From: a virus
DNA: 29,104 nt
Reading direction: 5' to 3' (one strand)
Virus record (IMG/VR): IMGVR_UViG_3300018057_000036
Span: 1 to 29,104 of that record
Within the stretch, counting starts at the first letter, position 1. The number at the start of each line of letters is the position of its first letter. Made by a program: the position numbers and the translations under genes. Below, in pieces: positions 1 to 29,104 of the stretch. The notes under the pieces were generated by a model that was given only the letters and a program-made list of their open reading frames with translations, had not been told where the DNA came from and did not search any database.

Positions 1-44
1 GGGCGGGCGGCGGCGTCGCGGATGGACAGTGGACGTGCATCGGA

Positions 45-236
45 GGGTCAGTGGTCAGTGGTCAGTGGCGAGTGGCCAGTGGTCAGTGGTCAGTGGTCAG
101 TCGCGACGGACAAGGAACAACGGACAACCAGCTCGTCAACGGGGCCTCCGCCGGCCAATCCGCCGGTATGGACCCCGACTGACAACGGACAATTGACCAT
201 TGACGTCGGCTCCTCTGACACCTGACACCTGACACC
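45..236. repeat. GTGGTCA and TGACACC heptamer arrays
   Basis: Tandem and near-tandem heptamers: GTGGTCA (bases 48-105), its complement in the form CTGACAACGGACAA (about 178-200), then TGACACC three times (220-236). The same families recur in most intergenic gaps of the window in both orientations. A 7 bp period resembles the short tandemly repeated repetitive sequences known from cyanobacteria; the relationship is not established. Confidence 0.8.
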
Positions 237-250
237 GGACGAAGCAAAAC

Positions 251-280
251 GCCCGGGGCTGCTGGCATACAGCCCCGGGC
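251..280 (-). terminator. Hairpin, minus-strand terminator-like
   Basis: Perfect 10 bp stem (251-260 with 271-280, GCCCGGGGCT/AGCCCCGGGC) around a 10-base loop. Read on the minus strand it is followed by GTTTTGC, so an intrinsic terminator for leftward transcription is possible. No clear leftward gene precedes it closely. Confidence 0.4.
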
Positions 281-348
281 GAAGCCCAAACCTCGACCGC
301 GGCGCACCGGGAAGGACATCGCGATCTTGCTCCGTTATCGGCGGAAGA

Positions 349-380
349 GGGATTGGGGATTGGGGATTGGGGATTGGGAC
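349..380. repeat. GGGGATT heptamer array
   Basis: About four copies of the GGGGATT heptamer. A second short block lies at 544-566, and both follow the same GGCGGAAGAGGGATT context, suggesting duplication of a larger unit. Confidence 0.8.
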
Positions 381-382
381 GG

Positions 383-428
383 AAAAAACGGCCCGGACGG
401 CGCCGTGAGAAATACGCCGTCCCGGCCG
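383..428 (-). terminator. Hairpin plus T-tract, leftward terminator
   Basis: A 14 bp stem with one mismatch (389-402 with 415-428) encloses a 12-base loop. On the minus strand the stem is followed directly by six T (bases 383-388 are AAAAAA on the plus strand). This is a standard intrinsic terminator shape for leftward transcription, perhaps for the small minus-strand genes starting at 1224. Confidence 0.5.
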
Positions 429-441
429 GTGGTGAAAGGGC

Positions 442-487
442 CGCGGCCGGGAGGATGTTCCCGCATAGGACCCGGCCGCGACTTTTG
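442..487 (+). terminator. Hairpin plus TTTT, rightward terminator-like
   Basis: Perfect 10 bp stem (442-451 with 471-480, CGCGGCCGGG/CCCGGCCGCG), 19-base loop, then ACTTTTGGG on the plus strand. A weak intrinsic terminator for anything transcribed rightward from the left edge. Confidence 0.35.
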
Positions 488-716
488 GGCGACGGTGCAT
501 GCCCCCCGGCACGCCGCCGCCCTGGTGTGGTATCGGCGGAAGAGGGATTGGGGATTGGGGATTGGCGGAGATCCGAGCGGTTGCCCAGCTTGCCTCCGCT
601 GGCCAGGCCGCCATTAGCGGACTGGCTGTCCGGTAGTTGCGGGTTGCCTTCCGGTACTCGGCAAGGTGCCAGGTGAGAGGTGTCAGGTGTCAGGAAGTGA
701 GGAGGAAGGATCAAGG

Positions 717-1022
717 ATGAAGGATGAAGACGAGGAATCGGCGGACTCGGGGACGTTCTGGGAGCGCTCGCACGATTTTGCGCGAAAAGCCCAGGATCGG
801 GAGGTCCGGGAGGCGGAAGAGCGGGAGGCCAAGCGGAAGAAGGATGCTTTCTGGGCGGCCCTAACCCGCCTCGCGCTGATCCCGCTGGCCATCGTCGTCG
901 TCGGGATGATTTATTCGTGCACGGCGGCGCGCCAGCGCCCGGACAAGCCGGTACCGCGCGACCCGGTACTCCAGCAGAGCGACCCAATACCGCGGACATT
1001 CGAACCAAGGGCCCAAATGTAA
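717..1022 (+). CDS. Small single-pass membrane protein
   Basis: 101 residues. Unrecognised family. Residues 1-45 are very charged and probably helical (acidic first, then a Glu/Arg/Lys-rich stretch), followed by one hydrophobic segment at about 47-68 (ALTRLALIPLAIVVVGMIYS) and a short Pro/Arg tail. This gives a one-pass inner-membrane protein with a cytoplasmic coil. The ATG at 717 is chosen because GGAGGAAGGA lies just upstream; an in-frame start further left would translate GGTGTCA repeats. The first codons themselves coincide with an AAGGATGA-type repeat that recurs at 18505-18536. The 3' part is antisense to the minus-strand frame 861-1079, so the two calls compete. Early-region position suggests an accessory or exclusion role, but that is a guess. 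Confidence 0.55.
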   Translation: MKDEDEESADSGTFWERSHDFARKAQDREVREAEEREAKRKKDAFWAALTRLALIPLAIVVVGMIYSCTAARQRPDKPVPRDPVLQQSDPIPRTFEPRAQM

Positions 1023-1079
1023 AAGCGCCCGGTAGGTGAGATCGAGGGCCAGGTTGGCCGTGCGGAGGATCCGCGTCAT
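861..1079 (-). CDS. Small basic protein, minus strand
   Basis: 72 residues, not recognised. The first 50 residues read as a plausible helical protein rich in Leu, Arg, Tyr and Trp; the last 20 turn into an Asp/Arg/Gln-rich tail that is antisense to the transmembrane segment of the plus-strand gene at 717-1022. GGAGG sits about 8 bases before the ATG on the minus strand, and the frame starts 22 bases after the 40-residue gene at 1102-1224, so the two could form a leftward operon diverging from the repressor. Overlap with the convergent gene lowers confidence; the natural stop may be correct and the two 3' ends may simply overlap. Confidence 0.4.
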   Translation of the reverse strand: MTRILRTANLALDLTYRALLHLGPWFECPRYWVALLEYRVARYRLVRALARRRARINHPDDDDGQRDQREAG

Positions 1080-1101
1080 GGAAAGGCCCTCCGGGCCGGC
1101 C

Positions 1102-1224
1102 TCAGCCGGCCACCACTGAATGGAAGAAACGGTAGAGCAGGATCGAAATGAAGCCGCCGGCCAGCATCCATTTGAGCTTGGCCTTGAACTCGGCTGACCA
1201 CTTGCCGGTGAGCAGGTTGGCCAT
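1102..1224 (-). CDS. 40-residue one-pass membrane protein
   Basis: Too short for usual ORF thresholds. The protein starts MANLLTGKWSAEFKAKLKWM and continues into a hydrophobic segment (about residues 20-38, LAGGFISILLYRFF), giving a short amphipathic helix plus one membrane span. It is divergent from the XRE repressor (start 1371) and is followed on the same strand by the gene at 861-1079. No clear Shine-Dalgarno is visible. Small membrane proteins of this shape beside a repressor are common in temperate phages, for example in exclusion or antiholin roles, but nothing here fixes the function. Confidence 0.45.
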   Translation of the reverse strand: MANLLTGKWSAEFKAKLKWMLAGGFISILLYRFFHSVVAG

Positions 1225-1329
1225 GCTAGCAGTATCGGCAGGCGGAGGGGCGGGCCAACAGCCGCGGCGGTTCGCCGAGGCCTCGGCCCGTCAGTGGGCA
1301 GTGGGCTGTGGGCAGGGACCGAAAACGAC

Positions 1330-1357
1330 TTGACAGGACGATTCGGATAGGCATAAT
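1330..1357 (+). promoter_or_regulatory. Sigma70-like promoter of the repressor gene
   Basis: TTGACA (1330-1335), 16 bp spacer, CATAAT (1352-1357), five of six matches in the -10 box. The predicted start of transcription, near 1364, leaves only about 7 bases before the ATG at 1371, so a message from this promoter would be almost leaderless and would lack the GGAGG at 1359-1363. It shares spacer length and an internal ATTC with the second promoter at 1616-1643. Confidence 0.55.
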
Positions 1358-1370
1358 CGGAGGCGTGGAC

Positions 1371-1619
1371 ATGCTCAGGGACACCGAACGGATCGCGAAT
1401 CTCGCCGAGAACCTCCGCGCCGCCATGCACCGGTTTGGCTGGACGCAACAGAAGCTGGAGGCCGAATCCGGCGTCCCCCAGCCCATCATTTCCCGCATCC
1501 TGAACGCCAAGGGGGAGCCGGGCGTCATTACGGTCTGGCGGCTGGCCGAGGCTCTGCAAACCTCGCTCGACAAGCTGCTTGCCTCGCCCGTCCGAAAATT
1601 CTTGGCAAAGTCGGGTTGA
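1371..1619 (+). CDS. XRE-family helix-turn-helix repressor
   Basis: 82 residues, the size of a minimal Cro/C1-type DNA-binding domain. Residues about 10-68 form the five-helix HTH_3/XRE fold: the first helices carry RIANLAENLRAAMHRFGWTQ, the HTH core reads QKLEAESGVPQPIISRILNA, and the following helices include VWRLAEALQTSLDKLL. There is no peptidase or oligomerisation domain, so this is not a LexA-type cleavable repressor. The ATG at 1371 is preceded by GGAGG at 1359-1363. The gene has a sigma70-like promoter on each side and ends in a strong terminator (1644-1687). It most likely controls the early promoters and the leftward small genes. Its operators are not evident as clean palindromes. 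Confidence 0.85.
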   Translation: MLRDTERIANLAENLRAAMHRFGWTQQKLEAESGVPQPIISRILNAKGEPGVITVWRLAEALQTSLDKLLASPVRKFLAKSG

Positions 1620-1643
1620 CAGACTTATTCACTTATTTATAAT
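1616..1643 (+). promoter_or_regulatory. Consensus sigma70 promoter after the repressor
   Basis: Perfect TTGACA (1616-1621), 16 bp AT-rich spacer, perfect TATAAT (1638-1643), standing out in a GC-rich background. The TTGACA overlaps the repressor stop codon. Predicted initiation near 1650 falls inside the left arm of the repressor terminator, so its transcript would start within the hairpin and lack part of the stem. It could drive csrA and the genes after it. Confidence 0.6.
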
Positions 1644-1687
1644 CAGCCGTTGTGGGTTGGAGAAACCCACAACGGCTGTTTCTTTTT
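1644..1687 (+). terminator. Intrinsic terminator of the repressor gene
   Basis: Perfect 15 bp stem (1644-1658 with 1664-1678), 5-base loop GGAGA, followed by TTTCTTTTT (1679-1687). A textbook rho-independent terminator, starting one base after the -10 box of the promoter at 1616-1643. Confidence 0.9.
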
Positions 1688-1830
1688 CGGGGCCGCGCGG
1701 CCTCGGGAAGCGGCCGACGTGGCGTGTGAAAAGGGGGGCGCGGCCGGCGGCGGCCATTCATTGACGGGGCGGGATGGGTTTGGGCCTCGTGCTGTCCCAC
1801 TGCCCGCCGCCGGCCGACCCCAACGCCATG

Positions 1831-1891
1831 AGGTGTCAGGTGCTAGGTGTCAGGTGTCAGACTTACACCTGGCACCTGGCACCTGACACCT
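1831..1891. repeat. Inverted GGTGTCA arrays forming a 27 bp hairpin
   Basis: Left arm 1831-1857 and right arm 1865-1891 are complementary over 27 positions with two mismatches; the loop is CAGACTT. The arms are opposite-orientation arrays of the TGACACC/GGTGTCA heptamer family. Confidence 0.85.
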
Positions 1892-1906
1892 ATTTGAAAC
1901 GCCAAC

Positions 1907-1934
1907 GGCCGGCCTGCATCAGGACAGGCCGGCC
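1907..1934 (+). promoter_or_regulatory. Leader hairpin with AGGA loop, possible CsrA site
   Basis: Perfect 10 bp stem (1907-1916 with 1925-1934, GGCCGGCCTG/CAGGCCGGCC) with loop CATCAGGA. CsrA proteins bind GGA motifs presented in hairpin loops, and this lies about 110 bases before a csrA gene. Autoregulation is inference; the hairpin itself is seen. Confidence 0.4.
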
Positions 1935-2041
1935 GCGGCTCTGGAGATCGCAAGGCCCACTGGCAGGCGAACCATGCTCCCCGGAGTGTAACACTTCCGG
2001 GCGCGCGGTTCAAGGCCACTGGCAATGAACGGAGGCAAACC

Positions 2042-2251
2042 ATGCTGATACTCTCGCGTCTGGCCGGCGAAAAGATCGTCGCCGGGAATCTAACGCTGAC
2101 GGTCACGCGGATCCGCGGCGACCAGGTATGGCTGGGGTTCGAGGCCCCGGCCGAGATCCGGATTCTGCGGGAGGAGCTGCTGGGGCGGCGACGGGTCCAA
2201 TCCCAAATCCCCAATCCCCAATCCCTCTTTTCGCCGGAGGCCGTCGCATGA
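2042..2251 (+). CDS. csrA: CsrA/RsmA-family translational regulator
   Basis: 69 residues. The first 48 match the CsrA fold closely: MLILSRLAGEKIVAGN, then the beta strands LTLTVTRIRGDQVWLGFEAP, then AEIRILREELL. The Leu-4/Arg-6 end and the RxxREE end, which bind RNA in the dimer, are present. CsrA represses or stabilises mRNAs by binding GGA sites near ribosome binding sites. After residue 50 the protein runs into peptide encoded by CCCCAAT heptamers (SQIPNPQS), so the natural tail has been replaced or extended by repeat. GGAGG at 2031-2035 gives ideal spacing to the ATG. The stop overlaps the next start (ATGA). CsrA homologues do occur in mobile elements; here it probably retunes host or phage mRNA translation early in infection or lysogeny. 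Confidence 0.9.
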   Translation: MLILSRLAGEKIVAGNLTLTVTRIRGDQVWLGFEAPAEIRILREELLGRRRVQSQIPNPQSLFSPEAVA

Positions 2252-2496
2252 GCGCCCTCTGGAAGTATTTCATGGGACTGCTCGGGCCGCCGCCGGCGAA
2301 AGCGGCGATGGCTCCAGGCGACGGCAGTGGGCAGAAGGCAGTGAGCGGTGGGCAGCCATTGGGCACGGCCGTAGACCACTGCCTGTACGGCGAAGACCCG
2401 CGGAGCCCGTGCCCGCGGTGCGGGTTGTTCCTCGTCCCATACGTCGCCGGCCTCGCCTTTCTCGGCTTCTGCCCGTACGCGAGGAGCCGGAACTGA
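2248..2496 (+). CDS. Small Cys-containing protein, unknown
   Basis: 82 residues, no recognised family. It starts MSALWKYFMGLLG, has a low-complexity middle (residues about 25-42) encoded by CAGTGGGC-type repeat copies, then a Cys cluster CLYGEDPRSPCPRCG and a hydrophobic stretch LFLVPYVAGLAFLGFCPY. The CPRC pair with flanking Cys suggests a small metal-binding knuckle. It is coupled by ATGA overlap to csrA and by TGATG overlap to the next gene, so it is translated as part of the same early operon. Confidence 0.6.
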   Translation: MSALWKYFMGLLGPPPAKAAMAPGDGSGQKAVSGGQPLGTAVDHCLYGEDPRSPCPRCGLFLVPYVAGLAFLGFCPYARSRN

Positions 2497-2816
2497 TGGC
2501 AGGCGAATCACTGGCCGACGTGTTCCGCCGGTTGGCCGCGAAGAGCGGGGGGATCATCCCGCGCGATTGGGGCGACTGGTGCGAATGCCTGGCCCTGTGG
2601 CGCGTGAACCTCCGCGCGTGGCGAGCCTCCGCGAAGAGCTATGCGGCGCGCTACGGCCGGCGTGCGCGGCTGACCCGCCTGGCCGTCTACCAGCGCGAGA
2701 CTGCCCGGCAGCACGCGCGGGAGGTGATCGAGGCCCTCCGCCTGATCCGGGTCGTCGTCGAGGAATTGGAGCCGTACGTCGATACGTCGATCGAGCAGCG
2801 GCCGAAACGGCGGTAG
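2496..2816 (+). CDS. Arg-rich helical protein, unknown
   Basis: 106 residues, mostly helical, basic and rich in Arg, Ala and Trp. Residues 1-50 include DVFRRLAAKSGG and WGDWCECLALWRVNLRAW; residues 60-95 look like a long amphipathic helix (ETARQHAREVIEALRLIRVV). No domain recognised. GAGGAG lies 10 bases before the ATG, and the start overlaps the previous stop (TGATG). Position inside the early operon and basic charge would fit a nucleic-acid-associated accessory protein, but that is only inference. Confidence 0.6.
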   Translation: MAGESLADVFRRLAAKSGGIIPRDWGDWCECLALWRVNLRAWRASAKSYAARYGRRARLTRLAVYQRETARQHAREVIEALRLIRVVVEELEPYVDTSIEQRPKRR

Positions 2817-2861
2817 CCGCGGCACTGACGCCTGACACCTGACACCTGAAACCTTCCTCCC

Positions 2862-3389
2862 ATGCCCGCCCTGATCTGCCAGCATTGCATGATCGTGACG
2901 CAGGTCCGCCTGAAGGATTCGCGGCCGCTGCTGGCGGCCGAGGACCTGGCGGGGCTGCACTGCCGGGCGTGCGAACGGGCGGGCGGGATGCAGCGGGCTT
3001 TCTTCGATCGCGGGATCGGGCAGTGGCGGGCACGCCGCCGGGGCGACGTCGAGCTGACGGAGCTGGCGATCGACGGCCGGCTCCTCTCGCTGGTGGAGCT
3101 CGAAACGCTGGGCCAGGTCGTCGGGGTCTGCGACGCGCACCGCGGCGAGTGGATCGGCGTCGATACCGTATTCCCGCTCCGGCGGAACTTCGCCGATCAG
3201 ACCCACCGCCGCGTGATCGCCAGGCTGATCCAGGCGGGAGTGCTGGCGGCCGCCGGCCTGGAAATGCAGCCGGAGCGGCCCGGGTACCATCGCCTCTTCC
3301 GGGCGGCGGCGGCGAAGGCGTCAGTTGCCAGTGGCCAGTTGTCAGTTGCCAAGGGCCACGAACCACCAACCACGGACCCTGCCCCATGA
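2862..3389 (+). CDS. Zinc-ribbon-like early protein with repeat-made tail
   Basis: 175 residues. Two CxxC pairs near the N terminus (C6/C9 and C34/C37) could bind one zinc ion. The middle (about 45-150) is an ordinary alpha/beta sequence with no family I recognise. The last 22 residues (from about SVASGQLSVAKG) are translated GTCAGTTGCCA-type repeats followed by ACCAACCACGGACC, so the true domain ends near residue 152. The gene begins right after a TGACACC block (2824-2850) and ends in an ATGA overlap with the next gene. Confidence 0.6.
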   Translation: MPALICQHCMIVTQVRLKDSRPLLAAEDLAGLHCRACERAGGMQRAFFDRGIGQWRARRRGDVELTELAIDGRLLSLVELETLGQVVGVCDAHRGEWIGVDTVFPLRRNFADQTHRRVIARLIQAGVLAAAGLEMQPERPGYHRLFRAAAAKASVASGQLSVAKGHEPPTTDPAP

Positions 3390-3889
3390 GCACCACCGCC
3401 ATCGGATGCGAGCGCTGCGCTGATCCGCCGAGGGACGCGAACTATTCGTCCCGGCGGCCGTCCGCGTTCCACGCGGCGGAGCACGCGGGCCGCGGACCGC
3501 TGCGGCTGATGGCGCGGCGAGTCGAGCACGGCGCGCGGTGGAATGGCTCAGCCGAGTGGACGCTTCTGGGCTGGAGGTTCTTCGCCGACGACGTGGAGTG
3601 GATCAGCGGGGCGACGCTGCTGGACATTGACGAGGCGACGGCAATGCGGATCGAGGTGCGGCAGTCGCAGTGCGAGGTGGCCAGGCGCGGCGTGTGGGCC
3701 AGGATCCTGGCGCCCGGCGCGTACCACGTCAGCGAGTGCGTGATCGAGGCCCAGGGCGCGGGCGTGCAGAACGAGTTCCTCCGCGCGATCATGAACGCGA
3801 TCGAACTTTTGCGGCCGAAGATGGGCCCGAAAATCGTGATCGAGGCAGAGTTGGTGGGTCTCGTAGAACTCGATCCACCCTACAACTGA
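3386..3889 (+). CDS. Hypothetical early protein, 167 aa
   Basis: Unrecognised. The N terminus carries a CERC pair (residues 8-11). The remainder looks like a folded alpha/beta protein: WTLLGWRFFADDVEW, then a run of beta-like segments and a final helix (FLRAIMNAIELLRPKMG) and strand (KIVIEAELVGLVEL). Translation is coupled to the preceding gene by ATGA overlap. The stop is followed by a CTGACCACTAACCACGGACC repeat remnant that leads straight into the next start. Confidence 0.6.
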   Translation: MSTTAIGCERCADPPRDANYSSRRPSAFHAAEHAGRGPLRLMARRVEHGARWNGSAEWTLLGWRFFADDVEWISGATLLDIDEATAMRIEVRQSQCEVARRGVWARILAPGAYHVSECVIEAQGAGVQNEFLRAIMNAIELLRPKMGPKIVIEAELVGLVELDPPYN

Positions 3890-3912
3890 CCACTAACCAC
3901 GGACCCTCCCCC

Positions 3913-4206
3913 ATGAGCTTCGCCGCGATCATCCTGCAGCCGGCCAACGACTGGCGGCCCGAGGACCTCGGGCAATACGAATACAACGGCGACGCCGCGC
4001 GGCGGGCGACGTTTCGCGCCGGCGGGCTGCGGGACTGCGCTGCCGTGGTGATCGACCTCGAGCCGGGCCCGGCCGACGAGTTCACCAGCTCCGCCGATCC
4101 GCTCCGCGGGACTTTCATCCAGACCAAGGGCTGGCTGCCGGCGGACCTCCTGCACCGGATCGGCGTAGCGGCTTGCAAACTGCGGAGAGGGGAGGCGCTG
4201 GGATGA
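3913..4206 (+). CDS. Hypothetical early protein, 97 aa
   Basis: Unrecognised acidic protein, starting MSFAAIILQPANDWRPEDLG and including ADEFTSSADPLRGTF and a C-terminal helix (ADLLHRIGVAACKLRRG). The start follows a CCACGGACCCTCCCCC sequence almost identical to that before 3386 (CCACGGACCCTGCCCC), so both gene starts sit on the edge of the same repeat type. Last gene of the early run before the integrase. Confidence 0.55.
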   Translation: MSFAAIILQPANDWRPEDLGQYEYNGDAARRATFRAGGLRDCAAVVIDLEPGPADEFTSSADPLRGTFIQTKGWLPADLLHRIGVAACKLRRGEALG

Positions 4207-4208
4207 GG

Positions 4209-4242
4209 CCAGGTGTCAGGTGCCAGGTGTCAGGTGTCAGAG
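4209..4242. repeat. GGTGTCA heptamer array
   Basis: About four copies of the GGTGTCA/GGTGCCA heptamer between the early operon and the integrase leader. Confidence 0.8.
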
Positions 4243-4251
4243 GAGCCGATT

Positions 4252-4290
4252 CGGGGCGACTACCGGATTGTCCATCCGGTATTCGCCCCG
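4252..4290. repeat. 17 bp inverted repeat upstream of the integrase
   Basis: Arms 4252-4268 and 4274-4290 are complementary at 16 of 17 positions around a 5-base spacer TGTCC. No T-tract follows on either strand, so it is not a typical terminator. It could be a leader hairpin for the integrase gene or a recombinase-binding site; see findings. Confidence 0.7.
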
Positions 4291-4377
4291 GCCGACCCCC
4301 GCAATTATGCTCGAAACCCGGCGCCGCGGACGCTTCGTCGGCGGGCCGCTTTCTTGGTTGTCTCCTGGAGATTTCAA

Positions 4378-5544
4378 ATGATCCAGCACACTCAGGAGCA
4401 GGAGACACGGAGGTTAGAGCAGCGTCGGGACAAGGGGCAGCGGACAACGGACCGCTCGCTCAGCGATGCGGCCGCCGACTTCATGGCGGAGCTGAAACGG
4501 TCCGGCGTGGCGGCGCGGACCGTCAAGGGCACCCAGGAGGATCTCTGGTATTTCATCGAGTTCTGCGGGGCGGACATCCCGATCCGCGAGCTGCGGAGCG
4601 ACACGCCGGCCAAGTGGCTGCAATGGCTCCGCGACACGCCGCAACGGCGGCGGCGGCCGTGGTCGCTGCCCCGCCAGATCACGCCGGGCACCGTCTCGGG
4701 CTTCTTCGCCTGGCCGCCGAAACGGGCGGCCGCCGGCCAACCGCGGAGCGAGCAGACGATCGGCCGCTTCTGGTCGAGCCTGCGGCCCTTCTTCGATTAC
4801 CTCGGGCTGCCGACGAAGCTGCACCGCGACGACCGGCCCAACATGGCCCTGCCGCCGCCCCTGGTGCCGCGGCGGTCGGACGTCCGCGAGTGGTGGCACG
4901 AGTACCTCTCGCTCGATCGACTGGCGGCCCCGCGGATCGTCTTGATGCAGGCCGCCTGCCTGCTGACCGGCATGCGGATCGGCGAGCTCCTGGGGGCGCG
5001 GATGGAATACGTCGAGGGCCACTGGCTCCTCCTGCCGGACACGAAGACCCACAAGCCGCGGATCCTGTACGTGAGCAGCCAGGCCCTGGCCTGTCTGAAA
5101 TCGCTCCGCGAACGGTGGAGCGAGCGGTTCCTGTTCCCCGAGATGCAATCGCCGGGAAGCGCCCGGCTGGCCGGCTGGGACAACAGCGAATCGAACTGGC
5201 AGAATTGCACGCGGCACTGCCGGCGGCCGCTCGCGGCGACGACGGTGCCCTACAAGCCGCACCAGGCCCTGCGGCAGGTCTGCTCGACCTGGCTCTACCG
5301 CCGCGATCCGGTGGCCGAGTCGGCGCAACTGGGGCACGGCGGCGGGGTGGTGTTCGCGCACTACCTCGATACGCTCCGCCGCCTGCCGCGGCTGCTGGAG
5401 AAATTCCGGCTGCCGGACCTGGCCTGCGGCTGCGGGCGGGAGTGGACCTGGCCGGAGCCGATCACTGCCGACCGGCAGCTCCCCAAGCGGCTTTATGCGG
5501 AGTTCCGCAAGATCGTCGGGCAGAGCCGGCGGCGGCGGAAGTGA
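4378..5544 (+). CDS. int: Tyrosine recombinase / phage integrase
   Basis: 388 residues. It catalyses site-specific strand exchange between phage and host attachment sites. The N-terminal part (about 20-160) is a SAM-like core-binding domain; the catalytic domain follows. Visible active-site residues are R200 (TGMRIGELLG), a Lys in the TKTHKP beta hairpin, H295 and R299 (PHQALRQ), H320 (LGHGGG) and the nucleophile Y329 (AHYLD). H295 and R299 are separated by three residues, one more than the usual HxxR, so that box is slightly atypical. The ATG at 4378 is preceded by GGAG at 4367-4370; the longer frame from 4213 would translate repeats. An intrinsic terminator follows directly. Presence of int with a repressor indicates a temperate phage. 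Confidence 0.95.
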   Translation: MIQHTQEQETRRLEQRRDKGQRTTDRSLSDAAADFMAELKRSGVAARTVKGTQEDLWYFIEFCGADIPIRELRSDTPAKWLQWLRDTPQRRRRPWSLPRQITPGTVSGFFAWPPKRAAAGQPRSEQTIGRFWSSLRPFFDYLGLPTKLHRDDRPNMALPPPLVPRRSDVREWWHEYLSLDRLAAPRIVLMQAACLLTGMRIGELLGARMEYVEGHWLLLPDTKTHKPRILYVSSQALACLKSLRERWSERFLFPEMQSPGSARLAGWDNSESNWQNCTRHCRRPLAATTVPYKPHQALRQVCSTWLYRRDPVAESAQLGHGGGVVFAHYLDTLRRLPRLLEKFRLPDLACGCGREWTWPEPITADRQLPKRLYAEFRKIVGQSRRRRK

Positions 5545-5561
5545 GCGCAAGCGAATCGAAG

Positions 5562-5586
5562 CCCCCCGATTGCATCGGGGGGTTTT
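5562..5586 (+). terminator. Intrinsic terminator of int
   Basis: 9 bp stem CCCCCCGAT/ATCGGGGGG (5562-5570 with 5574-5582), a 3-base loop, then TTTT (5583-5586). It separates int from the replication gene. Confidence 0.8.
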
Positions 5587-5617
5587 CATAGGACAGGACC
5601 AGGATCGCGAGGAACGC

Positions 5618-6820
5618 ATGATGCGAACGCACAAGGATGCGCAGCCTCCGGAGCTGCTGGAGATCGCCGAGCTCCGCGGCGAGGACCGTTTGGACATCGC
5701 GATCAAACTGGCCGGCCTGGTCGGGGCGCGGCGGACCTACCGCAGGCTCCTGACCTGGTTCATGGAGCACGAGGATCCCGGCGGCCGCCCGATCGCCTTT
5801 GACGCCGCCAAGATCGGCGAGTACTACCTGGGCGTCGGGAAACGCTGCGTCCAGTACGGCGGCTGGTTCTGGCGTGATCTGGGGATGCTGAAATTCACGG
5901 AGCGGCGCGATCATCGCGGCTCGCTCCAGTTTCCGCTCGTGCAGTTGCAGTGGCACGCCATCCTCGCGCGGCTGGGAGTCGACTATCCGGGCGCCGTCCC
6001 GGAAGTCCCCGGCGCGGGGGCGGTGGGGGGGACGGCGCGGCCGGGGTGCGACTTGCAGGCCGCGCCGTTTTCCCCCGTCCATCCTTCCGGGGGCCCTAGC
6101 GAACCGTTCGCTACCCCTAGCGAACAAAAGCATCCCGAAAACGGGGGTCCTAGCGAACGGTTCGCTAGGGTCGCCCCTTCGGACGGGGGCCCTAGCGAAC
6201 GGCGATACGTCCATGGAGCGCCGGCAGGTTCCATGGATCGCGCGCTCGCATGCGCGCACGGTCTTCTGTCGTCTTACAGTACTGTCGTCGTCGTCGACAG
6301 TAGTGGGCAAAAAATCGAAGCGACGTGGGAGCGGATCGAGACGGTCGCGCGAGAAGCCGCCGCCTCGGTCCTGCCGGCCACGCCGTGGGATCGGATGAGC
6401 CACGAGAGCCGGCGGCCGTTCTGGGCCGCGGCGATCCTGGCGACCCTGTTCTTCGGTTCGGAATGGATCGGGCGGGCGAATGCCGCGATCCGCCTCGCGC
6501 GGCAGGAGGGCCGCAGTCGCAGGCCGCTGGGCCTGTGGTTCTCCATGCTCCGCGAGGAGGTTTTCAAGTGGTGCCGGATCGGCGGCGGGGCGGGAGACAT
6601 CACGCCCGGCTGGTTCGGAGCAGTCATGGCGCCGGCTGAGCGGGCCGCGCAAGTCCACGCCCCGCTGCCTCCTCCGCCGGCGATACCGCCGGAAAGGCCG
6701 GCAGCGCCCGGGCCGGCGGAAAATTCGCCGGAGGACGTGGCAAAGGTCCTGGCGATAACGGCAGAGTGCCGGCGGATAATGGCGGAAGGCCGGGCCGCCA
6801 TGCGCGCCAAGCCGAGGTGA
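5618..6820 (+). CDS. Replication-initiator-like protein with internal iterons
   Basis: 400 residues. Residues about 25-130 look like a winged-helix DNA-binding domain (RRTYRRLLTWFMEHE, then KIGEYYLGVGKRCVQYGGW and a strand pair ending LQFPLVQLQW). Residues about 158-194 are a linker with the peptide motif GGPSERFA repeated, encoded by the TAGCGAAC dyad array at 6097-6200. A helical C-terminal domain (about 225-330) contains RRPFWAAAILATLFFGSEWI, and the tail is Pro/Ala-rich. The architecture, with DNA-binding domain, linker carrying origin repeats and C-terminal domain, parallels lambda O, though sequence homology is not evident. GAGGA precedes the ATG at 5618. The gene lies after the int terminator and heads the replication/modification genes. 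Initiator function is inferred. Confidence 0.6.
   Translation: MMRTHKDAQPPELLEIAELRGEDRLDIAIKLAGLVGARRTYRRLLTWFMEHEDPGGRPIAFDAAKIGEYYLGVGKRCVQYGGWFWRDLGMLKFTERRDHRGSLQFPLVQLQWHAILARLGVDYPGAVPEVPGAGAVGGTARPGCDLQAAPFSPVHPSGGPSEPFATPSEQKHPENGGPSERFARVAPSDGGPSERRYVHGAPAGSMDRALACAHGLLSSYSTVVVVDSSGQKIEATWERIETVAREAAASVLPATPWDRMSHESRRPFWAAAILATLFFGSEWIGRANAAIRLARQEGRSRRPLGLWFSMLREEVFKWCRIGGGAGDITPGWFGAVMAPAERAAQVHAPLPPPPAIPPERPAAPGPAENSPEDVAKVLAITAECRRIMAEGRAAMRAKPR
6097..6200. repeat. Iteron-like TAGCGAAC dyad array (candidate origin)
   Basis: Six copies of the octamer TAGCGAAC: forward at 6097-6104, inverted 6106-6113, forward 6118-6125, forward 6151-6158, inverted 6160-6167, forward 6193-6200. 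Two forward/inverted pairs make 17 bp palindromes with a single central base; the 3-4 and 5-6 gaps are 25 bases each. The array lies inside the initiator-like gene, and a second cluster of palindromes follows at 6266-6302. Confidence 0.85.
6266..6302. repeat. CTGTCGTC repeats and palindromes beside the iterons
   Basis: CTGTCGTC occurs at 6266-6273 and 6282-6289. ACAGTACTGT (6276-6285) is a perfect palindrome, and TACTGTCG/CGACAGTA (6280-6287 with 6295-6302) forms an 8 bp stem with a 7-base loop. AAAAAA follows at 6309-6314. It may be the unwinding or second binding part of a replication origin. Confidence 0.6.
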
Positions 6821-6827
6821 ACCAACA

Positions 6828-6974
6828 ATGAAAACCCGAAGGACTCCCGCAGCCTCGAATGCGTGCGATCAAAGCGCGCTGCGGGATTCCCACCGGCCGA
6901 TCGTCTCGGCCGGCGGCCCCGCGCCGGATGCCGACGAGCCTGTCACGGGACGGGGCCGGCGCGGGGCGATTTGA
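6828..6974 (+). CDS. Possible 48-residue protein
   Basis: Short frame opening 8 bases after the initiator stop (MKTRRTPAASNACDQSALRD at its start) and ending in GRGRRGAI just before a block of GGTGTCA repeats. Basic, Ala/Gly/Pro-rich, no recognised motif and no strong Shine-Dalgarno. It may be a small protein or chance open frame in GC-rich DNA. Confidence 0.3.
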   Translation: MKTRRTPAASNACDQSALRDSHRPIVSAGGPAPDADEPVTGRGRRGAI

Positions 6975-6975
6975 A

Positions 6976-7012
6976 CCAGGTGTCAGGTGCGAGGTGTCAG
7001 GTGCGAGGAAGA
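6976..7012. repeat. GGTGTCA / GGTGCGA heptamer array
   Basis: Alternating GGTGTCA and GGTGCGA heptamers, four copies, directly before the gene starting at 7038. Confidence 0.8.
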
Positions 7013-7037
7013 AAGGGGGCGTGCGATGGAGGGGCTA

Positions 7038-8582
7038 ATGGTGAAGCGGGCGAAGAAGACGGTTACGGCCGGCAAGCCTGAACGGATCATCCTGCCGGTC
7101 GGCGTGCCGGGGATCGAGATCGCGATCACGGCGCAGGAGCGGGTGAATCACGCCCTCAGGCTGCGCGCGTGGGCTGCCGGGTGCTCGATCACCGGCGGCG
7201 GCCTCGCCCGCGACGTGCCGGTTGACTTTCGTGCCGGCCAGCTTTTCCGAAGTCTCGAGGAGGCCGTCGCCAATCGAGCGACCGAAATCCTGCTCTACCT
7301 CGAGCGCCCCCTGGCGCTGCGCGAGCTCGAGGAGAAACAGCTCTTCCAGGTGCGGAAGGCCCTCCGCAAGTTCCGCCAGAGATTCGAGCGGCGCGGGAAG
7401 GCGCCGCCGCCGGGAACGCCGGTCCGGACCGCCGCGGCTGCCGGCAACGGATCCCACGCAAAGTCGCCGAGCCGCAAGGCCGCGAAGTCCGGGCGCAAGC
7501 TCCGCCCCACCGCCGAAAAGGCCGGCGGCGGATCCAAACGGCAGACGGAGATTGCCGGTGAAGGGCCGCGGGGCGACTGCCCCGAGAATTGCGCGACGTG
7601 CCGGCAGAGCACCGGCTGCCCCGCCAGCGGCGCTTACCCGCCGGATTACGTCGCCGCCGGCGGCGACGCCGGCGTGCTGCGAGGGGCGCAAGCGGTTTCC
7701 GCTCGTCACTCGCCGCCCGCCACTCGCCGCCCTCCCACCGCCGCCGTTCCTTCCAATCCCCAATCCCCGATCCCCAATCCCTCCCCCCCGGCCGGCGAGC
7801 TGGTCGAGCCCCTGACGCGCGACGAGCGCCGCGAGTTGGCCCGGCTCGAGCGGGTGATCGAAAAGGGCCGCGATACGTTCCTGGAGGTCGGCCGGGCCCT
7901 GGCCAAGATCCAGGCCGAGCGGCTGTACCGCGGAGAAGGCACTTTCGAGGATTACTGCCGGGCCCATGGTTTCTCGCGCTCGGATGCCTACCGGCAGATC
8001 CGCTGCGCCAACTTCAACGATGCGGCCGGAAAGGTGATCGAGAAATCGCAGCTCGTGATCACCGAGTCCCACGTCCGCGGCCGCGACTTCCAGAAGCTCG
8101 ATCCGGCCGACGCGCCCGAGGTGGCCACGATCATCGCCAAGCGGATTATGCCGGGCCCGGACGGCAAGCGGCGGCCCACCGCGGAGCTCGTGGCCGAGAT
8201 CGTGCACGAGTATGTCACGCCGGCCGAGGAATTGCCTCAGCGAAAATCCTCCGATCCGGCAAACTCTGCCGGCCAGGGCAGGGCAGGGCAGGGGGGCCCT
8301 GCGGAAGGTGAGAGGTGTCAGGCGTCAGGCGTCAGGGAGGAGGCGGAGCCGCTGCCGCGCCTGCCGCTGGAGAAGCGGGCGCCCAGGGCCGCGGAGGTCG
8401 GCGACGCCGGCTACTGGAACGGCCAGCCGGCGGCCTACGCCCCGGACCTCCATCACATCGCGCGGCACATCCGCATGACGGCGACGCGGTATCCCGCCGG
8501 CGCCAATTTCCTCCCCACGTTCCACGCGGACCTGGCCGCCCTCCTCCGCAGCCTGGCCGATCTGATTTCACCACTCCCGTGA
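7038..8582 (+). CDS. Large phage protein with ParB-like/HTH C-terminal region
   Basis: 514 residues in two parts joined by repeat-encoded linker. The N-terminal part (1-120) is an unrecognised alpha/beta domain ending in a long basic helix (QVRKALRKFRQRFERRGK). Residues about 120-180 are basic and low-complexity, followed by a Cys cluster (CPENCATCRQSTGC, about 181-194). Residues about 221-253 are translated CCACTCGCCG and CCCCAATC repeats. The C-terminal part (about 260-380) has the segment ERLYRGEGTFEDYCRAHGFS then RSDAYRQI, a helix-turn-helix signature common in phage and plasmid proteins of unknown or ParB-like role. GGAGG at 7028-7032 supports ATG 7038; ATG 7026 is an alternative. The stop overlaps the GTG of the methyltransferase (GTGA). 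Probably a DNA-binding accessory of replication or partition. Confidence 0.6.
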   Translation: MVKRAKKTVTAGKPERIILPVGVPGIEIAITAQERVNHALRLRAWAAGCSITGGGLARDVPVDFRAGQLFRSLEEAVANRATEILLYLERPLALRELEEKQLFQVRKALRKFRQRFERRGKAPPPGTPVRTAAAAGNGSHAKSPSRKAAKSGRKLRPTAEKAGGGSKRQTEIAGEGPRGDCPENCATCRQSTGCPASGAYPPDYVAAGGDAGVLRGAQAVSARHSPPATRRPPTAAVPSNPQSPIPNPSPPAGELVEPLTRDERRELARLERVIEKGRDTFLEVGRALAKIQAERLYRGEGTFEDYCRAHGFSRSDAYRQIRCANFNDAAGKVIEKSQLVITESHVRGRDFQKLDPADAPEVATIIAKRIMPGPDGKRRPTAELVAEIVHEYVTPAEELPQRKSSDPANSAGQGRAGQGGPAEGERCQASGVREEAEPLPRLPLEKRAPRAAEVGDAGYWNGQPAAYAPDLHHIARHIRMTATRYPAGANFLPTFHADLAALLRSLADLISPLP

Positions 8583-8721
8583 CACGTCGACTTCCGACCG
8601 TGACTGACCTGGTGGTGGCCCCCGCCGTGACGCGGCGGTTGGAAAATGTGACGGTCCGGATGCCGGCTGTGACTACGCTGCGGACGGCCGGCGCCGTGAC
8701 GCGGCCGTTGGAAAACGTGAC
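8579..8721. repeat. 69 bp tandem duplication built on GTGAC
   Basis: Bases 8579-8647 and 8648-8716 are diverged tandem copies; both end in CGTGACGCGGC(G/C)GTTGGAAAA. GTGAC begins at 8579, 8600, 8627, 8648, 8669, 8696 and 8717, giving spacings 21, 27, 21, 21, 27, 21. The unit encodes a 23-residue repeat at the methyltransferase N terminus. Confidence 0.8.
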
Positions 8722-9550
8722 CCCGCCGGCGAAACTCGTGTTGAGCCTCTTCCCGGGCGTCGATCTCTTCGGCGAGGCATTCCGGCTGGCGGGCTGCTCG
8801 GTCGTGACAGGACCCGAAAAATTGTTCGGGCGGGACATCCGCGACTTCCACGGGGTCCCCGGGCGGTTCGACCTGGTGATCGGCGGACCACCCTGCCAGG
8901 ATTTCTCCAGCTCGCGGCGCGGGCCGCCGAGCGGCTTGGGCGTCGAAATGCTCCGGCACTTCCTGCGGATCGTCGCCGAATGCGACCCGCCGGCGTTCGT
9001 GCTCGAAAACGTGCCGCGGGTGCCTGACGTGCGACTCGATGGCTACCAGGTGCAGCGGTTCGACCTCTGGGATGCCGAGTGCGGCGGCCGCCAGCTCCGC
9101 TGCCGGCATTTCCAGTACGGCGATCGGCGGGGCTGGATTTGCCGGCCGAAACGGCAGCCTGTGACCCCACGTGGGACGGTCCGCGGGGCCGTGACTCGCC
9201 AGGTGGCGGTTGCGATGGCGTCGCAGCCTTGGCAAAACGGCCGGTCCTTCCGCGACCACTGCCGCGCCCAGGGGCTGCCGGGCTCGTTTCGCGCCCCCGG
9301 ACTGCGGAAACGGGCCCTTTGGTGGGCGATCGGGAACGCCGTTCCGCTGGGCATGGGCCTGGTGGCGGCGGAGGCCGTCCTGGCGGCCGGGCCTCGTGAC
9401 CACGCTGCGGACTGCCTCTGCGGCTGCGGGCGGCTCGTGAGCCCACGTGCAGTCACGGCGACGGCGGCCTGCCGGAAACGGATGGAGCGGCTCCGCCGGG
9501 GCGGGGCACCCGGTACCCCGGGTCGGCGGCCGGTGGTCACCTGGCCGTGA
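8579..9550 (+). CDS. C5-cytosine DNA methyltransferase
   Basis: 323 residues. It transfers methyl from S-adenosylmethionine to C5 of cytosine. Motif I is LSLFPGVDLFGEAF (F58 onward), motif IV is GGPPCQDFS with catalytic C106, motif VI is ENVPR (E143), a DRRGW box matches motif VIII, and GNAVPLGMG is motif X. The target-recognition region is short. Residues 1-46 are two copies of a 23-residue repeat encoded by the 69 bp tandem duplication. A C-terminal CLCGCGR...ACRKRM segment (about 278-302) looks like a small zinc-binding element. The GTG start at 8579 overlaps the upstream stop; ATG 8660 is an alternative that would remove the repeats. No restriction enzyme is nearby, so anti-restriction or regulatory methylation is likely. 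Confidence 0.9.
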   Translation: MTRRLPTVTDLVVAPAVTRRLENVTVRMPAVTTLRTAGAVTRPLENVTPPAKLVLSLFPGVDLFGEAFRLAGCSVVTGPEKLFGRDIRDFHGVPGRFDLVIGGPPCQDFSSSRRGPPSGLGVEMLRHFLRIVAECDPPAFVLENVPRVPDVRLDGYQVQRFDLWDAECGGRQLRCRHFQYGDRRGWICRPKRQPVTPRGTVRGAVTRQVAVAMASQPWQNGRSFRDHCRAQGLPGSFRAPGLRKRALWWAIGNAVPLGMGLVAAEAVLAAGPRDHAADCLCGCGRLVSPRAVTATAACRKRMERLRRGGAPGTPGRRPVVTWP

Positions 9551-9641
9551 CTGAGCTGGAGACGGTGTGACGACGCTGCGGGCGACCCGTGACAGGTCCT
9601 CCGCCTTGTGACGGGACCTGGTTGAGTCACAGTTTGGAGTA
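9536..9641. repeat. GTGAC pentamers in the intergenic gap
   Basis: GTGAC starts at 9547, 9567, 9589 and 9608 (spacings 20, 22, 19), with the complement GTCAC at 9536 and 9626. The form GTGACNACGCTGCGG at 9567 also occurs at 8669 and 9396 within the methyltransferase gene. Confidence 0.75.
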
Positions 9642-10484
9642 ATGACACCTATGCGCTTCCCCGGCGGCAAGAACTTGCGACAGACATTGAGCCGGATCAT
9701 CAATCAGATCCCGCCGCACGGAGCGTACGTCGAGCTCTTCGCCGGCTCCGCGGCGGTCCTCCGCCACAAGCGGCCGGCCAGGCTCTCGATCGCCGTGGAC
9801 CTCAGCCCGGGCGCAATCGACGCTTTGGCCGGTAAGGTACCGGCGGTGGTCAGTTGTCAGTTGTCAGTGGTCAGTGGTCACTTGCAATGGGCCGCGGACG
9901 AGGGACCAGGGACCCTCTTGATCCACGGGGACGCGATCGAGTTCGTGCGACGGCTCGTCTCCAATCCCCAATCTCCGATCCCCAATGCCTTCATCTACGC
10001 CGATCCGCCGTACCTCGAAACCTCCTGCTCGACCCGCCCGCGGTACGAGCACGTCCTTACGGCCGCCCAGCACGCGGAGCTGCTCGACCTGCTGGGCAAG
10101 CTCACCTGCCCCGTGGCCGTCAGCGGCTATTTCTCGGAGCTCTACGCCGCGAAGCTGGCCCGCTGGCGGTCGATCCACTGGCCCGAGATCACCCGCGGCG
10201 GATTCAGCCGCGACCAGTGGCTGTGGATGAATTATCCCGAGCCTGCCGAGTTGCACGATTACCGTTTCCTGGGCCAGAATTACCGCGAGCGGGAGAACCT
10301 GGCGCGGCAGAAACGCCGCTGGATCGAGCGGCTTCGCAGGATGCCGCGGCTGAAGAGGCTGATGCTCATGGAGGCCCTGCTGGCCGCCGTTCCTGGAGGC
10401 AGCGGCGGGAACGGCGATGCTCGATCGATCACCGCCGGGAATGCCGGCGTCGGCCGGCGGCGATCGCCCCGGGCCGGCGTGTAG
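9642..10484 (+). CDS. N6-adenine DNA methyltransferase, Dam-like
   Basis: 280 residues. It methylates adenine in DNA using S-adenosylmethionine. RFPGGK (5-10) matches the motif X start of Dam/DpnM-type enzymes, YVELFAGSAAVL (29-40) is motif I, and D121-P-P-Y124 is catalytic motif IV. Two stretches are heptamer-repeat insertions kept in frame: residues about 69-82 (GTCAGTTGTCAGTGG type, reading SCQLSVVSGHL) and about 107-115 (CCCCAATC type, SNPQSPIPN). Both lie in loops between conserved motifs, so activity may survive. GGAG at 9636-9639 is nearer ATG 9642 than ATG 9651, and either may be used. The C-terminal 45 residues are basic and Gly/Arg-rich. It probably acts with the upstream cytosine enzyme to protect phage DNA. 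Confidence 0.9.
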   Translation: MTPMRFPGGKNLRQTLSRIINQIPPHGAYVELFAGSAAVLRHKRPARLSIAVDLSPGAIDALAGKVPAVVSCQLSVVSGHLQWAADEGPGTLLIHGDAIEFVRRLVSNPQSPIPNAFIYADPPYLETSCSTRPRYEHVLTAAQHAELLDLLGKLTCPVAVSGYFSELYAAKLARWRSIHWPEITRGGFSRDQWLWMNYPEPAELHDYRFLGQNYRERENLARQKRRWIERLRRMPRLKRLMLMEALLAAVPGGSGGNGDARSITAGNAGVGRRRSPRAGV

Positions 10485-10774
10485 CCGTTGGCTATGCCTT
10501 CCTGCCCACTGCTCACTGCCCACCGCCCACTGCTCTTCCCCTGCCCCGCCCCGCCGGCGACACCGGCGGAACAGCGGGCCCCCGCGGGCCCGAGCGGGCC
10601 TCGACGGGCCTGCGGCAGCCCGCCGGATCGGTCGGACCGGACTGATCGGAGGGATGATGGCCCCGAGGCCCCCACCGGCGATTCCGCCGGGTGCGGCCCG
10701 GGCCGTGCCGCGAGCGAGGTCCCGCGGCGGCCCGCAGGGGCCCGTCGAGGCCCGCCGCGTCGCGAGAGGCCCGA
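10485..10774. other. Gap between convergent genes
   Basis: No gene seen. It holds CCCACTGC-type repeat variants (10500-10535), four CGGGCC copies at 10 bp spacing (10575-10610), a diverged GATCCGACC-type stretch (about 10623-10650), and most of the GGCCCG array that runs into the 3' end of the minus-strand HTH gene. Confidence 0.6.
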
Positions 10775-10813
10775 TCAGGCCCGCGGTGTCCCGTTGCGGC
10801 CCGAAGCGGCCCG
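10575..10813. repeat. Helically phased CGGGCC / GGCCCG array
   Basis: CGGGCC at 10575, 10585, 10595 and 10605 (exact 10 bp period), then the reverse complement GGCCCG at 10695, 10729, 10739, 10749, 10768, 10778, 10798 and 10808 (spacings 34, 10, 10, 19, 10, 20, 10). The two blocks face each other across about 85 bases. Confidence 0.8.
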
Positions 10814-11317
10814 CAGGACCGCCTCGACCTCGCCGAGCCGCACGCGCCAGCGGCGGCCCATTTTGAACCCCGGAATCTTTCCGGCCACGAGCCACCGCTC
10901 CAAGGTCTTGGGCGCGCAACTGAGCCGCTCGGCGGCTTCGGCCAGGCTGACGTACGCGGCCTGCCGTCCCTTGTCCGTTGTCCCTTGCCCGTTGACCACT
11001 GACGACTGACCACTGACAACCGGCTTCTGCGGCGGCGCCGCCGGTGCGGACCGCACCGGGGCCTTCGCCGGTGCTGCAGCCGGTTTGCCGGCAGGCACCG
11101 GCGGGCGAAGCGGTTCAAGGTCGGATCGGACTGGCCGGGCCGATCGGTCAAACGCCATCCCGGTGGCCATCACCAGCGCTTTCGCCACTGACGACTGACC
11201 ACTGACGACTGGCGGCTTCTGCGGCGGCGGATCGGGGATCGCCTCCGGCGCGCCCCAGTTGGCCAGGACCTGGCGGGCGGCGGCGGCGTCCAGCGGCGCG
11301 CGGCGGAACATGCTCAT
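10775..11317 (-). CDS. Excisionase-like helix-turn-helix protein
   Basis: 180 residues, minus strand. The C-terminal domain (about 125-172) is an HTH_17/excisionase or MerR-like fold: YVSLAEAAERLSCAPKTLER, then WLVAGKIPGFKMGRRWRV, then the helix LGEVEAVLRAA. Such domains bind short DNA sites as recombination directionality factors or small regulators. The N-terminal 35 residues (MSMFRRAPLDAAAARQVLAN) form a separate short segment. Between them are a Pro/Ala linker and two translated repeat blocks reading KPPVVSGQSSVAK and KPVVSGQSSVVNGQ. GGAGG precedes the ATG at a 7-base spacing. The last codons are part of the GGCCCG array, which may be its own binding site. It is transcribed against the methyltransferase. 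Confidence 0.7.
   Translation of the reverse strand: MSMFRRAPLDAAAARQVLANWGAPEAIPDPPPQKPPVVSGQSSVAKALVMATGMAFDRSARPVRSDLEPLRPPVPAGKPAAAPAKAPVRSAPAAPPQKPVVSGQSSVVNGQGTTDKGRQAAYVSLAEAAERLSCAPKTLERWLVAGKIPGFKMGRRWRVRLGEVEAVLRAASGRNGTPRA
10989..11213. repeat. ACTGACGACTGACC arrays inside the HTH gene
   Basis: Two blocks of the GTGGTCA-family heptamer (about 10989-11028 and 11185-11215), both within the coding region of the minus-strand HTH gene and both translating to VVSGQSSV. Confidence 0.8.
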
Positions 11318-11318
11318 G

Positions 11319-11480
11319 CTACTGCCTCCAGCCGCACAGGGCGCGGAGAATCGGCTCGAACGGCCAGCCGGTCGTGAGCAGGTACGCCGCGATCCCCACC
11401 AGCACCACGCGGACGATCGGGCCGACCCCGGCCAGCGGATGCTCTTCCCCGGTCCCTGCTCCCTGTCCCCTGCCTGACAC
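11319..11480 (-). CDS. Small membrane protein upstream of the HTH gene
   Basis: About 53 residues if the GTG at 11480 is used. A hydrophobic segment VRVVLVGIAAYLLTTGW indicates one membrane span, followed by a short tail ending CGWRQ. The start is uncertain: the frame is open further left to a TTG at 11609, but the bases 11472-11505 before it are TGACACC repeats. The stop lies 1 base before the ATG of the HTH gene, and that gene's GGAGG is inside this coding sequence, so the two are translationally linked on the minus strand. Confidence 0.4.
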   Translation of the reverse strand: MSGRGQGAGTGEEHPLAGVGPIVRVVLVGIAAYLLTTGWPFEPILRALCGWRQ

Positions 11481-11609
11481 CTGACACCTCTCACCTGGTA
11501 CCTGGTTCCGATCCGCCCGGGGCGCTCGCCGCGGGGTCTTTCCGTATCGGGACGCGGCGAGCAGCCCTGGGAAACGCCCGGTTGCTCGCGGGCGACGGCG
11601 GATGCGCAA

Positions 11610-12142
11610 TTATGCGCTACGCCGTCCGCAGTCAGTCGTCAGTTGTCCGCGGTCCGTTGCCACTGACCACTGACGACTGACCACTGACCGGTCCTGCCGG
11701 TCCGGTTGCGCCGGATTTGCCGGCGAGGGCCGGTGGCGGCGTGGCTTTTCCGCCACATCGGGCGTGGCGAAAGAAAATCCGCGTTGCCGATTTGCCACGC
11801 CGCAAAACGTGACCTAGAGTTGCGCGTTGAGGCAGGATCTAACGACCGGCGGCAGTTTGCCGCCGGCTATCTGCCCGCCGCTCGCCACCAGTCACTCGCC
11901 ACTTTCCATGCCCTCTCTCCCGCCGGCTCGACGGTCCGCGCTCCCCTCTGGCGCCTGACCGCCCGATCCGGGCCGCACACGGCTCCGTATGGTGTACGCG
12001 CGGCCCCGGAAGACGCGCGGCCGCGGAACTCCCGAAGTCCGCTCACTACTTTGGACCCGCGGCCGCGCGTCCCTCTTCAATTCCAGGGATTGGGGATTGG
12101 GGATTGAGGATTGGAAACCGAGACCCAAGCCCGAGGCCGTAC
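11610..12142. other. 533-base repeat-bearing gap without a gene
   Basis: No convincing gene on either strand. It holds GTGGTCA-family repeats (11628-11694), an inverted GGCGTGGC/GCCACGCC pair around 11731-11803, GC-rich sequence with small palindromic stretches, and GGGGATT repeats (12088-12110) just before the next gene. It is the boundary where transcription changes direction, so promoters for both sides are expected, but I cannot point to a clear -35/-10 pair. Confidence 0.55.
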
Positions 12143-12439
12143 ATGACCCGCAAAGAGATTGACGCCGCCGCCGCGCGGCTGATCGAAATCCAGGCGAAGC
12201 TGGACGCCGTGAAGCCGCTGTACCGCGAGCTGAGCGAGATCGAGAAGACCCTCCTGCCCCAGGTCTTCGCCGCCCGCGACAATCAGTTGAGAATCTCCGG
12301 CGGCCGCGCGCTCCGCCCCGTCGACCAGTTCGTCGACCAGAACAATCTGCCCGTGAACGAGCAGTGGCTGCACTCCTGCGCCCGCCGCTGGAAGCTCGTC
12401 GTGGGCCCCGCCGGCCGGCGCGCCGCGCGGACCGGGTGA
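12143..12439 (+). CDS. Coiled-coil hypothetical protein, 98 aa
   Basis: 98 residues. The first 45 form a probable long helix or coiled coil (TRKEIDAAAARLIEIQAKLD then YRELSEIEKTLL), followed by a short domain with RALRPVDQFVDQ, NEQWLHSCARRWKLVV and a basic tail. No family recognised. GAGG at 12133-12136 supports ATG 12143. It is the first plus-strand gene after the direction change and precedes the tandem RNA-like elements. Confidence 0.65.
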   Translation: MTRKEIDAAAARLIEIQAKLDAVKPLYRELSEIEKTLLPQVFAARDNQLRISGGRALRPVDQFVDQNNLPVNEQWLHSCARRWKLVVGPAGRRAARTG

Positions 12440-12473
12440 CCTGAGACCTGACACCTCTCACCTGACACCTTCG

Positions 12474-12663
12474 CTTACGGCGGGAGATGCAGGCGCAATT
12501 CCTGCCGGGGCGTGCGCAAGCGTGCCCCGTAGCTCAATTCCCGCGAGCCCCGCCTTATGAAACATGCCCTGAGCCGCCGTAGTGGGCGGAAACCTGGTGC
12601 CGGTCCCGGTGGCGCGGGATGCGTCGGTCTCGGCACCTCGCGGACCGGTGGGTGAAGCCGGCC
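12474..12663 (+). ncRNA. Structured RNA-like element, copy 1
   Basis: Non-coding element of about 190 bases, repeated at 12693-12905. Predicted parts in order: hairpin GCAGG/CCTGC (12489-12493 with 12501-12505) with 7-base loop CGCAATT; a 9-pair hairpin capped by a GCAA tetraloop (12507-12528); the conserved stretch GTAGCTCAATTCCCG then GAGCCCC; hairpin CCGCC/GGCGG (12574-12578 with 12585-12589); then GGTGCCG pairing with CGGCACC around an inner CCCG/CGGG hairpin. Comparison with copy 2 shows compensatory changes in two stems. I do not recognise the class. It is flanked by TGACACC repeats. Confidence 0.6.
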
Positions 12664-12692
12664 TCCCCCTTCCCTGACACCTGACACCTTGC

Positions 12693-12905
12693 CTTACGGG
12701 GGGAGATGCGGGTGCAACTCCCGCCGGCGGCGCCGGAAGGCGTACCCGTAGCTCAATTCCCGAGAGCCCCCCGACTTTTTCCACCCCGTCGAAATTGCCC
12801 TGAGCGGCCGTGATGGGCCGAAACCTGGTGCCGGGCCCGGTGGCGCGGGCGACCGCGAAAGCAGGTACCAGTCGGCACCTCGCGGACCGGTGGGTGAAGC
12901 CGGCC
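12693..12905 (+). ncRNA. Structured RNA-like element, copy 2
   Basis: Second copy, 213 bases, the extra length lying in loops. The first hairpin is GCGGG/CCCGC (12708-12712 with 12720-12724), changing the A-T pair of copy 1 to G-C. The later hairpin is CGGCC/GGCCG (12805-12809 with 12816-12820), where C12575-G12588 of copy 1 becomes G12806-C12819. The tetraloop hairpin has GGAA in place of GCAA, still GNRA. The 3' block from CGGCACC through GGTGAAGCCGGCC is almost unchanged. It ends 33 bases before the start codon at 12939, so a leader or regulatory role for the lysis genes is possible. Confidence 0.6.
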
Positions 12906-12938
12906 GACCCCTTCCCTGACACCTGTCACCTGACACCT

Positions 12939-13514
12939 ATGCCCACCCTCCGCCTCGCCGACGTCGACCGCCTGATGCTGCCCGGCGACCTGCTCCTGTA
13001 CCATCAGGACGATTCGCTCCGCGACGTGGCGATCGCCAGGGGCGGCCGCTCGACGTACTGCCACGCCGGGATGCTCGACCGCGATCTGGGCGAGTGGCGG
13101 GTCCTGCAGATGCTCATGTGGCGGGGCGGCCGCTCGACTTCGCTGGCGAAAGAAGTCGCCAAGAACCGAGGGTGCTGGGACTGGTTTTCCACGAACCCCG
13201 GAAACCGCTGGCACGAGTTCAACCGCCTGGGCGCCGTGAAGTGGATGCGGCACTATGTCAACCGCGGCTACGGCTGGGGCCACCTGATCGCCGACGGGAT
13301 CCTGCACCTGCCGATCGTGCGGTTCCTGACGCCGGTCAACTGCGACGACGAAACCGAGGACTGGCACCCGCCGTTCTGCAGCGAGGCCGTCTCGGCCGCC
13401 TGCCGCAAGGGCGGCGGCGTCGATCCGGTCCCCCACCTGCCCGACCGGCTCACCGAGCCGGGCGATTTGGCCCGCAGCCTATTCTACGAATACCGCGCGA
13501 CCCTGATGCCATGA
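12939..13514 (+). CDS. Permuted NlpC/P60 (YiiX-like) hydrolase
   Basis: 191 residues. It resembles the circularly permuted papain-fold amidases/peptidases of the YiiX/YaeF group. The opening LMLPGDLLLY is followed by the His box (STYCHAGM, H42), and the Cys box comes near the C terminus (FCSEAVSAAC, C147 with E149), the order expected of the permuted fold. Substrates in this group include peptidoglycan peptides and lipid or amide bonds. No signal peptide is visible. The gene opens a run of small membrane and envelope genes, so a role in lysis or cell-wall passage is the best guess. The start codon follows directly on TGACACCT repeats. The stop overlaps the next start (ATGA). Confidence 0.65.
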   Translation: MPTLRLADVDRLMLPGDLLLYHQDDSLRDVAIARGGRSTYCHAGMLDRDLGEWRVLQMLMWRGGRSTSLAKEVAKNRGCWDWFSTNPGNRWHEFNRLGAVKWMRHYVNRGYGWGHLIADGILHLPIVRFLTPVNCDDETEDWHPPFCSEAVSAACRKGGGVDPVPHLPDRLTEPGDLARSLFYEYRATLMP

Positions 13515-13624
13515 ACCCGCGAAACCTGCTGTTGGTCGCAACGATCACCATCCTGGGCGCGGAGCACCTGCTGGCGATCCAGCACTTTCTGGCGGCCTGG
13601 CTCCACAGGCTCCTGGGCCACTAA
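13511..13624 (+). CDS. 37-residue membrane protein, holin-like size
   Basis: Starts MNPRNLLLVATITILGAEHL and continues to a basic end (WLHRLLGH). One hydrophobic stretch covers residues 5-30. It overlaps the previous stop by ATGA, so it is translationally coupled to the hydrolase gene, and ends 3 bases before the lipoprotein start. Small size, one span and location beside a wall hydrolase would fit a pinholin or a regulator of the hydrolase, but no family match is claimed. Confidence 0.5.
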   Translation: MNPRNLLLVATITILGAEHLLAIQHFLAAWLHRLLGH

Positions 13625-13627
13625 ACC

Positions 13628-14242
13628 ATGATCCGACCGATCCGACCGATCCGACCGATCCGACTGATCCGACTGATCCGACCGATTTTCCTCGGGCTCC
13701 TCCTGGCCGGTTGCGACGCCGGCGATCGTACACCGGCGGAGCCGCCGGCGCCAGCCACCGCCTCGCCGATCGAGGTCCCGCGATTCATGCGCGTGCCCAG
13801 TTATCCCTGGGGCGCGGACCAGGCCGGCTCGTGCATGCACGCGGCCTGTCAGAATCTCCTTTACGCCCACGGCCAGCAGCCGCTGGCCGACTACTGGTAC
13901 GACAACTTCGGCGGCCCGGCCGGGATCGCCGAGGTCGCGGAGATCGCCCGAGCCCTGGGGCTCGATTGCCGGTACACGCTCAGCGGCGACGAGCGATTTC
14001 TCGACTGGTGCTCTGAGAATGCCCTCGGCGCCGCCATTTATTGGCAGGCCGACCGCCCGGGCGATCATGCGATCACCTTCTGCGGTTACGACGGCGACGG
14101 CAAGGCCGTCCTCCTGGGCACCATCAATCGCCGCATTACCCGGATGCCCAAGGCGAAGTTCCTCGCCACCTGGTGCGCCTGCGGCGGCAAGGCCCTTACA
14201 TTCGTTTACCCGCGTCCCGGTGACGCTTCCTCTGACCTCTGA
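13628..14242 (+). CDS. Lipoprotein with papain/C39-like peptidase domain
   Basis: 204 residues. The signal sequence is unusual: residues 1-20 are a Pro-Ile-Arg repeat translated from GATCCGACC nonamers, then a short hydrophobic core and the lipobox LLAGC with C29 as the lipidated Cys. After a Pro/Ala linker, the domain from about 52 has SCMHAACQNLL (candidate nucleophile C69) and GDHAITFCGYDGDG (H147), the Cys-then-His order of C39/papain-like cysteine peptidases. Cys-to-His spacing of about 78 is compatible. It would be anchored to a membrane and act outside the cytoplasm, on wall peptides or as an exclusion lipoprotein. It sits inside the lysis-like cassette. Confidence 0.65.
   Translation: MIRPIRPIRPIRLIRLIRPIFLGLLLAGCDAGDRTPAEPPAPATASPIEVPRFMRVPSYPWGADQAGSCMHAACQNLLYAHGQQPLADYWYDNFGGPAGIAEVAEIARALGLDCRYTLSGDERFLDWCSENALGAAIYWQADRPGDHAITFCGYDGDGKAVLLGTINRRITRMPKAKFLATWCACGGKALTFVYPRPGDASSDL
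13630..13686. repeat. GATCCGACC nonamer array used as signal-peptide code
   Basis: Six tandem copies of the 9 bp unit (ATCCGACCG with ACTG variants) lie within the first codons of the lipoprotein gene. The same unit recurs at 21319-21352 between protease and glycosyltransferase genes. Confidence 0.9.
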
Positions 14243-14253
14243 AGGAGTTTGGC

Positions 14254-14700
14254 ATGAGTCCCCGTGTCTGCGCCGTGGCGGCGCTTGCCGCGATCGTCCT
14301 GATCGGCGGCTTGGCGATCGTGTCCCTGCAGCCCGCCGATACGTCTCCTGCGCCCGCGCCGGCGGCAACCTGCCCGTGCGGCGGCAACTGCTGTCCCCAG
14401 GCGACCTCGCCGGCTACGCCGAGCGCCGCCGACTGCCAAAAGCGGGACCGCGCCGCCCATCGGCATGCGTTGCTCCCGTGGAACGGCCGCGCAAAGTGCC
14501 CCAAAGAAGAGGTGAACGTGAGCGTTACCGTGCCCAGTTCGGCGACGTCGCCGGCAGTGGCTCCCCTCCCCGTGACCCCGCAGCGGCCGCGATTTCCGTA
14601 CGGCGTGCTGGCGGTCGTGGTGATCCTGACGCTGCTGGTGTCCGCACCGGTGGCGTTCGTCGTGCGGATGCGCGGCTCGCCACCCGCCGGCAGCTCGTGA
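14254..14700 (+). CDS. Two-span membrane protein with Cys-rich loop
   Basis: 148 residues. A hydrophobic N-terminal segment (about 6-26, VCAVAALAAIVLIGGLAIV) acts as signal or anchor; a second span is near the C terminus (about 115-138, VLAVVVILTLLVSAPVAFVV). Between them is an extracytoplasmic loop of about 85 residues with a CPCGGNCC motif that could hold metal or disulfides. AAGGAG (14242-14247) is a strong ribosome binding site. A terminator-like hairpin follows. No family recognised; spanin- or holin-associated function is possible from context only. Confidence 0.6.
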   Translation: MSPRVCAVAALAAIVLIGGLAIVSLQPADTSPAPAPAATCPCGGNCCPQATSPATPSAADCQKRDRAAHRHALLPWNGRAKCPKEEVNVSVTVPSSATSPAVAPLPVTPQRPRFPYGVLAVVVILTLLVSAPVAFVVRMRGSPPAGSS

Positions 14701-14723
14701 GCATGTCGTCTCGCCGATGAAAT

Positions 14724-14748
14724 CCCCCGGACGCAGTCGGGGGGCTTT
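14724..14748 (+). terminator. Weak intrinsic terminator
   Basis: CCCCCG (14724-14729) pairs with CGGGGG (14738-14743), with an additional G-T pair, then CTTT. It resembles the int terminator in outline and lies 24 bases after the stop of the membrane gene. Confidence 0.5.
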
Positions 14749-14793
14749 GGCGATTCCCCTTTCCGTTGCCCATTTTCCCCCGGAGTTTCTCTC

Positions 14794-15204
14794 GTGACCC
14801 CCGAACACCTCGCGATCCTCGTCCTGGCGGCCCTCGTGACCGTTGCCGCCGTTGTCCTCGTGGCCCAGTTCCGCAGCGGCCTGGCGCGGTGGAAGCGCAC
14901 CTTCCAGACGCTCAGTACCCTCTTCACCACCTACAGCATGCCGGACATCGCCGCGCTCCTGCAGGACCTGGTGGTCGGGGATCTGCCGGCTTTCTGCAAG
15001 GAGTGCGAGTACCTGGTGCGGACGCTGAGCAATCCGGCCAGCGCCGCCACGCTCCTCAATAAGGTGCTCGTCGGCGAGCTGGCCGGCGCGCTCTCCGATC
15101 CGGGCCGCGCGCCCGCCGTCGTGAAGGTGATCCAGAGCTGGATCGCCGCCAACGCCGCCGCGGCCGCGGCCGCCGGCCTGGCCAGCACCACGCCCGCCAA
15201 GTAA
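14794..15204 (+). CDS. Membrane-anchored hypothetical protein
   Basis: 136 residues from a GTG start, supported by GGAG at 14782-14785. One N-terminal span (about 6-25, LAILVLAALVTVAAVVLVAQ) is followed by a helical cytoplasmic or periplasmic domain (RTFQTLSTLFTTYSMPDIAA region onward, about 36-120) and an Ala-rich tail. No domain recognised. It sits between the two-span protein and the XhlA-like protein in the lysis-like cassette. Confidence 0.6.
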   Translation: MTPEHLAILVLAALVTVAAVVLVAQFRSGLARWKRTFQTLSTLFTTYSMPDIAALLQDLVVGDLPAFCKECEYLVRTLSNPASAATLLNKVLVGELAGALSDPGRAPAVVKVIQSWIAANAAAAAAAGLASTTPAK

Positions 15205-15255
15205 CCCTTTCAAACAGGCAGACAGAGCGCCGGCCGGCGCTTCTCTCGTTTCGCC

Positions 15256-15534
15256 ATGCCGATGCCGCGGTCCTGCACACTCGCATGCGAAGAGGGATGC
15301 AAGCTCCTCGAGCTTGTGAGCACCACCGCTGCGCAAATGCGCGAGGTCCACGGCGTGGTGATGGGCGACGCCGCCCACAAGCCGATCACGGACCGGATCG
15401 GCGCGGTCGAGACCGACGTGGCCGTACTGCAGACCGAGCACGGCATCTGGTCCAAGCTCGCGTGGACCGGTCTCGCCGCGCTCGGCAGCTCGGCCGGGGT
15501 CTTGGTGAGCTATCTCTTCGCCCACTGGAAGTGA
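15256..15534 (+). CDS. XhlA-like coiled-coil membrane protein
   Basis: 92 residues. A heptad-like region (about 18-60, with RIGAVETDVAVLQTEHGIW) leads into one C-terminal span (about 66-88, LAWTGLAALGSSAGVLVSYL). This layout, an N-terminal coiled coil followed by a single membrane helix, is that of the haemolysin XhlA family, which accompanies holins and endolysins in phages. Assignment rests on architecture and not on strong sequence identity. The stop overlaps the start of the HNH gene (TGATG), linking lysis-like and packaging genes. Confidence 0.55.
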   Translation: MPMPRSCTLACEEGCKLLELVSTTAAQMREVHGVVMGDAAHKPITDRIGAVETDVAVLQTEHGIWSKLAWTGLAALGSSAGVLVSYLFAHWK

Positions 15535-16046
15535 TGGAAAAGCCGAAGCGCATTTGCAGCCGGCCGGGATGCCGCGGAATCGTCAGCGGCGACGTGTGTT
15601 CGATCTGCGGTCCGCGGCGCGTTGCCCCGGATCGCCGCATTCCGGCGGCCGCGCGCGGCTACGATCGCGCCTGGCAATCGCGCCGCGAACAGTTCTTGGC
15701 GAGCCATCCGCTCTGCGAAGTGTGCGGAGCGCGCGGATGGATTCGGCCGGCGCGAATAGCTCACCACATCGAGGCTGTGAGCGGAGGCCACGAGGTGATC
15801 GTCGATGATGAGCAGCTCGTGGCCGTGTGCTCGCAGGCCTGCCACGATCTGATCGAGCCGCTCGGCCGCGGCTGGCGGGCGGCGATCGCTGCCAGATCCC
15901 GTAACCTTCCTCCGGGGGGAGGGAGGGTCAGATCGAATGCGTTTGACCTCAGTAGACCGTTGTGCACCCCGCGCGCGAAAATTGGCGGCAGCGAAAAAAA
16001 GGTCGCCAGCGAAAAAACCTCCGGCGGCGAAAAAGACGCCGGTTGA
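15534..16046 (+). CDS. HNH endonuclease of the packaging region
   Basis: 170 residues. HNH nucleases next to terminase are widespread in HK97-type phages and assist DNA cleavage at packaging. The core is visible: C61/C64 (CEVC) and C99/C103 (CSQAC) as zinc ligands, HH at 77-78 (ARIAHHIEAV) with the catalytic His, and CHD at 103-105. The N terminus has further Cys residues (C8, C13, C22, C25). The last 40 residues are low-complexity and overlap the terminase start by 110 bases in another frame. Its ATG overlaps the previous stop. Confidence 0.85.
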   Translation: MEKPKRICSRPGCRGIVSGDVCSICGPRRVAPDRRIPAAARGYDRAWQSRREQFLASHPLCEVCGARGWIRPARIAHHIEAVSGGHEVIVDDEQLVAVCSQACHDLIEPLGRGWRAAIAARSRNLPPGGGRVRSNAFDLSRPLCTPRAKIGGSEKKVASEKTSGGEKDAG

Positions 16047-18264
16047 CCGAACCAGCAGGAACCGCGGCGGCGGTTGGAACCGCAAAACGATCGAGGAACA
16101 TCTCCGCGAGGGAACGTATCGCGCTGATCGCCACGGCCCGATCGTGGCGGCGGTCGCCGCCGGCAAGAAGCCTCCCGGAAAGATCCGAGCCTCGGCGCGG
16201 TCGCAGTCCCGCTGGATCCGCGGTCCCGCCGACGAGCGCGCGGTCCGCAACGGCTGCCGGTTCAACGAGCGGCTGGCAACGTACGTCTGCGATTGGTTCG
16301 CGGCGAACCTGTGCCACACGAAAGGCCAGTGGAGAGGCGAGCCGTTCGTCCCCAACGACTGGCAGCGCGAGCAATTTTTCTTCCCGCTGTTCGGCTGGGT
16401 CCGCGACGACGGCACGCGGCGTTTCCGGCGGAGCTACGTCGAGCTGCCCAAGAAAAACTACAAGAGCACGATGGCCGCGGGCAGCGGCTTGTACATGCTC
16501 GCCGGCGACGAGGAGCCCGGCGCGGAAATCTGGTCGCTCGGCGGCGACAAGAACCAGGCCCGCGTCGTGCATGACGACGCGGTGACGATGGCCGACGAGT
16601 CGCCCAAGCTGGCCGCGGTCCTCAAGATCAACCGCTCGACGTTCAACATCAGCTATCCGGCCACGAACAGCTACTACCGCGCCGTGTCGGCCGCGCCCCG
16701 CGGCAAGCACGGCCCGAGCCTGCACTTTGCGATCGCCGACGAGCTGCACGAGTGGTACGGGGACGAACTATGGCGCTCGATCCGCTATGGCTTCCGCGCC
16801 CGCCGGCAGCCGCTCCTGCTGGTGATCACCAACGCCGGCGACAACCTGCAGAGCCTGTGTTACCGCCAGCGGGAGAAGGCCAAGGCGATCCTCGACGGCA
16901 CGAGCTACGACGACGACTTCTTCGCCTTGATCCTCTCGGCCAGCCGCGAGGAGGCGGAAGCCGAGATCGAGGCGGTCAAGGCCGGATCGTGCGAGCTGCC
17001 GATCGCCCGCCGCTGCAATCCCGGCTTGGGCCACGTCATCCAGGAGCGCGACCTCCTGCAGGACATCCGCGACGCGATCCAGACGCCGAGCGAGCTGCCG
17101 AACCTCCTCCGCCTGACCTATGGCGTGTGGGACACGGCCGTTTCGCCCTGGCTCTCGATCCCCGCCTGGGAGAAGTGCGGCGCCGATTTCTCCGAGGCGG
17201 ACCTGGAGGGAGCGGAGTGCCATGAGGCCCTGGACCTCTCCTTGACCGGGGACATGTCGGCGGTGGCCCGCGTCTTCCCGGTCGAGCGGGAGGACGGCCG
17301 GACCAGCTACCGCCAGCTCGTACACTTCTGGATCCCGGAGAAGACGGTCGAAGAGCGGAAGCACCTCCTCGATTACCGCGTGTGGGAGCAGGCCGGCTGG
17401 CTCACCATCGTTCCCGGGGCGGTCATCGAATACAGCCTGATTCGCGAGGCCCTGGCCGCGGGCCACGAGAAGTTCAAGGTCCTGTCGTTCCGCTACGACC
17501 CGATGTACGGCGCCGACACGGCCCAGTGGGTCACCGAGCATTACCCCGACTGCGAGGTCATCAAGTTCCCCCAGACCCTGATGACTTTCGCGGGCCCCAC
17601 CGCCGAATACGAGCGGCTCGTGCTCGGCGGCCGGCTCGAGCACAACCGCAACGCCCTCCTCACCTGGCAGGCCGGGCACTGCAAGGTCTGGACCGACTCG
17701 AACCGCAACAAGCGGCCCGTGAAACCCAAGCCCAACGACATCCGCTCGATCGACGGCATCGTGGCCGGCGTGATGGGCCTTTCCGGAGCCTGGGCCCCGC
17801 CCGAGCCCCCGAGTGCCTACGAGACGGACGAGGACACCCCGACCGTGTTTTGCGTGGAGGACCTGATGGAAGAAGAGGAAAGTGGTCAATTGTCGGTGGT
17901 CAGTGGTCAGTCGCCGCCCGAATCGGCCGAGACCGGTGTTTCCGCCGAGGAGGGCCCGCAGGACTCTTCGGCGACGGACCACGGACCACGGACCGCGGAC
18001 GGCCGCGCTCGCAAGGCCCGAACCGGCCGCAAGGCCAAAGCCGCCGCCGCGGATCCGCCCCCGCCGGAATCCAAGGTAGCCGCGGCGGCGATCGAAACCC
18101 TCGCCGGCGGCCAGAAGATCGAATGCACGGCAACGGCCTACCGCCGCACGATCCGCGACGCCCTGGAACGCTACGCCCTGCGGCTCTCCGACGCCGGCCG
18201 GAGCGAGGAATGTTCCGCCGTCCTGGCCGAGGTCCGCCGCCTGGACGGCCTCTTTGGAGATTGA
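15937..18264 (+). CDS. terL: Terminase large subunit (Terminase_1 type), extended
   Basis: 775 residues, longer than the usual 500-600. It pumps DNA into proheads with its ATPase and cuts concatemers with its nuclease. Basic residues 1-40 precede a segment with REGTYRADRHG, resembling the start of small-terminase proteins. The ATPase has a variant Walker A KKNYKST (172-178) and Walker B AIADE (D268, E269). The nuclease domain includes D433 (LDLSLTGD) and YDPMYGADT. The core ends near 640; then come a repeat-encoded stretch (about 648-660, GQLSVVSGQS), a low-complexity linker and a separate helical C-terminal region of about 70 residues. GGAGGGAGGG before ATG 15937 supports the start. No separate small terminase gene is visible. 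Confidence 0.95.
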   Translation: MRLTSVDRCAPRARKLAAAKKRSPAKKPPAAKKTPVDRTSRNRGGGWNRKTIEEHLREGTYRADRHGPIVAAVAAGKKPPGKIRASARSQSRWIRGPADERAVRNGCRFNERLATYVCDWFAANLCHTKGQWRGEPFVPNDWQREQFFFPLFGWVRDDGTRRFRRSYVELPKKNYKSTMAAGSGLYMLAGDEEPGAEIWSLGGDKNQARVVHDDAVTMADESPKLAAVLKINRSTFNISYPATNSYYRAVSAAPRGKHGPSLHFAIADELHEWYGDELWRSIRYGFRARRQPLLLVITNAGDNLQSLCYRQREKAKAILDGTSYDDDFFALILSASREEAEAEIEAVKAGSCELPIARRCNPGLGHVIQERDLLQDIRDAIQTPSELPNLLRLTYGVWDTAVSPWLSIPAWEKCGADFSEADLEGAECHEALDLSLTGDMSAVARVFPVEREDGRTSYRQLVHFWIPEKTVEERKHLLDYRVWEQAGWLTIVPGAVIEYSLIREALAAGHEKFKVLSFRYDPMYGADTAQWVTEHYPDCEVIKFPQTLMTFAGPTAEYERLVLGGRLEHNRNALLTWQAGHCKVWTDSNRNKRPVKPKPNDIRSIDGIVAGVMGLSGAWAPPEPPSAYETDEDTPTVFCVEDLMEEEESGQLSVVSGQSPPESAETGVSAEEGPQDSSATDHGPRTADGRARKARTGRKAKAAAADPPPPESKVAAAAIETLAGGQKIECTATAYRRTIRDALERYALRLSDAGRSEECSAVLAEVRRLDGLFGD

Positions 18265-18267
18265 ACC

Positions 18268-18519
18268 ATGTCGGACGGCAATACCGTTTACGAGCCTCCC
18301 ACCCTGCACACCCTGAATCCTGCCATGATGACCCGCGACATTCCCCCCCCCGACCGCGCTCTCGTGCTCACTCGCAACTGGCTGGTGCTCTTGGGCATCG
18401 GGGCGATCGCTGCCGGGGCCTGGCTCGTCCATCCCGCCATCGCCCTGATTTTCCTGGGCGCAACCTGCATCGGCACGGCCGGCGCCCTGCTGAAGTCGGA
18501 GACGAAGGATGAAGGATGA
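18268..18519 (+). CDS. Two-span membrane protein, 83 aa
   Basis: Short protein with two hydrophobic segments at about 35-51 (NWLVLLGIGAIAAGAWLV) and 55-75 (AIALIFLGATCIGTAGALL) and a charged tail. It starts 3 bases after the terL stop. The last residues (ETKDEG) come from the AAGGATGA repeat that follows. It could be a holin-like protein displaced into the packaging region; unrecognised. Confidence 0.6.
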   Translation: MSDGNTVYEPPTLHTLNPAMMTRDIPPPDRALVLTRNWLVLLGIGAIAAGAWLVHPAIALIFLGATCIGTAGALLKSETKDEG

Positions 18520-18606
18520 AGGATCAAGGATGAAGGTTTGGCGAGCCGACGGCGTAACCCTACTAACGCGCAGCGGCCCGCAACTGACGACTGACCACTG
18601 ACCACT
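18505..18606. repeat. AAGGATGA heptamers and ACTGACCACTGACC array
   Basis: Four AGGAT(G/C)A heptamers (18505-18536), the same family as at 706-728, then a GTGGTCA-family array (18580-18606) before the portal start. Confidence 0.8.
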
Positions 18607-18618
18607 GGCAACCCCGCC

Positions 18619-20361
18619 ATGCTCGACCTCGCCCGCGCCTTCCGCGACTTCCTCCCTGCGCCTCGCTCCTCGGCTACGCCCGGCCCGCTGGATCCGTTCT
18701 GGTACCAGCCGGTCACGCCGCCGACGGCGACCGGTATCGTCGTCAAGCCCGACAACGCCCTGAAAGTGGGCGCGGTGTTCTCGTGCATCCGCGTCCTGCG
18801 GGAATCGCTGGGCGCGTTGCCGTGGAAGGTCATGCGCCGCTTGGGCGGCGGCGCCGTGCGGCCGGCCCCGGATTACTACCTGTGGGACGTTCTCCACACG
18901 CGCCCCAACCGCTGGATGACGCCCATCGAGTGGAAGGAAATGGGCGTCGCCCACATCTGTCTGCGGGGCAACTTCTACAATCGCATCGTGGACCAGGGCC
19001 GGGGCATCGAGCTTTGGCCGTTGAACCCGGACTTCATGACGGTGGACCAGCTCCCCGACCGCACCCTGAAATACACCTACCGGCCGCACCCCGGCAAGGA
19101 AGAGCACTACTCGGCCTCCGAGATGCTCCACGTCCGCGGACTCTCGCTGAACTCGGTGACCGGGGTTTCGGTTCTCCAATACGCCCAGAACACGATCGGC
19201 CTGTCGATCGCGCAGCAGACCCACGGCGCCTCGCTCTTCCGCAACGGGGGGCTGCCGACGTTCTGGGTCTCGCGGCCCGCCGGCAAGACGTGGACGCCCG
19301 ACGCGAAACGCAACTTCCGCGAGGGCTGGCGAAAGCTCCATGCCGGGCCCGAGAACGCCGGCAACCCGCCGATCCTCCAGGACGGGATGGAGCTCCACGA
19401 GCTGGGCCTCTCGAACCGCGACAGCCAGTGGCTGGAGAGCTTGAATTTCAATGCGATCGACATCTGCCGCTTCTTCGGCGTCATGCCGCACCAGATCGGC
19501 ATCCGCACCGACGCCGAGCTCGACGTCGAGCAAATGGGCCTCGAATTCGTGATCTACACGCTGGCCCCGCTCGCCACCCGCTTCGAGCAGGCCGCGGATC
19601 GGGACCTCATCCTGGACGGCGAAGACTACTTCACCAAGTACGATTTCGACGGCCTGTTGCGCGGCAACAAGCTCGTGCGGGCCCAGGCCCACAACATCGG
19701 CATCCAGGGCGGCTGGCTCACGGTCAACGAGGTCCGCGCGGAGGAAGGCAGAAACCCGGTCGACGGCGGCGATACCGCCAGGTTCCCCTCGAACATGCAG
19801 CCCGCCGGCGGCGGCCCGGATTGGAACGAGCAGGGCGGCCAGCCGGGCAAGGGAAAGAAGAAGCCGCCGACGAAGGCCAAAGACGAGGACGAGGACCTCC
19901 TGATCGACGAGGACGGCGCCGGGGATGCCCGTAGCCAGTCGTCAGTTGTCAGTGGTCAGTCGTCAGTGGCAGGACAACGGACAACGGACAACGGACAACG
20001 GACGGCCTTCGCGATCCTCCTCGACGATGCCGCCGCCCGCCTGGCGGCCGCGGAGATCGCCGGCCTCGAGGCTCGTGCGTCGAAAGCCGCCGAGGACCGG
20101 CCGAAGTTCGACGCCTGGGCCCGCGACTTCTACCTGCGGCACCGCCTCTCATGCCGCAAGGTCCTCGATCCGATCGTGCGGGCGTGGCGTTCCGCCGGTG
20201 GCCCGGACCCCGACGAGAGCGACGCGCGGGAGGCCTTCTCCGCCTTCCACGGGCAGCTTTTCGCCGCCGCCGACGTGGCGGCGACCGTCGCCGGCTGGAA
20301 AGAGACCCGCGCCCCGGCCCTGGCCGCCCTGCTGAAAGGCCTCTTCTTCGCCGCCGCCTGA
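18619..20361 (+). CDS. HK97-family portal protein
   Basis: 580 residues. The portal dodecamer forms the DNA channel at one capsid vertex. Typical HK97-family segments are visible: VGAVFSCIRVLRESLGALPW (about 53-72), LHTRPNRWMTPIEWKE, LRGNFYNRIV, EMLHVRGLSLNSVTGVSVLQ, and the conserved DICRFFGVMPHQIG about residue 285. The core ends near 400 (GWLTVNEVRAEEGRNPVDGG). An unusual extension follows: an acidic linker, a GTGGTCA/ACAACGG repeat-encoded stretch (about 438-462) and a helical C-terminal region of about 115 residues that could be an added module. The start codon follows a repeat block without an obvious Shine-Dalgarno. Confidence 0.95.
   Translation: MLDLARAFRDFLPAPRSSATPGPLDPFWYQPVTPPTATGIVVKPDNALKVGAVFSCIRVLRESLGALPWKVMRRLGGGAVRPAPDYYLWDVLHTRPNRWMTPIEWKEMGVAHICLRGNFYNRIVDQGRGIELWPLNPDFMTVDQLPDRTLKYTYRPHPGKEEHYSASEMLHVRGLSLNSVTGVSVLQYAQNTIGLSIAQQTHGASLFRNGGLPTFWVSRPAGKTWTPDAKRNFREGWRKLHAGPENAGNPPILQDGMELHELGLSNRDSQWLESLNFNAIDICRFFGVMPHQIGIRTDAELDVEQMGLEFVIYTLAPLATRFEQAADRDLILDGEDYFTKYDFDGLLRGNKLVRAQAHNIGIQGGWLTVNEVRAEEGRNPVDGGDTARFPSNMQPAGGGPDWNEQGGQPGKGKKKPPTKAKDEDEDLLIDEDGAGDARSQSSVVSGQSSVAGQRTTDNGQRTAFAILLDDAAARLAAAEIAGLEARASKAAEDRPKFDAWARDFYLRHRLSCRKVLDPIVRAWRSAGGPDPDESDAREAFSAFHGQLFAAADVAATVAGWKETRAPALAALLKGLFFAAA
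19934..20005. repeat. GTCAGTGG and ACAACGG arrays inside the portal gene
   Basis: In-frame repeat block in the portal coding sequence: GTCAGT-type units (19934-19969) followed by four ACAACGG heptamers. It separates the portal core from its C-terminal extension. Confidence 0.85.
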
Positions 20362-20374
20362 CGCTTCAATGCGA

Positions 20375-20402
20375 GCCAATCCCCAATCCCCAATCCCTAA
20401 TC
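20375..20402. repeat. CCCCAAT array before the protease gene
   Basis: Three to four copies of the CCCCAATC/CCCTAATC heptamer between portal stop and protease start. Confidence 0.8.
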
Positions 20403-20416
20403 CCTTGCTCTCTCTC

Positions 20417-21313
20417 ATGTACGAAAACATCCTCGGCCGCGTCTACAACACGCCCCATCCGATCCATCCCGACAAGTTGGAGGCGATCCGCCGGTTCGTG
20501 ACCGCCAAGGCCCTCGGCGTCCAAATCGACGCGGCGACGATCGCCGCGGCCCGCGCCGAACGGCGGGCCGCAGAAGACGTCCAGGTCAACCGCTCCGTGG
20601 CCGTCCTCAATCTCTTCGGCACGCTCTCGATGCGAGTGGACATGCTCGAGGACGCCTCCGGCGGCGCTTCGTGCGAGGCCATCGGCCGCAAGTTCGACCA
20701 GCTCATGGCCGACGATTCGGTCGGGGCCGTCCTGCTGAACGTCCATTCGCCCGGCGGCGACGGCTTCGGCGTAACGGAGCTGGCCCACAAGATTTTCGAT
20801 GCCCGGGGCAAGAAGCCCACCTGCTCGATCTGCAACGCCGAGATGGCCTCGGCCGCTCTGTGGATCGGGCTGGCGGCCCAAGAGGTCTCGATGACCCCCT
20901 CGGGCTGGATCGGCTCGCACGGCGTGTACATGGTCCATACGGACCTCTCTGCCCAGAACGAGGAGCTGGGGCAGAAGGTCTCGTACATTTCCGCCGGCCC
21001 GCACAAGACCGAGTGGAACCCCGACCAGCCCCTGACCGACGAGACCAAGGCCTATTACCAGGGCCTGGTGGACGAGATCTACGAGCAGTTCACGGCCGAC
21101 CTGGCCCAATTCCGCGGCACGACGGCCGAGAAGGTGAAGGCCACTTACGGCGGCGGCCGGATGATGCGGGCCGAGGCGGCCAAGAAGTGCCGGATGATCG
21201 ACCGCATCGAGACCTTCGACGACTGCGTCGCCCGCCTGGCCGGCGTTCCCCGGAAGCGGGCCTCCCGCACCAAGGCGCAGCTCGCCCGGCTCGAACTGGA
21301 AAAATTCCGCTAG
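20417..21313 (+). CDS. S49 (SppA-like) prohead protease
   Basis: 298 residues. Serine peptidases of family S49 replace the usual prohead protease in many phages and cut the capsid scaffold domain during maturation. The ClpP/crotonase-like fold is visible: AVLNLFGTLSMRVD, VLLNVHSPGGDGFG, the nucleophile region NAEMASAALWIGLA with S145 as the candidate, GSHGVYMVHTDLS, and SAGPHKTEWNP carrying the candidate general base K197. The serine context differs a little from the usual SGGYY form. ATG 20417 is chosen because the upstream in-frame codons are CCCCAATC repeat. The position between portal and capsid genes agrees with the role. Confidence 0.9.
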   Translation: MYENILGRVYNTPHPIHPDKLEAIRRFVTAKALGVQIDAATIAAARAERRAAEDVQVNRSVAVLNLFGTLSMRVDMLEDASGGASCEAIGRKFDQLMADDSVGAVLLNVHSPGGDGFGVTELAHKIFDARGKKPTCSICNAEMASAALWIGLAAQEVSMTPSGWIGSHGVYMVHTDLSAQNEELGQKVSYISAGPHKTEWNPDQPLTDETKAYYQGLVDEIYEQFTADLAQFRGTTAEKVKATYGGGRMMRAEAAKKCRMIDRIETFDDCVARLAGVPRKRASRTKAQLARLELEKFR

Positions 21314-21318
21314 GCCCT

Positions 21319-21352
21319 TCATCCGACCGATCCGACCGATCCGACCGATCCC
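21319..21352. repeat. GATCCGACC nonamer array
   Basis: Three to four copies of the 9 bp unit between protease and glycosyltransferase genes, the same unit that encodes the lipoprotein signal region at 13630. Confidence 0.9.
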
Positions 21353-21359
21353 GCCTCCC

Positions 21360-22220
21360 ATGAAAGCCGCCCTCGCGATCTGCGTGATCGTCCGCGACGA
21401 GGCCCCGTACCTGGCCGAGTGGATTGAATTCCATCGCCTGGTCGGAGTCGAGCGCTTCTTCCTCTACGACGACCGGTCGGAAGACGACACGCTCGCGATC
21501 GTCCAGCGGCATTCCCGCGGCGACATTACGGTCCACCCCTACGACGAGGCCTGGCACTCCGCCCGCTACAATTCGCCGCAGGCCTGCACCTTCAACGACA
21601 CCCCGCAGGTCTGCGCGTACAACCACTGCGTCCAGAACCACGCCGGCGACGCCCGCTGGTGCGCGTTCATCGACGTCGACGAATACCTTTACCACGAGGA
21701 CCTCGACGACCTCCGCGTCGCCCTGGGCCGCTACGAGCGGCACGTCGGCGTGTTCGTCCCCTGGCTCATCTTCGGGCGCAACGGCCACGCGACGCGGCCG
21801 GCGGGGCTCACGGTCGAGGAATACACCCGCCGCGGGTACCCGGGAGAACCGCTCGGCTACGGCAATCAGGGAAAGCAGATCGCCCGTCTCGATCAGCTCG
21901 CCTTCTGGGGGCCCTTCGGCTCGCACAACGCCGTCTATCACTTCGGCCTGCCGGTGGACTCGTTTGAAGATCCGGTGCCCCGGTTCCACGCCCCGATCGC
22001 GCGGCTGAACGCCTTTCGGCTCAACCACTACTACAACCGCTCGCTGGCCGAGGCCCGCGCCAAGGCCGAGCGCTGCGACCGCAACGCCAAGCCCGGTTTC
22101 CAGCCCGACATGCGGCGGATGGACCTCCACGACCTGAATCACGTCGAGGACCGCGGCATCCTCCGCTTCCTGCCGGCATTGCAGAAGGTGTTAGGTGAGA
22201 GGTGTCAGGTATTAGAATGA
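21360..22220 (+). CDS. GT92-like glycosyltransferase
   Basis: 286 residues. A GT-A fold enzyme of the glycosyltransferase family 92 / Glyco_tranf_2_4 type, expected to transfer a sugar from a nucleotide-sugar. Signature features are the N-terminal VIVRDEAPYLAEWIEFHRLV then GVERFFLYDDRSEDDT, the metal-binding DVD at 105-107 (FIDVDEYL), and the later GPFGSHNAVYHF and RLNHYYNRSLAEA, typical of this family. No signal or membrane segment, so cytoplasmic. The last residues (GERCQVLE) are translated GGTGTCA repeat. The stop overlaps the FkbM start by ATGA, so the two are co-translated. Sitting between prohead protease and capsid gene is unusual and suggests modification of a virion or cell-surface target. 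Confidence 0.85.
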   Translation: MKAALAICVIVRDEAPYLAEWIEFHRLVGVERFFLYDDRSEDDTLAIVQRHSRGDITVHPYDEAWHSARYNSPQACTFNDTPQVCAYNHCVQNHAGDARWCAFIDVDEYLYHEDLDDLRVALGRYERHVGVFVPWLIFGRNGHATRPAGLTVEEYTRRGYPGEPLGYGNQGKQIARLDQLAFWGPFGSHNAVYHFGLPVDSFEDPVPRFHAPIARLNAFRLNHYYNRSLAEARAKAERCDRNAKPGFQPDMRRMDLHDLNHVEDRGILRFLPALQKVLGERCQVLE

Positions 22221-22810
22221 TCGAACGGCAGTGGCTTGAATCGCACTTCGCCGGCCGCGCGGGCCGCTTCCTGGAGATCGGCGCCTTCGACGGGTTCACC
22301 GGCTCGCTGACGTTCGGCCTGATCCAGGCCGATTGGCGAGGCGTCCTGGTCGAACCCGACCCCCGCGCATTTTGCCGGTTGAAATCGCTCTGGGGCAACG
22401 GGACGCCGAACCTCGATCTGGTGAACGCCGCCGTTGCCGCGCGCGGCGGCCTGAGATGGTTCTACCAGGACGTCGGCGCCGCGGGCGACGGCCAGACGAG
22501 CACGCTGGTACCCGAAGTGGCCCAAGGTTTCGCCGAGCGGCGCGGCGCCCGCTACCGGACCCATTGGACGCACGCCGTCTCCGTAGCCGACCTGCTGGCC
22601 TGCTTCGGCACGGACTTCGACCTGGTGGTGATCGACGCCGAGGGTTTGGACTGGGAGATCCTCTCAGCCATGCCCCTGGCCGCGATGTACGGCACGGAGG
22701 TCATCGTCGCCGAGAACCCGGCCGCCGTCGCCGACCTCCTCGCGCCCTGGTACACCGAGGCGCTTCGCACCCCGGACAACCTGATCGCCGTGCGACGGTC
22801 CGACACCTGA
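22217..22810 (+). CDS. FkbM-family SAM-dependent methyltransferase
   Basis: 197 residues. The Rossmann-like motif I is FLEIGAFDGFTGS (about 19-31), followed by WRGVLVEPDPRAF (motif II acid) and FDLVVIDAEGLDWEIL (about 137-152), a segment characteristic of the FkbM family. FkbM enzymes O-methylate hydroxyls, frequently on sugars. Translation starts within the stop of the GT92 gene (ATGA), which argues that the methyl acceptor is the sugar or product made by that glycosyltransferase. No membrane segment. Confidence 0.85.
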   Translation: MIERQWLESHFAGRAGRFLEIGAFDGFTGSLTFGLIQADWRGVLVEPDPRAFCRLKSLWGNGTPNLDLVNAAVAARGGLRWFYQDVGAAGDGQTSTLVPEVAQGFAERRGARYRTHWTHAVSVADLLACFGTDFDLVVIDAEGLDWEILSAMPLAAMYGTEVIVAENPAAVADLLAPWYTEALRTPDNLIAVRRSDT

Positions 22811-22833
22811 CACCTCTCACCCGACATCTTCCC

Positions 22834-23559
22834 ATGCGTCACACGCAATTCCTCGTGTTCGAGATCTCCGACCGTTGCAACCTGGCCGGGCGGCATGCCG
22901 GCCGCTGCCCGGTTTCCCTGGCCGACCGCTACGGCGCGCTCGACACCAGCCGGCCCTTAACCGACGAGCTGATCATCGAGTGCTGCGAGAAAGCGTATCA
23001 CGAGCTCGGTTTTCAGGGCCGCATCGCCTGGCACTACTACAACGAGCCCATGCTCTCCTGGGACCGGCTCCGCACGCTCATCCCGCGGATCAAGGCCCGC
23101 GTACACGAGGCGACTTTCCTGCTCTGGACCAACGGCACGATCTGGCCGGCGAACCTCATGGACCTGGCCGTCTTCCGCGACATCGTGGTCACCGATTACG
23201 ACGCCCAGGATTTCAAAGCGCTGGTGCAGGCCCTTCCCGGTACCCGGATCGTGGCCCTCCACCCGGGGCTCGACGACCGGGCCCTCTGCCGCTCGCAGTA
23301 CGCCGAGGAGCGGTGCCAGCGGATGTTCACGGAGCTCATCATCGACCACTACGGCAACGGCCACCTGTGCTGCATGGACTTCCGCGGCGCCTGCCCCCTG
23401 GGCAACGTCTGGGACGCCGGTTTCGAGCAGGTGGTCCTGAACTTCCTGGAGATTCGCGACCTGGTGAGCCGCTATCCGATGTCCGCCGCCGCGCCCCGCG
23501 TCTGCCGGTTTTGCACCCACCGCATGGCCCAAAAGGCCTACTGGGTGCACCTCGACTGA
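22834..23559 (+). CDS. SPASM/radical-SAM-like protein with atypical Cys motif
   Basis: 241 residues. The start FEISDRCNLAGRHAGRCP looks like the first strand of a radical SAM barrel, but the canonical CxxxCxxC is absent; C15, H21 and C25 remain. HYYNEPMLSW occupies the place of the GGEP motif. The C-terminal half has the SPASM pattern: C161, then HYGNGHLCCMDFRGACPLGN with C179, C180 and C187, and CRFC (C224, C227), enough to bind auxiliary iron-sulfur clusters. Relatives act in peptide modification or sugar chemistry. It follows the FkbM gene after a TGACACC block and so belongs to the same modification cassette. Whether it still cleaves SAM is open. Confidence 0.7.
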   Translation: MRHTQFLVFEISDRCNLAGRHAGRCPVSLADRYGALDTSRPLTDELIIECCEKAYHELGFQGRIAWHYYNEPMLSWDRLRTLIPRIKARVHEATFLLWTNGTIWPANLMDLAVFRDIVVTDYDAQDFKALVQALPGTRIVALHPGLDDRALCRSQYAEERCQRMFTELIIDHYGNGHLCCMDFRGACPLGNVWDAGFEQVVLNFLEIRDLVSRYPMSAAAPRVCRFCTHRMAQKAYWVHLD

Positions 23560-23591
23560 TCCCACCCTTCACACCCTGCAGGCCCCCGCCC

Positions 23592-23882
23592 ATGATTTCC
23601 GCCGACCGTTTTTCGTTCCGCTGCGCTCCCGCGCCCCGCCCGAGGCCTCAGCGCGTCACGATCGACATCCTCCGCCCCGGCACGGAGGTCGAGCTCTCCG
23701 GGAGCGGCGTCCCCCCGATCCGCGCCCGCGTGAGCGAGGTCTGCCTGTCCGCCTCCGGCTATCGCGTCATCTACGTCTGCTCCTGGTGGGACTCCGGCCA
23801 CCGTTTCTCCGCCGCCTTCGAGCCCCCCGAGATCGCCCCCGCCGAGGACCGCCCCGGCGACCGGATCACGCTGACCCTGTGA
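23592..23882 (+). CDS. Small beta-rich hypothetical protein
   Basis: 96 residues. Residues about 20-75 look like a small barrel (RVTIDILRPGTEVELSGSGV then VSEVCLSASGYRVIYVC and WWDSGHRFSAAFE), perhaps SH3- or PilZ-like. Not recognised. It is the last gene of the modification cassette before the capsid leader. Confidence 0.6.
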   Translation: MISADRFSFRCAPAPRPRPQRVTIDILRPGTEVELSGSGVPPIRARVSEVCLSASGYRVIYVCSWWDSGHRFSAAFEPPEIAPAEDRPGDRITLTL

Positions 23883-24176
23883 GGTGCCGGGTGTCAGGGT
23901 ACGAAAAGGGCGCTGGAATCGTTTATGCCGGCGGCCTGCGGGATTTTTCGGGATTTTTCCGCCTCCGGCACCTGACACCTGACGCCTGACGCCTGATTTC
24001 CGACCTACACTCTCTTTATTCGGACGCGGACCGGTCACGCCACGGCGGGCCGGCCGCTTCCAGTCAGCGGCTCACTCTGAGCCCGATCCGACACGCCACG
24101 GCGGCCGGACAGGTTTCAAAGCGCTTGCTTCCAGCAACCTGATTCCCCCGACCCTTCTTCCCGCGTGGAGCCTCCC
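23883..24176. other. Capsid-gene leader region
   Basis: No gene seen. It carries GGTGTCA-family repeats (23884-23900 and 23966-23998), a direct repeat CGGGATTTTT (23939-23948 and 23949-23958) that with the surrounding GCCGG/CCGGC could act as a terminator, an AT-rich patch CTCTCTTTATTC (about 24010-24021) and a direct repeat CACGCCACGGCGG (24036-24048 and 24092-24104). GGAG at 24167-24170 serves the capsid gene. A long leader suits a highly expressed gene, but no clear promoter boxes can be named. Confidence 0.5.
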
Positions 24177-25583
24177 ATGGCCAAGAACTGGCGCATCGCC
24201 AAGTACCAGGACCGTCGCAACGCCCTGGTGAAGCAGTCCGAAACGATCCTCGACGCCGCCATGAAGGACGGCGAGCGGGAACCCACCGCGGAGGAGCAGG
24301 CCTCCCTCGATGCGAACAAGACCGAGCTGAAGGCGCTGAGCGAGAAGATCGCCCGCGAGGAGGAGATCGCCGCCTACGTCGCCGAGACGTCCGCCAGTGC
24401 CTCGACCGGTTTCGAGACCTCGGCCCCCGGCCAACCGGCCGAAGGGCGCAGCGTGGCCTCCCGCCAGACCGGCCCCCGCGGCGCCCGCCGCATCGGCCCG
24501 GTGCAGGCCGGCTTCGAGCAGGACCCGAACTGCGGTTTCGAGCGGCCCCGCGACTTCATCCTCTGCGTGATGCAGCACGGCGATCGCGAGGTCCAGGCCG
24601 CGGCCGACCCCCGCCTCCGCTTCCTGGCCGCCGCCGGCAGCGACGAGCAGGGCGCCTACGCCGATCCCTACGGCGGCTTCCTGATCCCGCTGGGGTTTCA
24701 CCCGGAGCTGATGGCCCTGACGCCCGAGGATGACCCGGTCGGCGCGGCCACCACCAAGGTGCCGATGGAGGTCCCCAAGGTCGAGATCCCGGCCAGGACC
24801 GACAAGGACCATTCCACCGGCTCCGTCACCGGCGGACTCTTGGTCACCCGCCGGGCCGAGACCCAGAGCCAGCAGGCCACCCGCATGCAAATGGAGCGCG
24901 TGGCCCTGATGGCCACCAGCCTCTTCGGCCTGGCCTACGCCACCGAGGAACTGCTGGCCGACTCGCCCACGAGCTTCGCGGCCCTCCTGGCCCAGGGGTT
25001 CAAGGACCAGTTCACCGCTCACCTCTTGAACGAGCGGCTCTTCGGCACGGGCGTCGGCGAGTTCGAGGGCGTCATGAACGCCCCCTGCCTCGTGACGGTG
25101 GCCAAGGACTCGAACCAGACGGCCAAGACGATCAGCTACACGAACGTCATCAACATGCGGAGCCGCTGTTACCGCTACCAGAAGGCCGTCTGGCTCTATA
25201 ACCATGACTGCCTCCCGCAGCTCATGCAGTTGTACTTCAGTCCGGCCGGCGCCACCAACGCCCTGGCGGTGCCGGTGTGGCAGGCCTCGCTCCGCGACGG
25301 CGAACCCGAACGGCTCTTGGGCCGCCCCGCCTACCCGACCGAATTCTGCCAGACCTTGGGCACGACCGGGGACCTGATCCTCGGCACCTGGGACGAGTAC
25401 CTCGAGGGGACCTACGAGCCCCTGAACTCGGCCGAGAGCATCCACGTCCGCTTCGTCAACCACGAGCGTACGTTCAAGTTCTGGCTCCGCAACGCCGGCA
25501 AGTGCTGGTGGAGGACACCGCTCACGCCGCGGCGCTCGGCCAGCACGCTCTCCCCGTTCCTGGCCCTGGCCACGCGGTCGTAA
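24177..25583 (+). CDS. HK97-type major capsid protein with scaffold domain
   Basis: 468 residues. The N-terminal 100 residues are a charged helical delta (scaffold) domain (AKNWRIAKYQDRRNALVKQS onward, EQASLDANKTELKALSEKIA), expected to be removed by the S49 protease. The HK97 fold follows: GGFLIPLGFHPELM, the E-loop and spine region with VPKVEIPARTDKDH, MERVALMATSLFGLAYATEE, FKDQFTAHLLNERLFGTGVG, then the P-domain with SRCYRYQKAVWLYNHDCLPQ and GRPAYPTEFCQTLGTTGD. ATG 24177 has GGAG at good spacing; GTG 24165 would add four residues. Cleavage site not identifiable by eye, probably around residues 90-120. Confidence 0.95.
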   Translation: MAKNWRIAKYQDRRNALVKQSETILDAAMKDGEREPTAEEQASLDANKTELKALSEKIAREEEIAAYVAETSASASTGFETSAPGQPAEGRSVASRQTGPRGARRIGPVQAGFEQDPNCGFERPRDFILCVMQHGDREVQAAADPRLRFLAAAGSDEQGAYADPYGGFLIPLGFHPELMALTPEDDPVGAATTKVPMEVPKVEIPARTDKDHSTGSVTGGLLVTRRAETQSQQATRMQMERVALMATSLFGLAYATEELLADSPTSFAALLAQGFKDQFTAHLLNERLFGTGVGEFEGVMNAPCLVTVAKDSNQTAKTISYTNVINMRSRCYRYQKAVWLYNHDCLPQLMQLYFSPAGATNALAVPVWQASLRDGEPERLLGRPAYPTEFCQTLGTTGDLILGTWDEYLEGTYEPLNSAESIHVRFVNHERTFKFWLRNAGKCWWRTPLTPRRSASTLSPFLALATRS

Positions 25584-25697
25584 GCTCGGTTCGCCGTCAG
25601 TCGTCAGTGGTCGGTTGTCACTCGCAACGGGCCAGGGACGACGGACCACGGGCCCCTATCCCCCTGACCCCCGACCCCTCTCTCCGAGGTTTTTCCC
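25584..25697. repeat. GTCAGTGG repeats between capsid and decoration genes
   Basis: GTGGTCA-family heptamers (25597-25625) followed by GGACCACGGG and CCTGACCCCCGACCCC remnants. Confidence 0.7.
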
Positions 25698-26186
25698 ATG
25701 GGTATCAGTCCCGCCAACGGTCCCTCCGCCGTCTCGACTCAGAAGCTCTTCGCCCGCGAGGCGATCCAGATGGGCCCGCACAGCCCGAGCGACACCAACG
25801 CCGACGTCTGCTCCAGCCTGGGCTGGGTGGACATGCAGGAATTCGACATCTTCGCCTGCCTGGCGATGGCCACGCACCTGGCGGCCAACTCCAACGGGAT
25901 TACCCTGCTGGAGATCGTCGCCGCCACGGACACCAACGGCGATAACCCGACCCTCATCAAGACCTCGGGGGCCTGCAACACGGCCAACGCCAACCTGACC
26001 GACTACCAGTGCCTGGAGTGCCTGGCCGAGGAAGTCGATCAGATCGGCCAGGCCGCCGGCCTGTCGCTGCGTTACGTGGCCGCCGTCCTCACGATGGACA
26101 ACGCCAACAGCCTGGCCGCGGTGACCTACGTCCGCTCGGGCGCCAAGGCCCCGCACCTGAACCTGACCGCCCCGGTGGTCGGCTGA
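25698..26186 (+). CDS. Probable head decoration / structural protein
   Basis: 162 residues. Rich in Ala, Asn, Thr and small residues, with features of a beta-rich virion protein: WVDMQEFDIFACLAMATHLA, SNGITLLEIVAATDTNGDNP, and LRYVAAVLTMDNANSLAAVT. No signal or membrane segment. Directly after the major capsid gene, where decoration or head-fibre proteins are encoded in many siphophages. Specific family not recognised, so structural function is from position. Confidence 0.6.
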   Translation: MGISPANGPSAVSTQKLFAREAIQMGPHSPSDTNADVCSSLGWVDMQEFDIFACLAMATHLAANSNGITLLEIVAATDTNGDNPTLIKTSGACNTANANLTDYQCLECLAEEVDQIGQAAGLSLRYVAAVLTMDNANSLAAVTYVRSGAKAPHLNLTAPVVG

Positions 26187-26189
26187 GAA

Positions 26190-26262
26190 GCAAGTGTCGG
26201 GTGAGAGGTGTCAGGTGTCGGCCTGCACCGTCTGACGCCTGACCCCTGGCACCTGACACCTT
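26190..26262. repeat. Inverted GGTGTCA / TGACACC arrays
   Basis: GGTGTCA-type copies (about 26197-26221) face CTGACGCCTGACCCCTGGCACCTGACACC copies (26233-26262), so the gap can fold into a long hairpin before the glycosyltransferase gene. Confidence 0.7.
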
Positions 26263-26271
26263 CCGCACCCC

Positions 26272-27102
26272 ATGCACATCCTCCAGCCCGATGCCCGCAA
26301 GCAGATCGTCCTGGGCTTCCCCAGCCCGGGCGGCGCGTGCATGTCCTACGAGACCGCGCGGGCCCTGTACCGGGGCACGCAACGGCACGATCTGGCCCTC
26401 CTGCTCTCCGTGGGGAGCTGGGACGGTTTCAACAACCTGTGGGCCAGCGCCCTGAACCTGGCCGAGGCCGGCCAGGCCACGCATTTCGCGATGCTCCATG
26501 CGGACATCGCGCCGGAGGAGGGCTGGCTCGATCTGCTGGCCGACGAGCTCGACCGGCTCGGGGCGGACCTGGTTAGCGTGGCGGTGCCCCTGAAAGACGG
26601 CCGCGGCGTCACCAGCTCCGGGATCGGCGACCCGGCCGACCCGTGGCACCCGTATCGCCGGTTCACGGTGCGAGAGCTTTTCGACTCGAGCCTGCCGGAA
26701 ACGTTTTCGGCGGCCGACGCGGGCCATCCCGGCGGGATCTTCCTCCACAACGACGGCTGCTGGATGTGCGACCTCCGCCAGGAGGCCTTCCGCAGCACGG
26801 ATGCGGAAGGGCGCCTCATCGCCGATTTCCACTTCCCCCGCGAGGTGTTCCGCGACGGAGCCGACGGGAAGTTCAAGGTCCGCGCCGAGTCGGAGGACTG
26901 GTATTTCTCCAGAAAACTGCACGAGCTGGGCATCAAGAGCTACATCACCCGCAAGGTCCGCCTGACCCACGCCGGCGGCTACGCCTTTTCGAACGTCCTG
27001 CCCTGGGGCACCTACCGGCACGACCTCGATACGCCGGGCGGCAAGGCCCTGGAGGAGGCGGCCGTTGCCCGCGGTCAGTTGTCCGTTACGACCGACAATT
27101 GA
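26272..27102 (+). CDS. GT-A glycosyltransferase-like protein in the head module
   Basis: 276 residues. Features of GT2-like enzymes: an N-terminal strand set, NNLWASALNLAEAGQATHFA followed by HADIAPEEGWLDLLADEL, where HAD (76-78) takes the place of the DxD metal motif, and a later AESEDWYFSRKLHELGIKSY with the ED of the acceptor region, then VRLTHAGG with the terminal His. It lacks membrane spans. The C terminus (ARGQLSVTTDN) is translated repeat. It lies between the decoration and connector genes, separated from the other glycosyltransferase by the capsid gene. Activity is likely but the donor and acceptor are unknown. Confidence 0.7.
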   Translation: MHILQPDARKQIVLGFPSPGGACMSYETARALYRGTQRHDLALLLSVGSWDGFNNLWASALNLAEAGQATHFAMLHADIAPEEGWLDLLADELDRLGADLVSVAVPLKDGRGVTSSGIGDPADPWHPYRRFTVRELFDSSLPETFSAADAGHPGGIFLHNDGCWMCDLRQEAFRSTDAEGRLIADFHFPREVFRDGADGKFKVRAESEDWYFSRKLHELGIKSYITRKVRLTHAGGYAFSNVLPWGTYRHDLDTPGGKALEEAAVARGQLSVTTDN

Positions 27103-27120
27103 CGACCGACAACTGACCAC
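27070..27120. repeat. GTCAGTTGTCC and ACCGACAATTGACGACC repeats
   Basis: GTGGTCA-family units in both orientations covering the end of the glycosyltransferase gene and the gap before the connector gene. Confidence 0.7.
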
Positions 27121-27122
27121 CG

Positions 27123-27776
27123 ATGCGCTACCAGCAGCTCGTACCGCCGGATCCCTGCCTGGAGGTCGTTTCCACGGAGGAGGCGGCCCGGCAGTGCTTC
27201 GTCAGCAACCCGCAGGAATTCCCGTACCTGCGGGGACTCGTGAAAAAGGCCGTCGAATGGATCGAGCGTACCCTCAGCCGCCAGCTCCTCACGGCCACCT
27301 GGTGCTGCTATCTCGACGCCTTCCCCAACGAGATCGTGCTGGAGCGGTGCCCGGTCCAGACGGTAACGCAGATCGAATACACCGATACCGAGGGAAACTC
27401 GCAGATCCTGCCGCCGGACCAGTACCAATTCGACGTGGCCAGCCAGAACTGGCCGGCCCGCGTCCAGCCGGCCTACGGACTGATCTGGCCGGTGACCCGC
27501 GGCTATAGCCGCACCTGGCCCACGATCGAAGCTAACCACCTGGGAGAACTCCCCGAGATCACCGGCTTTTACAATGCCGTCCAAGTCACCTTCACCGCGG
27601 GCTACGGCACGCCGGAAGAGGTCCCGCCCGGCCTGCGGCACGCGATCCTATTGGCCGCGGCCGGCTGGTACCGCGACCGCGAACCGACGACGATCGGCCC
27701 GGGGATCACCGTCAACCCGCTGCCCCACAGCCTCGAAGCGCTTTTGAGCCTCGAGGACTGGGGCCAGTACGCCTGA
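27123..27776 (+). CDS. Head-tail connector, phiE125 gp8 family
   Basis: 217 residues. Adaptor proteins of this type sit under the portal ring and start the neck. Family pattern visible: FPYLRGLVKKAVEWIERTLS then RQLLTATWCCYLDAFPNEIV, RCPVQTVTQIEYTDTEGNSQ, LPPDQYQFDV, VQVTFTAGYGTPEEVPPGLR and HAILLAAAGWYRDRE. This is the typical course of phiE125 gp8/HK97 gp6-like adaptors. Full length. Next in line are the head-tail joining and gp10-like genes, the expected order. Confidence 0.85.
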   Translation: MRYQQLVPPDPCLEVVSTEEAARQCFVSNPQEFPYLRGLVKKAVEWIERTLSRQLLTATWCCYLDAFPNEIVLERCPVQTVTQIEYTDTEGNSQILPPDQYQFDVASQNWPARVQPAYGLIWPVTRGYSRTWPTIEANHLGELPEITGFYNAVQVTFTAGYGTPEEVPPGLRHAILLAAAGWYRDREPTTIGPGITVNPLPHSLEALLSLEDWGQYA

Positions 27777-27782
27777 AGAACG

Positions 27783-27847
27783 GGGGATTAGGGACTGGGG
27801 ATTAGGGATTGGCCTCTCTAATCCCCAATCCCCAATCCCCAATCCCT
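27783..27847. repeat. Inverted GGGGATT arrays forming a 28 bp hairpin
   Basis: Left arm 27783-27810 (four GGGGATT/AGGGATT heptamers) is complementary to right arm 27820-27847 (four AATCCCC heptamers) with four mismatches, some of them G-T capable; loop GGCCTCTCT. It fills the gap before the joining-protein start at 27851. Confidence 0.85.
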
Positions 27848-27850
27848 CCT

Positions 27851-28192
27851 ATGCTCTACCGCCTCGACGCCGGCCGGCTCCGCCACCGCGTGAGCGTCCA
27901 GGCCCCGCAGCTCAGCACGCCGGGCCAAATGGGCGACGCGGCCGAAGTGTTTCAAACGATCGAGGGCCTCTCGATGGTCCCGGCCGAGATCGAGTGGCTC
28001 GACGGCCGCAAGCTGTTGGCGGCCCAGCAGGTCCACGCCGAGGCCACCGTAACCGTCCTCGTGCGGTTCGACCCGCGGATCACCCAGAAGTGCCGCCTCC
28101 TGACGGACAACGGCCACACGCTCTATCCGGTCGCCTCGACGCCCGACACCCTGGAGCGGTGGATAACGCTGAGCTGCAAGGAGCATCCCTAG
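27851..28192 (+). CDS. Phage head-tail joining protein (SPP1 gp16-like)
   Basis: 113 residues, normal for the Phage_H_T_join family. RLRHRVSVQAPQLSTPG near the N terminus, a central WLDGRKLLAAQQVHAEATVT and a C-terminal RFDPRITQKCRLLTDNGHTL match the stopper-protein pattern. It closes the capsid neck after packaging. The start is set at ATG 27851 because upstream codons are CCCCAATC repeats. Confidence 0.85.
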   Translation: MLYRLDAGRLRHRVSVQAPQLSTPGQMGDAAEVFQTIEGLSMVPAEIEWLDGRKLLAAQQVHAEATVTVLVRFDPRITQKCRLLTDNGHTLYPVASTPDTLERWITLSCKEHP

Positions 28193-28193
28193 T

Positions 28194-28240
28194 CGGTTGT
28201 CCGTGGTCCGTTGCAGACAACTGACGACTGACGACTGACA
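28194..28240. repeat. GTTGTCCGTGG and ACTGACGACTGACG repeats
   Basis: GTGGTCA-family heptamers in both orientations between the joining-protein stop and the gp10-like start; a matching block lies at 28772-28830. Confidence 0.75.
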
Positions 28241-28773
28241 TGTCCGCCGTTTCCTTCACCGTCCACGGCCTCGACGAGCTGAAGAGGTTCCTCGAAAAAT
28301 TCCCGGGGCAGCTCTCGACGAAGATCGTCCGCCAGGCCTTGCACGACGCGGCGAAAGTCGGCGTCCGGAGCCTGAAGGCCGAGGCCCGGGAGCACGACGG
28401 CCGCGGCGAGATCCGCGTGAACATGCGGACCCTGAAGCGGCGGATCGCGCACCTGAGCGATTCGGCCGTCGCGGTCACCCGGCACTACGCCAACGGGATC
28501 GAGTACACGGCGGTCGGCTTCGAGTGGCCCTTGGGCGCGGCCGGCTGGCTCGTCGAGCACGGCCACCGCATGGTGGTCGGCGGCACGGTCGCCCGCATCG
28601 CCGGCCGGGCCCCGAAGGCCGACAACAGGACCCTGACCGGCGCCGGCCGCGTAGTCGGCTTCGTGAAACCGCACCCCATCGCCCTGCCGGCCTTCGAGAA
28701 GTGCCGGGCGGCGATGGACGAAGCCTTCGAAGCGGCCGTGCGAGACGGCGTCGAGGAAAACGCCGCCGGATAG
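28240..28773 (+). CDS. HK97 gp10-like tail-connector protein
   Basis: 177 residues. The start FTVHGLDELKRFLEKFPGQL, then TKIVRQALHDAAKVGVRSLK and a later YTAVGFEWPLGAAGWLVEHG and PHPIALPAFEKCRAAMDEAF, follow the HK97 gp10 family, a neck/tail-completion component. Full length, in the expected position after the joining protein. Confidence 0.85.
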   Translation: MSAVSFTVHGLDELKRFLEKFPGQLSTKIVRQALHDAAKVGVRSLKAEAREHDGRGEIRVNMRTLKRRIAHLSDSAVAVTRHYANGIEYTAVGFEWPLGAAGWLVEHGHRMVVGGTVARIAGRAPKADNRTLTGAGRVVGFVKPHPIALPAFEKCRAAMDEAFEAAVRDGVEENAAG

Positions 28774-28832
28774 TCGTCAGTCGTCACTTGTCGGCTGCAA
28801 CTGACGACCGGCCACTGAGCACTGAGGACTCG

Positions 28833-29104
28833 ATGCTCCCACAGGCCAGACTCACCGCCCGCCTGAAAAAAATCCCCGCGGTTGCGGCGATCGTCGGCGA
28901 AAACGTCCTGCCGGTCCTCGTGCCCTCGCCGAGCCAATATCCGGCGGTGGTGTACCAGGTGCTCTCGAACGTCCCGTGGAACGACGCCGACGGCGGGAGC
29001 AATTCCTACACGATGCGGCTCCGCGTGAGCTGCGTCAGCCTCTCGCAGGGCAACCTGCGGCCCTACGAGACGGCCTGGTCGCTGGCCTCGGCCGTCGCCG
29101 GCGA
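28833..29104 (+). CDS. Tail-completion protein, cut by window end
   Basis: 90 codons are present and the frame is open at the right edge. The sequence begins MLPQARLTARLKKIPAVAAI and continues with VLVPSPSQYPAVVYQVLS and SYTMRLRVSCVSLSQGNLRP, resembling DUF3168/tail-completion proteins that join tail tube to neck. The gene order after a gp10-like gene supports this. Only the first two thirds or so can be seen. Confidence 0.7.
   Translation, partial: MLPQARLTARLKKIPAVAAIVGENVLPVLVPSPSQYPAVVYQVLSNVPWNDADGGSNSYTMRLRVSCVSLSQGNLRPYETAWSLASAVAG

Follow-up and report, generated by a model that had tools for sequence, protein, structure and literature searches.

The window analyzed here, a 29,104-nt stretch of the IMG/VR virus record IMGVR_UViG_3300018057_000036, carries two tandem copies of a structured RNA element on its + strand (12474-12663 and 12693-12905, 75-80% mutual identity), the 5' part of which folds as a circularly permuted tRNA-like domain of the YrlA type. 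Bacterial Y RNAs are known as tethers that link Ro60 to other proteins. The element of the window is, on balance, best read as a stand-alone mimic of the tRNA elbow that works independently of Ro60, most likely as a decoy for a tRNA-binding host protein. It fills the gap between two genes of the same strand, which encode proteins of 98 and 191 amino acids.

Structure of the element

The initial annotation, made from the sequence alone, had placed the two copies at these positions and read them as a structured RNA with compensatory changes, and the reading holds: the copies differ by true double-sided swaps. A12491-T12503 of copy 1, the third pair of the T-stem, is replaced in copy 2 by G12710-C12722, and C12575-G12588 by G12806-C12819; both changes had been quoted correctly, as had the change of the acceptor-hairpin loop from GCAA to GGAA. 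An additional compensatory change, from T12604-A12619 to G12835-C12850, had been missed. Coordinates of all features are given in Table 1.

The first 76 nt or so of each copy correspond to a tRNA that is cut open in the anticodon loop and sealed at the acceptor, with the parts in the order anticodon-like stem, variable AGAT (4 nt), T-arm (7-nt loop), acceptor hairpin (GNRA loop), TA, D-arm and anticodon-like stem. The 'reversed order' of the T-like and D-like arms, remarked upon previously, is that of the circularly permuted bacterial Y RNAs. The tRNA-like domain of copy 1 folds with z = -3.1 relative to shuffles. The single-sequence minimum free energy (MFE) structure of copy 2 is a different one, so that its tRNA-like form is proposed from comparison.

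The 3' domain (about 105 nt) is kept in both copies. In a two-sequence consensus fold it has two double-compensated pairs and none that is broken, and outside two hairpin loops its sole four substitutions are those of the two compensated pairs. It possibly provides stability or a second binding site. An exact-pattern search with its conserved 24-base pattern gave no match elsewhere in the viral collection.

Table 1. Features of the element and its flanking genes in the window
Feature	Coordinates	Strand	Remarks
Upstream gene, 98-aa protein	12143..12439	+	homologue adjoins element in L009, 27% identity
Copy 1 tRNA-like domain	12479..12554	+	MFE fold, Rfam YrlA best match, covarying pairs
Copy 1 anticodon-like stem	12479-12484 with 12549-12554	+	
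Copy 1 variable AGAT	12485-12488	+	
Copy 1 T-arm	12489-12505	+	loop CGCAATT
Copy 1 acceptor hairpin	12506-12529	+	loop GCAA
Copy 1 TA linker	12530-12531	+	
Copy 1 D-arm	12532-12548	+	loop AATTCCCGC
Copy 1 3' domain	12574..12663	+	two-sequence consensus fold
Copy 1 3' hairpin	12574-12578 with 12585-12589	+	
Copy 1 long stem	12596-12603 with 12630-12637	+	encloses hairpin 12604-12608/12615-12619
Copy 1 last hairpin	12642-12649 with 12657-12663	+	
Copy 2 tRNA-like domain	12698..12773	+	fold rests on comparison
Copy 2 anticodon-like stem	12698-12703 with 12768-12772	+	
Copy 2 AGAT	12704-12707	+	
Copy 2 T-arm	12708-12724	+	loop TGCAACT
Copy 2 acceptor hairpin	12725-12748	+	loop GGAA, two central mismatches C-C, G-A
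Copy 2 D-arm	12751-12767	+	loop AATTCCCGA
Copy 2 3' domain	12805..12905	+	two-sequence consensus fold
Copy 2 3' hairpin	12805-12809 with 12816-12820	+	
Copy 2 long stem	12827-12834 with 12872-12879	+	contains hairpin 12835-12839/12846-12850
Copy 2 last hairpin	12884-12891 with 12899-12905	+	
Downstream gene, 191-aa protein	12939..13514	+	homologue in L009, 42% identity

Protein coding was rejected for the element: indels of 11 nt between the window copies and of 7 nt relative to a related phage contig (L009, described below) break all frames, and a conserved reading frame is thereby excluded. As for the adjacent genes, the 98-aa protein matched the Pfam family BDI_1685-like_C below the cut-off only, and the 191-aa protein gave a weak match to phrog_1128.

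Each copy had also been described as bounded by TGACACC repeats. The repeats are present, but they are a generic phage intergenic spacer rather than an element-specific marker, with TGACACC occurring at more than 12 other places in the window. Spacer repeats of the ACCTGACACC type are found, in either orientation, in many intergenic gaps of the window (e.g., 215-236, 663-694, 1868-1893 and 22184-22210); the spacers of L009 have GATTAGGG/GATTGGGG in their place.

Classification

At the curated (gathering) thresholds of Rfam, the window yielded no match. Under permissive settings, YrlA (RF02553) was the best match for copy 1 with 25.6 bits, and the copy 2 domain scored 21.5 bits, the cut-off being 69. 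This cut-off is also failed by relatives from Chloroflexota (31-44 bits) and by all 20 scanned phage loci, none of which gave a YrlA match, and it therefore does not discriminate.

YrlA has the architecture of a circularly permuted tRNA (PDB 6CU1; PMC11472068); Rsr, a relative of Ro60, binds the stem that its 5' and 3' ends form together, and its tRNA-like domain binds PNPase (PMC8394870). The window elements resemble it in having a circularly permuted domain with the same arm order and a similar T-arm, capped acceptor and GTAGCTCA D-arm, but differ from it in the apparent lack of the Ro60 basal stem and of a phage Ro60 gene, in the G that takes the place of U55 in the T-loop, and in the extra 3' domain. 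The 5' domain almost certainly belongs to the YrlA-type permuted tRNA-like structural class. The element as a whole is kept apart from the Y RNA family, since a test for the basal stem was negative. The initial annotation had assigned it to no known class, which still applies to the 3' domain of about 105 nt, for which no outside relative was found, but no longer to the 5' half.

Among other known systems, the tymovirus tRNA-like structure (RF00233) is weakly matched owing to the T-loop UGCAACU of copy 2 (24.2 bits, cut-off 40). The window element has no pseudoknotted acceptor and is not 3'-terminal, and the tymovirus permutation is non-circular (PMC11472068); a tymovirus-like identity was discarded as a weak chance match, confined to copy 2 and below the cut-off. 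Permuted tRNA genes likewise have the T-arm ahead of the D-arm, whereas the window element lacks CCA, joins its acceptor strands by a short loop (GCAA and GGAA in the window copies, also a short loop in L009) and has no conserved anticodon loop. A true permuted tRNA gene was rejected in view of the missing CCA, the lack of an ARAGORN call and the absence of an anticodon-loop sequence shared by all three phage copies. An ordinary tRNA or tmRNA was found in the window neither by ARAGORN nor by Rfam at gathering thresholds.

Relatives and covariation

Pattern scans covering 2.9 million viral contigs returned a second record of the same phage (L010, at 99.97% identity) and, as the one close relative of independent origin, the 40.9-kb phage contig L009. 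The latter carries the bare domain of about 67 nt only, which is 80-82% identical to the window domains over 68-74 nt (E about 1e-11) and so exceeds the identity of the neighboring proteins (42%, and 27% for the small protein); the two phages also have a methylase region in common. A search with the neighbor proteins recovered the window phage and the L009 phage only, and no homologue emerged when named phages and plasmids were searched with BLASTN. For GGCACCTCGCGGACCGGTG, 15 of 16 genome matches had about 20-47 nt in common and were taken as chance, and L011 is the same phage. Many loci from one viral pattern scan were set aside as ordinary tandem tRNAs.

Compensatory changes, both from copy to copy and relative to L009, and an identity above that of the flanking genes across a large divergence make it very improbable that the element is a captured host Y RNA, duplicated, now decaying and functionless, as the loss of the basal stem and the two mismatches in the copy 2 acceptor stem might otherwise suggest.

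A covariance model built from four domains (R1) matched 24 of 301 Chloroflexota genomes at E <= 0.001, one of these being the metagenome-assembled genome (MAG) that holds the phage. A few of the weaker R1 matches belong to tRNA arrays, where ARAGORN placed three of the 20 fetched Chloroflexota loci; several of the remaining loci are tandem pairs, and several reach the 31-44 bits for YrlA given above. In an alignment of 16 domains 95.3% of cells are paired, as against 69.8% after shuffling and 37-49% in slid controls, and double-sided changes occur at 16 of 19 pairs, both counts being inflated because the alignment was fitted to the structure. Relative to a sequence-only model from the same alignment, structure adds about 15-27 bits for unseen relatives (L047: 45.3 bits with structure, 19.8 without), which lends further support to the structure. 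The structure of the domain is strongly supported; its function, discussed below, we infer.

Two further viral scans yielded many permuted tRNA-like domains. A TROVE match was present in 19 of 30 such viral records (18 above the curated cut-off) and missing in 11, and R1 places the domain mostly within about 2.5 kb of the TROVE gene in most of the TROVE-bearing records. The window phage resembles these phage Ro60-Y RNA modules in its permuted tRNA-like domain, often in tandem in the modules as well, but has neither the TROVE gene seen in most of the records nor the basal stem seen in many. Phage-borne permuted tRNA-like domains with Ro60 are thus common in viral contigs and are under-annotated at the Rfam YrlA cut-off. 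A passage in PMC12282133, citing Chen et al. 2014, notes Y RNAs in mycobacteriophages.

In the IMG/VR phages surveyed (loci L091-L171, records G309-G338), such YrlA-like domains are frequent, often as two RNAs in tandem. In a 78.5-kb phage contig in which no TROVE gene was found, a pair of Y-RNA-like domains lies at L029:3610-3860 (- strand), again in tandem; one of the two has a basal stem and a TTTAAACGTGG motif in common with Chloroflexota Y RNAs.

Absence of the Ro60 tether

No significant flank-to-flank basal duplex was found for the window copies or L009 (z -0.5 to +1.7), while one domain each of L029, L051, L052, L054 and L056, taken with flanks of 30 and 50 nt, has a significant one (z about -2.5 to -5.0). 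Copy 1 could form a closing helix, two pairs of which are disrupted in copy 2 by uncompensated changes. A TROVE search at E <= 1 in five records (the window, L009, L010, L029 and the MAG with the whole phage) gave no match, a result that is not defining alone, given the 11 of 30 similar phage records mentioned above. We have good confidence that the window elements are without a Ro-binding stem; the stemless form is certain in two independent phage lineages only.

The element could instead be a true Y RNA that uses the Ro60 of its host, with the 3' domain (GAAACCTGGTGCC) as a degenerate Ro-binding strand. In the Rfam alignment AAACCTGGTGCC does fall on the 3' strand of the basal stem of YrlA, and Ro-type phages and Chloroflexota commonly have Y RNAs in tandem; but GGTGCCGG pairs instead with the downstream TCGGCACC in both copies, L009 has no such strand, the basal duplex is not significant, and the MAG holding the phage, a putative host only, has no TROVE gene. 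This makes the use of a host Ro60 improbable.

Putative elbow contact

Relatives with T55 in the T-loop (mostly TTCGAAT) have GG in the D-loop in 34 of 34 cases, those with G55 (including the window copies and L009) in one of nine. The association (Fisher p about 6e-8, or 2e-6 without the window copies) comes from a test that ignores shared ancestry and from T-loop types that were fixed by the search patterns. In the window D-loop AATTCCCG, C-G would occupy positions 18-19 and could pair with G55-C56, which is suggestive of a rewired tertiary elbow contact with 18-55 changed from G-U to C-G. A role as a TruB substrate is unlikely, because G replaces U55.

Proposed function

Each copy would give rise to a small non-coding RNA, either free or cut from the late-gene transcript, whose 5' domain would mimic tRNA in circularly permuted form and descend from the corresponding domain of bacterial Y RNAs (YrlA type). 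Since a small loop closes the acceptor stem, such an RNA would have no CCA end and could not be charged, and since the molecule opens at the 'anticodon' stem, it would have no anticodon; the surface that it still presents would be the tRNA elbow, predicted to be formed by the T-arm and D-arm. Whether by loss or by original absence, the phage apparently has neither the basal stem that binds Ro60 nor Ro60 itself, without which the usual Ro-Y RNA tether would be impossible. A tRNA-like domain that has no tether, in a phage that has no Ro60, suggests a function of the domain itself. Such an independent function has been proposed, not tested (PMC7790460), and the same source proposes the tRNA-like domain of YrlA as a competitive inhibitor of a tRNA-cleaving anticodon nuclease. 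In the case of pseudo-ToxI, phage-encoded RNA mimics disarm a host suicide system (PMC3475682). The RNA of the window may occupy an elbow-recognising host protein, such as a defence nuclease that cleaves tRNA, PNPase or a modifying enzyme, with two copies raising the dose. The decoy role itself is put forward tentatively. The narrower version, in which the mimic module of a Ro60-Y RNA system, with rewired elbow and fused domain, would serve on its own as a decoy that counters, in trans, a host defence aimed at tRNAs, is doubtful. In the searchable literature we found no account of a tandem form that lacks both the stem and Ro60 and carries a second, fused domain.

An element that is never a separate RNA would also fit parts of the evidence: as a cis-acting element of the late mRNA, the intergenic fold might mark processing (e.g., by tRNA-processing enzymes) or block decay. 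Both phages have the element in a gap flanked by genes of one strand, and in L009 it again adjoins the small gene, with the downstream gene close by; no promoter-like or terminator-like site was found near it on the + strand. Its order relative to the small gene is, however, not fixed (upstream in L009, downstream in the window), the closed acceptor lacks the usual cleavage sites of RNase P and RNase Z, and Ro-type phages and Chloroflexota carry the domain within a Y-RNA-like element, the phage copies usually adjoining Ro60. We regard a purely cis-acting role as rather unlikely and retain the stand-alone elbow mimic as the preferred reading.

Phage genome and host

The same phage is present in the MAG UBA12275, deposited as Chloroflexi, in two contigs (G004:C221 and G004:C88) whose sequences join into a circle of about 41.5 kb; the window is therefore a partial phage genome and the IMG/VR record incomplete. 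Tetranucleotide correlations between the phage and other contigs of the MAG are 0.54-0.65, compared with 0.78-0.87 among those contigs, and composition does not tie the phage to the MAG. The TGACACC spacer was discarded as evidence on the host, since the MAG contigs that carry it are those of the phage.

Elsewhere in the window (21360-22810), genes for a glycosyltransferase and an FkbM-type methyltransferase lie between the S49 protease and major capsid genes. In another, 122.6-kb phage contig (L140:5506-6034, - strand), a tmRNA (Rfam, 90 bits) is located amid many tRNA genes, together with a YrlA-like domain.
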